From NCBI GenBank assembly GCA_003345545.1, contig PRDH01000019.1:1-64000 (forward strand): DNA of 64,000 nucleotides, written 5' to 3'. Shown piece after piece: positions 1 through 64,000 of the stretch. Both the position numbers and the translations under genes were made by a program. Under the pieces are notes generated by a model. The model saw only the letters and a list, made by a program, of their open reading frames with translations. It made no database searches and was not told the origin of the DNA. Numbering within the stretch: the first letter of the stretch is position 1; each line of letters begins with the position of its first letter. The stretch comes from Candidatus Thorarchaeota archaeon. Its GTDB lineage: Archaea > Asgardarchaeota > Thorarchaeia > Thorarchaeales > Thorarchaeaceae.

Positions 1-232
1 CTATAGCAGATCCGATGAGCACTGCCCAGACGCCGAAGAACGGTCCCAACAAGAATCCCATAATGGGTGCCGATACGAGTCCAAATGAGATTGTGGCTCC
101 TCCCCCGACACTGATAGAGAAAGGGATAAGCGTAATCACGAGATGTACAGCAGCGAAGATGCCTAGGAGTGCCATTTCACGTACTCCAAAACGCAGTCTC
201 ATCGACCTGAAAGATACGTACACTCTAAACAT
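1..232 (-). CDS. Partial integral membrane protein (ECF-transporter S-component-like?), runs off the window edge
   Basis: Reverse-strand translation from ATG at 232: MFRVYVSFRSMRLRFGVREMALLGIFAAVHLVITLIPFSISVGGGATISFGLVSAPIMGFLLGPFFGVWAVLIGSAI; hydrophobic, open to the window edge. Confidence 0.6.
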   Translation of the reverse strand, partial: MFRVYVSFRSMRLRFGVREMALLGIFAAVHLVITLIPFSISVGGGATISFGLVSAPIMGFLLGPFFGVWAVLIGSAI

Positions 233-543
233 GATTATTCTCGCTCCTTCTTCTAGCGCTGTTCAGCAGACCATATCGGCACTATGGGCATTGATTCGCC
301 ATTGTAAACGGATATTTGAAGATGTTCGGACCGTTGAAACGAAGCCAACTGCTCATCTTTGAGCATATTCACTCACTTCTCACTGGAAGGAAGCCTAGAG
401 ATGAATCCGTCCGGGCAATACTCGCATCACAAATCGCTCGTAGTGTGCTTTCGAGCATTCATGAGGATGATTGTCGAAGGCTCGACTACTAGAGGCATCT
501 ATGAATGCCAAGTCAAATTTGAGGGGAGTCACAATGGTAGGAC

Positions 544-1470
544 TTAGCTACTTGAGGATGCCGCAATCCAGAAGAACAAACCGCCCAAGATCCAAACGAA
601 AAGACCTGCACCTAGTAGAACTCCAAGCGTAGCTCCCATGCCGGATGAGCCAAAATTCACATGCATGTTTGTGAAGCTCTTGAAGCCTCCGACATATTTC
701 GTTTCATAGTCGCAGTGAAATTCCTTGTCAGTAACTGCTCCGCATATCTCACAGACATATCTATTCTGAAAGACTGCTCCGAGAACGCTGTCAACATTGC
801 AGCCTATGAAGCCAGTCAATACAGTCAGAGGTATGAGAAAGTAGACTTGGTCAACTGCTGTGACTGCTGGTACCCAGCCAGGGGCAAAGACTGAGAAGAG
901 AACTGCAATTACTCCAATCGTAAGACCTGCCAGAATGGCAACAGCCTCACCAAGCAAGGAAACTCCGCCAATCGTACCAGTCGGTACCTTCCTTCGAAGA
1001 TTAGTGATCAATCTCGGCTTGCTCCTGCTGAAGACTCCTAATTCGCTAGCTAGGGTATCCGCGGCTGTAGTTGATACTGCTCCGATATAACCACCGAAGA
1101 GAAAGAACGGCCAACCTGCAGCCGCCAAGTCTGGGACGAGACTGGCAAGGTACATAGCAACCGAGAACATCATAGGAATGAGTCCGCTTCCGAAGACGTT
1201 TTTCCATGATCTCTTGCCTTTTCCTTCTTGAGCACAGTTCCTCTGCATCTTTGCCTTGTACTTATATTTAGTAGCAATCCCTGCGCTCAGGAAATAGAAG
1301 AGCACAATTACGAACGCCGAAACGCCACCAGTGTACCAGATGGTGAATCCCACAATGAAGGCACTGATGAGTCCAGAAATATCGACAAAGTGGAGCTTAT
1401 AGGCCAAGGCCCCGAAAGCACCCATCACCAATAGTCCGGAAACGGCCGGATGCGCAAGTATCTCAAACAT
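544..1470 (-). CDS. DUF92 family integral membrane protein
   Basis: 308 aa, multi-TM; motifs GLISAFIVGFTIWYTGG, FGSGLIPMMFSV, TTAADTLASELGVFS, GTIGGVSLLGEAVAILAG, GFIGCNVDSVLGAVFQ are typical of DUF92. Confidence 0.85.
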   Translation of the reverse strand: MFEILAHPAVSGLLVMGAFGALAYKLHFVDISGLISAFIVGFTIWYTGGVSAFVIVLFYFLSAGIATKYKYKAKMQRNCAQEGKGKRSWKNVFGSGLIPMMFSVAMYLASLVPDLAAAGWPFFLFGGYIGAVSTTAADTLASELGVFSRSKPRLITNLRRKVPTGTIGGVSLLGEAVAILAGLTIGVIAVLFSVFAPGWVPAVTAVDQVYFLIPLTVLTGFIGCNVDSVLGAVFQNRYVCEICGAVTDKEFHCDYETKYVGGFKSFTNMHVNFGSSGMGATLGVLLGAGLFVWILGGLFFWIAASSSS

Positions 1471-1814
1471 TCATTTCACATCCATGAATCATCATTAGCT
1501 CAAGCTTTGGTAATGTCATTGCGGTCTAGTTCGAATGTTCTATGAGCATATATCATAACCTAATCTACACCAGATTAACACTCTGCCGTTCCGATTTTGC
1601 ATTTATAGCTTTGCCTTAGGTATTGCTCTCCTGCAGCTTATCTTCGTCAATATGATGCCTTTCATGAATAATTCGGCACTAGACGAATAATGAATTTTCG
1701 ATGTTTATATCGGCAACTGTCGAAATCACCCTTTTCCGGGCGTTGTTTTTTTGTGCTCACCCTCTGCCAAACAGAGGATTATGAATATCAATGGTCGTGA
1801 AATCATACGGCCAC

Positions 1815-4800
1815 CTAATAGACTGTGAACTGCTTCTTCACTATGTCTACCGCACGATTTGGAAGCGGACGACCGTGCTGCGAGATGACTGCATCTAGGT
1901 AGTACCCTGACACAACATCGATCGGTGGAGTCAGCCATCTCACAGTCATTGTGTTCTTCTCTCCGCTAGGTAGACGGATTTCAAACTCCTTGACAATCTC
2001 ACGTCTTGACATCACTCTGAGATTGACTCTCAGGTCCTCCAAATCCTCTCTCGCGCTCTCCACATCCACGACAATATCGACTGGAGTGAGTCTAGCAACA
2101 AGACCCGGAATCTCATCACCTGTTTCGCTCTTTATTGAAAAGCCGACCTTGAAGAATGGCTTTTCGATAGCCTTGACCTTAAATCGTTGGCTATTCTCAT
2201 TCGATTGTGTGCCACAAGTTAGGCTCGCCTTCAGGTGTGCCGTACTCATTTCCGCACCGAGAGGTACTCTGAACTGGACTGGAATCATTTTTGCCTTTTC
2301 AGGTTCTAGGTTGATGTTTCTCTCAATCAGGCTGAAGTTACCAGCAATTGATTCAAGGCTGACTGAAAGACTGCAATCTGTTGGTTCTATTGGGCCGCCC
2401 TGGATTTGTATTGTCATCTGAACCATTTGGTCAGGTAGAGTGTAACTGGGAAGCCCGATGAACTCGATCGCCGCAAAACCTGCTGAGGGACCACCAACGA
2501 TGTCTATTGTTGCCGAACGCCTATCCATCTCCATATCTGCATAGCTGAGGATTGCAACAAGCGAAACCGTCTTTGGGTTTGTGGATGACTCCGGAGCTGG
2601 AACTGTGATGGGACCGAAGGCCAATGATAGGTTCTTGCTCTGCTTTACAGGCTGTCGAAGGACCATGTGCTCCTCGCCATCAGGAAAGACGAATGATAAT
2701 GAGAGAACAGCAGGATCTCCCTGCTCCGTGTTCCTCCGGATTCGTAACCATCCTGACACTTTACCTCCGATGTGAGAACGTTGGGGAACTCGAAGTGAGT
2801 CTAGATTGATGCGAGTCGCAACCTCGTCTATGCTGAATCTGTCTGACTCGACCGATGCCATGATACCTCCCCTCTCAATTACACGAATGCGAATTACGCC
2901 AACTCTGTCCGACTGAGTCATTTTCTCCACATGAGGGACTCTCCACTGAAAAGTCGCTGTTGTGCCCATGAACTCCCCGAATTGCAGGCTCTCAATTTCA
3001 GTCGACTTCTCTGATTCTGAATAGAAGTCAACAATCATCGTTGCTGATGTCCCAATCACCTTGCTCCTATCACTTACGACTACACTCCCCGTCACGAATT
3101 CGCCGGGCACGTAGCTGCTTTTCAAATCTGACTCTAGGACGGCTTGCGGCCCCCTTCTCACAAATCCCACGTAGAAGGGCTTTGATGTTCCTTCAGCTAT
3201 TTCCATATTCTCTTCGTTGAGCAAGCGTATCTGGAGAACACATCTCTCAACACCTTCAGCCGCATCAGGTGGAATCATCAGAGGCGGGAGGTGTGAACTC
3301 TCAAGGACTGTGGTTTCTCCTCCCTCAATCTCAAGCATCTCTCTAGTTCCGACAATGACGCGCTCGAGATTGGGGGCAAGTACATTGACTTGACAGCTGA
3401 CGAGTGATTTTGAAGGATAGTTGGTTTCGATCTCTCCGACAAAGAGAACAGGCGTCTTGCCATCTGCAAACTGAGTTGTCGTGCCTGGTTTGATTGATGC
3501 ACTCATCCAATATGTGTTGATGGTGCTAGTAAAACTGATCTGACGACCTGCAAAACCCACATCTGCAATCACGTTATAGGCAGTCGTGTCCTTTCGAGTT
3601 CTGAAGACAACCTGAGAAACATGTATTTCTCCAGCTTCAATGCTGTCGATTGTCAGAACATTACCATCCACAGTATTCCTGTGAGAGTCTTCTATTGAGT
3701 ATTTCACAGTCAGGTTCTCGAGACTTCTACCAGTACTGTTGCGAACGAGGATATTGAATTGTGCGTCTTGCCCCGCGAATGCTCTATCGGCGTCTATGAC
3801 GATCTCAGGTTCAAGGCCCTTCCACCAACACAGCCACGTAGGAAGATGTGGAGTTCCTTCAATCGGATCATAGAGCCAGTTGGTGCAACACTCCCTCGTG
3901 ACCTCTGCCAGACGTTTTAAAAGTGCAACCATATTGAAATCGGACTTTGCATAGACATCAAGCTGAAAGTCTGCCTCAGTTGTCCTCGGGTTTACATACT
4001 CACTTCCAAATATCGAAACAAGCAATGCCTGAATGAATGGATTCTCAATAACCTTGAGGTCGTCCAGCTCATCGCGGATCAGGTAGAGCATCGAGACAAT
4101 TGCATCTCCAATGTATCTGTTCCGTCGTGTTTCGTCAATAATTCCTGAGTCAGACACTTGGTGATTGTAGATTGTAAGGAATTCACCTCCACCCTCTCCC
4201 GGCTTGAATGGACCCCATAGTCCGGCAGCCACTGCGGATGCTCTATTCGCGCTAAGTGATTTTGCGCCAACATCTGGGACTATCTTGCCTTGATTGACCA
4301 TGCGCTTAGCTTTCAGAGCAAGAGCCTGAAGGATTAGTGCGAGTCCCATCCTTCTGGGAATACTCAACTGAGTATCGAACACTCGGAGTTCAATCGTTCC
4401 GTAATCCGTGTAGGGATAACAGTCCACCATCCTTGCATAGCTTCTGTTTACATGCTTAGCAAATGCTTCCTTATCAGCTGCCTTGACGTATGGAATCATT
4501 TCGAATTCGTTTGTTGGACCCATTTGTGTTGTGTTCTTGAAGAGTCTAATCGACCTCTTGCAACGAGGTGCACGGACCACGCCCTTATCATCCATTGTTA
4601 TTTCGTCACTCGTTTTCTTGTTTTCGAATGGCGAGTTCACTGATAGTGCTATGAGATGTGGAATGAAGTTCCGTATCATGTTATAGACAGCGATTTTGGT
4701 GGTTTCATCAACTTCCGGGCTGAGAATGTGATGATGCTCACCAAATGACAGATTGCGCAGGTACTCCTGTGTGGGATTCAGGCCAGTTGATATGAGAATC

Positions 4801-5249
4801 GCTTGGGAGTCCTTGGGTAGTGACTCATATGAGATAGCTATCAGTGTCTGTACCCACCATGCGAGCTCTTCGAGTGTCGTGCATGGAGGCGTTGCGACTT
4901 CGAGAATCCAGGTCAAGCTGACAACGTTCGGGTCATGTCCTAGGAGAGTGTATTCTCTTAGTTGTCCTGCGGGATCCTTATACGTGGCAACTATTCGTGA
5001 ACCTCGTTCTCCTTCTTCTGTCTGCGCCGAATGATCGTATTTCTGTCTGACAGTTTCCACTGATGAAGACCTGATTTTCTTGTCAAGAAGCCCCTTTGCG
5101 CTCGCGACTATCTTGTCGAACAAATCTAAGATGTCTTCTCCACGAATCCAAGTACCATCTTTGCGAATGACTTGGAGCTCGACCTCTATGCCATGAGGAA
5201 AGGGCAACTGCATCTCTGAATCATTTGAGGTCGGGATCATTCCTACCAC
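1815..5249 (-). CDS. Glutamate-cysteine ligase family 2 (GCS2/YbdK-like) domain fused to a long C-terminal beta-sandwich/Ig-like region
   Basis: 1144 aa; N-terminal ~470 aa with GIEVELQVI, LEVATPPCTTLEEL, FGEHHHIL, DYGTIELRVFDTQLS; remainder has repeated 'N..V...L.V.YSIEDS' style strand patterns. Confidence 0.7.
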   Translation of the reverse strand: MVGMIPTSNDSEMQLPFPHGIEVELQVIRKDGTWIRGEDILDLFDKIVASAKGLLDKKIRSSSVETVRQKYDHSAQTEEGERGSRIVATYKDPAGQLREYTLLGHDPNVVSLTWILEVATPPCTTLEELAWWVQTLIAISYESLPKDSQAILISTGLNPTQEYLRNLSFGEHHHILSPEVDETTKIAVYNMIRNFIPHLIALSVNSPFENKKTSDEITMDDKGVVRAPRCKRSIRLFKNTTQMGPTNEFEMIPYVKAADKEAFAKHVNRSYARMVDCYPYTDYGTIELRVFDTQLSIPRRMGLALILQALALKAKRMVNQGKIVPDVGAKSLSANRASAVAAGLWGPFKPGEGGGEFLTIYNHQVSDSGIIDETRRNRYIGDAIVSMLYLIRDELDDLKVIENPFIQALLVSIFGSEYVNPRTTEADFQLDVYAKSDFNMVALLKRLAEVTRECCTNWLYDPIEGTPHLPTWLCWWKGLEPEIVIDADRAFAGQDAQFNILVRNSTGRSLENLTVKYSIEDSHRNTVDGNVLTIDSIEAGEIHVSQVVFRTRKDTTAYNVIADVGFAGRQISFTSTINTYWMSASIKPGTTTQFADGKTPVLFVGEIETNYPSKSLVSCQVNVLAPNLERVIVGTREMLEIEGGETTVLESSHLPPLMIPPDAAEGVERCVLQIRLLNEENMEIAEGTSKPFYVGFVRRGPQAVLESDLKSSYVPGEFVTGSVVVSDRSKVIGTSATMIVDFYSESEKSTEIESLQFGEFMGTTATFQWRVPHVEKMTQSDRVGVIRIRVIERGGIMASVESDRFSIDEVATRINLDSLRVPQRSHIGGKVSGWLRIRRNTEQGDPAVLSLSFVFPDGEEHMVLRQPVKQSKNLSLAFGPITVPAPESSTNPKTVSLVAILSYADMEMDRRSATIDIVGGPSAGFAAIEFIGLPSYTLPDQMVQMTIQIQGGPIEPTDCSLSVSLESIAGNFSLIERNINLEPEKAKMIPVQFRVPLGAEMSTAHLKASLTCGTQSNENSQRFKVKAIEKPFFKVGFSIKSETGDEIPGLVARLTPVDIVVDVESAREDLEDLRVNLRVMSRREIVKEFEIRLPSGEKNTMTVRWLTPPIDVVSGYYLDAVISQHGRPLPNRAVDIVKKQFTVY

Positions 5250-5960
5250 CTAGAGGGTCGTGATGGTTTCGAGAATTTCGGCAATCTTTGGTACATTCCC
5301 TGCAAGTGTTGAGGAGAGTGTCATTTCTAGGACCACCACATTTTCAGCCTCCCTTGCCAATTCAGTCAGCTTGTATGTGAGCAATCCTCCCCCGAATTCA
5401 CCATCATCATCAAGCACTTGGAGGTTCAGCTCTCTGAGCTTCTCCTTGAAAGTCGATATCTCTCTCGGACTACCATGTTTGTATCTTGTTCCTAGGATTA
5501 CTGCTCTGTTGCTATCTATGACGGTAGGTAATGGCGACCACCTCAGATTGATTATTAGTTGGGATGTCTTGAGTTTGAGTTGTGCTCTGATGATTCTCAT
5601 GATGGAATCACACGTAGCCTGTGATTCGCTTCGGTCTGAGCCTTTTATGATGACTGGCAGTCTGAATCCTCTTCCTCTGAGGCTTTCAAACGCGTCGTGA
5701 ATTGGGTCTCCCTTGATGTCGGCGGTCAACGCACATACAATGCCAGTCGTTGAACCTTGGACGATGAGGACAGTCGTAGAGAAGTCATCCACTCGCAGGT
5801 TGCTTTCAATGGATTCCAAACTAGTGTGGAGATTGGATAGTCGCTGCAAGAGACTCCCAAGAATCTGCTCTGCTCTTTCTAGTTCTTGGAGAAGGACTGC
5901 TCCTTCACTAGCACTGGTCATTGATAGGTTACCACTCTCTGAGTATTGCTCAACAAGCAA
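5250..5960 (-). CDS. N-formylglutamate amidohydrolase-like protein (tentative)
   Basis: 236 aa, directly abuts the GCS2 gene; motifs SNRAVILGTRYKHGSP and GEFGGGLLTYKL...NVVVLEMTLS resemble the LGT..G.S and F.GG.ITR....vq.lqlEl motifs of FGase. Confidence 0.45.
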   Translation of the reverse strand: MLVEQYSESGNLSMTSASEGAVLLQELERAEQILGSLLQRLSNLHTSLESIESNLRVDDFSTTVLIVQGSTTGIVCALTADIKGDPIHDAFESLRGRGFRLPVIIKGSDRSESQATCDSIMRIIRAQLKLKTSQLIINLRWSPLPTVIDSNRAVILGTRYKHGSPREISTFKEKLRELNLQVLDDDGEFGGGLLTYKLTELAREAENVVVLEMTLSSTLAGNVPKIAEILETITTL

Positions 5961-6014
5961 CAGTTCCGCTCATTCGTTATTATCTTTCCTAGTTCAATGC
6001 AGTTCCAAGAAGGA

Positions 6015-6452
6015 CTAGGCATCTGCAATCAAACTCATCAACTCATCAATCTTTGCCCTAAGCTCCTTCAGACGATACCAAGTTGATTCTCGCCCACTTT
6101 GGTCTGCAAGTTTTCTCACAATGATATTGTAATCCACCCCAGCAAGATCACCCAACAATACGAGCGCACTCTTTGACTTGAAGTGAGACTCATTCACTCT
6201 ACCGTTTCTGAACCTAGTAATAAGAGGCTCAAGTGCTCGTTCTGCTGAATCAATCTCTATCAATGCACCGCGGTAGCTGCCCTTTGGATCCTTGATGGCA
6301 TACCCTCCGACCAATGGAGTCATTCCCATACCTAGTGAACCTTTCCCAATATCATCAAGTGTATCCATAGCATTCTGGAAGAACTGATCCCCGTCCCCTA
6401 GACACTTCTTGATTGCCCTCAAGATTCGAGGTCGTTCGATAGAGTCAATCAT
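6015..6452 (-). CDS. Hypothetical protein
   Basis: 145 aa ORF, same strand as neighbours, non-overlapping. Confidence 0.6.
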   Translation of the reverse strand: MIDSIERPRILRAIKKCLGDGDQFFQNAMDTLDDIGKGSLGMGMTPLVGGYAIKDPKGSYRGALIEIDSAERALEPLITRFRNGRVNESHFKSKSALVLLGDLAGVDYNIIVRKLADQSGRESTWYRLKELRAKIDELMSLIADA

Positions 6453-6528
6453 GAAATCACCTTAGTGAGAAGTGCAGAAAAAGGAAGTGGATACGGGTGC
6501 TTCAAGGGTCACACCCGTGGTTCGGATT

Positions 6529-7590
6529 CTATAATTGGACTTCTGGCAGCTCACCGGCGAAATGGCATGCTACGATATGTGCATCGCTGATGTTTCTGTC
6601 TTCGGGTATCTCCCTTACACAGATTTCCTGTGCGTATGGACATCTAGGGTGGAACCGACAGCCGGATGGCACATTGATAGGACTTGGAGGCTCGCCCTTC
6701 AAAGACTCGATACGTCGTTTGATGGTGGGGTCTCCAGAGGGCACTGCTGAAATCAATGCTCGAGTGTACGGATGCAGTGGACTGAAAGCCACATCGTGTG
6801 CTGGCCCCAACTCCATGATTCTCCCAAGATACATGATTCCAATTCTATCAGCAATATATGTTGCAACAGCCAGGTCGTGGGTGATAAACAGATACGTGAG
6901 TCCGAGCTCTTCACGCAGAGTCAACAACAGGTTCAGGATTTCTGCACGTATGGACACGTCAAGCATTGAAACTGGCTCATCAGCCACCATGAACTCAGGA
7001 TGCAGAATAAGCGCCCTGGCAACAGAGATTCTCTGTCTCTGTCCTCCAGATAGCTCATGGGGATACCTGTCAATATAGTCTTCGGCCGGAGTCAGGGCAA
7101 CGCTCTCCAGTGCTTCGAGGACTCTTTGGCGTCTCTGACTTGGCATCAGCGGTATCTTGTGAACCATAAGCGGCTCTTGCACTATGCTGAAGATGCTCTG
7201 CTTCGGGTTAAGGGATTCGTAGGGGTCTTGGAATGTAATCTGCATGCGCTTCCTGAGGTTCTTGATTTCATTTCTGTCAAGGGTCGCCAAGTTCTGACCT
7301 GCATAGAATACCTCACCATCCGTAGGAACCTCCAGGTGGAGAATGCATCTGCCTGTTGTAGTCTTCCCACAACCAGATTCTCCTGCCAGAACAAGTATCT
7401 CTCCTTTCTTGATGTCGAAAGTCACTCCATCGACTGCTTTCACAAAGAGCTCCTGCCTATACAGCATTGACGATAGGAAACCCGTATTGACTGCAAACCA
7501 TTTTCGCATGTTCCTGACGGCAATCAGAGTATTGCCATCCTTGACTTCCTCGGAACCCTGTAGAACTCTCGATTCATCTGTTGTCATCAT
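6529..7590 (-). CDS. Dipeptide/oligopeptide ABC transporter ATP-binding protein (DppF/OppF-like)
   Basis: Walker [10 protein letters not shown], signature LSGGQRQRISVARAL, C-terminal [14 protein letters not shown] motif. Confidence 0.95.
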   Translation of the reverse strand: MMTTDESRVLQGSEEVKDGNTLIAVRNMRKWFAVNTGFLSSMLYRQELFVKAVDGVTFDIKKGEILVLAGESGCGKTTTGRCILHLEVPTDGEVFYAGQNLATLDRNEIKNLRKRMQITFQDPYESLNPKQSIFSIVQEPLMVHKIPLMPSQRRQRVLEALESVALTPAEDYIDRYPHELSGGQRQRISVARALILHPEFMVADEPVSMLDVSIRAEILNLLLTLREELGLTYLFITHDLAVATYIADRIGIMYLGRIMELGPAHDVAFSPLHPYTRALISAVPSGDPTIKRRIESLKGEPPSPINVPSGCRFHPRCPYAQEICVREIPEDRNISDAHIVACHFAGELPEVQL

Positions 7591-7593
7591 CTA

Positions 7594-8733
7594 TCACTCC
7601 AAGTCTATTTCAATCTCGCCTCTAAGCTGCTCAGCAAAGTGACAGGAAACAAACCTACCCGGTTCAACCTCCTGAGCTACCGGGTCATCCTTCGTGCAAA
7701 TGTCTTGCGCATATGGGCATCTAGGATGGAACCTGCAGCCCGTTGGAGGTGAGATTAGGTCTGGTGGAGACCCTGGAATCGAAGTGAGTTTCTTCTTTTC
7801 TGCCTTCACCATACTCGGGATTGCACCCACTAGTCCAGTGGCATATGGATGAATTGGGTCCTTGAATACTGATACGACATCAGCCAGCTCAACGATTTTG
7901 CCAGCATACATGACTGCGGTCTTATCACAGGTTTCGGCAATGACACTCAGGTCGTGTGTGATGAGAATGAGCGACAAGCCAAGATCTTTCTGGAGCTTCT
8001 GCATCAGCCTCAGAATCTGTGCCTGGATTGTGACGTCAAGTGCAGTGGTCGGTTCGTCAGCTATGACGAGATCGGGATTACAGGCAAGAGCCATAGCAAT
8101 CATGGCTCTTTGACGCATTCCTCCCGAAAACTCATGGGGATAGTTGTGAATGCGACCGGGGTCAAGACCAACCATCTCGAAGAGCTTAGCACAACGGTCT
8201 AGTGCCTCTTCCTCGGTCACGTTCTCATGCATGAGGATTGCTTCTGCAATCTGTTCTCCGATTTCAAATACGGGGTTCAGCGCATTCATGGCGCCTTGGA
8301 AGACGATAGCTACGTTCCTCCAACGGATGTCACGCATCTCCTTGGCGGTCTTGCGAATTAAGTCTTCACCCTTGAAGTACACGCTTCCACCAATGATATT
8401 TGCTGCAGGCGGGAGAAGTTGCATAACTGAATATGCCAAGCTTGACTTTCCACAACCACTCTCCCCAGCAAGTCCGATGGACTCACCAGGTTCCAGCGCC
8501 AGGGAAACGTTGTCGACTGCTTTTACAAGACCCTTCTGTGTTTGGTAGTACATCCTAAGATTACGAATGTCCAGCAAGGGCATGATTGTACACTCCATCG
8601 AGCCAATAGTGGCCCTGGGCAGGGCATCCGCCTCGCCCTTCTTGGGGTACGCCTGCCATGAGGTCGGCTTAAATATGTTGCTTTCAAAGACATTCTTCCG
8701 AGGGTCGTCCGACAGCAGCAAACGCAATGGCAT
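7594..8733 (-). CDS. Dipeptide/oligopeptide ABC transporter ATP-binding protein (DppD/OppD-like); true start possibly the internal MPLLDIRNL
   Basis: Walker [10 protein letters not shown], signature [29 protein letters not shown]. Confidence 0.95.
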
Positions 8734-8854
8734 TAGAATAGAATCACAATAGTGAAGCTATTCTGATATCTACTATTGCCTTAGTGTGAGTCCAATAATA
8801 CGCTCGTTTAGAAAGAGTAAAAGCACTTCGATACGTAGTTGCCTCTGAATCAAG

Positions 8855-9175
8855 ATGTCTAGAATGGCAGTCAGATCCTTTCCAAGGACACACAATAAAC
8901 CCCCAAAATGGATTCTCCTAGTCCCCTTCATTCTCATGGTAGGTGGCTGGGCTATGACATTCGTCTACTTCCTCCAGTTCCTCGGAAGCATCATTGCCCT
9001 CACAGGAGCCCTGACCATATTCCTAGTAGGGGCAGTATATGCAGATCTTTGGGCCTCATATCGAAGGACGCAACAGCTAATCAAAGGCCGTCAAGAGGAA
9101 GGTCGTGTTACTTCTGCTGCTGCGGACATACCTCCAGCCGAAGATCCTTTTGAAGAAACCTTTGGTGAAGAGTAG
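8855..9175 (+). CDS. Small two-TM membrane protein, hypothetical
   Basis: 106 aa with two hydrophobic segments and a charged C-terminus. Confidence 0.6.
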   Translation: MSRMAVRSFPRTHNKPPKWILLVPFILMVGGWAMTFVYFLQFLGSIIALTGALTIFLVGAVYADLWASYRRTQQLIKGRQEEGRVTSAAADIPPAEDPFEETFGEE

Positions 9176-9366
9176 TCCCAGCGAGCTGCGATGTAAACGG
9201 CAATGGCTTTCAAGGGAATTAATCGGGTACCCGAACCAATTCCTTTTTTAGGCAATCTTTCAGGGTCGTCATCACCTATACGAGACAAGAGGACTTCTCG
9301 GATTCATTGAACGAGTACAGATTCGCTCACTTGAATGCGATTCGTCCTACCAATGGAGGATGACAT

Positions 9367-10953
9367 TTGTCCGGGTCCCATAAGGGTTGGAAAGATCGTA
9401 ATTGGTACGTTAGTATCACTGGTTTCTGGAGAGAGTATCGCAAACATAAGATTGGATTAGTCGGCCTGGCTCTAATCATAATCTTCCTGGGCATGGCTGT
9501 ATTTGCTGATGGGATTATCACTCATAGTCCATCGCCAACCGCGAAGGTCGCTCCTGCCTATCTCATGCCATCATGGCTGTCAGTCTTTGATCCAAATGGT
9601 GTGATAACGGGCGAAGTCTTGCCAGATGCGGATCTCGATGAAACGCCAATTATCCAGGCAAATGGAACCAGTTCTGAATTCAGCGGACTGCATGTTCCCC
9701 GAGGCGAGAGTGTCAGTGACAGTTATGTGAACTTGACATGGACGCATACAGCTGGGACTCAGCTTGACTTTGGCATTGATCCAGACGGAATTCGAGCTGA
9801 CTATAGTGATTTCGTTTACTTTGAGCAGGATTTCACTTGGCTCTATAATAGCCCACCAAGTGATGTGAACATGTCTATCTTCTATAGCACGAGTCTAACT
9901 GGTGATTTTGTTCCAGGTGCTCAGGAAGGAAATAGTCTGATGTTGAGAGTCTATGTCTGGCTTATTGACTCCTCGGGCGAATGGACAAGAGTGTATGAAT
10001 CCCGAGATGCTGCGTATGTCGAAGAGCTGCAAATGCGACGCATCAGTATGAACCCTGTCAGTATCGAGTCTGTCTTTGATGGCATGGCTATGACGAATGG
10101 TACACAGGAAGATCCTACAGATGTTGTCCGACTTGTAGTCGGTCTTGCGCCTTATCGTTGGTTCGACAGTAGTTTCTACAGCTCTGGTAATTACACCTAT
10201 CCTTGGCAGTACTACAATGGCTCGGTAACGGTCAAGGTCACCAAACTGCAGATGGTTGCCTACGGGGAGTACTTTGGAGTCATGGGCACCACGAACTGGG
10301 GGGCCGATGCCTATTCGCAGTTGATATATGGTAGCAGAATCTCCCTCACTATTGGTGTTCTTGCCACTGGCCTCTCGACCCTAGTCGGTGTCATTGTTGG
10401 AATGGTTGCTGGCTATTTCGGTGGCAAGGTTGACGAAGTGTTGATGAGAGTCGTCGACTTCCTGCTAGTTATTCCAGGTTTGCCTCTGATGATGGTGCTG
10501 GCGGCGTTTCTGGGAGCAAGGATAGAAAACATCATCATCGTCATCGCAATATTGGGATGGACCGGAACGTCGCGGCTCATACGGTCTCAGGTCTTGGCCG
10601 AGAAGAATAAGGCCTATGTCGAGTCAGCCCGAGCGATTGGTGCCTCCGACACCTACATCATGTTCAGGCATATTTTGCCCAACGTGACACCAATCCTATT
10701 TGCCAATATCACTCTAGGTGTCGTCGGTGCAATTCTTTCAGAAGCAGGACTATCATTCCTTGGCCTGACCAATCCCGAAGACCCAAGCTGGGGCAGAATG
10801 CTTGCTGATGCTGTTGCCGGTGGAGCCTTTAGTGGTGGTGCATGGTGGGTGGTTCTCTTCCCTGGTCTCATGATTACTTTGCTCTCGCTTGCTTTCACAT
10901 TCGTGGGGCATACATTAGACCAAGTGCTCAATCCACGACTGAGGGAAAGGTAG
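9367..10953 (+). CDS. DppC/OppC-like ABC permease with large extracytoplasmic insertion
   Basis: 528 aa; C-terminal permease core YGSRISLTIGVLATGLSTLVGV...EAGLSFLGLTNPEDPSWGRML; ~200 aa polar insert between TM1 and the core; TTG start. Confidence 0.9.
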   Translation: MSGSHKGWKDRNWYVSITGFWREYRKHKIGLVGLALIIIFLGMAVFADGIITHSPSPTAKVAPAYLMPSWLSVFDPNGVITGEVLPDADLDETPIIQANGTSSEFSGLHVPRGESVSDSYVNLTWTHTAGTQLDFGIDPDGIRADYSDFVYFEQDFTWLYNSPPSDVNMSIFYSTSLTGDFVPGAQEGNSLMLRVYVWLIDSSGEWTRVYESRDAAYVEELQMRRISMNPVSIESVFDGMAMTNGTQEDPTDVVRLVVGLAPYRWFDSSFYSSGNYTYPWQYYNGSVTVKVTKLQMVAYGEYFGVMGTTNWGADAYSQLIYGSRISLTIGVLATGLSTLVGVIVGMVAGYFGGKVDEVLMRVVDFLLVIPGLPLMMVLAAFLGARIENIIIVIAILGWTGTSRLIRSQVLAEKNKAYVESARAIGASDTYIMFRHILPNVTPILFANITLGVVGAILSEAGLSFLGLTNPEDPSWGRMLADAVAGGAFSGGAWWVVLFPGLMITLLSLAFTFVGHTLDQVLNPRLRER

Positions 10954-11058
10954 GAGTAGGTGTCGAGATAGGAAGCAGTTCGCTTTCCTATCTCTATCCG
11001 CCCTTTTGTCAATCGTCACTTACGTCAGCCGAGAGCACTACGCTTATTAGGTAGTTGT

Positions 11059-12186
11059 TTGACATTTTACTTGTATCGGTACTTAGTATCTCTATGTAGC
11101 TCGAAAACTGGAGTGACTTTGATAATGGGACTTCGAGAATATGTCATTCGACGATCAATCTACATGTTTCTACTCGTAGTAGCTGTCGTTTGTTTCAACT
11201 TCTTCCTCTTCAGACTCCCGACATTCATGTTCGGGGCCAATCCAATCAGCCTGATGCTCAGCGACGAGCTTCGCCAGAACCTGACACAGGAGCTCCTAGA
11301 GCAGATGTTCCAGAACTTTGGCCTTGTACCTGATCCTGATATTTTCGATTGGATCTACATGTTCTGGAGATACGTTGTCAGCATGTTCTCGGGCAATTTC
11401 GGAGTTTCTTTCTTGACCCAACGACCCGTGATGGATTCGATTGTGGAACGTCTGCCTAACACCTTGTTATTGATGGGCACATCCTCAATGGTTTCGATAC
11501 TCCTGGGAATCTGGACTGGTGTGAAGGTGGCTGCTGACCCTGGATCACGAAAGGATGTCAGTGCAGTCACTGTAGCTCTCTTCATTTATGCCTTGCCCGT
11601 TTTCTGGTTGGGGATGGTGCTCTTGCTGTTCTTCGGTTTCATGCTTCCAGAGTGGACACAAGCCGTGTGGGGAGTTCGTATCGGGTTTCCGCAGTATGGC
11701 ACTATCAGCTATGAGGTCTGGGAGGCCGCCAGAAACAACCCGCTGGGCGCCCTCATGGTCGCGGGCGACGTGCTTCACCATCTCTTCCTACCAATGATCA
11801 CTCTTGGGATAGGTGGATATGGGGGATACTTCCTCTTTATGCGGAACAACCTGATAGATGTAATGACAGAGGACTATATCTTGACAGCGCGTGCAAAGGG
11901 TCTAGACGAGAATCAAGTGCTCTACAAGCATGGTCTAAAGAATGCCATGCTTCCTATGGTCACTATCATTGCGATGAACTTTGGTTTTCTCATTAATGGA
12001 GCGACACTCACAGAAACAGTGTTTACGTGGCGGGGTCTAGGGCGTTTCATATTCGACAGCCTATTGCTTATGGACTACCCTGTCATCCAGACAATCTTCA
12101 TGATCATTGCAATCACCGCAATATTGGCAAACTTCGTCGCAGATTTACTCTACGGAGTACTAGATCCTCGAATCAAGTACGGGTAG
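11059..12186 (+). CDS. DppB/OppB-like ABC permease
   Basis: GLREYVIRRSIYMFLLVVAVV, FLTQRPVMDSIVERLPNTLLL, ILTARAKGLDENQVLYKHGLKNAMLPMVT; true start probably M of MGLREYV. Confidence 0.93.
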   Translation: MTFYLYRYLVSLCSSKTGVTLIMGLREYVIRRSIYMFLLVVAVVCFNFFLFRLPTFMFGANPISLMLSDELRQNLTQELLEQMFQNFGLVPDPDIFDWIYMFWRYVVSMFSGNFGVSFLTQRPVMDSIVERLPNTLLLMGTSSMVSILLGIWTGVKVAADPGSRKDVSAVTVALFIYALPVFWLGMVLLLFFGFMLPEWTQAVWGVRIGFPQYGTISYEVWEAARNNPLGALMVAGDVLHHLFLPMITLGIGGYGGYFLFMRNNLIDVMTEDYILTARAKGLDENQVLYKHGLKNAMLPMVTIIAMNFGFLINGATLTETVFTWRGLGRFIFDSLLLMDYPVIQTIFMIIAITAILANFVADLLYGVLDPRIKYG

Positions 12187-12437
12187 TCGATGAACTGGGC
12201 GGGGTCGTGCTCTGACCGATCCCTCCCTTGCTTTTGCTGATATTCAGAGTACATTTAGCAGAACATCGACTACAATCATTTCGTTGTTCTACTTTTTTAT
12301 TCGACCGACATCTAACTATATTTCCACCATGTTCAGATAGACGCAGCGCTTACAGGATACGCAATGCTTTTATTGACCGCTGGCAAAAGCCATCCATCCG
12401 AATTCGACTCGGAACGGAAAGGAGATAGAGAGAAAAT

Positions 12438-14291
12438 ATGCTTTCAAAACGTAATACAAGGTTGGTGGCTATCACCTTTGCGGCAGCTTTTCTTCTCATG
12501 GTAGCATCCCCTGCTTATGTACAGGCAGTGGATCCTACTACAGAGAGTTTGAAGATTGGCCCGTATATAGACAAAATTGTATACCAGGTGATTACTACCC
12601 AAGATGCAAGGGTTCTGGCGATGCAGGCCGGGACGATTGACATGGACAACAGTTACTTCGACCCATCGTACTATACTACCCTTGCTGGAAGTCCAAACAT
12701 CGATATATACAGTGCCCGGCGACTAGGTTATGGTCATATCACGATCAACTGTCGTGATGCTCCGTTGAACGAGAGTGTGCTGAGAAGAGCCTTTGCCTTC
12801 GCGTTTGACAAGACCAGAGTCACTGATGAGGTAATGAATGGTTGGAACCAAGAACATGATTCCTTGGTACCTTTTGACAATCCTTACTGTATTGAGGATC
12901 AGCTGTTACCCCACTACTACACTGCTATGGTGACGGAGGGTAACGCACTGCTCAACGCATCTGGAAAATTCCCATATCTGGACCCAGCAGCCTCAAGTAG
13001 CGTGAGGACATACAAGGGTCAACCAATAGATCCTATCAAGATTGAGTACTCCTCAGTTGATGCTATTCCACGTGGTACCGCGCAGATCGGCGTTGATGCC
13101 CTACTCGCACTCGGCATCCCGGCTATTCCAGGACCTGCGAGCTTCAACGAGTACATCTCAAGACTGGACCAGCATGGCGATTATGACATGGTCTTCTACG
13201 CTCTCAACTACTTGTCCGACAGTGTCGACTGGCTCGCACGTACGTACCGGTCAGACTGGGCTGATGTTAACTACCAGAATCCATGCAATTTCAGGAACGC
13301 AACCTTCGACTCAATGATACCTCAGCTTCTCTACAGCACGACCACAGATGCAATTGCCAATGCTTCAGCTTGGATGCAGAAGATTCTCCATGAGCAGGTT
13401 CCAAGACTTGTCTGCTATGTTAACACCTATAACATGGCCTACAGGACTGACAAGTTCACTGGGTTTGTCGCTGACGCTGCCAGATACATCGTAGGTCCCT
13501 GGACCATGAGAAAGATCCACAACATTGGTGGCACTTTTGGTGGTACACTTACAGTCGCCCTCTCTCAGGAACCTGACAGCTTCAACATATTCGTCACAAA
13601 CTCTGCCTACGCAGCAGCCGTCCTGGAGAACCAGTGGCCACAGCTCTACATGCGTGGTCCCGACCTCAAGCCATTCGGAGATCTGGCTGAGAGTTGTACC
13701 ACAGAGACACATGCTGACAATCCTGACGTTCCCAGTGGTCATACTCGGTTCACTATCGACATAGTCCAGAATGCAACCTGGAGTGATGGCGTGAAATTGA
13801 CCGCTGATGACGTAGCATTCACGAACACCTATTACTTTGAAAGCTACCTCTATGGGAACCCGGCTGGAGCAACCATGGGTGACCTGGTTGCAGCCTATGC
13901 ACCGACCCCATACAGAGTCATCGTTGAGTTCAGCACCGTGTCATACTGGCACTTCCAGAACTTCGCCTATAACTCGATCATACCCAAGCATATCTTCAAA
14001 GAGGGTGCTGGAATAGGTTATGCAGGATGGAACATCTGGAACCCGGGATTTGACCCAGCCCAGCCCAACGTGAACTGTGGACCCTTCCACCTCACCAGCA
14101 TGGAGGCCGGTGAGTTCTATGAGGTCTCATATAACCCAACCTTCTACTACGCCCCTAGCCGCCCAACGACTACGACCACACTCCCAACTACAACACCTGG
14201 TCCAGATTGGACATTGGCCCTTGTAGCTGGAGCTGTAGGAGCCGCAGTTGTGATTCTCGTTGGTGGCTTTGTTCTGTTCAGGCAGAAGTAG
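12438..14291 (+). CDS. SBP_bac_5-type peptide-binding protein with apparently circularly permuted domain order, signal peptide and C-terminal TM anchor
   Basis: 617 aa; IDKIVYQVITTQDARVLAMQAGTIDM precedes GTLTVALSQEPDSFN...WSDGVKLTADDVAFT; Thr-rich linker plus TM at the C-terminus. Confidence 0.88.
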   Translation: MLSKRNTRLVAITFAAAFLLMVASPAYVQAVDPTTESLKIGPYIDKIVYQVITTQDARVLAMQAGTIDMDNSYFDPSYYTTLAGSPNIDIYSARRLGYGHITINCRDAPLNESVLRRAFAFAFDKTRVTDEVMNGWNQEHDSLVPFDNPYCIEDQLLPHYYTAMVTEGNALLNASGKFPYLDPAASSSVRTYKGQPIDPIKIEYSSVDAIPRGTAQIGVDALLALGIPAIPGPASFNEYISRLDQHGDYDMVFYALNYLSDSVDWLARTYRSDWADVNYQNPCNFRNATFDSMIPQLLYSTTTDAIANASAWMQKILHEQVPRLVCYVNTYNMAYRTDKFTGFVADAARYIVGPWTMRKIHNIGGTFGGTLTVALSQEPDSFNIFVTNSAYAAAVLENQWPQLYMRGPDLKPFGDLAESCTTETHADNPDVPSGHTRFTIDIVQNATWSDGVKLTADDVAFTNTYYFESYLYGNPAGATMGDLVAAYAPTPYRVIVEFSTVSYWHFQNFAYNSIIPKHIFKEGAGIGYAGWNIWNPGFDPAQPNVNCGPFHLTSMEAGEFYEVSYNPTFYYAPSRPTTTTTLPTTTPGPDWTLALVAGAVGAAVVILVGGFVLFRQK

Positions 14292-14431
14292 GTTAGTCTA
14301 GCATAAGGGGACAGCTGTCCCCTTCCCCTTTTCTTTTTGTTCACCTCTCAGGTATCCTAATAGAATGAATGGATTCATTCATTGCGTTGAAGAGAGCCTC
14401 TTTAATGGTAAGAGCACAGGACCCATGAGGA

Positions 14432-15313
14432 ATGAGAGTGATGAATATCAACCGATCACGGCTGACGATACTAGTTGTTTCAGCACTTCCTTTGGCGATT
14501 GGCTCAGTCTTGGCGATTCTTGTTCTCGACGCTGCCACAATAGGGGACATACTGCTCATCAACACGCGACCAGTTACAATAGATGAACTTGTGATTCAGA
14601 CTGGAGTATCTGTTGGCCTTGGAACATTGATTGTCTTTTCATTATTCTATGCTATTGAGCGACAGGGACCTGGTGCAAGGAGAGCATTTGTAGCTCTTGT
14701 AGTTTCACCAATCTTGACTGCTGCATTTTTTCTCTTGGGGCAATCGCTGCTATTCGTCCTCTTCAGAGGAACATCAACCTCCATAATTCCGAGTATCCTC
14801 TCCTTTGCCTCTCTTGGTGTTTTGCTCATGTCATTCGTATTCATTATGATAGATTCCGTTCCACCAGTGATGAGGAACGTCTTCGTAGCGTTCTACGCGA
14901 GTGTCTTTGGGACATTTCTAGGAGTAATGTCGATAACGCCAAGCATGTTTGTCTTGGTTGTTGCGGTTGTCTTGGAAGACTTCCTTCTTACTCGCCATTC
15001 TCCTGCAGCCCACGCTGCAGCATTGACAGATACACCGGGAGATGATCCTTTTGACTACACAAGAATACAGACCAAGAGGGTCGCTGTCGGAGCTGGCGAT
15101 TTCATTGCCTTCTCACTTATCGCGGCTCACTCTTTCATCTTCTTTCCAATCTATGTCTGGGCTATGTCAGTCGTGCTGGCTCTCGTAGGCATCGCAATCA
15201 ATGCAGCAGTTCTGGCCGAGGAGGACAAGATTCTCCCGGGGATTCCACTTCCAGCAATCCTCTCCCTCTTCCCATGGATTGCCCACATTGTGAGCTACAC
15301 TCTCCTCATTTGA
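14432..15313 (+). CDS. Polytopic membrane protein; candidate presenilin/SPP-like GxGD intramembrane aspartyl protease
   Basis: 293 aa, ~8-9 TM; VVLEDFLLTRHS, VAVGAGDFIAFSLIAAHS (GxGD), LPGIPLPAIL near C-terminus (PAL-like). Confidence 0.55.
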   Translation: MRVMNINRSRLTILVVSALPLAIGSVLAILVLDAATIGDILLINTRPVTIDELVIQTGVSVGLGTLIVFSLFYAIERQGPGARRAFVALVVSPILTAAFFLLGQSLLFVLFRGTSTSIIPSILSFASLGVLLMSFVFIMIDSVPPVMRNVFVAFYASVFGTFLGVMSITPSMFVLVVAVVLEDFLLTRHSPAAHAAALTDTPGDDPFDYTRIQTKRVAVGAGDFIAFSLIAAHSFIFFPIYVWAMSVVLALVGIAINAAVLAEEDKILPGIPLPAILSLFPWIAHIVSYTLLI

Positions 15314-15372
15314 TAGCTGCTTGAAGCGGAAGCCAAATATGTGCCACGCGAGAAACAGAGGCTTGAAGTAGC

Positions 15373-15909
15373 ATGATTGCCAGCGGACGATTCCAGAACA
15401 TCATTATTGTTCTTACCATAGCAGTTGCGATTATCAGCTCTGGATTCATAGTGACGAATGCCTCATATTATGGAGGTACCTACGTCTTAGCTGAGCGACT
15501 GGAGGTTAGTCTGGCAGAAATTCACGTGAGCAACGTTGACCCTGGTAATTCTTCGGTGAACCCTCTAATCTCTCTTGCTTTCAATATGAGAATAGATGTA
15601 CAGGCTGTAGGGAATGTAAGGGTGACTTTCCTTGGTGCAACATTATGGCTGAATAATGACCTTCTATCATACACTTCCTTTTCGCACAGTCCCACTCTTG
15701 TCGACCAATATCTCCATTCGGACTATGATAGTAATGTCACAATGAGTCAGAGTGTGACTGATGACCGACAGACAGTCTTGGATGCATATCTTTCCTCCAC
15801 TTGGGCATGGAATGTTACCCTGAGGTACTCCTTCATAGTCTTTGATGTACGTGACACAATCGCCTGGCGCTCTCTTGAATTCTACACCACCGAGTTTACC
15901 TTGACCTAG
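15373..15909 (+). CDS. Secreted/membrane-anchored hypothetical protein
   Basis: 178 aa, N-terminal TM/signal anchor, several N-x-S/T sequons, beta-rich. Confidence 0.6.
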   Translation: MIASGRFQNIIIVLTIAVAIISSGFIVTNASYYGGTYVLAERLEVSLAEIHVSNVDPGNSSVNPLISLAFNMRIDVQAVGNVRVTFLGATLWLNNDLLSYTSFSHSPTLVDQYLHSDYDSNVTMSQSVTDDRQTVLDAYLSSTWAWNVTLRYSFIVFDVRDTIAWRSLEFYTTEFTLT

Positions 15910-15918
15910 TGGAAGCAA

Positions 15919-16995
15919 CTAGCTTCGCGTGGACAGCTTCTTCCTTAGTAGGCTAATCCTTTCTACGCTCAGAGCATCCACTCTCTGCATTTCTGCGAGC
16001 TCGACGGATAACATGTCGAGATAATGAGTCAATGTGAGCATCCTTTCGACAATCGATCTGCCAGATGCTTTCAGACTGATAGGATCTAGTTCCAGCTCAA
16101 TACAGAGATCCACGATAGCATCCAATTGCCTTCCCGCCTGAAGTGGTTCGTCTTCGTATCTCAGGAAAACGGGGAGAACGAAACCTTGATGTTTGCCCTG
16201 GAGTCCCTCGATTTCATTGTGCATCGCTTCAGGCACCTCTGAACTGAAAGCCATCATCTTTGAGTTTTCATTGACTTGACACTTTGCTCGATATGCAACA
16301 GGTTTCATGTATCGACCCCCAATGAACAGGGGAATTCTGCCATGAATTTTGCCAGCTGTCGCAGATGGTGAGGGAATCCAATCTCCCCATTTCTCTGCCG
16401 CAGTCGTCAGCCCCTTGGCAATATCGTCAAGATTGGTGGGATTCAATCCGGTAAGCGACTGTGAAATCTCCAATGTTCCAGAAAAGAGAAGTGGAAGTGC
16501 AGCTCTTGGCTGCAATCCTTTCTGAATAAGGAGTTGAGGATGGTGGCTGTACTCACTTTTCATCTGCCCCCCTGAGGTAATAGTGAGTATCTTTGCGCCT
16601 CTCTCATTTGCCTGTTTAAGAGCAGAGAGTGTTTCTTCAGTATTACCAGAATAACTGACTGCAACAATTGCCCAGTCCTTCGTCACATACTTCGGGAGAA
16701 TGTAGTCTCTTACAGTGCAAATCGGTATGAGTGCTTCGTGACACAGAACTTCTCTCACATAATCACCAACTATCGCGCTGCCACCCATGCCTACGAAACA
16801 GAGCCCCTCGATGCCCTGCTCGTTGAATTCTCTGGCTCTCTCAATATTCTCTAGGTCGATATCAGTAAGTGTCAGCAGCTGCGCGAAATGAGAAACCATA
16901 CTTCTCATGTCTGTCAAGTCTAGTGATTTTGGTAGCTTCCTCATAGCAATCTCAATAGGCTCTCTTTCCTTAAAGGTAATCGCATCAGTACACAC
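15919..16995 (-). CDS. Bifunctional phosphoglucose/phosphomannose isomerase-like SIS-domain protein
   Basis: CFVGMGGSAIVGDYVRE, AVSYSGNTEETLSALKQA, NENSKMMAFSSEVPEAMHNEIEG. Confidence 0.85.
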   Translation of the reverse strand: MCTDAITFKEREPIEIAMRKLPKSLDLTDMRSMVSHFAQLLTLTDIDLENIERAREFNEQGIEGLCFVGMGGSAIVGDYVREVLCHEALIPICTVRDYILPKYVTKDWAIVAVSYSGNTEETLSALKQANERGAKILTITSGGQMKSEYSHHPQLLIQKGLQPRAALPLLFSGTLEISQSLTGLNPTNLDDIAKGLTTAAEKWGDWIPSPSATAGKIHGRIPLFIGGRYMKPVAYRAKCQVNENSKMMAFSSEVPEAMHNEIEGLQGKHQGFVLPVFLRYEDEPLQAGRQLDAIVDLCIELELDPISLKASGRSIVERMLTLTHYLDMLSVELAEMQRVDALSVERISLLRKKLSTRS

Positions 16996-17074
16996 CTCCT
17001 TTCACCACAATAAACAGAAGACTAAAGTACGGGATTCATCTTCGTCGCGCTCTCAATAGCTTGGAGGATTCAAA

Positions 17075-17581
17075 ATGGGTTTCATGAAGACAGCAGCAGT
17101 AAAAGGCATTATCCCGGCTCGCAACAAGGTCGGAGAACTGCGGTCGAATATTGTTCGGCTGATAAACGAGACCTCAGGAGTTCTTGAGAAACGCTTTGGA
17201 GCGGCTGGCCTTGAAGCAGCTGAGGAGATCTTTGGAAGACTGGGCGAAGAAGATGCGAGGACCATGAAGACGCGCTTGGGTTTTGGAGATACACTGAGAG
17301 ACTCTCTTGATGCTTGGCTCGTAATTGCCAATATTATGGGTTCTAAGATGGTGCCAAATTGGGTTTCAGAGAATCGGGTAGAAGTGAGCCACAGCTATTG
17401 CCCACAGTATGAGGAATTCCTCAAGCACGGGAAGCTATACTGTACACACGCCTGTCTTCCCTATGTGGGCGCGGTAGCAGAGAATATTGGCAAGGGTGTA
17501 GAGATGGAAGTCGTACGAGCTTCTGATGAGAACGCACCGTGTGTCAAGGCCCTATTCGTTCCCGCGAAGGATGCTCACTGA
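17075..17581 (+). CDS. ATC_hydrolase (L-2-amino-thiazoline-4-carboxylate hydrolase)-like domain protein
   Basis: 168 aa; conserved Cys pattern YCPQYEEF...LYCTHACLPYVGAVA...MEVVRASDENAPCVKALF. Confidence 0.5.
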   Translation: MGFMKTAAVKGIIPARNKVGELRSNIVRLINETSGVLEKRFGAAGLEAAEEIFGRLGEEDARTMKTRLGFGDTLRDSLDAWLVIANIMGSKMVPNWVSENRVEVSHSYCPQYEEFLKHGKLYCTHACLPYVGAVAENIGKGVEMEVVRASDENAPCVKALFVPAKDAH

Positions 17582-18233
17582 GTTGAAGCGAGAGAACATC
17601 AGACTTCCTGTCGCTGGTTCATCACTCGCTTGTGTTCTATCACGACCCGGCGAAGAGCCTACTAGGGCAGTCGTTCTGCTCCATCCTCACCCTCTATATG
17701 GAGGAAACAAGGACAATCAAGTAGTCAGAAACCTGGACAAGATCTTTCTGGAACTGGGCTACACGACATTGCGGTTTGATTTCAGAGGAGTTGACGGAGG
17801 ATATGCTGGGATTGCTGGGGCTGCCGACGATACTTATGGGGCGATTGAGCTGCTCGAGAGCTACGAACCTTTGACATTGGGATTAGCGGGCTATTCCTTT
17901 GGAGGTTCGACTGCAATACATGTAGCCTCGTCTAAATCAGTTGCTTTCTTGGTGTCCTTGAGCGCTTCATTTGACCTTTTTCTTGAAGGCGGTTATGATG
18001 CATCATCATTATCTGAAATACACTGTCCAACTCTTCTCTTCCATGGTCAATCGGACACATTTGTTCCTCATGCTGATTTGCAGTTGTTCGCCCGGATGAT
18101 TACAGGTGCTAGGGCGATTTCATTACAGAAAGAGAATCATTTCTATCAGACATCAATGCAGACCGTAGGTGATGAAATTCGTTCATTCGTATCTGGACTG
18201 TCAAGAAGGCTGCCTGCTGAAAGGTATCCTTAA
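17571..18233 (+). CDS. Alpha/beta hydrolase (COG2945-like)
   Basis: LLHPHPLYGGNKDNQVVRNL, LRFDFRGVDGG, LAGYSFGGSTA, CPTLLFHGQSDTFVPH; ATG at 17571. Confidence 0.85.
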   Translation: MLTELKRENIRLPVAGSSLACVLSRPGEEPTRAVVLLHPHPLYGGNKDNQVVRNLDKIFLELGYTTLRFDFRGVDGGYAGIAGAADDTYGAIELLESYEPLTLGLAGYSFGGSTAIHVASSKSVAFLVSLSASFDLFLEGGYDASSLSEIHCPTLLFHGQSDTFVPHADLQLFARMITGARAISLQKENHFYQTSMQTVGDEIRSFVSGLSRRLPAERYP

Positions 18234-18246
18234 GTAGCGATTTTTT

Positions 18247-18942
18247 TTGAAATCAAATGGGTGGCCCAAGTTGTTGAAGGCTTTGATTTTTGACTTGGAT
18301 GGTACAATAACTGAGCTATCCTTGCCGTTGGAGGCAATGAGGCAAGACACTAAGACCTACTTTGTCGAAAGAGGATTTCCGGCAGAATCGCTCGAACCCG
18401 CAGATGGAATCTCGAGTTCTACTGCCAAAGCGAAGGAGTATTTCCTTTCTCTAGGTTTATCGCAAAGGGAATGGGAGCAGATGGAGTCTGAAGTTGACGA
18501 GATGCTCAGTCGACATGAAGGATTTGCCGCTGTGAATGCGGCACTCATCGAAGGAGCTTTAGAGATAGTGCATAAGATCAGAAATCTGGGTGTTCGTACT
18601 GCGATTTACACTAATAATGGCAGACCGTCAGTCGATAGGATAATGCAGCACATCCCCCTTGCAGATTACTTTGACGTCATACAAACGAGACATGAATCGC
18701 CTCAACCAAAGCCATTTCCCGATGGACTATGGAAGCTAGTCTCTGTCTTGGGCGTCCATCCCGACGAAACTGCATATGTTGGTGACGCGCTTATAGATGC
18801 TACAGCTGCGAAGAGAGCAGGAATTGAATTCTGGGGCGTAGCGACAGGTGAAACTCCCTCGTGGGTTCTCAAAGATGCTGGTGCTTCTGTCGTCTTTGAG
18901 TCACTTGACGGCATTCTCGATGAAGTACTTTCGAGAAGATGA
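18247..18942 (+). CDS. HAD-superfamily phosphatase (phosphoglycolate phosphatase-like)
   Basis: LIFDLDGTITEL, TAIYTNNGR, KPFPDGLWK, AYVGDALIDATAAKRAGI. Confidence 0.88.
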   Translation: MKSNGWPKLLKALIFDLDGTITELSLPLEAMRQDTKTYFVERGFPAESLEPADGISSSTAKAKEYFLSLGLSQREWEQMESEVDEMLSRHEGFAAVNAALIEGALEIVHKIRNLGVRTAIYTNNGRPSVDRIMQHIPLADYFDVIQTRHESPQPKPFPDGLWKLVSVLGVHPDETAYVGDALIDATAAKRAGIEFWGVATGETPSWVLKDAGASVVFESLDGILDEVLSRR

Positions 18943-18957
18943 AGTCTGCTCCAGTCA

Positions 18958-18979
18958 ATTGGCCATTTGTTAAGTCCAC
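18958..18979 (+). repeat. 22-nt exact intergenic repeat, copy 1
   Basis: attggccatttgttaagtccac, 16 nt downstream of the HAD gene stop. Confidence 0.9.
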
Positions 18980-19122
18980 TGTATGATTAGTGACTTGAAG
19001 CGATTTTGACTTCTAGTAAGAGTATTCGCATTCTAGAACAACTCATGATCGATTCCATCTCGCGCGCCAATTAGGCGTGCAGCTTTGTTTCAGAGCCTTT
19101 TTGCAGGGTCTGTTTTTCACAT

Positions 19123-19617
19123 GTGGTCGAACTGAAGGTTATATACGCTTTCGTTACTATCACTACTGTGACAGGCAGTATTACCGTACTTGAACATGCG
19201 GATCGCACGCCAGAGGTCACAGACCAAATGACTATAGATGAGGGAACATTCTTAGTGCTACGCTCAGCTTCAGGCGCGTTTACATGCAGATATCCGCCTG
19301 TCCCTCGTCACTGGAACTCACTCGATAGACCTCACGTTGCGCTACTACTGCCTGATGCAAATGGTATCTTCACTGTCTTTCTCTCTCAACCTGAAGAGAA
19401 AGAACCATTCAGCCCGCAGCGACTTCAGACTGTGGATCTCAATCGGCTTCCTGCAAAATCCATCATCGAGATACGACACAGTAACGCACATTATGCATAC
19501 TATCGCCGAGATGATGGCTCATGGACGAAGGTGGCCGAGGCGAATGATCCCTTTGTTGTTGAAGTATTCTCTCATGGCTATGCCCCTATTCTCATGGATA
19601 TGATTCCATCTGCCTAG
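19123..19617 (+). CDS. Hypothetical protein
   Basis: 164 aa ORF, plausible composition, no competing ORF. Confidence 0.4.
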   Translation: MVELKVIYAFVTITTVTGSITVLEHADRTPEVTDQMTIDEGTFLVLRSASGAFTCRYPPVPRHWNSLDRPHVALLLPDANGIFTVFLSQPEEKEPFSPQRLQTVDLNRLPAKSIIEIRHSNAHYAYYRRDDGSWTKVAEANDPFVVEVFSHGYAPILMDMIPSA

Positions 19618-20283
19618 GACGAGTCCCTTTGTTATGAATGATCATCCGGGTTGTTCTAATTTCAATGCGGAATGCAACTCAATGTTCCCAGAGATGCTCA
19701 GAATGAGTGAGAAAGAGGTCTGTGTGGCTACTCTATTGAGAGGCGCCCCCACGAGCTCAGGATGCAGCTGATGATAGCACAGAAAGCTAGTAAAGACATC
19801 CACTATGCGACATTTGCTTAAATGTATTCCAGACTAGTAGAGTCTAGGGGCCCGGGGCCATTCTCTCTCAAAAACAGTTTCTCTCCTCCTTCCATGTTCT
19901 CTTCGGCCCCCCCTCTCTCTTTTCTCAGACTTGATTTCCTTGATGAATCGAGTTGAGGAACGTAATGGAAATCACCACTGGCAGCCCGAAATCCTTGTTG
20001 TCAGCTGTCAACGAATACCAAACTACACGATCGCTGCAAGGCATTGCCTCGGCTGGTTCATTACAGGAATACTTATATGATAATATACTGTAATATATCT
20101 TGGATAGGGGGTCCAACGCGACCTTCATGAGTCTGTTCAATCTCCTCTCTCTCCCTCCCAAATTTCCGACCCGAATGACGTACATCGTCTCTTTCTCGGA
20201 CCCCCTCCTCCCTCCTCTCATCGTTTTTGAAGAACACTTCTTCATGATATCGCTCTCTGTTTGGCTCATAATAGCCTGGTACA

Positions 20284-20847
20284 TTGCTTGTTAAGCCAGC
20301 AAGTTTTAAAGGAGTAGACTCTGGAGCCATGCGAAGGCGAGCAAGCATGTCCACAGCAAAGAGTGCAATTGACAGTACTTTTCGACGGATACTGAAATAC
20401 GCTGCTGAGATCATAATATCGGTCATCCTGCTTGTGATAATCTGCATACCCCTAGCATTCACCATACCAGGATGGTTCCAGCATGTGTTTCTAGGTACTC
20501 CAAGAACTGAATTGACACTCAATCTAGTGGAATGGTTCGGCTATGATGGAGCTCTCTGGGTGACACTCCTGCTTGGACTGATCAGCTTTTCTCTTGGTTA
20601 CTTATACATCTCAAGAATGAAGGCGGGCGTCATATCTGCTGCAGAAGAAGAAATCGTCGAGGAAGTGCCCGAAGTTTCTGAAGAAGAGCCTGAGATTACT
20701 AAGGCTGAAGATGTGGAGGAGGAGGAAGAGATAGCAGCTGAAGATCAAGAGGAAGATGAACATGAGGCAGAACTTGATCTTGAAGGAATAGAGGACGCTC
20801 TAGATGAATCAGTGAAAAACGACGAAGGGAACGCGAGAGACGATTAG
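20284..20847 (+). CDS. Two-TM membrane protein with highly acidic C-terminal tail; start may be internal
   Basis: TM IIISVILLVIICIPLAFTI and ALWVTLLLGLISFSLGYLYI followed by Glu/Asp-rich tail EEEIVEEVPEVSEEEPEI. Confidence 0.65.
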   Translation: MLVKPASFKGVDSGAMRRRASMSTAKSAIDSTFRRILKYAAEIIISVILLVIICIPLAFTIPGWFQHVFLGTPRTELTLNLVEWFGYDGALWVTLLLGLISFSLGYLYISRMKAGVISAAEEEIVEEVPEVSEEEPEITKAEDVEEEEEIAAEDQEEDEHEAELDLEGIEDALDESVKNDEGNARDD

Positions 20848-20872
20848 CTTATTCGTTCCTCACATCATCATG

Positions 20873-21691
20873 CTACATGAGTTTCGTTTTTGTTGCGAGC
20901 TTTTTCACGAGTACTGCAAATGCCCTAGACGCTTTTGAATCTGGATCTGCCAGAACAAATGGGGTGCCATTGTCACTTAGAGTAATCACTCTAGGGTCTA
21001 ATGGAAGAGTACCGAGATGTTCAATTCCATATTCCTTTGCGGCTTTTCTGGCTGCTCCTTCTCCAAAGATCTTGTAGGACTCGCCGCACTTCGGGCAAAC
21101 GAATTCTGCCATGTTCTCCACAATACCGAGGATACGTATGCCCATCTTCTCAACAAGCTGAATCGCTCTCCTAGCATCGAGCACTGCTACTTCTTGAGGC
21201 GTCACCACAATGACCACACCATCGATATCTGGGATTGATTGCAGGATGCTCAATATCTCATCTCCAGTTCCTGGCGGAAGGTCTACAACAAGAACATCAA
21301 GCGATCCCCAATTAACATTGGAGAGGAACTGACTGATTGCCTTTGCGACCATAGGCCCTCGCCACGCAACTGCATCATCATCGTTTCTGAGGAGGAAAGC
21401 CATACTCATGACCTTGACACCAAGTGGTCCAAGGATGGGATTAATGAAATTGCCCTCTGCAGTTGGATGTTTGCCTTCTAGGCCGAGCAGTTTCGGTATA
21501 TTTGGCCCATAGATGTCGACATCGAGGACTCCTGCTGCCTTACCTTCGTGTGCGAATGAAACTGCAAGGTTAGCAGCGACTGTTGTCTTTCCGACTCCTC
21601 CTTTTCCGGACAAAATGACAATCTTGTGCTTTATTCCTTTCATATTCTCTACGACTTCTGGAGGTACAGGTGATTTGGCCATGACAATCAC
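20873..21691 (-). CDS. Mrp/NBP35 family Fe-S cluster carrier ATPase (ApbC-like)
   Basis: VILSGKGGVGKTTVAANLAVSFA, DVDIYGPNIPKLLG, DVLVVDLPPGTGDEILS, FVCPKCGESYKIFGEG. Confidence 0.95.
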   Translation of the reverse strand: MIVMAKSPVPPEVVENMKGIKHKIVILSGKGGVGKTTVAANLAVSFAHEGKAAGVLDVDIYGPNIPKLLGLEGKHPTAEGNFINPILGPLGVKVMSMAFLLRNDDDAVAWRGPMVAKAISQFLSNVNWGSLDVLVVDLPPGTGDEILSILQSIPDIDGVVIVVTPQEVAVLDARRAIQLVEKMGIRILGIVENMAEFVCPKCGESYKIFGEGAARKAAKEYGIEHLGTLPLDPRVITLSDNGTPFVLADPDSKASRAFAVLVKKLATKTKLM

Positions 21692-21739
21692 TATGGGGCG
21701 CCTTACTAGTTCTAAAAAGACTTTGCATACGTTTGAGAA

Positions 21740-22564
21740 CTAAGGGCGTTCTCGAAGACCCTTGAGTGTGTCTAGAATCAGGCGAGCGAGCTCTTCGTTC
21801 GAAGCAGCAACGAAATTCATCATGACACCTTGTTCCAGAGGGCAGCAGAATCTCTCTCCTCTTTGGTCAAGTACGAATCCTCCTGCTTCGAATACCATAT
21901 GTGTTCCGCAGATGTGGATGACTGGCAGTCTGTTCCTCATATCGACCATTCCATCAAGTAGGCCCGCTGCTGTCCAACAGAGGTCAAGTAGATTGCTTCC
22001 GGTTCTTCGTATATCATGCACTGCGCTCATTATTCTCACGGAGCTCTCAAGAAAATCAGATTCCCATGCTCTCTTGGTGTCATAGGATATGACAGCATCT
22101 GCCAGATTGACCGGAGCCGCTGTGGTTAGTTTCGTTCCATTTCGAGTAACCCCTTCGTTCTTTATCGCGACATAGGTTTCATTTGAAAACACTGATTCTA
22201 TGACACTGATTTCTGCATCATCTGAGGTCATTCTGGAGTCGAAAGGCACAATCGATATTCCAATAGACGCAAGAGGAATGCCTCTCCTCAGGTTTGCCGA
22301 ACCGTCAATAGGATCGACAATGGCAAGATACTCCGGTTGTCTGGCGGGCTTTAGAAATCCCTTCTCTTCAGTCAGAATGGCAAATTCCACGTTCGAGCTT
22401 TGAAGAACTGAAATTATCTCATCTTCTGCCCTCAAGTCCGAGACAAGTGTCCGGTCACCGTAGGGATTGATTGTGCCTGTGTACTCATTGGCACAATCCA
22501 CATTCTCGAGGGTATTCCTCTTTGCTGAATGGGTGGCGGCTTTGATGGTCTTGAGCAAGGTCAT
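21740..22564 (-). CDS. Inositol monophosphatase/FBPase family protein
   Basis: ILTEEKG, AIVDPIDGSANLRRGIPLASIGI; C-terminal W/D region degenerate. Confidence 0.85.
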   Translation of the reverse strand: MTLLKTIKAATHSAKRNTLENVDCANEYTGTINPYGDRTLVSDLRAEDEIISVLQSSNVEFAILTEEKGFLKPARQPEYLAIVDPIDGSANLRRGIPLASIGISIVPFDSRMTSDDAEISVIESVFSNETYVAIKNEGVTRNGTKLTTAAPVNLADAVISYDTKRAWESDFLESSVRIMSAVHDIRRTGSNLLDLCWTAAGLLDGMVDMRNRLPVIHICGTHMVFEAGGFVLDQRGERFCCPLEQGVMMNFVAASNEELARLILDTLKGLRERP

Positions 22565-22746
22565 AGTATCTCATCGCGCACACTAGTCTTCTTTGTCTAT
22601 TTCACTTAAGCGGTAGGAATGCCATCACATACAATGCGACGGTGCTAACATGAGTTTTGACAGACCCAACATTCTTGTGATGGAATGTGTGAGTTAGACA
22701 ATACCTTAAATGGTTCAAGGCATGAAATAAAGACGTAAGGCACAAC

Positions 22747-23424
22747 ATGGTGGTTCTCATGGGTTTCTTGAGCGGTAGAAAGAAAGTCGACACAGAACGT
22801 GGAATCCTAGAGATGAAGGGTACAATGAATGCATTGACCCTCAGAGTCAGAAGACTAGAGACCAGAATGGCTGAAGAACAACAGTCTGCAAAGGAGGCTA
22901 TGTCCAGAGGCAACCGGTCCATTGCTCGGTCTCATCTCAGTATTGTCGTGGACCTAGAGAATAGGAAAGCCCGATATCAACAGCAGTATCTAACACTAGA
23001 AACAGCGCTTCTCAACCTCGAGGAAGCAAAGACTCAATCAGAGGTTCTTAGGGCATTCAGTATTGCCAATGATGCCTTGACAGAGGCACGGACTCTCTTG
23101 AAACCCGAGGAAATCCAGGCACAGCTCGATAGGCTCTCTGAATCTTTCGAACACATTTCCATAGCGGGTGAACTGCTCTCGGAGGATCTTAGCGGGGCTG
23201 AGTCCACTGTTGAAATGGAGGAGCGAGTTGACCGCGAACTGGATGCTATGGAAGCAGAGGTTCTTCTTCAGAAAGAGGGAGTTCTTCCACCACTCGAGGT
23301 TGAAGGAGGAAAGAGGCCCAAGGAGGCGACTGCCGAAAAGGCAGGAGAGAAACGGATTGACGCCCTCCTTGCAGACTTGGAGAAAGAAGCTCGTGAAGAA
23401 AGAGAGCGAGAAGCTGAGGGATAG
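22747..23424 (+). CDS. Snf7/ESCRT-III (CHMP/CdvB)-like protein
   Basis: 225 aa, Lys/Arg-rich N-terminus, helix RVRRLETRMAEEQQSAKEAMSRGNRSIARSHLSIVVDLENRKARYQQQYLTLETALLNLEEA, acidic helices, C-terminal MIM1-like KRIDALLADLEKEA. Confidence 0.65.
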   Translation: MVVLMGFLSGRKKVDTERGILEMKGTMNALTLRVRRLETRMAEEQQSAKEAMSRGNRSIARSHLSIVVDLENRKARYQQQYLTLETALLNLEEAKTQSEVLRAFSIANDALTEARTLLKPEEIQAQLDRLSESFEHISIAGELLSEDLSGAESTVEMEERVDRELDAMEAEVLLQKEGVLPPLEVEGGKRPKEATAEKAGEKRIDALLADLEKEAREEREREAEG

Positions 23425-23456
23425 TCGAGTCCACAGAGTCTGAACTTATTCTACAG

Positions 23457-24116
23457 GTGCATGTGACGTTGAGAATAGAACTCGTAGTGTTTGATGTCGA
23501 TGGGACGCTCACCCAGCACAGTAGCGTATGGTGGAGACTTCACGAGCTTTTCGGTACAACCAAGGAGGGTCGAGTCTACTTCGACCAGTATTTCGCTGGA
23601 GAAATCAGTTATCAACAATGGGCTGACTATGATGTAGCTCTCTGGAAAGGACAAGCAGTCAGCCGTGTGTTGAAAGTCGTACAAGACACGCGGCTTGTTG
23701 AGGGCGCCAAAGAAACTATCCAGACCCTACAAGATCATGACATCCACACAGCAATTCTTTCTGGCGGACTCGACATAATGGCCGAGGACATCGCGCGCAG
23801 GGTAGGAATTGAATTCGTCCTGACGAACAGACTTGTCCATAAGAATGGTTACCTGACAGGTACTGTTGAGAACGTTATCGGATGGGCTGAGAAAGCAAGT
23901 CATATTCAGAAGGTTCTTGACCACTTTGGTGTCGAGCGCGAACAGACCGCCTTTGTTGGTGATGGTAGGAATGACATGAGCGTCTTTGCTGTGGTCGGCT
24001 TCTCAATCGCCTTCAATCCCGCAGATCAGGAGGTAGCAAATGCAGCAACGGTCGCTGTGAAAGAGAGCGATCTTCGAGCAATCCTCCCCCATATCATATC
24101 GGGGTACCAGCGATGA
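23457..24116 (+). CDS. HAD phosphatase, phosphoserine phosphatase-like
   Basis: LVVFDVDGTLTQHSSVW, AILSGGLDIMAEDIARRVG, FVGDGRNDMSVFAVVGFSIAFNP. Confidence 0.85.
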   Translation: MHVTLRIELVVFDVDGTLTQHSSVWWRLHELFGTTKEGRVYFDQYFAGEISYQQWADYDVALWKGQAVSRVLKVVQDTRLVEGAKETIQTLQDHDIHTAILSGGLDIMAEDIARRVGIEFVLTNRLVHKNGYLTGTVENVIGWAEKASHIQKVLDHFGVEREQTAFVGDGRNDMSVFAVVGFSIAFNPADQEVANAATVAVKESDLRAILPHIISGYQR

Positions 24117-25302
24117 GAAGAATGAACACATAGACCTGAAGCAGTATGATCATTGCACCCTCAAATAGGTCCAGCTTTTGGTCGTCGGTAATCGCCCGTT
24201 TTAGAAACCACAGACTTCCTGCTATGACAATGATTTGAAAGAGCACATACCTGTCCAAGGGGATGAGGACAAACATCCCAATTCCGCCCATGACCAGCAA
24301 GACAATCTGAAGAACACCTCCAATGAGGTTTCCAATTGCCAGACCTACTTTCCCTTTCGCCGCTGCAATTAATGCAATCCCATGTTCTGGCAATGCTCCA
24401 GCAGCGCCTAATATGAGGGCAGCAATTGCCACGTGATTGATTCCTAGAGCTGAAACGGACTCGCTGAAGCGATCAAGAAACAACTCGACAGAATCTGTCA
24501 GAATCTCGCCAGCAAGGAATATGCCTATGAATCCCATCAGTGCCAAGACCAGAGCACTCCTCTTCCTATGAGAAGGCTGTGCCTTCCCAGTGGTATCAGT
24601 CACACCACCCTTAGCTAATGCTCCCGTGTAAATGATGTATGATAGGAATAACGTAAACGAAGCGACCGCTGGGAATTTTGGATTCAGAGGAGAGTCTGGA
24701 CCGACCATGTCCAGGATTCCCAAGGCGAACATGCTGATTAGAGCAACGATAGTCCACCTGATTAGCACAGAGTCTTTCCTGATTGCCTCCTCTGGCACTT
24801 TCAAGGGCCCTGATTTTCGAGTGGATATGATTATTGTCACTCCTAGGAGCAGCATGTTGAATCCTGCTGCAATTAGAACAGACAAGACAGCAATATCCTG
24901 CAAATCGGGTTGATTGTTCGTCCAACCTGTATACGCAGCTATTCCGCTAATGACTGCCTCAGGCATGTTGCTTGCGAGGCTTGAAAGTATTCCTGCCATG
25001 TAGGCAGTGTAACCCAGATATCCTGCGGCACTCTCAATGCCCTCAACAGCCCATTCTGAGGGTCTGAACGCCAGCCAAATCCCAACAAGAAATCCAAGAG
25101 AGAGAACCAATACCGGTTCAATCCCTGCCAGTCTCAAGTAGAAGTAGACAACCAGTAGACCAATAACCACAGCAAATTCTTTCTTTCCTGCAACGAGCGA
25201 ATCTCTGACTCCATGCAGGTGAGGCTGATCGTTGTCTGCAGACTCGATGATTGATGGTTCCCCCATGAATCTTCGTTGAGGACTTTCTCTCCACAGATTC
25301 AC
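24094..25302 (-). CDS. Sodium/calcium exchanger-like (CaCA superfamily) membrane protein
   Basis: Alpha-repeat-like ILSSLASNMPEAVISGIAA and AAGALPEHGIALIAAAKGKVGLAIGNLIGGVLQ. Confidence 0.75.
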   Translation of the reverse strand: MNLWRESPQRRFMGEPSIIESADNDQPHLHGVRDSLVAGKKEFAVVIGLLVVYFYLRLAGIEPVLVLSLGFLVGIWLAFRPSEWAVEGIESAAGYLGYTAYMAGILSSLASNMPEAVISGIAAYTGWTNNQPDLQDIAVLSVLIAAGFNMLLLGVTIIISTRKSGPLKVPEEAIRKDSVLIRWTIVALISMFALGILDMVGPDSPLNPKFPAVASFTLFLSYIIYTGALAKGGVTDTTGKAQPSHRKRSALVLALMGFIGIFLAGEILTDSVELFLDRFSESVSALGINHVAIAALILGAAGALPEHGIALIAAAKGKVGLAIGNLIGGVLQIVLLVMGGIGMFVLIPLDRYVLFQIIVIAGSLWFLKRAITDDQKLDLFEGAMIILLQVYVFILLIAGTPI

Positions 25303-25338
25303 ACGGGTTTTTAATGATGGCGATTATTCATAGCGCTC

Positions 25339-26505
25339 TCATTTGAGATTCGTATATCGGGCTCCGCTCCCAGTATTGAGAAGAATGACATCTTCGTCAA
25401 AATCAATCGTACCTGCATCGATGAGATTCCTCAGGCCTGCAATCCCGACTGCACTCTCAGGACAGATATCCAATCCCTCCAACCTCGCAACCATGCGTCG
25501 GATTGGTTCGATGTCATGTTCCGCTACTGCTACAGCTCCGCCGCCTGAGTTTCTTATGGCGTTGAGAATCTGCCTTCCAGCGAAAGGACTGGGCACACGA
25601 AGACCGAGTGCCATGGTCTTTCCGTTCACCCAGGGCTCCAGATTGTCTGTTCCCTTCTCTATCGCTCGCACAACGGGAGCACATCCACCACTCTGGGCAG
25701 CATATATTCTTGGACGTTCACTTCCTACAAGGCCCAGAGTTTCAAGCTCCTCAAATGCTTTCCAAATGCCGATGATTGCTGTTCCACCACCAGTAGGACA
25801 GACTATTGCATCGGGGACCGACCAACCCATCTGCTCAGAGATTTCAAAACCAAGAGTCTTTTTTCCTTCTACTCTGTAGGGCTCCTTTGTTGTTGAAAGG
25901 TCTGTCCAATCACCGTTTCTTTTCCTCATTTCTTGTCCTGCGTCTGATATTGTACCGCGCACTCGAACTGTTTCGGCACCGAACAGCTCGCACTGTGTAA
26001 AGAAAGGTTCAGGAGTATCATCCGGCATGAAGATGTGCGCTGACACTCCAGCAGCCGCGCTATATGCGCTCGCAGACACAGCGGCATTGCCAGCTGAAGG
26101 CAGGGCGAAGCTCTTCGCTCCGAGTTCAAGGCTCTTGGATATAGCTGCGCTGAGTCCCCTATCCTTGAAACTCCCTGTTGGATTTTGGGCTTCATCCTTG
26201 ATTCTCAGCATCCTGAGACCCAAGTGCTTTCCCAGCTGTCTTGATAGCAGAAGTGGTGTCCATCCTTCACCAAGACTAATGACGTAAGATGGGGACTTCA
26301 CAGGCAGAAGTTGTGAATATCTCCACATCGAGTTAAGGTCTGAAGGGAACTCTCCGGAATCAATCTCCTCTTGGACGCTGCCCGTGTCATATACTGCAAA
26401 CAGGGGTGATCCACAGACGCAATATGTGCTGAGGTGGTCAGCAGAGTGCTCTCTTCTGCATTGCGGACATTTAAGGTGCGATATATGAGAGATCAATGAG
26501 TTCAC
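25339..26505 (-). CDS. thrC: Threonine synthase
   Basis: N-terminal zinc ribbon CPQCRREHSADHLSTYCVCG, LGEGWTPLL, DEAQNPTGSFKDRGLSAAISKS, PTGGGTAIIG. Confidence 0.9.
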   Translation of the reverse strand: MNSLISHISHLKCPQCRREHSADHLSTYCVCGSPLFAVYDTGSVQEEIDSGEFPSDLNSMWRYSQLLPVKSPSYVISLGEGWTPLLLSRQLGKHLGLRMLRIKDEAQNPTGSFKDRGLSAAISKSLELGAKSFALPSAGNAAVSASAYSAAAGVSAHIFMPDDTPEPFFTQCELFGAETVRVRGTISDAGQEMRKRNGDWTDLSTTKEPYRVEGKKTLGFEISEQMGWSVPDAIVCPTGGGTAIIGIWKAFEELETLGLVGSERPRIYAAQSGGCAPVVRAIEKGTDNLEPWVNGKTMALGLRVPSPFAGRQILNAIRNSGGGAVAVAEHDIEPIRRMVARLEGLDICPESAVGIAGLRNLIDAGTIDFDEDVILLNTGSGARYTNLK

Positions 26506-26621
26506 CTGAACTTAGATTACATGATATTCCGTGCAGTTGTACATAAGCATGTAGGATTGATTGAATGAACACCCTTATTTGTTGTATAGGCGTTCTTCTG
26601 CTCTGAGAGTATTCGGACGGG

Positions 26622-27827
26622 ATGTATCTGGGCGAGCTCAAGCGGATAACGTTGCCCTTCACAGCCATCGTCGGCCTAGAAAAGCTAAAGCTAGCCCTAC
26701 TTCTAAACGGTGTGAATCCTTCTATCGGAGGCGTGCTCATCTCAGGTCCGAAAGGTACAGGGAAGACGACTGTTGTTCGAGCACTTGCTGATCTGCTCCC
26801 TGAAGTCGATGTGGTGAAAGACTGTCGTTTTGGCTGCAATCCGAGTACTCCGGATTTCTTCTGCGAAGAATGCAAGTCTCGTGTGTCAGGTGGTGCAGCG
26901 CTTGAATCTACCAGACGGAAGATGCGGGTTGTGAATCTGCCTCTATCGACCACTGAGGATCGCCTTATTGGTGCATTAGACATCGAGCAAGTCCTTCAGG
27001 AGGGGATTCGTGCACTCAAACCAGGGATACTTGCCGATGCGCATCGAAATGTTCTGTATGTTGATGAAGTGAACCTATTGCCAGATCACCTCGTTGATGA
27101 CTTCCTCGATGCCGCTGCGACAAAGGTCAACACGATTGAACGCGAAGGAATCTCTATTTCGCATCCCTCGGACTTTGTCCTTATAGGCACAATGAACCCA
27201 GAAGAAGGCGAGCTCCGACCGCAGCTATTAGATCGATTCGCTCTCCATGTTGCAATTGGCTCGAATCACTCAATCGAAGAACGGATGGAGCTTGTAAGAA
27301 GGAATCTTGAGTTTGAGAGAGACCCAGATGGATTTCGTGCACGCTGGTCGGATGCTCAGCAAGAGATGCGAGAAAGGGTCGTTCGTGCCAAAGAATCACT
27401 GGAAAGCGTAGAGCTAGACGATACGAACCTACGCGCCATAGCAATGGCCTGTGATGCATTAGAAGTCGATGGTGTTCGACCGGACATTGTGATTAGCAAG
27501 ACAGCAATTACACATGCCGCATTTCAAGGCCGCGCACAGGTCACTCTTGAAGACATGAAGCTTGCTTCGCAACTCGCCTTAAGTCATAGAACTCGTAGAG
27601 GTGGTCTCTTGGAGCCTCCCTCTTCTGACGATATTGATCGGGCAATAACAAAAGCGGTAGAAATTGCAAAGAAGAATGACCGCAGGAAATCACCCACTGA
27701 AGTTCCGAAGGAGGATGAAGAGCCCGCTGAGCAAGGAGAGCGGCGAAGCGGAGGTCGCTTTGGCCGGCAATCAAGCTTTGCTCAATTCGAAAGACAGGAG
27801 GGCAAAAAAAAACTCCCGGAAAAATAA
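26622..27827 (+). CDS. Magnesium chelatase ChlI/BchI-like AAA+ ATPase
   Basis: [75 protein letters not shown]. Confidence 0.92.
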
Positions 27828-27868
27828 GAAATCCAGAGGGGAATCCCATCAAGGGCACAATATGTGCG

Positions 27869-29302
27869 GTGATGATGGTCGTTGTCTTCAGCTATTTTCT
27901 CTGGATTTTTGTAAGTCCGTTGAATTGGCTGTTTGGTTCCTGGATTCTTGAGTTTCCTCCTCTCCATGTCATCATTATTGACACCATCGTCTATATCCCT
28001 CTTATCTGGCGACTCGTTAGGAAATGGCTTGAAGTCATGACCCGGCGAAAGGGCGGACCTACAGCTGGAATCGACACAGTGGAACCAGGTCGCGCCTTGC
28101 CTGAATCTGGTGATGAGTGGGGACTTGCGACAAGACCCTATGTTCCAGAAAAGCCGAGTCTGATTACAGGACCAAAATCCGACATTAGAGAGTCTCCTTT
28201 TGGGCTGAACGATGATTTCTTTGTCAAAATGCCCGATATCGACACGGGAGAGGAGATCTTCGATAATGAAAAGCTCCGGATGAGAGCCATGATTCGTTCT
28301 AGAGTCACAACTGGGAACTGGATCAACAAACGAGTAGGTTCACGAGCAATGGGGTCTTTGAAGTCCTCAGGTGCAGTGAAACACGGACGGCCTATCCGCT
28401 CCCGAATGCCTAACCGAGAAATCGAGAGCATACATGTTACTTCAACAGTACTTGCAGCAATTGCTAGAACCGGCGATGCACAGCATTTGCCAATTCGAAT
28501 CACGCGTGGTGACCTTCGTGAGAACATGTTCGCTGGCAGGTGCCCTCTAACGATTATTCTTGTCATCGACGTAAGCCTATCAATGAAGGGCAGCATGGAG
28601 GAAGTCAGGCAGCTTCTCGAACGCATTGAAGGCGAAACACGTGGTTCCAAGGACCGGACCGGAATCATAGCCTTCAAGGATAGCGGAGCCGTGGAAGTTC
28701 AGGCTCCTACAACCAATTGGAATAAGATCTACAGAGCTCTGGGCCGACTGAGGATATCTGGTCTGACACCGCTTGCAGACGCTCTCCGAAAGGCGTTTGA
28801 AACTATCCAGAGAGAGCGAATGAGGAATCCTGATATCGAGCCTTTTGTCATGATTATCTCAGATTTCTCACCAAATATCCCGCTAGCTCAGTCCGTCGGA
28901 CCCGGTGACAGTCAGTATACACCCGTGCAAGATCTCATCAGGACTTCTAGAATGATGCGCAAGGCGAAGATTCGCTTCGCCGCTATCAATGTTGACCCGG
29001 AGCAGAGTAGATGGCCAAGATTCCTTAAGCGTCCTTATCATGAAGCGCTCGAACTAGCAGCAATGCTTAGAGCCAGGAAGGACGGTCTTGATGATCCAAT
29101 CGAAGCAGTTCTTGCAGTGGACGAGTTTAGGAGGTCTTTCGGTGCCTATCTCGTAGCTAGGGCCGGTGGCGGTCGAGCACACCTTTCACGAGAGCTCATG
29201 AAGGAGAAATCGATACTTCGGACTCTCTTGCATACTGGTAGAACTAGAACACGACTTCGTGAGGAAGACCTGAGTGAGATTGAAGCATATCTTCCAAAAT
29301 GA
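27869..29302 (+). CDS. Magnesium chelatase ChlD-like VWA-domain protein, N-terminal TM segments
   Basis: VIDVSLSMKGSMEEVRQLL (MIDAS), GLTPLADALRKAF; hydrophobic N-terminus if the annotated start is correct. Confidence 0.85.
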   Translation: MMMVVVFSYFLWIFVSPLNWLFGSWILEFPPLHVIIIDTIVYIPLIWRLVRKWLEVMTRRKGGPTAGIDTVEPGRALPESGDEWGLATRPYVPEKPSLITGPKSDIRESPFGLNDDFFVKMPDIDTGEEIFDNEKLRMRAMIRSRVTTGNWINKRVGSRAMGSLKSSGAVKHGRPIRSRMPNREIESIHVTSTVLAAIARTGDAQHLPIRITRGDLRENMFAGRCPLTIILVIDVSLSMKGSMEEVRQLLERIEGETRGSKDRTGIIAFKDSGAVEVQAPTTNWNKIYRALGRLRISGLTPLADALRKAFETIQRERMRNPDIEPFVMIISDFSPNIPLAQSVGPGDSQYTPVQDLIRTSRMMRKAKIRFAAINVDPEQSRWPRFLKRPYHEALELAAMLRARKDGLDDPIEAVLAVDEFRRSFGAYLVARAGGGRAHLSRELMKEKSILRTLLHTGRTRTRLREEDLSEIEAYLPK

Positions 29303-29485
29303 TTGCACGGTTTTGCACTCGCGATTAGATTATTAACGGGGGCAGTGTTCTTGACATATGCGCATGGCTGATAGATGTCTTCTGTCATAGTGAGCGAGGA
29401 GAGCCCCGTACGGGTTTCTGTGAATTTGCTTTTCATGCACCAGACACAAGTCGTGCGCACCCTTCAAAACAGAGGAGTTCAATGA

Positions 29486-30496
29486 ATGCTTCCGGGTAAA
29501 GTTCCACCAGATATTCTCAAGAAGATAGTGTTCTCTCACCTCGGTGTTCTGGACCCCAGTGTTCTACTCGGGCCGCGTCTTGGAGAGGATGCATCTCTCA
29601 TTCAGATTGGGGACAAGGTGATTGTCGTGTCAACTGATCCTATCACTGGGTCAGTAGAGGATATTGGATGGCTGGTGGTTCATGTCAACGCGAATGATAT
29701 CGCCACCTTTGGCGTGGCTCCGAGATGGTTGTTGGTTTCAATCATGCTACCCAGCGGCTACAAACCGCTGGAGTTAGCGAAAATAATGAAGCAAATAGAT
29801 GAAGCCTCGAGGGAGCTAGGTATTGCCGTCGTAGGCGGTCACTCAGAAGTAACAGAGCGAATAGACCAGCCCATCATCGTTGGTTTCATGATGGGTGCCA
29901 CTGAGAAGGATAATTATGTCACAGCTAGTGGTGCGCGAACTGGGGATGCAATACTCCTGACCAAGACTGTGGCCATTGAAGGTACTGCTATTCTTGCAAC
30001 TGATGGATATGCAACACTCTCTAAGAGCATCAGCGTTGACGTCATAAGAAAAGGTCGCAAACTCAGAGAGCAAATCAGTGTAGTCAAAGATGGCGTTGTC
30101 GCTTTTGCGACTGGGCATGTTCATGCAATGCACGATCCCACTGAGGGGGGTCTCGCAGGCGGAATTCATGAACTGTGTGATGCCAGCCATGTTGGTTTCG
30201 AGATTAGAAGCGATGACATTCCCATCGGCAGTCCGACAAAACGAATCTGCGAAACTCTCGAGATCAATCCCCTTGAGTTGATAAGTAGTGGTTCCATGAT
30301 TGTGAGCTGTGCTGCTGAGAATGCGAATGAAGTAATACGTGCGCTTGAATCGGAAGGAATAGCAGCGACACGCATAGGAACAATAGTGAGCGACCCAGAT
30401 CATCGCAAGATTCTGATTAGTGGTTCATTAGTTGATATGCCTCGACCCAAGAGCGATGCGCTATGGACGGCGCTCAAGAAAGTTACTCCTTCATGA
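29486..30496 (+). CDS. AIR synthase-related protein (HypE/ThiL-like fold)
   Basis: GPRLGEDASLIQIGDKVIVVSTDPI, VNANDIATFGVAPRW, VGGHSEVT, MHDPTEGGLAGGIHEL. Confidence 0.88.
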   Translation: MLPGKVPPDILKKIVFSHLGVLDPSVLLGPRLGEDASLIQIGDKVIVVSTDPITGSVEDIGWLVVHVNANDIATFGVAPRWLLVSIMLPSGYKPLELAKIMKQIDEASRELGIAVVGGHSEVTERIDQPIIVGFMMGATEKDNYVTASGARTGDAILLTKTVAIEGTAILATDGYATLSKSISVDVIRKGRKLREQISVVKDGVVAFATGHVHAMHDPTEGGLAGGIHELCDASHVGFEIRSDDIPIGSPTKRICETLEINPLELISSGSMIVSCAAENANEVIRALESEGIAATRIGTIVSDPDHRKILISGSLVDMPRPKSDALWTALKKVTPS

Positions 30497-31262
30497 ATCT
30501 CTTTAATCGGTCAATCTCCTCATCATGGATGAACTCAATTTTCACCGGCGAAAGTGCGATATTGTTGTTGACCGAAACTTCGTAGGCATCAGTTCCTCTA
30601 GGCGCCTCCTGTTCAATGCCTAGATACCAATAGTACGGCCGGCCATTTGGATCAAGCCTGCGTTCCACCTCGTTATGCATCCGAACCTTTGTCGGTTTTG
30701 TGATTACTACCTTGCTCTTTTCTGACAATTCGCCGGGAAAGTTCAGATTCAGAAGATCAACACCTTGGGGCATTCCTCTGTCCAATACTCTCATCACAAG
30801 GTCTCGCGTGATTTCGCAGATCTTGCTGCAGTCCTGCGTTGTCCCTGTTGAGTCAAACCACTCTTCGGGTATTGCTTGGCGTGATACTGCAATGGCTGGT
30901 ATTCCGCGCAGTGCAGCCTCGAAGGCGGCTCCCACCGTTCCACTTGTTAGCATACTCTGATACCCGACATTCGCGCCTGTGTTTATTCCTGATACAAGCA
31001 GACCTATGTCTTTGTAGAATGACGCTGCAAGTATGATGGAGTCTGCGGGCATTCCATCGTGAGTCACAAAACTGTATCCATTTATGGTATGCTGCTCGGT
31101 GATTCGAATCGGCCTTGTCAATGTGAGGGCCTTTCCAGAAGCACTCTTCTGGACATCCGGAACCATGACAAAGAGTTCGACCTCTCTACTCAGTACTTCA
31201 GCGAGTTTTAGTAGTCCCTCACTGCGGGGTCCATCATCGTTAGTCAGACACACTCTCGGCAA
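30483..31262 (-). CDS. surE: 5'-nucleotidase SurE
   Basis: MPRVCLTNDDGPRSEGL, LLVSGINTGANVGYQSMLTSGTVGAAFEAALRGIPAIAVS. Confidence 0.95.
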   Translation of the reverse strand: MPRVCLTNDDGPRSEGLLKLAEVLSREVELFVMVPDVQKSASGKALTLTRPIRITEQHTINGYSFVTHDGMPADSIILAASFYKDIGLLVSGINTGANVGYQSMLTSGTVGAAFEAALRGIPAIAVSRQAIPEEWFDSTGTTQDCSKICEITRDLVMRVLDRGMPQGVDLLNLNFPGELSEKSKVVITKPTKVRMHNEVERRLDPNGRPYYWYLGIEQEAPRGTDAYEVSVNNNIALSPVKIEFIHDEEIDRLKRFMKE

Positions 31263-31387
31263 TCAGCATTACTCCAGTTTTGGAATCAACTGATTGTACT
31301 ATGACTTCTTGATAAGAATAATGATATGAAAAAGAGAGGGCTGTGAGAGCACAACTGCTCTCACTCCCGGCATCAGAGTGCTTCCCT

Positions 31388-31558
31388 CTACAAGTCGTAG
31401 GGCTTGAGCGTCTTACGCTTGTTTTCATTTGTTCTGACAGCGGCGGCACCAAGGATCTCACCGATTTTCTTATCGAGAGCCCCGTAGAAATCACCGCTCA
31501 CTTGAAGGTTCTTTTTCTTAGCAAAGTCTTGAATTGCTTTCTTAACGACAAAACTCAT
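31388..31558 (-). CDS. Short single histone-fold protein (archaeal histone / DUF1931-like)
   Basis: 56 aa from internal ATG: MSFVVKKAIQDFAKKKNLQVSGDFYGALDKKIGEILGAAAVRTNENKRKTLKPYDL; the upstream part of the 125-aa ORF looks non-coding. Confidence 0.75.
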   Translation of the reverse strand: MSFVVKKAIQDFAKKKNLQVSGDFYGALDKKIGEILGAAAVRTNENKRKTLKPYDL

Positions 31559-31905
31559 CTTCTGTGTTACCTCCGTAGAGTGCCCTAGATGGCCCCTAAG
31601 TCGTATATAAGGCTTTACAGAAAAGTCACTTCTTGGGCGCCTTTTGCCTGTTTTGATGGATTTGCGCATTTTCAGCAATTGGGTCGATGAATATACAGCG
31701 AGATGCTTCAGCATCACTCGCTCGGCCCCTAGGACAATGATAGCATCCCACTGATTCCTCCGCAATAATCTCTTTTGAAGACCGTTGAAATACAGTGGTT
31801 CGAGTTTCGCTTCTAAGAGAGCCTGATAATGGGTTTCTCAAAACATCTAAAAGACACAGTCGTCAAATCAACTCTAGAGCATTAATGTCAAGGTGAGATC
31901 GAAGC

Positions 31906-32688
31906 ATGAGGTATGCGCATGGAATCATCTTTGGTGCGATTATTCCGGGCATCATTTTCTTGGGAGCCGCCGTTATCAAAATCGCTGGCATCGGTGCTGA
32001 CGCACTCACTGTGGATGCTCTCTGGGATACCTATGTAGTGTGGTTCCTCATAAGCATCATTTTTCCGATTAGTCTCCTCCTTATGATACGCTTCGCAAGA
32101 AGAGATCTCTTCAGGGAGGTCCTGATCTTTATGGCCGGAGGCTTCTTCTTCTTCTCCCCTCTCTGGCTGTTTTTTGCTACAGAGATTTCAGGTGACTCTT
32201 GGACGGATCTATTGCTGAAAGGAGTCACTCGCGGACTGATAGGCCCCGGGCCGGGCACCACGATTATCGGGATTGATATTAGCAATGTGTTTCTAGTGCC
32301 CTTTCTGATTCTGTCGATGATTCTTGGAGTGGTCTTTCTTAATCCCTCCTTCGTTGCAAAGCACACTGGTCCTATGGAACTGCCAGAGCTTACTGCATTG
32401 AAAGAAACAGCCCTGGGATCGGAGGAGGACTCGTTTGAAGCCGAGATGCCAGATGTAACTCCCCCAACGACGACTGTCGACAGTGTAGCAGCCCTCAGAG
32501 ATGTCTTGATTGAGTTGGGCACGACGGATCCCGTGATCAATCTCATTCTCAACTCGGGGATTGGAACCATTACTGACCTTGTTGCTACAGGCCCGGACCA
32601 ACTCTCGAATATCTCTGGACTTGACAGACACGCAGCTGAGAACCTTCTGATCTCGGTGCAGAAGCGACTCTGGTTCAGTGATATTTAG
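31906..32688 (+). CDS. Multi-TM protein with C-terminal helix-hairpin-helix-like domain
   Basis: 260 aa; ~5 TM then GIGTITDLVATGPDQLSNISGLDRHAAENLLISVQKRLWF. Confidence 0.75.
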   Translation: MRYAHGIIFGAIIPGIIFLGAAVIKIAGIGADALTVDALWDTYVVWFLISIIFPISLLLMIRFARRDLFREVLIFMAGGFFFFSPLWLFFATEISGDSWTDLLLKGVTRGLIGPGPGTTIIGIDISNVFLVPFLILSMILGVVFLNPSFVAKHTGPMELPELTALKETALGSEEDSFEAEMPDVTPPTTTVDSVAALRDVLIELGTTDPVINLILNSGIGTITDLVATGPDQLSNISGLDRHAAENLLISVQKRLWFSDI

Positions 32689-33437
32689 TTACGCGATGGT
32701 TCCAGAGATACTAGCGCATCAAGCGCAATTATTACAAGGTCATCGATGGGCGGTTTTCCCACAATCTTCGCTTCCTTGGCTACATTCTCGCCGATTACAA
32801 CACAAGCACAGCCTACTCTGACTCCCCGAAGATGACCAATCACGAACAGGGCTGCTGACTCCATTTCTGTCGCCAAGACTCCGGCCTTTCTCAATGTAGA
32901 CCATCTCTGACGCATCTTATCATCTTCCGCGACATAAGATGGATGCTCGCTATAGAACGCGTCCTTGCTGTGTCCGATACCGACATGGTATCTCACATGT
33001 CTCTTCTCGGCTGCACGGTCGAGCGCTCTCACTACTTCTGGATGAGCAATTGCAGGGAATTCGATCGGTGCATATTGACGCGAGGTTCCGTCATCCCGGA
33101 CAGAGCCACTGAAGATGACTATGTCTCCTGTCGTGACTTTATTGCTGATTGCTCCGGAGGTACCAACTCGAATGAAGGTCTTGCAGCCGACTTTGACTAG
33201 CTCCTCAAGAGCTATGGCCGCAGAAGGACAGCCTATGCCCGTTGAGCAGACTCCAATAGGAATGCCTTTCCACGTTCCACTAAAACTCCAGTATTCACGT
33301 CGCTTGGCAATCTGAGATGGAGTATCAAGGAATTCTTCGGCTATCTTCTTTGCACGATCAGGGTCTCCAGGTAGCAAGACTAGTTCTGGAATCTCTCCTC
33401 GGGCAATCCCAATGTGATATTCCTTCTCAGATTCCAT
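32685..33437 (-). CDS. Nucleoside phosphorylase (uridine phosphorylase-like)
   Basis: LVLLPGDPDRAKKIAE, VGTSGAI, LATEMESAALFVIG; internal ATG at 33437 fits the family start better than 33521. Confidence 0.92.
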   Translation of the reverse strand: MESEKEYHIGIARGEIPELVLLPGDPDRAKKIAEEFLDTPSQIAKRREYWSFSGTWKGIPIGVCSTGIGCPSAAIALEELVKVGCKTFIRVGTSGAISNKVTTGDIVIFSGSVRDDGTSRQYAPIEFPAIAHPEVVRALDRAAEKRHVRYHVGIGHSKDAFYSEHPSYVAEDDKMRQRWSTLRKAGVLATEMESAALFVIGHLRGVRVGCACVVIGENVAKEAKIVGKPPIDDLVIIALDALVSLEPSRN

Positions 33438-33554
33438 GACAAGACCACAAGCGAGGGATACTGAGCGTGAGAAAAGGATTTCGTAATATACCCCAAGTAC
33501 ATTGCACTCGAAAAGGGCCACTTCCGCGATTCCCGACGATATTGATGGGAATCA

Positions 33555-34541
33555 TCAGATTGAATGCACAAGTGTATCCACGATGTTATAGCAGAGGTTT
33601 GGATGCTCCTTGGAGAAGGCCTCTGTGAATACGGTGTTAGATGTTACGATTTTTCCGTTGCACATCTCAATCAGCCTCTCAAGGAGTTCCTCTCCCCTCT
33701 CCATGAGGGGAAGCACATGGGCGACTGCCAAGACCACCTCCTTTGCGCCCTGGTCAAGTAGGCGGTCTCTGGCCTTCAGAAGTGTGCTGCCGCTTTTTGT
33801 GAGATCATCTATGACAACGACGTTCAGACCCTTGACATCAAGGTCTCCATGCAATTCGACTCTGAAGGAGTTCGTTCTACTCTTTCCAAAACCCTCGATT
33901 TTGTATCGCTCTTGTGCTCCTTCATCAGGCGCGACAACGATGCATTTTCCAAGTTTGAACTCCTTCTCTGCAAACTTGACAAGGTCCGGTACTACGTCGA
34001 TTATTCTGTAGAGCCCCTTCTCCTTGAGACTCCGGACCCAATCCAGACTGTCTGGTGCATGAGGGCTCACGACATGAACCTTGTTGCATGCCTTTGCAAT
34101 CGTTTCGATGGCCCATCTCGCCGAGGAGATCTCGCCTGTTTCAAAGCACTTGTCCTGCAGTGCAAAGGGCTGGAAAGTGAGCACGACTTCGACTGTTTTC
34201 GGGGGTTCAACTGGTGTACAGAGATACTGCTTGTGGCCGCTCTTCTCCACTTCGAGAGGCCTTGAGAACATCTCCAGCAATAGAAGAACTTCAACAACGC
34301 GGTCTGATGTACTGTATTGCTCATTTTCAGCTGGACCTGAGCCGGTACAGCTCTGAATCACGATGACTCTCCTCCCGGAGAGCTGAGTGATTTTCCCTAT
34401 CTTGACATAGATGTCCGCATTCGGAAACATACGTTTGTTGTCGTAATTGAGGTCCGACGTATAGACTCGGTATCCCAGCTCTTCAAATCGGTTTCGAAGG
34501 TGCTCAGCTCCACTGGCTAGGACGACATCATAGTCTTTCAT
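33555..34541 (-). CDS. prs: Ribose-phosphate pyrophosphokinase (archaeal PRPP synthetase); start at internal MKDYDVV
   Basis: VIQSCTGSGPAENEQY..LLLLEMF, DKCFETGEISSARW, VVAPDEGAQER, VVIDDLTKSGSTLLKA. Confidence 0.88.
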   Translation of the reverse strand: MKDYDVVLASGAEHLRNRFEELGYRVYTSDLNYDNKRMFPNADIYVKIGKITQLSGRRVIVIQSCTGSGPAENEQYSTSDRVVEVLLLLEMFSRPLEVEKSGHKQYLCTPVEPPKTVEVVLTFQPFALQDKCFETGEISSARWAIETIAKACNKVHVVSPHAPDSLDWVRSLKEKGLYRIIDVVPDLVKFAEKEFKLGKCIVVAPDEGAQERYKIEGFGKSRTNSFRVELHGDLDVKGLNVVVIDDLTKSGSTLLKARDRLLDQGAKEVVLAVAHVLPLMERGEELLERLIEMCNGKIVTSNTVFTEAFSKEHPNLCYNIVDTLVHSI

Positions 34542-34720
34542 ACTGTCGACCACCGAATGTGGCCGAAGTTCACGCCCTAAAGAGGTTTGCCCCTTAGAGG
34601 GAAACAAGTGATTGGGCAGCCTGTATCCAGTTCGTCCGAATCTGTTCCGTGTACGATGAAGGAATAACCTAAAATGATGGTCTTGCAGAGTTATTCTGCC
34701 ACTACAGGTCTGTGCTTTGA

Positions 34721-35425
34721 TTGAGTCTGACTGCGAGAGAACTCCTACAGAGGCTTGCAGATGACACGGGTCTCCCTTATGATACCGTAGCAAAACGTGT
34801 CAATCGCAGGATGGAGAAAGGCAAGGGTTTCCTTGAGGCTGTCACAGAGATTGCAGAAGAGAACAGACTTGATCCTGGGAAGTACAGCATTGATCCTGTG
34901 AAGATAGTCGCCGAGGTTGAGAAGATACTTCGTGAGGATTATACTCAGACTCTGATGATATCCGCTGTTCTTGGGCAAATGGTTGAAGCCCGAGGAAAGA
35001 AGCGTTTTCCTCCTCCTGCATTCTTCGCCTTCATTGAGATGCTCTCGACGGTAGTCGATGCCCCACATGACACACGCTCCGAGACGTCAACAGAGATTGA
35101 AGAACAAGCAACTCGCATAATCGAACTGATGACAACTCTCGTATCTTTACTCTGTGAGTGGTCTGAACAGGGGATAATTGGAATCTCTGATGATTGCCCT
35201 GAGGCGCTTCGAGAGATTGCCCGTGCAGTCTTCAGAAAGACAAAACTTCTCCAGGGTGGGCTATGGACATGCATCTCGTGTGGCAATATCGTTGAGGCAA
35301 AAGAAACCCACGCTCTCATGTGTCTAGAATGCGATAAGAAAATATCCTCGGCCCATAGCATCGAAGCGCGGTTTGGAAGACTGGGTGAGAGAGACCGCAA
35401 CGGGTATGGATTCACATCTGAATAG
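34721..35425 (+). CDS. Hypothetical protein with C-terminal zinc-ribbon-like motif
   Basis: 234 aa; CISCGNIVEAKETHALMCLECDKK. Confidence 0.7.
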   Translation: MSLTARELLQRLADDTGLPYDTVAKRVNRRMEKGKGFLEAVTEIAEENRLDPGKYSIDPVKIVAEVEKILREDYTQTLMISAVLGQMVEARGKKRFPPPAFFAFIEMLSTVVDAPHDTRSETSTEIEEQATRIIELMTTLVSLLCEWSEQGIIGISDDCPEALREIARAVFRKTKLLQGGLWTCISCGNIVEAKETHALMCLECDKKISSAHSIEARFGRLGERDRNGYGFTSE

Positions 35426-35435
35426 CGTTTCTGTA

Positions 35436-36077
35436 CTAGAGAGATAGATTCAGATTGAGTCCTCTCTGAAGAAGTTCGAGAGCAACGTCAATCTCAGATT
35501 GGAAAACAGATACGTCATCTACTTGGAGTACTAGCTCTTGGTCACTCGACTCTTCCAAGAACAGAATGACTGGATCAAGACCAGCCACAGGACCTGCGCT
35601 AATCAGTGGTGCCGTGATTCCGTCATAGAAATCAGCTCGCCCGAGAGGAACATCCATTCTCTTCAACAACCGGTCCCCCTTGGAAGAGAGCACCTGTCCG
35701 CATGTAGGTCCATCATGAGTCATCACGGACACGACAAACCGTGTGGGAACATTGCCTCTAAGATAGAAGAGCATGTCCGTCATCCAATCGTATTCCTTGA
35801 AAACAACATCTCCAAAAACAATCATCAAGTCATCGGCTACCATTCCATGGACTGGTACGACCGGGGCTTTGACATCCACGGGGTATCGATTCCAGGGCGA
35901 GAACGCTGGGGAATTGAAAATTAACAAGGTATCAAAGCCATTCTTTTCGTACAGCTGCCTGCACAATGCTTGCCCCATCGGATTGAGACCCAAGATGACC
36001 GAGTACGTTTCAGTTATCTTCTGCTTCTTGTACACCTCAAGGACTGGTGAAATCCATTCCTGTTCGAATATTGGCAT
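35436..36077 (-). CDS. Hypothetical protein, possibly PAC2 (proteasome assembly chaperone)-like
   Basis: 213 aa; SVILGLNPMGQAL..., YDGITAPLISAGPVAGLDPVILFLE weakly reminiscent of PAC2. Confidence 0.45.
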   Translation of the reverse strand: MPIFEQEWISPVLEVYKKQKITETYSVILGLNPMGQALCRQLYEKNGFDTLLIFNSPAFSPWNRYPVDVKAPVVPVHGMVADDLMIVFGDVVFKEYDWMTDMLFYLRGNVPTRFVVSVMTHDGPTCGQVLSSKGDRLLKRMDVPLGRADFYDGITAPLISAGPVAGLDPVILFLEESSDQELVLQVDDVSVFQSEIDVALELLQRGLNLNLSL

Positions 36078-36246
36078 AGCAGTTGCTCCGATCTCCTGAA
36101 TAGTGAGCTCTTTAATGACTGTTCGTGTTACGAACTCATTACAGTCATAGCATCGCTATTGGTTCATTAGAGGATTATCAATCGATTCATTTATACGGGC
36201 ACCTCGTTTGAGGCGTTCTCGTCTAACATTACCGGTGAGTGCGAGT

Positions 36247-37593
36247 ATGAACAAATACATAGAGACTGTCTACAACAAGCTTGTCGAAAAAGACCCCGAT
36301 CAAAAGGTCTTTCATCAGGCTGCATTGGAAGTACTCGAATCCTTGGAGCCTGCTATCAAGAAGTATCCCAAGTACCAAGAATTCTCGATTCTTGAGAGGA
36401 TTACTGAACCAGAACGTTCTGTTCAGTTCCGCGTGCCTTGGAAGGATGACAAAGGCAAGATTCAGGTGAACCGAGGGTATAGAATACAATTCAACTCGGC
36501 GATTGGACCTTACAAGGGTGGTCTTCGACTTCATCCTACTGTCAATCTGGGAGTTCTCAAGTTCCTAGGATTTGAGCAGGTATTCAAGAATAGCCTGACA
36601 ACGCTGCCAATGGGTGGTGCCAAGGGAGGTTCCGATTTTGACCCAAAGGGTAAGTCGGATGCTGAAGTAGAGAGATTCTGCGAGAGTTTCATGTTCGAGC
36701 TCTACAGGCATATTGGTCAATTCATCGATATCCCTGCTGGAGACATCGGTGTTGGTGGACGCGAAATTGGCTATTTCTATGGAGCCTACAGAAAAATCAC
36801 TAACAATCATGGTACAGGCGTACTGACGGGCAAAGGCGGCGGATGGGGTGGCTCGCTGATTCGGCCTGAAGCTACAGGTTACGGTGTCGTCTATTTTGTC
36901 GAAGAGATGCTCAAGACCAAGAAACATGATATAAAGGGAAAAACAGTATGTATCTCTGGCTCCGGCAATGTAGCTCAATATGCAGCCGAGAAGTGTATCC
37001 AGCTTGGTGCCAAGGTCGTCACATTAAGTGACTCAAATGGATGGATCCATGATCCTACCGGCATTACAAAGGAAAAGCTTGCTTGGGTCATGGACCTTAA
37101 GAACAATCGCAGGGGGAGGATTGAGGAATACGGTGAGCAATTCAAAGTAGACTACTCAACGCAGGGTAGTCCCTGGAGTGTCAAGTGTGATATTGCCCTC
37201 CCATGTGCAACCCAAAACGAGGTCGATGGAAAAGAAGCAAAGACGCTTGTTGATAATGGCACAACTGCTGTTTGTGAGGGTGCAAACATGCCCACGGTGC
37301 CGGAGGGGGTCGAGATATTCATTGAGAACAAGATTCTTTATGGCCCCGGCAAAGCCGCGAATGCGGGAGGAGTTTCTGTGTCTGGCCTTGAAATGGCACA
37401 GAATAGTCAGCGCATCTTTTGGAATCGTGAAGAGGTGGATGCTAAGCTGCAAGAGATCATGAAGAGTATTCACGCTAACGCATACAAGACCTCAGAGCTC
37501 TTTGGGGCAAAGGGCAATTATGTCATTGGTGCAAACATTGCCGGATTCCTGAAAGTGGCTGATGCGATGATCGATCAAGGTCAATACGCTTGA
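36247..37593 (+). CDS. gdhA: Glutamate dehydrogenase (bacterial/small-hexameric NADP type)
   Basis: QFNSAIGPYKGGLRLHPTVNLGVLKFLGFEQVFKNSLTTLPMGGAKGGSDFDPKGKSD, GSGNVAQYAAEK; ATG at 36247. Confidence 0.97.
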   Translation: MNKYIETVYNKLVEKDPDQKVFHQAALEVLESLEPAIKKYPKYQEFSILERITEPERSVQFRVPWKDDKGKIQVNRGYRIQFNSAIGPYKGGLRLHPTVNLGVLKFLGFEQVFKNSLTTLPMGGAKGGSDFDPKGKSDAEVERFCESFMFELYRHIGQFIDIPAGDIGVGGREIGYFYGAYRKITNNHGTGVLTGKGGGWGGSLIRPEATGYGVVYFVEEMLKTKKHDIKGKTVCISGSGNVAQYAAEKCIQLGAKVVTLSDSNGWIHDPTGITKEKLAWVMDLKNNRRGRIEEYGEQFKVDYSTQGSPWSVKCDIALPCATQNEVDGKEAKTLVDNGTTAVCEGANMPTVPEGVEIFIENKILYGPGKAANAGGVSVSGLEMAQNSQRIFWNREEVDAKLQEIMKSIHANAYKTSELFGAKGNYVIGANIAGFLKVADAMIDQGQYA

Positions 37594-37661
37594 GCAATCA
37601 ATCCACGCAGGACTTCCTCAGAGTCCTGCACTTTCCTTTTTCTTGTTTCAGGCTCAGAGAA

Positions 37662-38309
37662 TCAACTTCGTATGATTTCGAGTAGCTCCGCCAATCTACG
37701 TTTTATGTCAGATTCCACAGTGCGCAACTCCGCTAGCTGCCGAATCTGGTCAATCCTTCTCTTTCTGTATTCTGCTTCTGAGACCTTTCCACTTCTTCTC
37801 TCACGTTCTATTCTATCAGATTCTGCATTTATCTCGTTTCTTCTGGCTTCGGTCAACTCAAAACCTTGTTTCAGGCTCATCCATTCAATCATCGCATGGC
37901 TCCTTTCTTCTTCCATTCTCTCCCGGCGCTGTCTTTCAATCTCCATCTGTTTGAGTTGGTTGTTTGCTGCTCTGATCTCCTTTTGAATCTCGTAGAGTCG
38001 AGCTTCAACTTCTCTCTTCACCTGAATCATCTGAGTAGACATCGCCCACTTCTCGCGGTACTGCACGATGTGTTCTGATTCCGTAATTCTCCCGGCCTTG
38101 AGTTTCATGTCCAATTCGTTCAGTTCCCTCTGAACATCGCTGAGTTGTTGCTGCAGCTCGTCGTAGGACTTCTTGAGGGAAACCCATTCGACACTGTACT
38201 GGCTCAAAACCTCTCTCGGATCCATGAAAACAGAATCTTCAGGTGACGCGCCTTCACGATGGCTCATGCTGGAACTGACTCCATTCCTTCGTTGGAGTTT
38301 CAAGAACAA
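37662..38309 (-). CDS. Coiled-coil protein
   Basis: 215 aa, long heptad-rich Glu/Arg/Lys stretches. Confidence 0.65.
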   Translation of the reverse strand: MFLKLQRRNGVSSSMSHREGASPEDSVFMDPREVLSQYSVEWVSLKKSYDELQQQLSDVQRELNELDMKLKAGRITESEHIVQYREKWAMSTQMIQVKREVEARLYEIQKEIRAANNQLKQMEIERQRRERMEEERSHAMIEWMSLKQGFELTEARRNEINAESDRIERERRSGKVSEAEYRKRRIDQIRQLAELRTVESDIKRRLAELLEIIRS

Positions 38310-38418
38310 GTAGTCACTTAAGGCATTTCCTTGAGCCTCCTTCTACGAGTTTTTTCCCGATAATTGGAGGAGCGTTAACCCGTCATCTTAAGAGGCGGCG
38401 CTGTCCATCGAATTTGCT

Positions 38419-39498
38419 GTGAGCGGAATGGAGATTGAGATGGATCTTGCCCCTTCCGAGGAGATGAAAGAAAAACCATCTGACGTTCTGAAAGTGCCCT
38501 TTGGAACCGTGTTTACGGACCATATGTTTTCCATGCGATTCTCAGCGAAGAAGTGGCATGATGCTCGAATCCATCGCTATGCTCCACTGTCACTTAGTCC
38601 AGCAGCACTCTGTCTGCACTATGGGCAGGGCATTTTTGAAGGCATGAAAGCACACAGACGTGGGCAACGCATACTTCTGTTTCGTCCAGAGAAGAACTTC
38701 TCGCGACTGAATCAGTCTGCGATTCGAATGGTGATGCCAGAGGTGAATATTGATTTCGCCCTCGAAGTACTGAAAGAGCTGCTACGCGTTGAACGTTCTT
38801 GGATACCTGAAGTCTCAGGAAGCTCTCTCTATATTCGCCCAACAATGATAGGCACTCAGGAGAAGCTTGGTGTGAAACCCTCTGATGAGTACCTCTTCTA
38901 TATCATATTGAGCCCGGTCGGGCCGTACTTCAAAGAAGGATTCAGTCCGGTCCACATCTATCTGAGCACTGACTATGTACGTGCTGCTCGTGGTGGAACT
39001 GGTGCCGCCAAGACTATGGCCAACTATGCTGCTAGTCTGCTAGCCGGAACAAAAGCCGCAGAGCTAGGTTATTCTCAGGTCCTATGGCTGGATGCACTGG
39101 AGCGGAAGTATCTCGAGGAAGTAGGCACGATGAACATCTTCGTCAAATTCGATGACGAACTCGTTACCCCTCCTCTGACGGGCTCGATTCTTGCAGGAAT
39201 AACCCGTGATTCCGTTCTAACTCTCACAAAGGATATGGGGCTGAAAGTCAGTGAGCGCCAGATCTCTATTGGCGAGGTGATTGATGGAATCAATTCAGGA
39301 AAAGTGACTGAGATGTTTGGCTGTGGCACGGCAGCAATCATTGCTCCGGTCGGATCTCTCTGGTATAAGGGCAGACCGTACACAATAGCTGATGGCAAGA
39401 TTGGCAGATTGACTCGCCACCTCTTTGATGAGCTGACTGGTATTCAGTCCGGGGAACTAGAGGATCCCTATGGCTGGGTTGTGGAAGTAGAGCATTAG
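38419..39498 (+). CDS. ilvE: Branched-chain amino acid aminotransferase
   Basis: ALCLHYGQGIFEGMKAHR, YIRPTMIGTQEKLGVKPS, GGTGAAKTMANYAAS, YLEEVGTMNIF, GITRDSVLTL. Confidence 0.96.
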   Translation: MSGMEIEMDLAPSEEMKEKPSDVLKVPFGTVFTDHMFSMRFSAKKWHDARIHRYAPLSLSPAALCLHYGQGIFEGMKAHRRGQRILLFRPEKNFSRLNQSAIRMVMPEVNIDFALEVLKELLRVERSWIPEVSGSSLYIRPTMIGTQEKLGVKPSDEYLFYIILSPVGPYFKEGFSPVHIYLSTDYVRAARGGTGAAKTMANYAASLLAGTKAAELGYSQVLWLDALERKYLEEVGTMNIFVKFDDELVTPPLTGSILAGITRDSVLTLTKDMGLKVSERQISIGEVIDGINSGKVTEMFGCGTAAIIAPVGSLWYKGRPYTIADGKIGRLTRHLFDELTGIQSGELEDPYGWVVEVEH

Positions 39499-39508
39499 CT
39501 ATCTGCAT

Positions 39509-39859
39509 CTATAGCTTTTTTCTCTCAGCGTCTGAAACCTCTGGCTCTTCTGACTCAAGCCTGTCCCAATCAGGAGGAGGCTCCAATGAAGTATCTACCT
39601 CTTCAGTAGGTCTTTTGTATTGCTCTACAATCTTGGGGGGCTGCTCCACTTCTTCTCCCCCCTCTTCCTCCTCTGGTTCTTCTAGCCTGAACTCCTTGAC
39701 GAGTTTGCCTTCTTCGATTCTCTCGAGGAGCAATCGAAAGAGTTTCTCAACAACCAAACTACGACCTTTGGCTTCGAACTCGATATTTCCTATTCCGAAT
39801 TCAACTTCAGCATAGTCCGATTTCTTGCCTTTCTTGTCCTTTGAATCGTCCTCCGACAT
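39509..39859 (-). CDS. Small acidic hypothetical protein
   Basis: 116 aa, Glu/Lys-rich. Confidence 0.55.
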   Translation of the reverse strand: MSEDDSKDKKGKKSDYAEVEFGIGNIEFEAKGRSLVVEKLFRLLLERIEEGKLVKEFRLEEPEEEEGGEEVEQPPKIVEQYKRPTEEVDTSLEPPPDWDRLESEEPEVSDAERKKL

Positions 39860-39975
39860 CTTTTCGACCCAAAATGCGTTATACCTTCAGCCTTAATAAA
39901 TCGTGTAGGCATCCTTGAAATATTGGACCTGCCGAAGCATTTTAGAGAGATTGACGCTCATCAACTACTCTCGAG

Positions 39976-40491
39976 GTGGTTCATCTGCCATCGCAACTGG
40001 TTGTCGATATGAATCGATGCACTGGGTGCCGTCTATGCGAGCTTGCCTGCTCTGCAAAGCATGAGGGCAAGTTTCAGCCTAATCTTGCTCGACTGAAGAT
40101 TGTGCGCTATGACGATTTGGGCCTAGATATTCCTAATGTCTGTGGTCCCTGTGAAACTGCGCCCTGCGTCGACATCTGTCCGGTGTATGCCATGCGTCGA
40201 GATCCTATCACCAAGATGACCTTTCTTGATGAGGATAAATGTATTCTATGTAAGTCATGTGTTGGCGCTTGTGTCAACGGGGTTATCCTGCTTGATACCG
40301 TCAGAATGAGAATAATCAAGTGCAACCACTGTGATGGCGCACCTGAGTGTGCAAAAATCTGCCCAACTGGTGCTATTACCTACAGCACTATAACATCTCT
40401 AGCTCCTGCTGATCGCCACGGTAAGATTGTGAGTTACTTGAAAGAGATTGATCGCGTGAGTGCCCCACAAGAAGCAAGTGGAGCTGATTGA
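39976..40491 (+). CDS. 4Fe-4S ferredoxin-type electron carrier (AOR-associated)
   Basis: CTGCRLCELAC, CGPCETAPCVDICPVYAM, CILCKSCVGAC, CNHCDGAPECAKICPTGAI. Confidence 0.92.
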   Translation: MVHLPSQLVVDMNRCTGCRLCELACSAKHEGKFQPNLARLKIVRYDDLGLDIPNVCGPCETAPCVDICPVYAMRRDPITKMTFLDEDKCILCKSCVGACVNGVILLDTVRMRIIKCNHCDGAPECAKICPTGAITYSTITSLAPADRHGKIVSYLKEIDRVSAPQEASGAD

Positions 40492-40493
40492 CG

Positions 40494-42383
40494 ATGGCAA
40501 GTGGCCATATGGGAATGATACTACGTGTCAATCTGACGGAAGGAGAGTTCACCACAGATCCCTTACCCAAGCGGTGGAAGAAGGAGTTCATCGGAGGAGA
40601 CGGTTTCGGGGCAAAGATACTCTTCGAAGAAGTACCCGCACGAATCGATCCACTGAGTGAGAAGAACAAGCTCATTATCGCTACCGGGCCCATCACAGGG
40701 ACTCTATGGCCGATGAGCGGCAGAACCGTATTCATCTCGAAGTCACCGCTAACGGGAATCTGGGGCGAAAGTCATGTGGGGGGATTCCTAGGCCCCGAGC
40801 TCAAGTATGCGGGGTATGATGTGCTTGTCATAGAGGGAATGTCTGAAAAACCGGTCTACATCAGTATTGATGATTCAGACTTGCAGATCAAGGATGCACG
40901 ACAGCTTTGGGGACTGACGACGGACAGACTTACCAGCGCTATCAAAAAGGCACACAATGATCCTGATATTCAAGTTGCAGCAATAGGTCCTGCAGGGGAG
41001 CGACTTGTTCGGTATGCGTCAGTGTTGGTTAACCATGCACGAGCTGCTGGCAGAACAGGCATGGGTGCTGTTCTCGGCAGCAAGAAGGTCAAGGCAATCG
41101 CGATCAGGGGGCATGGTGCTGTCGAAGTCCACGACCATGCCGCATTTGTAGACCTAGCCAAGGAAGCTCACACTAGAGTACGAAGCAATCCTCAAGCCCG
41201 AGAAATGGGCAAGTATGGAACTTGGATACTGACTGCGGTGAAACAAGAGATTGGTGAGTTGCCAACCTATAACCATCAGACTGGGGTCTTTGATGGCTGG
41301 GAGAAGTTAAGCGGTGACTACATTCGCCCCAAGTACACCGTCAGAGACAGGGCCTGTTTCGGCTGCAGTCTTGGCTGCAAGAAGCTCAACTATGTCCGTG
41401 AGGGCCCATTCGCGGGAACTCTCGAGGAGGGTCCTGAATACGAAGGTCTCATGGCATTTGGAAGCTCTCTGGGCGTAGATGATTACGCCACGGCCCTGAG
41501 AGCCAATCAGATTTGCAATAGATATGGACTGGACATAATCTCTGCAGGCGCTTCGATAGGCTTCGCGATAGAGTCGTTTGTCAAGGGCGCAATCACAGCA
41601 AAGGACACAGGTGGTCTTACGCTTCAATGGGGTGACAGGGAACAGATAATCAAACTGCTTCAGATGATTGCTGACAGAGATGGCTTTGGAGACCTCCTTG
41701 CAGAAGGAAGTAAGAGGGCTGCAGAAACCATCGGCCGTGGTACGAATAAGTATGCTATTCATGTAAAAGGTATGGAAGTGTCCGGGCAAGACGGGCGTAC
41801 CCATCGGAGTATCGCCCTAGGACATGCAACGGGTGCCCGCGGTGCGGATCATCTAAGAAGTCTGGTTGTGGTTGATCAATTGGGCTACAAAGACGTAGCG
41901 GCAAGAAGATGGGGAGCTGATAAGCTTCCAGAGATTATCGATCCCTATAATGAGAAGTACAAGGCCAATGCCGTATTCGAATCTGAGAATGCGTACTGCA
42001 TTCGTGACACTTTGATAGTGTGCTGGTACTCAGTTTCATGGCCTCCAATCTTCTGGATGGAGGACTTTGCCAAGATGCTTCCTTTGGCAACTGGTGAGAC
42101 GTACCTCGGCCAAGTGAGAAACCTGACAACGATTGCGGAACGTCAGGTTACCCTAAAGCGCTTATTCAATGCCAGAGAAGGAATCACAAGAAAGGATGAC
42201 CGGCTTCCAGATAGGTTTACCAAAGAACCCATGCCAGATGGTCCCGGGAAGGGGCAGATAGTAAATCTCGATCCTATGCTTGATGACTACTACACTCTCA
42301 GAGGATGGGACGTGGAAACAGGTCTACCAACAGATGAAACGATAAGACGACTATCATTGGAGTGGACAAGAGCCCACTCCTAG
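40494..42383 (+). CDS. aor: Aldehyde:ferredoxin oxidoreductase (tungsten-type AOR family)
   Basis: RVNLTEGEF, GEDGFGAKIL-like GGDGFGAKILFEEVP, GRTGMGAVLGSKKVKAIAIRG, CFGCSLGCKK, EGPEYEGLMAFGSSLGVDD. Confidence 0.95.
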   Translation: MASGHMGMILRVNLTEGEFTTDPLPKRWKKEFIGGDGFGAKILFEEVPARIDPLSEKNKLIIATGPITGTLWPMSGRTVFISKSPLTGIWGESHVGGFLGPELKYAGYDVLVIEGMSEKPVYISIDDSDLQIKDARQLWGLTTDRLTSAIKKAHNDPDIQVAAIGPAGERLVRYASVLVNHARAAGRTGMGAVLGSKKVKAIAIRGHGAVEVHDHAAFVDLAKEAHTRVRSNPQAREMGKYGTWILTAVKQEIGELPTYNHQTGVFDGWEKLSGDYIRPKYTVRDRACFGCSLGCKKLNYVREGPFAGTLEEGPEYEGLMAFGSSLGVDDYATALRANQICNRYGLDIISAGASIGFAIESFVKGAITAKDTGGLTLQWGDREQIIKLLQMIADRDGFGDLLAEGSKRAAETIGRGTNKYAIHVKGMEVSGQDGRTHRSIALGHATGARGADHLRSLVVVDQLGYKDVAARRWGADKLPEIIDPYNEKYKANAVFESENAYCIRDTLIVCWYSVSWPPIFWMEDFAKMLPLATGETYLGQVRNLTTIAERQVTLKRLFNAREGITRKDDRLPDRFTKEPMPDGPGKGQIVNLDPMLDDYYTLRGWDVETGLPTDETIRRLSLEWTRAHS

Positions 42384-42396
42384 TTGGCCCTCACGG

Positions 42397-43356
42397 TCAC
42401 ATTCTGACGTAGTCCACTCGATGTGTTGCTCCGCAGCTTGGACATGCGTATTGGTCTGGCCCCGTCCAATTAATCTTCTCCCAGGACATCGGAGCGTTGC
42501 AGTTCGTACAGTTGTCTTTGATTACAGGCCTAACAAAGACCGTATTAGCTGCTGCACTAGCCGAGCTCGCTTCCATTTCCTGAGTCGTTTCAGTCGCTGT
42601 GTAAGTGGGTCTGACACTGGCGGAGTCACTAGTTTCATACTGACTGAGTGGATGATGGGGCACTATGTAGCTGAAAGGTCTAATCAACCAGTCAAGCTTT
42701 TCCGCTGGAGTGTTACTCCACGCACGAGTCTGCCAAACTCTTACCATATGGTCTTGTCTTGGTACGCGCCCTCTCAATTCGAACTTGCCATTTGTGGCCT
42801 TTATCTTGATCTTGTCTCCTCTGGACTCAAAGGTTTCGACCATGTGGAGTGGGAAGATGAACAACTTCCTGCTCTTTGCATCACTCTGATAGAGTCTGTA
42901 AGTCGTGAGAATGAAGCCCCCCGGATAGTATGTGAACACCTCTTCGCCCTTCAGCCAAGCGAAGGTCTGGTAGAAATGCATCGAGAATGGCTCATGATAT
43001 CCAACGGATATCCATCGATTGTATGGATGGTCGGGATGTACGAAGGGCACACCGCTTACTTCGCATATCTTCCTCTGACCTCCCACATTGAGCCGCTCAA
43101 ACTCCCTTAGACCAAGGGCAGCCCGCATTTCCTCTTTCTTCGGCATAGCTCCAACAAGGTTTACAATTCCATTGGTTACCTTGAACATGGCTGAGTTTGG
43201 AGTGAGCTTGTACTCTTTGATAATATGAAGAGGAAGAGTGACGCATGTCTTTGAGCCGCGACAGAACTGAATCAGTCTATAGTTCGTCACGATATACTCC
43301 TGATGTTGAGCAAGAACTCGCTCATTCTCGACTGGGATGTAGGTCACAAGTGACAT
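42397..43356 (-). CDS. Protein with two PH/GRAM-like segments and a C-terminal zinc ribbon
   Basis: YIVTNYRLIQF...LPLHIIKEY and FILTTYRLYQS...FPLHMVETF duplicated pattern; CTNCNAPMSWEKINWTGPDQYACPSCG. Confidence 0.65.
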   Translation of the reverse strand: MSLVTYIPVENERVLAQHQEYIVTNYRLIQFCRGSKTCVTLPLHIIKEYKLTPNSAMFKVTNGIVNLVGAMPKKEEMRAALGLREFERLNVGGQRKICEVSGVPFVHPDHPYNRWISVGYHEPFSMHFYQTFAWLKGEEVFTYYPGGFILTTYRLYQSDAKSRKLFIFPLHMVETFESRGDKIKIKATNGKFELRGRVPRQDHMVRVWQTRAWSNTPAEKLDWLIRPFSYIVPHHPLSQYETSDSASVRPTYTATETTQEMEASSASAAANTVFVRPVIKDNCTNCNAPMSWEKINWTGPDQYACPSCGATHRVDYVRM

Positions 43357-43449
43357 TGTAGATTACACCTACTACATTGAACTATCTATGAAGGCCACTT
43401 ATCAGAATTAAAACATTGGTTGTACGTGGCCAGAACGTGCAAGGATGCT

Positions 43450-43671
43450 CTATTGTTGTGTTGCACTAGGTATTGATATGTACAAGACATCTTCGAAGCC
43501 CAAAATGCCATGCCCCATTGGGTTCACAAGTCTGACATAGTCATCGTAGACTTCCTCGACTCTTACATTTGGGATTTTTGCGAGCGTATCCTTCTGCATA
43601 TATCTCAAATAGACTGTAAAAGTCTGTCCGGTTGTCTTCAGATCTTGGAATATGCTATGCCAATCCGGCAA
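43450..43671 (-). CDS. Small hypothetical protein
   Basis: 73 aa, directly abuts the DUF123 gene on the same strand. Confidence 0.5.
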   Translation of the reverse strand: MPDWHSIFQDLKTTGQTFTVYLRYMQKDTLAKIPNVRVEEVYDDYVRLVNPMGHGILGFEDVLYISIPSATQQ

Positions 43672-43673
43672 GT

Positions 43674-44201
43674 TCAGATTTCCTCCTTATCTGCAACAAC
43701 ACAGTCTTTACCATTTAACACTTGCTGCTTAGGCGGTCGGAGTGGAATCGTACCATCGCATGTGATTTGTGGCTCGAATTCAAGTTCTTTTAAGACCTTC
43801 ATCAGTGTTTCTTGAGGCCTCTCGATTTTCGGACATTGGAAAACATGGGATATGCAATGGTTTGTGCAGTCACTTGAGCCAAAACCCTTAGGGCCTGGAA
43901 TGCACTCCATATTCTTTTCGAGAGCCTCTGCGATCTTGCACTCTGCTCGACTTGGGCTTTCAACGATGATGGCCGCCTGCAAGAACGCTGTTTCAGATAG
44001 CAGGTAATCAATGTGCCAGTGGATGTTCTTCCGCGATAGAAAGTGTCTTCTGACTCTTCTCTCCAGGCTTGTCGATCCGTTACCCATTGCCGAACCCACA
44101 TACAGCCATGTTCCCTTTGATAATACATGAGTTCCTAGCGACCCAATTGTGACTGATAGGTCAAGTGGGAGCTGCAGTATGAGAACGTATGCTCCCTTCA
44201 T
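43674..44201 (-). CDS. DUF123 (GIY-YIG-like) family protein
   Basis: MKGAYVLILQLP...GTWLYVGSAMGNGSTSLERRVRRHFLSRKNIHWHIDYLL, GFGSSDCTNHCISHVF. Confidence 0.88.
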   Translation of the reverse strand: MKGAYVLILQLPLDLSVTIGSLGTHVLSKGTWLYVGSAMGNGSTSLERRVRRHFLSRKNIHWHIDYLLSETAFLQAAIIVESPSRAECKIAEALEKNMECIPGPKGFGSSDCTNHCISHVFQCPKIERPQETLMKVLKELEFEPQITCDGTIPLRPPKQQVLNGKDCVVADKEEI

Positions 44202-45280
44202 TCTTCTGAGTCACTCTCCATATCTGGGACACTTTTGACAATGGTCTTGATATACTCCAGAGCTTGACCTGTCGTCAGAATTCCTGCCTGCAACTCTCTG
44301 AGAACCCTATTGATTGACGGTCCCATATTCATCCATCCATTTGCGTTAGTGTCAGCAACAAGACGACATCCAAACTGCTTCCGAGAGATACTTCTTCCGT
44401 AGGTTTTCGAAATATGTTCTGTCCTGTGCTTCGTCAGTGACAGTGCTGCAGGAAGATGAATTGTCAATAATCTGCCATTCTCAACGATGGCCTGCCTTCC
44501 TGCGGGTAGCAATTCCCCAGTTACAAGGACTGAGTGATTGCTTTCTGTTGCGTATCTCAGGAAACAGGCAAGAATCAAAGCATGGCATTCTCCGCAGGGG
44601 TGAATCTTACATTCTCTTGCTCGCCGAACTACCTCTGAAGTGGCTTCGTCTTGGGGGATGCGTGTGAGCTTGACGTTAAGATGAGAACACCATTCAACCA
44701 TCTCAGCCATCTCTCTTTGGTCAAGGAATACATGCTGAAGATCAACGACAATCGCCTCCGGCTCGAAGCCACATTCCTTGAGAATGACCAGTGCTGCACT
44801 ACTGTCGATTCCGCCCGAGAATGCAACTGCCACTCTTTCTCCATGACCTATCGATTTTTCGAAGACACAACTCTCCTCTGGGAATTTGAGTTCTTGAGTA
44901 ATCAGTTTTCGGAGTCCCTGCAAAACTGACCAGTGTGCCTCGACACCAGTTGAAGATGTTAGTTCTTCGATACGACGGAGGGTCAATTCGAGTCTGTGCT
45001 TCTTTAGAAGAATTTCATCCGCTCCATAGATTGTGACAGGTTGCATGACACGTTTGGCCAACTCAGCTGCCACCCTTCCCCCGGGACCGAGCAGAAGGCT
45101 CTTTTCTGATCTATCCGACGTGACAATATGGAGACTGCCGTCAGGATGAGCAAACACCTGCCCGATTATTGGACTCACTCCGCGGTCCAATCCAAGCTCA
45201 TCTCTGATGTCTTGTACAAGGGCTAAAATCAGTTCTGGCTTCATTGATTCACTCTTAGATATGTTCCTCATAAGCATCAC
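44198..45280 (-). CDS. PP-loop (adenine nucleotide alpha hydrolase/ATPase) protein with N-terminal extension
   Basis: VAVAFSGGIDSSAALVIL PP-loop, CKIHPCGECHALILACFLRYA, LVTGELLPAGRQ. Confidence 0.82.
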   Translation of the reverse strand: MMLMRNISKSESMKPELILALVQDIRDELGLDRGVSPIIGQVFAHPDGSLHIVTSDRSEKSLLLGPGGRVAAELAKRVMQPVTIYGADEILLKKHRLELTLRRIEELTSSTGVEAHWSVLQGLRKLITQELKFPEESCVFEKSIGHGERVAVAFSGGIDSSAALVILKECGFEPEAIVVDLQHVFLDQREMAEMVEWCSHLNVKLTRIPQDEATSEVVRRARECKIHPCGECHALILACFLRYATESNHSVLVTGELLPAGRQAIVENGRLLTIHLPAALSLTKHRTEHISKTYGRSISRKQFGCRLVADTNANGWMNMGPSINRVLRELQAGILTTGQALEYIKTIVKSVPDMESDSEE

Positions 45281-45329
45281 CCATTGTCGATACGGTCATA
45301 AGGGCAAGAATGTTCACTCATGTGGGAAT

Positions 45330-46277
45330 ATGACTGCCGCAGAGATTATCCCTGGTGTTCATGCTATTCGAGGCAAGTTCGCTGGAGAGTTCGGATTCAT
45401 CGCTAGTTATCTGATAGTTGATGAAGGGGAAGCTCTCGTCATTGATCCAGGCACAGCCGGAGACCCGGGCGAACGAATAGAGAAGGCTCTGAAATCGTTC
45501 GGTCTGAACCATAGAAGTGACCTTATCGGAATAGTCTGCACGCATGGGCATCCTGACCATGTTGGGGGTGCGAACAGACTGAGAAGAGCAACTGGTGCGC
45601 CGATTATGATTCATGAAAAGGATGCTGAGCTGCTTAGAAATCCCCAATCATTTTTCGAGGAGCGTTTGCTGATGGATCGTGCAACACGCCTTTCGATGAA
45701 GCTCGACAAGGGCCCTCTTCGTGTCAATTATCGAGGGTGCGAACCTGACAGTCTACTCTCTGATGGTCAGAATATACAGATAGGGAGCACATCACTTCAA
45801 GTCATACTGACTGGAGGCCACTCAGCTGGACACTGCGTTTTGCATGATGGCAATAGAAAACTCCTCTTTGCAGGCGATGAGGTAAACAACTTCCCTAATG
45901 ACCCCCGAAAATTCTACGTTGACTTGACTGGAAGTCTCGTTTCCAGAATGGCTGCTCTTGAGAGGCTTTCAAAGATGGGCATAGAGCATCTCTTACCCTC
46001 TCATGATGTTCCGTACCTATTCGGTGAAGCTCGTCTGCAATTCGGAGCTGCCAAGGACGGCATTATGCATCTTCAGGATACAGTCCTAACGCACCTTGGA
46101 GATAGGGGTGAGGCAGATGTTGAGCAACTTGTTTTTGATGTGAGGCAGTCCAGAAGTGTGCCTATTCCAGAGAGCCTTGATTCACTAATACAGACAACGA
46201 TTCAAGTGACTCTCCAAGGGCTCGCAGAGGCTGGGCTGGTCAAGTCCCTTGGCAAGGGTGTTTGGACCAAGGTATAG
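45330..46277 (+). CDS. Metallo-beta-lactamase-fold hydrolase with C-terminal winged-helix-like region
   Basis: VCTHGHPDHVGGA, GGHSAGHCVLHD, LLFAGDEV, LLPSHD; ATG at 45330. Confidence 0.9.
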   Translation: MTAAEIIPGVHAIRGKFAGEFGFIASYLIVDEGEALVIDPGTAGDPGERIEKALKSFGLNHRSDLIGIVCTHGHPDHVGGANRLRRATGAPIMIHEKDAELLRNPQSFFEERLLMDRATRLSMKLDKGPLRVNYRGCEPDSLLSDGQNIQIGSTSLQVILTGGHSAGHCVLHDGNRKLLFAGDEVNNFPNDPRKFYVDLTGSLVSRMAALERLSKMGIEHLLPSHDVPYLFGEARLQFGAAKDGIMHLQDTVLTHLGDRGEADVEQLVFDVRQSRSVPIPESLDSLIQTTIQVTLQGLAEAGLVKSLGKGVWTKV

Positions 46278-46328
46278 CCGAGGAGCTACGCGCAAGCTAG
46301 ATTCAAATGAAAGAACACCGGTTCTCAT

Positions 46329-49019
46329 ATGACAGCTAATCCTCAAGATTGTCCATACCTTGGCAGTATTCGGGAGATGGCAAATGTGAGCAGGAAGAGC
46401 AGAAAAGATGTACAAGCGCAGAGTACTGTTGAAGCCATAAGAATGGCCTCTGCTTCAGTGTTGAGCACGACGACTGGCTTAGGCTATCCAGTTGGAAGTG
46501 CAAGAGGCGCTGGAAGCATGCTTGAACAGCATTCCGAAACAGTGTCCATGAGTATTGCACCTCTAATCTTCAACGTGCGTGATACCTTGAACTCGTCTGA
46601 AGGGTTGGAACTGCTCTCTATTGAGTGGAATCTCGAGAGAACTCCCGGCCCCGGAGTCTTGCCGGAACAGCTCATTGTTGTAGGCGGTTCTGAAGGTGGC
46701 GTCGGTTCTCACGTCTGTGTCCTGTGCTGGGAAAGGGGTGTCGTAGACCCGTTCAGGATAGATCAGTATGTGAAGGTCATCGCCAAGAAACTTGGCGATA
46801 TAGAGGCCGCTGTCATCAACAATGATCTCAACTACGACCTCGATGGCCTATCCGTTATCCGACGTTTTGCTGACCGCCTAAACAGCGTCTTGTTCGTAGA
46901 CATGCTTGACAGGCGTTTTCAGGGTACATGGGATTCACTTCAAGTCAAAGATGAACAGATGGCTGTCGAAGCCATCGCGAAAATGTCAACGTATGATGAT
47001 TTTACGCTTGTTCCTCCAGGCCTAAAGATCGCTCGGCGCAATAGCCTTGAATTCAGGCTGCCGTCGTCGTCTAAGGAAGATTTCTTGGATCAGTTTCAAC
47101 ATCGAGTATTGACTCCCAGCGCAATAGAGATGCTGACAAAGACAGTCCCTGAAACAGGACAAGCAATACTTAACGAGTTGAATACCTATGCATATGCGAG
47201 GGAGGAGGCTGATGTTGCCGAGGGGACAATCTCAGTTCTGAAAGAATACCTCAAGAGAGACACCGTGAAGCTGTCAGACCTCCAGTCCATTAAGAAAGCA
47301 ACAGGTGAGTTTGTCGGTCATCTCAATGATACCGTCGACTCGCTTGAGTCAATTGTTGATCAACACTCGAACTCTGGGAAGGCTTTGACTATTGCAGGAC
47401 ATAGAGACGCTCTTCTTTCAGATATTGATGCAAACCACGAACGATTCGATGGTATCAATGGCACACTTGCTCACATGCTAATTGTTCAAATCATGAAGTC
47501 TATTGGGCGCGAATCATTTGGAGTGGAGGATATTCGTGCATGGCAACTACGAAGCGCTCTAAGCTATGCCATTGCATATGCAAAGAGAGTTGCACAGTAC
47601 TTTGCTGAGGAACTCGATCACTACCTGATTGCTTCTGCCGCAAGAAAGGCATTCTTTGTCGCGCTCCGTGATTTTCGTCAAGAAACCGTACAGGTTGGAA
47701 TGGATTCAACTGACCTGATGCTTTTCGAGAAGTTCTATGCTGAGGTTCAATCTCAGCTCAATGCATCCTTCTCGAGAAAATCGTACCAAGGTGTGCAGTA
47801 TCATGATTTCATTCAGCTAATGGACACGATTACGCGGGAAATAATCGAAACCTTCAGGCATATCGATGTATGGAATCTAATCAATTTCTCCGACGTTGCG
47901 GATATTGCTCGTTCTGAGATACAAAAGAGACATGCAGGCCAGTCAAGTGACGGAGCTCTAATGTCGGATGGCAATGCGCTCATGAGCCTACTGAACGCGT
48001 TTCAGAACACTGTTTCTGATATTATCCCTGATGTGGCCGACACTATTCTATCAAAATCTCTTATTCGAAAGATGATTGAGAAGATTAGGTCTGATGGCAC
48101 AGGTCTGGGTAATGAATTGGCATCTGCGATTGAAAGTGTCGGCGAGAAGTCCCAGGAGTGGAAAAGAGAGGCTGTGGCCTGGGTAGAAGGCTTTCGAGAT
48201 AGTGTAGACCCCACACAATCCACCCCCGTGAGTCTGCTTGCGCTGTTGCAGTATATCCATGAGCTATTGGACCAAGTGGTATCACCAAGTGCAATGGCTG
48301 ATCGAGTAAAGGCAGAGGCTGACGCGAAAGAAGCTGTCTACCAAGCCAAAGTCAATGATTGGCAATTCGCCTGTAAAGAAATCGAAAAGGAGAATGTGTC
48401 AATTCGACAACGAAACAACAGACGTGAGGAGCTCATTGCAGAAGCCACAAGGCAGTTTGAAATGGAGATGTCTGCATTTGAGCAGCAAGTCCGTGATTAT
48501 CAAGAAAAGGTTGAGCAGAGAGAGTCTCTGGCAGCAAGTGCAGCTGGAGCGCAGGTTACATTACCAGCATTACCTCTGGAACCAGTTCGTCCTTCTCCTC
48601 TAGGGCCGCGAGTTGACAAAATAAGAGGAAACAATCCAACTGAGCTTGAGAAATCCTTCCCGCCTGAACCGCAACCTGAACCAACACTTCGTTACTACAC
48701 TGAGTTGCGAGACCTTCTATACGATAAGCTGAGTGAGATGAAAGAACGTGAAAAGAGCATGGAAGAGACATTTGCTCGGAGAGTCTTACGGCTTCAGGCA
48801 GAAGGCATGGGCGCCATTGGAGAGATTGACATCAATATCGGTGATGATTTTCTGCAGCATCTGATGGACTCGCGAATTCGTACTCTGGGCAGGCTACTTC
48901 CTCGTATCTCTCGCGTTTTCTTGAGGAATCCGAAGATACCAGGCCTCCTCTATCTTGTATCATATGCGTACTATAAAGAGGGTTTGACTATGTCGATTGG
49001 GAGCACGTTTCTGAGGTGA
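46329..49019 (+). CDS. Large orphan protein with C-terminal coiled coil
   Basis: 896 aa uninterrupted ORF; no family recognised; predicted coiled coil and Pro-rich region in C-terminal third. Confidence 0.85.
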   Translation: MTANPQDCPYLGSIREMANVSRKSRKDVQAQSTVEAIRMASASVLSTTTGLGYPVGSARGAGSMLEQHSETVSMSIAPLIFNVRDTLNSSEGLELLSIEWNLERTPGPGVLPEQLIVVGGSEGGVGSHVCVLCWERGVVDPFRIDQYVKVIAKKLGDIEAAVINNDLNYDLDGLSVIRRFADRLNSVLFVDMLDRRFQGTWDSLQVKDEQMAVEAIAKMSTYDDFTLVPPGLKIARRNSLEFRLPSSSKEDFLDQFQHRVLTPSAIEMLTKTVPETGQAILNELNTYAYAREEADVAEGTISVLKEYLKRDTVKLSDLQSIKKATGEFVGHLNDTVDSLESIVDQHSNSGKALTIAGHRDALLSDIDANHERFDGINGTLAHMLIVQIMKSIGRESFGVEDIRAWQLRSALSYAIAYAKRVAQYFAEELDHYLIASAARKAFFVALRDFRQETVQVGMDSTDLMLFEKFYAEVQSQLNASFSRKSYQGVQYHDFIQLMDTITREIIETFRHIDVWNLINFSDVADIARSEIQKRHAGQSSDGALMSDGNALMSLLNAFQNTVSDIIPDVADTILSKSLIRKMIEKIRSDGTGLGNELASAIESVGEKSQEWKREAVAWVEGFRDSVDPTQSTPVSLLALLQYIHELLDQVVSPSAMADRVKAEADAKEAVYQAKVNDWQFACKEIEKENVSIRQRNNRREELIAEATRQFEMEMSAFEQQVRDYQEKVEQRESLAASAAGAQVTLPALPLEPVRPSPLGPRVDKIRGNNPTELEKSFPPEPQPEPTLRYYTELRDLLYDKLSEMKEREKSMEETFARRVLRLQAEGMGAIGEIDINIGDDFLQHLMDSRIRTLGRLLPRISRVFLRNPKIPGLLYLVSYAYYKEGLTMSIGSTFLR

Positions 49020-49020
49020 T

Positions 49021-51468
49021 TTGATGGCAAGTTCTTGGGTACTTAAGACACGACAGGCAAGCGAGGCTGGCAAAGAGATCCTGCTGCGGGAGGCTCTTGT
49101 TGCTCATATGCGAAGTACGAGAGACAGGCAGCTCTTCACTGGGATATTGACTGAAACTCGGCCGCTAAAGGACGTCTTTTCGTTTTTTGCATCTTTCTAT
49201 CTGCACAGCTATCAGGGAATAAGATTGCTAGAGGCCGCAGAATCTCCTGAACTTACTGCTGATGGTAAAGATGACCTTGGTCAAGAGGAACGCCATCAAT
49301 TGGAGCTAGAAGTGCGTAAGCTCTTTGGCGATAAGCAACGTGAGGAGATTCACACAACGCGTATCATGAGTGAACTCGCGATACGTTTCTGTGATGAATT
49401 GGGAGGCAAGCTGTCTTCCTCCCCAGATCTGCGCGAGAAGGTGCTCTCTCTCCTAAATGAGTATCTTCAGAGAATTCCATCAGAGTACTCTCCTAATCAC
49501 GACATTGACTTCGTTGTTGAAGTCACTGGCTGGGGTACACAATGGCGTGATGAGCTCTACACGAAGGCGTCAGGATTGAAAGAGAGTGCGCTCTCGTTGA
49601 GAGAGGAGTTATTGAGAGACCATCCTTCAGAAGTGCCTGAAACAACCGTCCTAAGAATGGGTCTTGAACGCATCCATGGTCGAGCTGAGTTTGCAAGGGG
49701 TCGGCTATCTGATGCTATTATTCCTTCTCGCAATTGGGATGGTATTGCAGATGCCATCATTGGACGTTTCTGCAGGGATGCGGACGAAGTCAAGTGTCTG
49801 AAGCAAGCACATGAAATCCGACTCGCCCTGCTGAAGGCAGTTGAAGAGAAGTACGATACGCCTACTACGATCGAGGACTATGAGCAAAGGCTAGGATCTG
49901 TTGTCGCCGGTCCAATCGCTGACATCCTGTCCTCTGATTCATCTCTGGTACTAGGCATATTATCCAGTCTTCTTGCTATTGATTCAGATGAACTGAAGGC
50001 GCAGCTTCGTCGGAAGGGTATTGACGATTTGTCCATCATTGGAGAAGGCCTAAGAGCGCTCGCAGATGTTGTTGAAGACGCCCCATCAGGTCCACAGATC
50101 AGCAAGCAAGAGATGGAGCTCCTTGAGCGTTCTCTGAAGACTCTAGAGAAGCTTGAGCACACTCTCGAACATCCGGTGAAAGGACTGTTGAAGGCTCGGG
50201 GCCTTCGAGCCTCAGAACTTGACAAGATTTCCGTGGATCTCCTTGTTAAGGATCGGAAAAGCTTGGTGGGGATTGAAGTTGAGGTTCTTGATGAGTTGGC
50301 TAAGAAGATGCGAGTTCCGCCTCCGGAAGAGGTCAAGAGGCTTGTTGAAATACGGGGCCAAGTAAAAAGTGGCGCCTTAAGTACGCTGGGCATATCTTCA
50401 GCCCGTGATTTTAGCAGACAACGCGTCGAGGAAGAAACAGTCAGGTCAATCAAACTTGACATAATCTGGCACCTCACGACTAGCATTCTAACAAACCTCA
50501 CTAGGATAGTTGAGTCCTATATTCGGTCGAAGCAAGACCTGCTTCGTGTCAAGGCACTATTGAAGAGTATATACGAAGACACAGACCCAAGTCTGCAGTT
50601 TCTAAGAGAAGAGATTCTGGTTGATTTGGCTGCCATGCGTATCCATGAGTTTAAGGTAGTACACCCTGAACTTGATACAGCAAATATCTGCACATGGATG
50701 CATGCACGTCTCTCGAGTAAGGATATGACGGCTGCACGAAAGGATCTTGATGCTACTCCGAGTCCTGCTTTCGAGGGTATTATCGACAAGCCGCTTGAGA
50801 TGAGTGGTCTAGAGTATGATAACTATGCTATTGCCTTTGATATAATGCAGCGTTTCTTGAAACAGGAGCGCCTCGAAAAGCTTGCCAAAGATGAGTACGC
50901 GTTTGAAACCAAGCAAAAAGAGCAAATCCTCCTCGAGTCAAAACGGGAGTCTCTCGATGTTCTGACGTACTTGCATAACAAGGCTCAGACCGTGTTTCGT
51001 GCCATAGGCCGTGTAGGAACCAAGGGTCTGGAATGGTCTCAGAGCGATACCTCAAAGTGTTCTAACCTACTGGCATACTACATCAAAACTGGTCGTGGAA
51101 GGCTCATCTGTTCTGCATGTGGCACTGTTTCAAAGGAGAAGAAATGCCCACAACATGGCACATCCTTCATCAAGGAAGCAAATGACATGGATAATCTAGC
51201 GATATTCATGATGAGAGCGAACTATGAAATTAAAGATGGTCTTGTTGGGAGGAGTGCTGAACAGATGCCTTGGGACAAGGCAAAATCGAGCATCGAGCGC
51301 GAAATAGGCATCCTGAAGCGAAAGGGCAAATTGACCTCAAAGGCCAATCTAAAGGAACTTCTCCCTGGAGAGATCAACTATGTGATTGGTCCTGTTATTT
51401 GCGAAATCATTGGCAAGTACTTCAACGAGTCACTAGTCTATGCAGCTCGTAGAGCCGAAGTGGCTTAA
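49021..51468 (+). CDS. Large orphan, mostly helical protein with zinc-finger-like motif
   Basis: 815 aa ORF, starts 1 nt after upstream stop (ATG at 49024); CSACGTVSKEKKCPQHG. Confidence 0.85.
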   Translation: MMASSWVLKTRQASEAGKEILLREALVAHMRSTRDRQLFTGILTETRPLKDVFSFFASFYLHSYQGIRLLEAAESPELTADGKDDLGQEERHQLELEVRKLFGDKQREEIHTTRIMSELAIRFCDELGGKLSSSPDLREKVLSLLNEYLQRIPSEYSPNHDIDFVVEVTGWGTQWRDELYTKASGLKESALSLREELLRDHPSEVPETTVLRMGLERIHGRAEFARGRLSDAIIPSRNWDGIADAIIGRFCRDADEVKCLKQAHEIRLALLKAVEEKYDTPTTIEDYEQRLGSVVAGPIADILSSDSSLVLGILSSLLAIDSDELKAQLRRKGIDDLSIIGEGLRALADVVEDAPSGPQISKQEMELLERSLKTLEKLEHTLEHPVKGLLKARGLRASELDKISVDLLVKDRKSLVGIEVEVLDELAKKMRVPPPEEVKRLVEIRGQVKSGALSTLGISSARDFSRQRVEEETVRSIKLDIIWHLTTSILTNLTRIVESYIRSKQDLLRVKALLKSIYEDTDPSLQFLREEILVDLAAMRIHEFKVVHPELDTANICTWMHARLSSKDMTAARKDLDATPSPAFEGIIDKPLEMSGLEYDNYAIAFDIMQRFLKQERLEKLAKDEYAFETKQKEQILLESKRESLDVLTYLHNKAQTVFRAIGRVGTKGLEWSQSDTSKCSNLLAYYIKTGRGRLICSACGTVSKEKKCPQHGTSFIKEANDMDNLAIFMMRANYEIKDGLVGRSAEQMPWDKAKSSIEREIGILKRKGKLTSKANLKELLPGEINYVIGPVICEIIGKYFNESLVYAARRAEVA

Positions 51469-51574
51469 ATCTTGGCTCTGTACACAAGATTCTGAGTGCA
51501 TCATGTCCCAGGCAAAATAGTGCAGTAGCGAAGCCCATTTATACCAACCTGCTCGGACTGGCATTGGTGATTTC

Positions 51575-52972
51575 ATGAGTAGATTCGTCCCAAAAGGAGT
51601 CATGCCGGCCCTCGTAACACCATTCACCAGAGATGGCGACATCAACGAAGAAGGCTTCAGACAGGTTATCGACTACACTATCAGTAAAGGTGCAACTGGA
51701 GTCGTACCAGCTGGAACGACCGGGGAATTCTCGTATATGCGTACTGAGGAGCGTAAGAAACTACTGAAGCTCACTGTGGAGTATGTTGACGGTCGCGTTC
51801 CCATTATTGCTGGCACCGGCCAAAACAGCACCAGAGCGACTGTACTCTTGACCAAGTACGCTGCAGACATCGGATGCGATGCAGCCCTCGTGATTTCACC
51901 CTACTATCTCCGGCCTGGTGACAAGGGATACTATGAGCACTATGCAACAGTGGCACGTCAAGCTGACCTGCCAGTGATTCTGTACAATCTCCCCCAATGC
52001 ACTCTCGGAGTTCTCAATTCCAATGTAGTAGAAGATCTCTCTGAGATAGACAATGTTGTTGGCATAAAGGATAGCAGCGGTAATATGCCATATCTTCTAG
52101 AATTGCTCGAGAAAGTGCACGGCAGGATAGAAGTCATAATCGGAGCTGACGAGTGCTTCCTTTCTGCAGTAGCTGCTGGAGTGAAGGCGGCGATTCTTGC
52201 TACAGCAAATCTCATTCCCCATATTTGGCTTGAAATCATGCACAAGGTCCAGAAGGGAAAGATCGAAGAGGCTGCGAAGCTGCAGAACTCTGTGCAGACA
52301 TTAGCACGTCTTATACTGAAGAACGGTGCTGCGCCTCCTATTAAGGCAGGTCTACGCATGCTGGGCATCAATGCAGGCAAGAGTAGGATGCCACTTGATA
52401 CTGGAGGCACGCTCACTCCTGAAACCAAAGAAGAAATCCGGCTTGAGCTCCAGAAACTTGGAGTCCTAGAAGAACTCAAGCATCCTTCAATCCAGCGAAG
52501 CATCCAGATATTTGAGGCATTGCTGCAGCAAGGTTTCACTATAGATGAGACGTCGAATGTCAAACAGAGCTCCGGTTCGAATAATACTGTTTCTGTGGCC
52601 ATCGCCACAGGAAGCAAGAATAGCCCTCTGGGCGGAACCTTCGTCAAGCTTCTCACAATGCCAAAAATAGGTCACGAAGCCCTCATGGTTATTCTGGAGC
52701 CCAACCTGGCTGTCCGTCCCAGTAGCATCATGTTTCCAATGAGGAGAATCGAATCGATGCGACAGGCATCCCTATTCTATGGTCCAGTTCAGTCTGGAGC
52801 TGCGCGAGCTATTGCTTCCTATCTTGAGAAAGGCAAGATTCCAAATCAGTCAATAGAAGATGATGTGATGGTCATGGCATTGGACGTTGATTTGAATTCG
52901 AAGGACCGCCGACAAGTCGTTGCAGCGACACAAGAGGCTGTTGAAAAGGCCCTAGCTGGCATATGGAGGTAG
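51575..52972 (+). CDS. DapA/NAL-superfamily aldolase fused to C-terminal formaldehyde-activating enzyme (Fae)-like domain
   Basis: DapA motifs PAGTTGEF, ISPYYLRP, ILYNLPQ, GIKDSSGN; C-terminus GHEALMVILEPNLAVRPSSIMFPM...YGPVQSGAARAIASYLEKGKIP resembles Fae. Confidence 0.9.
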   Translation: MSRFVPKGVMPALVTPFTRDGDINEEGFRQVIDYTISKGATGVVPAGTTGEFSYMRTEERKKLLKLTVEYVDGRVPIIAGTGQNSTRATVLLTKYAADIGCDAALVISPYYLRPGDKGYYEHYATVARQADLPVILYNLPQCTLGVLNSNVVEDLSEIDNVVGIKDSSGNMPYLLELLEKVHGRIEVIIGADECFLSAVAAGVKAAILATANLIPHIWLEIMHKVQKGKIEEAAKLQNSVQTLARLILKNGAAPPIKAGLRMLGINAGKSRMPLDTGGTLTPETKEEIRLELQKLGVLEELKHPSIQRSIQIFEALLQQGFTIDETSNVKQSSGSNNTVSVAIATGSKNSPLGGTFVKLLTMPKIGHEALMVILEPNLAVRPSSIMFPMRRIESMRQASLFYGPVQSGAARAIASYLEKGKIPNQSIEDDVMVMALDVDLNSKDRRQVVAATQEAVEKALAGIWR

Positions 52973-54456
52973 GCATCATGTACAGTGGTAGCTATCGTTT
53001 TCAAGGCGTCTATCCAGCGTTAGTCACACCGTTTGACGAGAACGGTGTAAATGAAAAGCAGTACAGAAACCTCATTGAGTATACGATCAAGGCCGGCGCC
53101 ACGGGTATTGTTCCCTGCGGGACAACCGGAGAATTCACCAGCATGAGGTTTGATGAAAAAGTTGAAGCCATCAGAATTGCCTGTGAAGTGGCAAAGGACC
53201 GTGTTCCCGTTCTTGCAGGGACTGGGGCTGCCTACACAGGCGATGCAATCAAGCTGACACGACGAGCTTCCGAGCTAGGAGCTTCAGGAGCTCTGGTGGT
53301 TTCTCCATACTTCTTGAGACCTTCAGACAAGGAGATATTCGAGCATTTTGAGAAGATTGCGAATAACAGCGACATTCCCATCTTCATTTATAATATCCCT
53401 CAGGTAACTGGTGTTCCCATCCATTGGACGCTTGTCGATGGTCTGCGGGAGATTGATGGAATTGCAGGACTGAAGGATTCAAGTGGTGACCTGATTAATC
53501 TGACGACAATCCTTGTTCGCAAACCCGAGAGCTTCCAAGTAGTTGTCGGTCACGATGAGGTAGCACTTCCTGCTCTCGCATCAGGTTGTGATGGGGCTAT
53601 ACTCGCAAGTGCCAACGTTTTTCCCGATAGGTACATCAAGATGCAGACTGCCTTGGCGAGTGGCTATCTCAAGGAAGCCATGATTATCCAGCGAAGCATC
53701 CAGAAGACAGTCCGCATCTTTGTGAACAGTGGTGGAGGAATGGCAATAAAGGCGGCCCTGAATATGATGGGTATCCCTGTCGGAAAGGCGAGGCCCCCTC
53801 TCCAGATTGGTGATTCTCTCAGCTATGCTGACCTTGATGAACTGAGGGCTTGCCTTGAGGATCTGCAAATGATTCCAAGAGGGCCAGTCACATTCAAGAT
53901 GAGGGGCAACTCAGTAGTTGCAGAGAACTACCCCAAGGCAGTGGGGCAAGTACCCGACACTGTGGCAGACTTGACTCTCCTTCATGGAGAGTCGTTATTC
54001 GGTTCAAATACTGAAGTGGCTCATGTCGACCTTCTCCTTGGAATAAGAGATGGCCCAATAAAGGAGGCTCTTGCCAATGCAGGAAAGATTGCTGATGACC
54101 GGCATCCGTCCAATGTGATAAAGGATCTTGAGCTCACAACTGTATTTGCTCCGACAGTGACCATCACATCTGAGAAGCACAAGAAGCTGGTCTACGATGT
54201 CGCCCAGAAGGCGGTCAAAGATGCAGTCAAGCGTACCATTACAGATATGATTATCCCAGAAGAGCTAATCCCTGACCTTGTGATTGCTGTGAATGTCTTT
54301 GTTCACCCGAGCGCAGCGAATCCAAGGCGAGTGCACATCAATAATTTCATTGCTGTTCGCCATGCCATCCGACGTGCAATTGAAGGTCGTCAGAGTGTTG
54401 ATGAGATAATCGCGCGTAAGGATTCTGCCAGGCATCCATTTGCCTATAACCCATAA
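52963..54456 (+). CDS. DapA/NAL-superfamily aldolase fused to C-terminal Fae domain (paralogue of upstream gene)
   Basis: PCGTTGEF, VSPYFLRP, FIYNIPQVTG, GLKDSSGD; C-terminus AHVDLLLGIRDGPIKEALAN...IPEELIPDLVIAVNVFVHPSA...AIRRAIEGRQSVDEIIARKDSARHPF strongly Fae-like. Confidence 0.93.
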   Translation: MEVGIMYSGSYRFQGVYPALVTPFDENGVNEKQYRNLIEYTIKAGATGIVPCGTTGEFTSMRFDEKVEAIRIACEVAKDRVPVLAGTGAAYTGDAIKLTRRASELGASGALVVSPYFLRPSDKEIFEHFEKIANNSDIPIFIYNIPQVTGVPIHWTLVDGLREIDGIAGLKDSSGDLINLTTILVRKPESFQVVVGHDEVALPALASGCDGAILASANVFPDRYIKMQTALASGYLKEAMIIQRSIQKTVRIFVNSGGGMAIKAALNMMGIPVGKARPPLQIGDSLSYADLDELRACLEDLQMIPRGPVTFKMRGNSVVAENYPKAVGQVPDTVADLTLLHGESLFGSNTEVAHVDLLLGIRDGPIKEALANAGKIADDRHPSNVIKDLELTTVFAPTVTITSEKHKKLVYDVAQKAVKDAVKRTITDMIIPEELIPDLVIAVNVFVHPSAANPRRVHINNFIAVRHAIRRAIEGRQSVDEIIARKDSARHPFAYNP

Positions 54457-54523
54457 GCCTGCTCTCAGTGTAATGTGAGGTGGTCATACGCTTGACCGTA
54501 GCATCAGTCTCTGCCAAAACATC

Positions 54524-54545
54524 ATTGGCCATTTGTTAAGTCCAC
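54524..54545 (+). repeat. 22-nt exact intergenic repeat, copy 2
   Basis: attggccatttgttaagtccac, downstream of the second DapA-Fae gene. Confidence 0.9.
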
Positions 54546-54568
54546 AAAAACTGGCATTACACTAATCA

Positions 54569-54595
54569 GAACTTCTAGGTACATCCTAGGAGTTC
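54569..54595 (+). other. Strong intergenic stem-loop (11-bp stem with one G.U, 5-nt loop)
   Basis: GAACTTCTAGG-TACAT-CCTAGGAGTTC. Confidence 0.8.
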
Positions 54596-54762
54596 CAAGA
54601 AGAGTGCGCCTTCAGAATAGCCCCTACCCCCTGTTTGGGCGCATTCCACGGTGCATTTCTGTCTGGTTCCTCTATATATACTTCAGTGTACATGTGTTGT
54701 ACAAGTCTTGCATCCCTCTTAGACTGCCGCGTCATCACCACATCCGTCGGAGTAAAACAGGA

Positions 54763-54948
54763 ATGGCTGAGAACTACATCATTCGCATTGGCGATATTCC
54801 TTCTCGGAAAATCCGCAAGAGTGTTCGCGGATTCTTGGAGGATGAAGATGTCGCTGTTGTGGTCAATGATGGACAGATATTCGACGTAGTGCTCGAAAAG
54901 AATCGGCTTGTCATGAAGTCTGACGAACTCTGGTCAGTTCAGAAATAG
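54763..54948 (+). CDS. Small hypothetical protein
   Basis: 61 aa from ATG 54763: MAENYIIRIGDIPSRKIRKSVRGFLEDEDVAVVVNDGQIFDVVLEKNRLVMKSDELWSVQK; TATA-like tctatatata at 54671-54680. Confidence 0.6.
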   Translation: MAENYIIRIGDIPSRKIRKSVRGFLEDEDVAVVVNDGQIFDVVLEKNRLVMKSDELWSVQK

Positions 54949-55213
54949 TCGCGATTTGCTCTCGAATCTCTCCCCTAAATATCTGTCCAGTCGTTGAAGT
55001 GTGGATCTCAGCCCAATTCCTACCTCATTCTTTCAAAGAAAAAGTGGCAAATCTCAGCCTGCTCTTGGCTCGTCATCGCTAATGCTCAGACAGGGGTAAC
55101 TGCCTCATCGATTGCCATCTCTACTAGCAACATCTAGCCTTATGAAAGTGTTCAAAGCTGAATCAGAATCTTCTTAGCGATAAAGCTACTCAGCCCATCT
55201 CGGTGTTGAATCC

Positions 55214-56341
55214 GTGCTAGAGTCTAGAGTGCTCTCACTTCTGAGGGATTTGGTGGCAACGAGCTCAGAAAATCCTCCTGGCCGTGAAGACAAAGTCGCC
55301 AAGGTGCTTCGCGAGCATATGGAATCGCATGGAATCGGCTGTGTGTCAGTTGGTCCAAGCAGGCGCCCAAATCTGATATTCTCAAGTCATGATGGTCGCC
55401 ACGCCGACTTGGTCATGCATGGTCATATGGATACTGTGCCTGTTGGCAGGCCAGAGAGTTGGTCTCACGATCCCTTCGGGTCGGAGATTGTTGATGGGGC
55501 GTTCTATGGAAGAGGAGCCTGTGATATGAAAGGTCCACTCGCGGCACTCGCAGAGACCCTTATCATCTATGCTGAGGAACATCATCATCAGCCTCTTCTT
55601 GTGCTCAACACGTCAGATGAGGAGAGAGTCTTTTCAGGCGCAGAAAATGTGGTCAAGAGTGGGGAACTTGCTGGGGTACGATACGGAGTCTGTGCAGAAC
55701 CCACCAATTTGCAGGTCCTTGCTGGGGAGAAGGGCCTATTCTGGTCAAGGATTGTGGCGACTGGAAAATCCGCCCATGGTTCGCGTCCGGAGCTGGGAGT
55801 GAATGCAATCAGCGCCTGCATTGACGCAATTGATGTTCTACTTTCTGATGAATACCCATATGAAAAAGACCGACTGCTAGGCAAACCCACAGTAAACGTT
55901 GGATTAATCCGAGGCGGTATCATGGTCAATGTTGTTCCAGATAGCTGCGAAGCGCAGCTGGATTTTCGGACTGCCAAAGGGCAGAGTCCCGAATCTCTCA
56001 TGAAGTTGATGAACGAACGGCTGAACTCAGCAGGCCTATCTAATCGAGTAAAAGTTGAGTATATGCATGGAAAGCCAGCGGTCTTGACACCCCATGATTC
56101 AGTCATAGTCCAAGTCGCAGTTGAGGAAGTAGAGAGAGCGACCGGAGTTCATTCCGCACTGGGAGCTGCAACATATGGCACAGACTGCTCCGTCCTGCAG
56201 ACGAAGGCTGGAATCCTCAATGTCATCTGTGGCCCCGGGATGATAGAGCATGCTCACCAGCCTGATGAGCATATCAGTCTGAATCAGTTGTACAAGGCTG
56301 TTGACGTCTTTCTAGGAATAGCTCGGAGATTCGATCAATGA
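55214..56341 (+). CDS. M20 family metallopeptidase (ArgE/DapE/succinyl-diaminopimelate desuccinylase-like)
   Basis: LVMHGHMDTVPVG, FYGRGACDMKGPLAAL, NTSDEERVFSGAENV, TYGTDCSVLQ; GTG start. Confidence 0.92.
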   Translation: MLESRVLSLLRDLVATSSENPPGREDKVAKVLREHMESHGIGCVSVGPSRRPNLIFSSHDGRHADLVMHGHMDTVPVGRPESWSHDPFGSEIVDGAFYGRGACDMKGPLAALAETLIIYAEEHHHQPLLVLNTSDEERVFSGAENVVKSGELAGVRYGVCAEPTNLQVLAGEKGLFWSRIVATGKSAHGSRPELGVNAISACIDAIDVLLSDEYPYEKDRLLGKPTVNVGLIRGGIMVNVVPDSCEAQLDFRTAKGQSPESLMKLMNERLNSAGLSNRVKVEYMHGKPAVLTPHDSVIVQVAVEEVERATGVHSALGAATYGTDCSVLQTKAGILNVICGPGMIEHAHQPDEHISLNQLYKAVDVFLGIARRFDQ

Positions 56342-56560
56342 ATTAATTCCCTACGCAATTCATCTTGGCGATAAGCAGACTATCGATGTAGCTCCGAGTC
56401 CATAAATGGCACTCACGACATCTCCCCATAGTCAGTATTCCTATTGGTTCCTTTATATCCGTCAAGAAACGTCGTAGCTATGAAACCGCAGTCTCCATCA
56501 GGGGAAGCTTTAAAGTTGGCGTTGTGTTGAAGGAGCCTGCTGCGTTGTTGTAACAGAGCA

Positions 56561-57091
56561 GTGGGGCAACCTTTGATGCAAATCACCGTACTCTTTACAG
56601 ATCCGCTATTCCTGATTGTTTTGGTTTGGATACTCGCAGCTATTGCTGCAGCAATCTGGGCGCGCCGACCAAGAACCAAAGTGGCCAAGGTCAAAGGGCC
56701 TCTGATGAAACAGATCGGGAAGATGATAGGTGAAACAGAGAAGGGTGGCAAATTATCCGTGCCTGCTGTGAGAACGAGGCAAGAGATAATCACACGCATG
56801 TTTGAATCAAAGATGGATGCAATCGGTCTAGAACCATCCAAGGATGGCGGCTATATTCCTGTATCCACAACACCTCTAGCAAGATTCCTGAAGGACCGCG
56901 GTGTGCCAGATGATACTATCGATGCGATTCTCGCCGGTCTAATGGAAGAGAAACAAGAAACCGAAGTGCGAGCCATCATTGACGCCGCAGCCGATTCGCC
57001 AGAGATTAATCTCGTTGGTAATGAATTGGACAAGGCAAAGGATCTTGCTGTGGAAGAATGGAAGAATCTCCGTGCGTCTGGGAAAGCCTAG
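56561..57091 (+). CDS. Membrane-anchored hypothetical protein
   Basis: 176 aa, one N-terminal TM then soluble helical domain. Confidence 0.6.
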   Translation: MGQPLMQITVLFTDPLFLIVLVWILAAIAAAIWARRPRTKVAKVKGPLMKQIGKMIGETEKGGKLSVPAVRTRQEIITRMFESKMDAIGLEPSKDGGYIPVSTTPLARFLKDRGVPDDTIDAILAGLMEEKQETEVRAIIDAAADSPEINLVGNELDKAKDLAVEEWKNLRASGKA

Positions 57092-57106
57092 GAGGGCAAT
57101 CGCAGA

Positions 57107-57832
57107 TTGACTGAGCTTTTGCATATGAGAGACAATTATCAAAAATCATTTGATGCTAAAGTAGTTGCATCGGGGGCAGACTATGTCACTCTCGATCGTA
57201 CTGCATTCTATCCGGAGGGTGGCGGTCAGTCCAGCGATGTTGGTGAACTCTCGGATGGTTCGCGTACCGTTCACGTAAAAGAAGTACGGAAAGTTGAGGG
57301 GGAAGTCCTCCATAAAATAGACGGACCTCCCTTTGCAAAAGGCACATCCTTGCATGGCGAAATCGACTGGAACGCTCGATACAAGTGTATGCGTTTTCAC
57401 ACTGCTCAACATATTCTCTCTCGCTATCTTCAACTGAATTACGGAGTCGAAACGGTCGGTAACAGTATCTCGTCTAACGAGAGTAGAGCCGACTATTCGC
57501 CCCTAGATTCATTTGAAGACGAGATGAAGAGAAACGTTGAAGCTGGTGTGAACGGCCTCATTCGGCGGAATATGGATGTCGAGGTTAGGTTCATGCCACG
57601 CAGTGAAGCTATCTCCTACTTGGAGCAGAGAGGATATCAAGCCCGATATCTGGAAATGGTGCCCAAGTCCGTGAAAGAGTTTCGTATACTACTCATTGGG
57701 GACTATGATGCCGCATCATGTGCTGGGACTCATGTTGCCAATACAAAAGAGATTGGCGGAATCCAAATTGGCAAGTCCAAGAATGTGGGAGCCGGCAAGC
57801 GACGCATATATTTCCAGTTGCATTCTCCCTAA
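57107..57832 (+). CDS. Alanyl-tRNA editing protein AlaX-like
   Basis: FYPEGGGQSSDVGEL, RFHTAQHILSRYL, CAGTHVANTKEIGGI. Confidence 0.93.
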   Translation: MTELLHMRDNYQKSFDAKVVASGADYVTLDRTAFYPEGGGQSSDVGELSDGSRTVHVKEVRKVEGEVLHKIDGPPFAKGTSLHGEIDWNARYKCMRFHTAQHILSRYLQLNYGVETVGNSISSNESRADYSPLDSFEDEMKRNVEAGVNGLIRRNMDVEVRFMPRSEAISYLEQRGYQARYLEMVPKSVKEFRILLIGDYDAASCAGTHVANTKEIGGIQIGKSKNVGAGKRRIYFQLHSP

Positions 57833-57902
57833 TTGGTACAAATTCATTACAGGACTAACAGTTTTATGCATCAAAAGACTGAGCATAAGTAGTGTGAGCA
57901 TA

Positions 57903-59198
57903 ATGAAGGCGCTCGTGCTTACTGCCGGAGAAGGACAACGGTTGAGACCCCTAACATCCAACCGTTCAAAATCAATGTTGATGATCGCAGGAAGACCGGT
58001 CCTGCAATACATCATTGACAGTCTTGTCGCAAATGACATCCATGATATTGTCATGGTTGTTGGACACGGACGTGAGGAATTAATCGACCATTTCCAAATG
58101 GGTGACGGTGAAGATATCAGGATTTCATATGTCATTCAGCATAAACAGGAAGGCGCTGAGAACGCCATTCTGACTGCAAAGGAAGAACTCAAGTCCGAAG
58201 AGGAATTCTTGCTGATAAATGGTGATGTTCTCGTTGAGCCCGAAATGGTAACTAGAACTCTCTCCAATCACGAAACGACAGGCTCGAATGTGACAATGTT
58301 GGTCACACTAGTATCTAATCCTGAGCAATTCGGGACAGTCAAGATAGGCTCCGATGGTATTGTTCAGAAATTGGTTGAGAAGGGCGGTCCAGATCGCTAC
58401 CTCAGTAATTACGCAGTAGCAGGAGTATCTGTCTTCAGCAAGGAGATCCTCGGGCTTCTAGAGAAACATGGCAAGATGGAAACGGCCTTTGAAGAGCTGA
58501 TTGGCAAGGGGGAGAAGGTCTCTGCTGCGGTGTGGGAAAAGGAATGGGCTGAATTCACGTGGCCTTGGGACATACTGAATGCAAACAGAGTCGTAATGGA
58601 CCGCCAACTTCGAGGGAAGGGGAGCTTCATCGCAGAGTCAGCAGAGATTCATCCGAGTGTTGTGATTGAAGGCTCGGTCTTTATTGATGAGGGTGTAATC
58701 GTCAGGCCTAACACAACTCTGGTTGGTCCCATTTATTTGGGGAAGAGAGTCTATATTGGAAACAACTCATTGATTCGTGACTATTGTAGCCTCTGTGATG
58801 GCGTACGAATCGGCTATGCTGTCGAGGTGCGAAATAGCATGGTCTTTGAGCGCGTCAATGTTGGCCGGATGACCTATCTTGCAGATTCAATAGTCGGTGC
58901 TGACACCTGCATCGAGGCTGGAGCGCAACTCTGGAATTGGAGACCCGGAGGCGAACCGCTCTTCCTAGAGAGCGGAGACGAGCGCGTTCAAGTGCCTTCA
59001 AGGAAGTTCGGAGCGATTATTGGCGACAATGTTGTCATCGGAGTAAATGCATCTATATATCCTGCCACTCGAATTGGTGAGAATAGCATTATCTCTGCTG
59101 GATGTGTAATCGAAGATGATATTCCCCCCAACAGCGAAGTCACGATGCAACAGAAGTTGAAAATCTCAGGCCGTAAGAATGTCAAAGGTTGCGATTAG
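57903..59198 (+). CDS. Bifunctional sugar-1-phosphate nucleotidylyltransferase/acetyltransferase (GlmU-like archaeal)
   Basis: MKALVLTAGEGQRLRPLTSNRSKSMLMIAGRPVLQYII plus C-terminal left-handed beta-helix hexapeptide repeats; ATG at 57903. Confidence 0.93.
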   Translation: MKALVLTAGEGQRLRPLTSNRSKSMLMIAGRPVLQYIIDSLVANDIHDIVMVVGHGREELIDHFQMGDGEDIRISYVIQHKQEGAENAILTAKEELKSEEEFLLINGDVLVEPEMVTRTLSNHETTGSNVTMLVTLVSNPEQFGTVKIGSDGIVQKLVEKGGPDRYLSNYAVAGVSVFSKEILGLLEKHGKMETAFEELIGKGEKVSAAVWEKEWAEFTWPWDILNANRVVMDRQLRGKGSFIAESAEIHPSVVIEGSVFIDEGVIVRPNTTLVGPIYLGKRVYIGNNSLIRDYCSLCDGVRIGYAVEVRNSMVFERVNVGRMTYLADSIVGADTCIEAGAQLWNWRPGGEPLFLESGDERVQVPSRKFGAIIGDNVVIGVNASIYPATRIGENSIISAGCVIEDDIPPNSEVTMQQKLKISGRKNVKGCD

Positions 59199-59860
59199 AT
59201 CTTCGAGTTGCTGTAGCTTCCGATTTCCTGACCATCTGCGTAAACACGGGTGATTCCTTCTCGAGCAATCAGCTCTATCTTGGAATCTTTGGTATCACCA
59301 GTCACAGTGAAGACGTTTCCATCGACAGCTATGTCGATTTGCTTGTTTGAATGGCGAATGCTTACCTCATGACTCAGCAGTTCACGCCCTCCCTTCTTGC
59401 TAGGGACAAGTTGCATCTCACGTAGGAGTGCATCCAACTGGGTCAATTCAAGTCCAAGGAGATGCCCCCGAATCGTCCTATAGCCTAGATACCTATCCCT
59501 TCCGCGACTGATGATGTAGTCCTCATATTTCCCAGTAGTCGCGCGTTCAGCAGCAAGGTAAGGTCCTAGACCTCGTTCAATGACATCGATATCCGTGCTT
59601 CTCTCTGTCGTGGAATGATTATCTTGCGCTGGATGGCTAAGTTCATGAGAAAGCAATCCTAGAAGAGCTGCTTCATGCCACTTCTTGGTCTGAGTATTGC
59701 ATGTGATTCTAATACTCCCCGGAAGTGAAGTCCAGCTCACTGTGCCGAAGAATGATGTTCTCTTCCATCCGACATCAATATCACTAGGTCTTAGTTCTGG
59801 GTACGCTTCTTCTACAAGCAGGCGGATTAGCTCCTGCAAATCTCGATGTCTGTCCACCAT
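59195..59860 (-). CDS. Putative zinc metallopeptidase-like protein
   Basis: 221 aa; HExxH motif LLSHELSHPAQDNHSTTERSTDIDVIERG. Confidence 0.6.
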   Translation of the reverse strand: MVDRHRDLQELIRLLVEEAYPELRPSDIDVGWKRTSFFGTVSWTSLPGSIRITCNTQTKKWHEAALLGLLSHELSHPAQDNHSTTERSTDIDVIERGLGPYLAAERATTGKYEDYIISRGRDRYLGYRTIRGHLLGLELTQLDALLREMQLVPSKKGGRELLSHEVSIRHSNKQIDIAVDGNVFTVTGDTKDSKIELIAREGITRVYADGQEIGSYSNSKI

Positions 59861-59966
59861 ATCTTCGTCATTCTGATGCTGAAAGACTGACTAATGAGCA
59901 TATTTAAAAGTCAGACTCCGGTTTTTCGCGCCGACCTAGTCAGCGTTATCTAGGAGAGTAATCATC

Positions 59967-60800
59967 ATTAGCAGAAAGAAGTGGGGCAAATCAACCGTCA
60001 AGACTGAGAAGACAATACGTGATGCAATTCCTAGGCCCGAGGCTCTAACTGGAATCAACGAGTACTTGGCCAAGGCTAGGTCTGTCACCCCCTACGATCT
60101 TGCCAATCGTTTCAACATCAGGATGAGTGTCGCTCGGCGAATCCTCAGAGAGAAGGAGGCTAAGGGCGATGTCATTCCTTATGTGCGGGAGAGCGGTTTT
60201 GTTGTTTACACGACGCCGGCGGAAATCCAGAAGAGAGAGGGCGGCGTCCCGATCATGATTTCTGATGCACTCGCAGAAGTTGCATCTTCAGTGAGTGCAG
60301 AACCAGTGATTACTGAGGAAATGGAACTGGCTCTCTTGGCTGCAGGTACTCCTGGAGCTGTCAAACCTAGTATGCTAGCCAGAAAAAGAAGAGAGGCTGG
60401 CGAGAAGAAAGCTCGCAAAGACACCAGACCTGAAGTGATTGTAGAACCTCTCGATATTGCTCTTGTGCGCGGCCCTGAACATGCATTCGAGGCCACCAAG
60501 AGTACTGCGGCAGGCGAAGCGGCTCCTGTAGAGGAAGTTCCAAAGAAGGCTGCTGAGAAGAAGGAAGAGAGGCCCAAGAAGGAAGTTCCGAAGAAGGCAG
60601 TTGCAAAGAAGGAAGAGAGGCCCAAGAAGGAAGTTCCAAAGAAGGCAGCTGCAAAGAAGGAAGAGAGGCCCAAGAAGGAAGTTCCAAAGAAGGCAGCTGC
60701 AAAGAAGGAAGAGAAGCCCAAGAAGGAAGTTCCAAAGAAGGCAGCTGCAAAGAAGGAAGAGAAGCCCAAGAAGGCTACATCAAAGAAGAAGTCTGAGTAA
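59967..60800 (+). CDS. rps25e: Ribosomal protein S25e with Lys-rich C-terminal extension; apparent non-canonical (ATT/ATC) start
   Basis: In-frame reading from 59967: (I/M)SRKKWGKSTVKTEKTIRDAIPRPEALTGINEYLAKARSVTPYDLANRFNIRMSVARRILREKEAKGDVIPYVRESGFVVYTT matches S25e; purine-rich taggag at 59951-59956. Confidence 0.7.
   Translation: MSRKKWGKSTVKTEKTIRDAIPRPEALTGINEYLAKARSVTPYDLANRFNIRMSVARRILREKEAKGDVIPYVRESGFVVYTTPAEIQKREGGVPIMISDALAEVASSVSAEPVITEEMELALLAAGTPGAVKPSMLARKRREAGEKKARKDTRPEVIVEPLDIALVRGPEHAFEATKSTAAGEAAPVEEVPKKAAEKKEERPKKEVPKKAVAKKEERPKKEVPKKAAAKKEERPKKEVPKKAAAKKEEKPKKEVPKKAAAKKEEKPKKATSKKKSE
60534..60773 (+). repeat. Five tandem 48-bp (16-aa) repeats inside the S25e-like CDS
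   Basis: EVPKKAAEKKEERPKK / EVPKKAVAKKEERPKK / EVPKKAAAKKEERPKK / EVPKKAAAKKEEKPKK / EVPKKAAAKKEEKPKK, in frame. Confidence 0.95.
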
Positions 60801-60804
60801 TCAC

Positions 60805-60820
60805 AGTGCACTAGTGCACT
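60805..60820. other. Perfect 16-bp palindrome, downstream of S25e
   Basis: AGTGCACTAGTGCACT equals its own reverse complement. Confidence 0.9.
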
Positions 60821-60960
60821 CATAGTGACACTGGATGCTCATCTATCTACATGGCGCTGCAAAAGATAGTCTGTGGCTCATGCCTTAATTTCTGGATATG
60901 ACCAGGAATGTGCCAAGTATGAGCCGTTACTTCGGTCTTTGCCTAACACAACAGCTTCAA

Positions 60961-61551
60961 CTACTTGAGCGCAGTGATTTGCTTATCCAGGCCTTCGAGT
61001 TGAGCATCAAGATCTGCTTCTTTTGACTTGTACTCGTCCTCTGGAATGTACCCACGCATGTAGTCGAATCGAAGGTCCGTCAATTGAGCCTTAAGGCGGT
61101 CCTTCTGTTGGAGGAGAAAATCAAGTTGGTCGCTGCCTTCTGCGGCTGGAGCTAATTCCACTTCTGGTTCGTAGGCTGGCTCGGGTTTTGGAGCCGCTTT
61201 TGGTGTTGGTTTCTGAACAGCTTGAGGCGCTGGTTGAGGCTTAGGAGCTGGAGTTGGCTTAACCTCCGGCGCAGGTTCCGGTCTGGATCTAGGTGCCGGA
61301 GTTTCAAGTTTTGGGGCTTCTGTCTTGACACTCTCCATCTTTTCCATATTCTGCCTCAGAGCTTCAATCTGATCGGCTATCTCTGCGAAGCTATCATTAA
61401 TCGTCTGATTAATGTTCATCTTCATCCTTGCGAAGTTCTCAGCCAACGTATCCGCGAGCTTCTTTGTTTCAGCCACGTTCTCGGCAAAGTCTTCGATTTC
61501 CTTCAACTTCTCCATGATGGCGGATAAGTCAAATGACATTTTCTTGCTCAC
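60961..61551 (-). CDS. Coiled-coil protein with Pro/Ala/Lys-rich central linker
   Basis: 196 aa; N-terminal coiled coil, PAPRSRPEPAPEVKPTPAPKPQPAPQ linker, C-terminal SHOCT-like QLDFLLQQKDRLKAQLTDLRFDYMRGYIPEDEYKSKEADLDAQLEGL. Confidence 0.75.
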   Translation of the reverse strand: MSKKMSFDLSAIMEKLKEIEDFAENVAETKKLADTLAENFARMKMNINQTINDSFAEIADQIEALRQNMEKMESVKTEAPKLETPAPRSRPEPAPEVKPTPAPKPQPAPQAVQKPTPKAAPKPEPAYEPEVELAPAAEGSDQLDFLLQQKDRLKAQLTDLRFDYMRGYIPEDEYKSKEADLDAQLEGLDKQITALK

Positions 61552-61639
61552 CTATGGTCGCCTGTTATCGATAATTCGTTTGTTTGATTCTTAACCTTTG
61601 CCTTGATGCATCTATACCGAAAAACGGGCAGTCTACCTG

Positions 61640-62389
61640 TCATTCATACCCCCATGTAGTAATTGTTTTTTCTACGGGAGTTTCTCTCCGTGAGATGAAG
61701 TACACAAAAACCACTACATACATCAGGATATGTACGAGACCAACAGCGGGCCAAATGTATACGGATGCCACAGTCACACCAGAGGCAATATAGAGTGCTC
61801 CTGCTGCAATAGCTCCATTCTCGATTCCTGTACGACCTATTTCAACAAGAATTGATAGGCCTGCAGCCAACATGAAAAGAGAATACACTAGATGTGTCGT
61901 CGAAAAGTAGTTCGTAAAGTCCTTGGGATAGAGAACTTCCTCAATCATTACGAATGGTCCATTTACAATGATGTCCATCACTGAGACGATCTGCAATAAA
62001 GCTGTTACAAGACCGACAACGGCCACCTCAATTCCGAGGTTCCTGTTGATTGGCCTGTTTATTGCATAGAATCCGAGCGATTGGAGAATCACTGCGATTG
62101 AAAGACCGGCAAAGTACATTGGCAATGGAGGAATGTACGAGGGCAGGAGTACCTGACGATGCATCAGGTCATAGAGCATATTGAACTCAACTGTCATCAG
62201 GCCAACAATGCACCCAATACTCGCCAGGAGAAAGAAAGGTCTTGCTGCTTGACTGGGAATCTGCCTTTGAGAACGGGCACACTCCCTGCATGATATTACC
62301 CCGCGATATCGAACAATTTCCTCTCTGCTCAACTTCCTATTACAGAAGACACACCTAATCTCACTTTTCTCTTCAGTATGTGTCGCCAA
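61640..62389 (-). CDS. Polytopic membrane protein with N-terminal zinc ribbon
   Basis: 249 aa; CVFCNRKLSREEIVRYRGVISCRECARS then ~5-6 TM segments. Confidence 0.7.
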   Translation of the reverse strand: MATHTEEKSEIRCVFCNRKLSREEIVRYRGVISCRECARSQRQIPSQAARPFFLLASIGCIVGLMTVEFNMLYDLMHRQVLLPSYIPPLPMYFAGLSIAVILQSLGFYAINRPINRNLGIEVAVVGLVTALLQIVSVMDIIVNGPFVMIEEVLYPKDFTNYFSTTHLVYSLFMLAAGLSILVEIGRTGIENGAIAAGALYIASGVTVASVYIWPAVGLVHILMYVVVFVYFISRRETPVEKTITTWGYE

Positions 62390-62500
62390 ACTTATCCCCC
62401 GATTTCACTACCTGCAGGGGCACTCTCTGAAGATTTACATGCCCTAGGGGCAGATAAAGATTGGCACCCAGATTGTATCAAACATCGAGTCGGGAATGCA

Positions 62501-63352
62501 CTATGCATTCTTGACCTCTGCTTTACCTTCGAGAATTGCCCTCCTGATAATCTGAATCAGGCGGTCTCTGTATGAGATATCGATGGCCACGAGTTCATAT
62601 GTTGCTACGCCAAGTATCTGTCCCACTCGTTCAGGGGTCAGAGCAGTTGGAAGGTCTTGCTTATTGGCTATGCCAATTACCTTGGCATCAGGAACCTCAT
62701 CTTTTACGAGAGACACGAGTTTCTTGCTTCTAAGCACATTTTCCAAGGTGCTATCTGTGACTATCACAACAACCTGTGCGTTCGCAATCATCTTTGCCCA
62801 TAGGATACTGAATCTTGACTGTCCTGCGAGATCCCAGAGTACGATGTTTGCATTGCTAATCTCTTCCGGCAGTTTCTTGATGCTAACACCAATAGTCGGA
62901 TCATGGACTAGGGGTAGTGTTTCACCTCTCAAGAGATGAAGTGTCGTGGTCTTTCCAACCCCTGCAAATCCCAAGATTGCGACCTTCACCATCGTGACAG
63001 CGATTTCATCAACTTTCTCATCGAATCCTGCTAATGACTGATTCGCTAGGGCCAGATTCGAATAGTCTCTCAGGAATGAATCGACAAGTTGCCCCATCTT
63101 TTCCTCTATCTGTGTAGCATCATCGGCCTTGTCAGCCACGAATATGAAGGTGAAGGGTTCTCTCTGGGAGTAGAAAATTCTTGAGCCTGCAACGTTCATG
63201 AATTCCGTCTTGCTCTCCAGTTCCATAGTCTTTAGAAAATGTGTTAGATTGACTAAGAACTCAACAAGATCCGCTCTTGTTTCGCTCTTTGTGTACTCCT
63301 TTGAGTAAATCATGTTCTCCTGTTCGCCAAGTACATAGACACCGCGGATCAT
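62501..63352 (-). CDS. Longin/roadblock-like N-terminal domain fused to Arf/Ras-like small GTPase
   Basis: G1 GFAGVGKTT, G3 WDLAGQ, G4 NKQD; N-terminal GVYVLGEQENMIYSKEY...TFIFVADKADDATQIEEKMGQLVDSFLRDY longin-like. Confidence 0.82.
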   Translation of the reverse strand: MIRGVYVLGEQENMIYSKEYTKSETRADLVEFLVNLTHFLKTMELESKTEFMNVAGSRIFYSQREPFTFIFVADKADDATQIEEKMGQLVDSFLRDYSNLALANQSLAGFDEKVDEIAVTMVKVAILGFAGVGKTTTLHLLRGETLPLVHDPTIGVSIKKLPEEISNANIVLWDLAGQSRFSILWAKMIANAQVVVIVTDSTLENVLRSKKLVSLVKDEVPDAKVIGIANKQDLPTALTPERVGQILGVATYELVAIDISYRDRLIQIIRRAILEGKAEVKNA

Positions 63353-64000
63353 TTCGCTTCACCCCAAGTCTTCATGAGGAGTTCGAGATGCCTGCGTGCG
63401 GCCTCGGGAGTTATCTCTTTCGTTGATAGCTTCTTATCGATGATGGGCAGCACATATTCCGGCATGAATGGTTGAATTTTGGGATTCGTCAATAATGCCC
63501 ACAAATCGTCTTGGTCAAAGTGCAGGGCAACTTTGTCTGTTTCTAAGGCCCGTAGAACCTTCGTCACGACAGATAGTGGAAGAGCAGTATTTCGGGCAAT
63601 ATCTGCAGGAGAGAGTACTTGGTTTCTCAGTGAGGCAAGTACTCTATACTGAAGCCTCTCTGACAGTATTTTGGAGATCTTCTCTCTGTCTTCAAGTATA
63701 GGTGAGTTAGGATCATCTTCAGGCAACGTTGGATTGTAGCCCTTGCTGGGTGGGGCTGGCGAAAAGAACTCTGATACATATTCCATGTATCTCTGTGCTA
63801 TCTGTGGCGTCGTTTCCTTCGCCTTCTTGATTGCATCCATTGGTGGCTCCCGATAACCAACGACGTCCTTCACAAGAAAGACAATTTCGGAAGTCTTGCC
63901 AAGAAGTTCCACTGTCACAACACCCGACTGGATGAGGGGTGCCATTGCCTCCCGCAAGTCTACTTCATCTTGAATCTCGTTCTTTAGCCAGAGCGACAGT
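63349..64000 (-). CDS. Winged-helix-containing hypothetical protein, partial (runs off window)
   Basis: Reading frame stays open upstream of TTG 63957 to the window edge (LSLWLKNEIQDEVDLREAMAPLIQSG...); HTH-like VLASLRNQVLSPADIARNTALPLSVVTKVLRAL; 4-nt overlap with the GTPase gene. Confidence 0.7.
   Translation of the reverse strand, partial: LSLWLKNEIQDEVDLREAMAPLIQSGVVTVELLGKTSEIVFLVKDVVGYREPPMDAIKKAKETTPQIAQRYMEYVSEFFSPAPPSKGYNPTLPEDDPNSPILEDREKISKILSERLQYRVLASLRNQVLSPADIARNTALPLSVVTKVLRALETDKVALHFDQDDLWALLTNPKIQPFMPEYVLPIIDKKLSTKEITPEAARRHLELLMKTWGEAK

What the first reader, a model, noticed from the sequence alone, without database searches (positions are those of the whole stretch)
12438..14291. 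Naturally circularly permuted peptide-binding protein (SBP_bac_5)
Seen: in canonical DppA/OppA-type proteins the order is GTLTVAL..EPDSFNP ... WSDG.PLTADDVAFT ... GPF.....YD.NP.YY, then IDKIV...I.D..ARVLAMQAGEIDM ... LGY..I.FN.RD.PL.D...RRA.A.A.DK. Here, after the signal peptide, the second part comes first (aa ~40-360) and the canonical N-terminal part follows (aa ~364-576), then a Thr-rich linker and TM anchor. The cut falls where NPTFYYAPSRP would normally join YIDKIVYQVI. Inference: circular permutation, possibly by duplication and partial deletion of a two-copy gene, with secretion and anchoring signals retained.
Basis: partly seen in the sequence, partly recalled or inferred. Interest (0 to 1): 0.8.

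Follow-up and report, generated by a model that had tools for sequence, protein, structure and literature searches.

The report
Reshuffled binding protein, recurrent circular permutation
A nutrient-capturing surface protein of an Asgard archaeon has its two halves in swapped order along the chain; the swap is real, conserved across a large family of such proteins, and a second, different swap of the same protein has arisen repeatedly in other archaea and in bacteria.

Summary
Window 12438-14291 encodes a 617-aa secreted, C-terminally anchored SBP_bac_5 (PF00496) protein in which profile positions 145-360 precede positions 10-146; both segments pass Pfam's cut-off. It is not an assembly error: the order recurs in four other Thorarchaeota MAGs, a paralogue in the same genome, and 44 of 47 genomes of its family carry a strong match. 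The gene sits in a conserved dppF-dppD / dppC-dppB cluster as its only SBP, so it most likely is that importer's receptor. Canonical SBPs coexist in the genome.

The picture is broader than the finding. Asgard genomes hold all three cyclic orders of blocks N, C1, C2: canonical N-C1-C2, this C1-C2-N ("class B"), and C2-N-C1 ("class C", cut near PF00496 position 288), the last also in haloarchaea and alphaproteobacteria. Class C arose several times; one within-genome pair matches at 43% and 38% identity in swapped order. Single-chain tandem SBPs fit permutation by duplication. Ligand, structure and advantage are untested; both AlphaFold runs failed.

The parts
12438..12530 (+). signal peptide region (aa 1-31) of the permuted SBP
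   Evidence: hydrophobic segment and AxA-like site read from the sequence; signal-like N-terminus in 71 of 76 class B ORFs
12549..13523 (+). blocks C1+C2 (aa 38-362): canonical C-terminal part, placed first
   Evidence: PF00496 145-360 at 12558-13247; C1/C2 block HMMs
13509..13538 (+). junction of the old C- and N-termini (aa ~358-367)
   Evidence: gap between blocks is 4 aa (median) in 76 class B ORFs
13527..14165 (+). block N (aa 364-576): canonical N-terminal part, placed second
   Evidence: PF00496 10-146 at 13698-14165; GTLTVALSQEPDSFN start read directly
14166..14216 (+). Thr-rich linker (aa ~577-593)
   Evidence: sequence; also in relatives
14217..14279 (+). C-terminal transmembrane anchor (aa ~594-614)
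   Evidence: sequence; C-terminal TM-like segment in 67 of 76 class B ORFs
11059..12186 (+). DppB/OppB-type permease
   Evidence: PF00528 E 2e-39; NCBIfam Opp2B/Opp4B/DppB matches below equivalog cut-offs
9367..10953 (+). DppC/OppC-type permease with a ~250-aa insert between OppC_N and BPD_transp_1
   Evidence: PF00528 E 1.8e-29 at aa 341-526, OppC_N at aa 20-56
7594..8733 (-). DppD/OppD-type ATPase
   Evidence: NCBIfam NF007010 E 8.4e-102, below its cut-off
6529..7590 (-). DppF/OppF-type ATPase
   Evidence: NCBIfam NF008453 E 1.3e-109, below its cut-off

Best explanation
The gene encodes a naturally circularly permuted SBP_bac_5 (cluster C) solute-binding protein that serves as the membrane-tethered receptor of the Dpp/Opp-type ABC importer encoded beside it. 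It is exported by its signal peptide, folds into the usual two-lobed binding protein with the old termini joined by a few residues and new termini opened in a loop, stays on the cell surface by its C-terminal helix, and hands its ligand to the DppB/DppC permease. The order most likely arose once for most of this family, from a canonical Asgard SBP, by tandem in-frame duplication and loss of the outer parts; the same kind of event has produced a second cut (C2-N-C1) several times elsewhere. Shown: the order, its conservation, the gene cluster, three coexisting cyclic orders, recurrence on the tree. Inferred: the fold, the transport role, the duplication route. Unknown: the ligand.
For: PF00496 out of order with both parts over the cut-off. 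Same order in four named Thorarchaeota MAGs; 44 of 47 genomes of the family have a match at E <= 2.1e-80, the listed ones running collinearly through both halves. Same order in five family-level groups f1, f8, f9, f21, f28. Dpp genes, whole or in part, beside the orthologous SBP in 11 f1 loci including the window. Tree of block-rotated sequences: 19 of 20 class B rows in one clade (96/89), sister to canonical f14/f16 copies (100/99). Single-chain tandem SBPs: G195 four canonical copies in 2781 aa, G086 two, G133 C2-N-C1-C2-N. Old termini joined with a median 4-residue gap.
Against: No structure: the two AlphaFold runs had 7 and 10 permitted rows and gave mean pLDDT 33 and 40, so the fold rests on homology. 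Many class B genes are not beside a transporter. The DYxDP motif, whose Asp I recall as the peptide-amine site of OppA/DppA, is absent in class B, so a peptide ligand is unproven. No partly redundant intermediate was found for class B.
Confidence: 0.85

Rival explanations
1. Assembly or binning artefact: a chimeric contig or a mis-joined tandem pair.
For: The genome is a MAG in 82 contigs.
Against: The same order occurs in many independent assemblies of several genera and family-level groups with intact ORFs, including single-contig genomes G126 and G177.
Confidence: 0.01
2. The protein is permuted but is a surface or sensory binding protein and not an importer receptor; the gene-cluster linkage is incidental.
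For: Many class B copies are orphans or tandem arrays without transporter genes; some are fused into chains over 2000 aa; the OppA/DppA-type Asp motif is missing.
Against: The window gene and its orthologues sit beside Dpp genes in 11 loci of at least six genera, with no other SBP there.
Confidence: 0.12
3. The two halves pair between neighbouring molecules (domain-swapped dimer or chain), not within one molecule.
For: Sequence alone cannot exclude it; tandem arrays and single-chain tandems are common.
Against: Old termini are joined by about 4 residues, as expected if they already lay close in one fold; each protein holds exactly one copy of each block.
Confidence: 0.06

Closest known systems
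Canonical SBP_bac_5 / cluster C binding proteins (AppA 1xoc, Lmo0135 5isu, DppA 1dpp, OppA 1b05, NikA 1zlq)
   Same: Both halves are homologous to PF00496; Dpp/Opp-type transporter genes beside it; exported and tethered.
   Different: Chain order C1-C2-N instead of N-C1-C2. With a C2-N junction profile none of the listed solved structures is matched across the junction (best 60 of 116 shown).
TpMglB-2 (Tp0684) of Treponema pallidum, 'Type Ic / Cluster Bc' (PMC4990184)
   Same: A naturally circularly permuted, membrane-tethered ABC-importer binding protein with permuted relatives in other species; its authors raise membrane anchoring as a possible cause.
   Different: Cluster B (type I) sugar-binding protein, not SBP_bac_5; different cut.
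Class C permuted SBPs (C2-N-C1), e.g. WP_222609512.1 of Halobaculum and WP_207415789.1 of Roseomonas, annotated only as ABC transporter substrate-binding proteins
   Same: SBP_bac_5 proteins with permuted order, beside dppBCDF-type genes.
   Different: Cut near PF00496 position 288 instead of 145; several origins; present outside Asgard archaea. I found no paper describing them.

Membership tests
SBP_bac_5 (PF00496), by homology | whole-protein score above Pfam's gathering cut-off (32.4 bits) | tested here: met
   119.6 bits; each part alone passes, 78.7 and 46 bits
Canonical cluster C SBP (DppA/OppA type) | collinear order N-C1-C2 | tested here: not met
   profile 145-360 precedes 10-146; filed as a permuted variant, not a canonical member
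Canonical cluster C SBP (DppA/OppA type) | exported or tethered outside the membrane | tested here: met
   signal-like N-terminus and C-terminal TM by sequence and hydrophobicity
Canonical cluster C SBP (DppA/OppA type) | partner Dpp/Opp permeases and ATPases | tested here: met
   whole or in part in 11 loci
Canonical cluster C SBP (DppA/OppA type) | Asp for the peptide amino terminus (OppA D419 / DppA D408, from memory) | tested here: inconclusive
   DYxDP motif present in many Asgard canonical copies, absent in class B; not required of all SBP_bac_5 proteins
Canonical cluster C SBP (DppA/OppA type) | two-lobed three-domain fold | tested here: inconclusive
   AlphaFold runs with 7 and 10 rows gave pLDDT 33 and 40
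Natural circular permutation | homologous segments in cyclically shifted order relative to a relative, each once | tested here: met
   for class C also a within-genome pair
Cluster Bc (TpMglB-2) | type I sugar-binding protein with a permuted segment | tested here: not met
   the only significant Pfam and PDB matches of the window protein are SBP_bac_5-type proteins

The most novel reading that the evidence does not exclude
The SBP_bac_5 protein has been circularly permuted repeatedly in nature at two hot-spot loops (PF00496 ~145 and ~288), giving all three cyclic orders within one archaeal phylum and one of them across archaea and bacteria, driven by in-frame tandem duplication of surface binding proteins and kept because moving the termini changes where the receptor is tethered.
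Probability: 0.35. Interest if true: 0.75.

Novelty: new variant of a known kind. Interest (0 to 1): 0.62.

Why it matters
SBP_bac_5 is a very large importer-receptor family, and its domain model assumes one chain order. Three cyclic orders in living genomes, one of them recurrent, are a natural experiment on which loops of a binding protein tolerate new ends and on how circular permutants arise. Annotation by the best profile stretch silently truncates such proteins. Canonical and permuted paralogues within one genome make the functional effect directly testable.

Tried and rejected
AlphaFold2 on A1 (7 rows) and A5 (10 rows): pLDDT 33 and 40, pTM 0.27 and 0.31; not used, so no fold search was run. 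Stops reported inside matches looked like recoding; in the loci whose match lies on the printed strand they are the ordinary terminal stops (minus-strand loci were printed in the wrong orientation there and not checked one by one). A stop at the junction of one L003 copy is a single TGA in one MAG, not a split-gene design. The 1382-aa and 1276-aa frames in G177 and G164 looked like fused permuted pairs; separate ORFs of about 630-655 aa were found there. A 'C2-N-C1-C2' order came from a short spurious C2 hit in one locus fetched three times. The search for related loci with A3 failed for lack of conserved stretches. Class B was not found outside Asgard in the plasmid collection, a limited sample. 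Open-access literature searches found no permuted SBP_bac_5. The first IQ-TREE run timed out.

Full report
OBSERVATION. The ORF at 12438-14291 (+) is intact, ATG to TAG, 617 aa. PF00496 matches it in two stretches in swapped order: profile 145-360 at 12558-13247 (E 3.5e-22) and then profile 10-146 at 13698-14165 (E 3.8e-12), each over the 32.4-bit cut-off. phmmer against the PDB shows the same swap, e.g. AppA residues 210-305 against query 40-137 and AppA 77-208 against query 433-570.

NOT AN ARTEFACT. A paralogue in the same genome (C37, 57% identity) and copies in four other named Thorarchaeota MAGs (49-56% best-segment identity) have the same order. In a survey of 196 genomes of the phylum, 44 of the 47 genomes of the window's own family-level group (f1) have a match at E <= 2.1e-80, and nearly all listed f1 matches run collinearly through both halves. 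Outside f1 the same order is found in groups f8, f9, f21 and f28, with PF00496 itself giving e.g. 143-339 followed by 2-141 at G177:C1:1205460-1207112. Canonical copies (profile 2-356, 3-365, 15-342) coexist in the window's own genome.

A SECOND PERMUTATION. With the protein split into blocks N, C1 and C2, the diverse profile A3 and block HMMs showed a third order, C2-N-C1 ('class C'), in single ORFs of groups f5, f9, f12, f16, f17, f21 and f23. PF00496 confirms it independently: G031:C53 289-363 then 1-288, G177:C1 298-364 then 2-294, G031:C52 288-364 then 2-294, and others in G103 and G164. A scan of all loci held, some of them overlapping, gave 92 class B, 41 canonical and 39 class C ORFs. 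In the plasmid collection the class C query L096 matched single collinear pieces in haloarchaea (Halobaculum, Haladaptatus, Halorussus, Halomarina) and in Roseomonas haemaphysalidis; Nitratireductor also proved class C. Those with annotation have permease genes next to them, with full permease and ATPase sets in Halobaculum and Roseomonas. Vibrio, Cytobacillus, Meiothermus and Agrobacterium came out canonical. None of the listed solved structures is matched across the C2-N junction.

RECURRENCE. Blocks were aligned separately, concatenated in canonical order and analysed with IQ-TREE (74 rows, 499 columns, LG+C20+F+G4 PMSF). Class B: 19 of 20 rows form one clade (96/89), sister to canonical copies of f14/f16 (100/99). 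The f8 copy pairs with a canonical f12 copy (99/93), and a single class B clade is rejected (AU p 0.006), so a second origin of the same cut is likely but rests on one divergent row. Class C is scattered: at least five changes are forced by well-supported branches, and a single clade is rejected (AU p 2.5e-45). The clearest case lies inside one genome: class C L160 and canonical L155 (sisters, 100/100) match 201-538 to 46-381 at 43% identity and 54-197 to 403-549 at 38%. The tree is unrooted and counts of changes do not tell gain from loss.

ROUTE. Permutation by duplication predicts tandem copies in one chain. They exist: G195 has four canonical copies in a 2781-aa ORF, G086 two (contig end), G133 a class-C-phased chain C2-N-C1-C2-N (contig end). 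Permuted genes also lie in tandem arrays (L005, L186, L193). No partly redundant single-gene intermediate was seen. The mechanism has a review in PMC3320104 (found; not read in full).

FUNCTION. The window locus is a complete Dpp/Opp-type set: DppF- and DppD-type ATPases (6529-7590 and 7594-8733, minus), DppC- and DppB-type permeases (9367-10953 and 11059-12186, plus), then the permuted SBP, with no other SBP. The cluster, whole or in part, is found beside the orthologue in 11 f1 loci, the window included, among them named MAGs L004 and L006 and genera g1, g2, g3, g6, g8 and g9. So the window protein is most likely that importer's tethered receptor. Other class B genes are orphans or arrays, and some are fused into chains of more than 2000 aa, so not all need be importer receptors. 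Class B lacks the DYxDP motif whose Asp, from memory, binds the peptide amine in OppA/DppA; the ligand is open.

STRUCTURE. Only window and the search for related loci sequences could be folded; 7 and 10 rows gave pLDDT 33 and 40, which says nothing for or against the fold. The short junction (median 4 residues) fits old termini that are close in space. From memory of OppA domain limits, the class B cut lies in domain I and the class C cut in domain III; this was not tested here.

PRECEDENT AND NOVELTY. A naturally permuted, tethered binding protein is known: TpMglB-2 of Treponema pallidum, cluster B, whose authors also raise membrane anchoring as a cause (PMC4990184). I found no paper on permuted SBP_bac_5 proteins (open-access PMC only). 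I therefore call it a new variant of a known kind, with the recurrence and the three coexisting orders as the unusual part.

Noticed in passing
window 14432-15313 (+): Membrane protein with GAGD and PLPAIL motifs, weakly presenilin-like (PF01080 E 0.003, below cut-off), directly downstream of the permuted SBP; conserved there in 11 f1 loci including the window. A GxGD-type intramembrane protease beside a single-span receptor would be worth testing.
   Followed up: partly
window 9367-10953 (+): DppC-type permease with a ~250-aa insert between its first TM segment and the permease domain; ORFs of similar length occur in the other f1 clusters. Possible docking partner of the permuted SBP.
   Followed up: no
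L143, L144, L147, L148, L170, L171: Haloarchaeal and alphaproteobacterial SBPs with the class C order; the annotated ones are named only ABC transporter substrate-binding protein.
   Followed up: partly
L124:2625-10967, L123:1423-4389, L196:1-2910: Single-chain tandem SBPs: four canonical copies in 2781 aa, two copies in 989 aa (contig end), and a class-C-phased tandem (contig end).
   Followed up: partly
L074, L075, L076, L077: Permuted SBPs at the N-terminus of very long open frames (about 2300-2600 aa) with unidentified C-terminal extensions.
   Followed up: no
L003:6090-6092: In-frame TGA exactly at the junction of the two halves (GT*GGT) in one permuted copy of a Thorarchaeota MAG; looks like a nonsense mutation or an assembly error.
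   Followed up: yes
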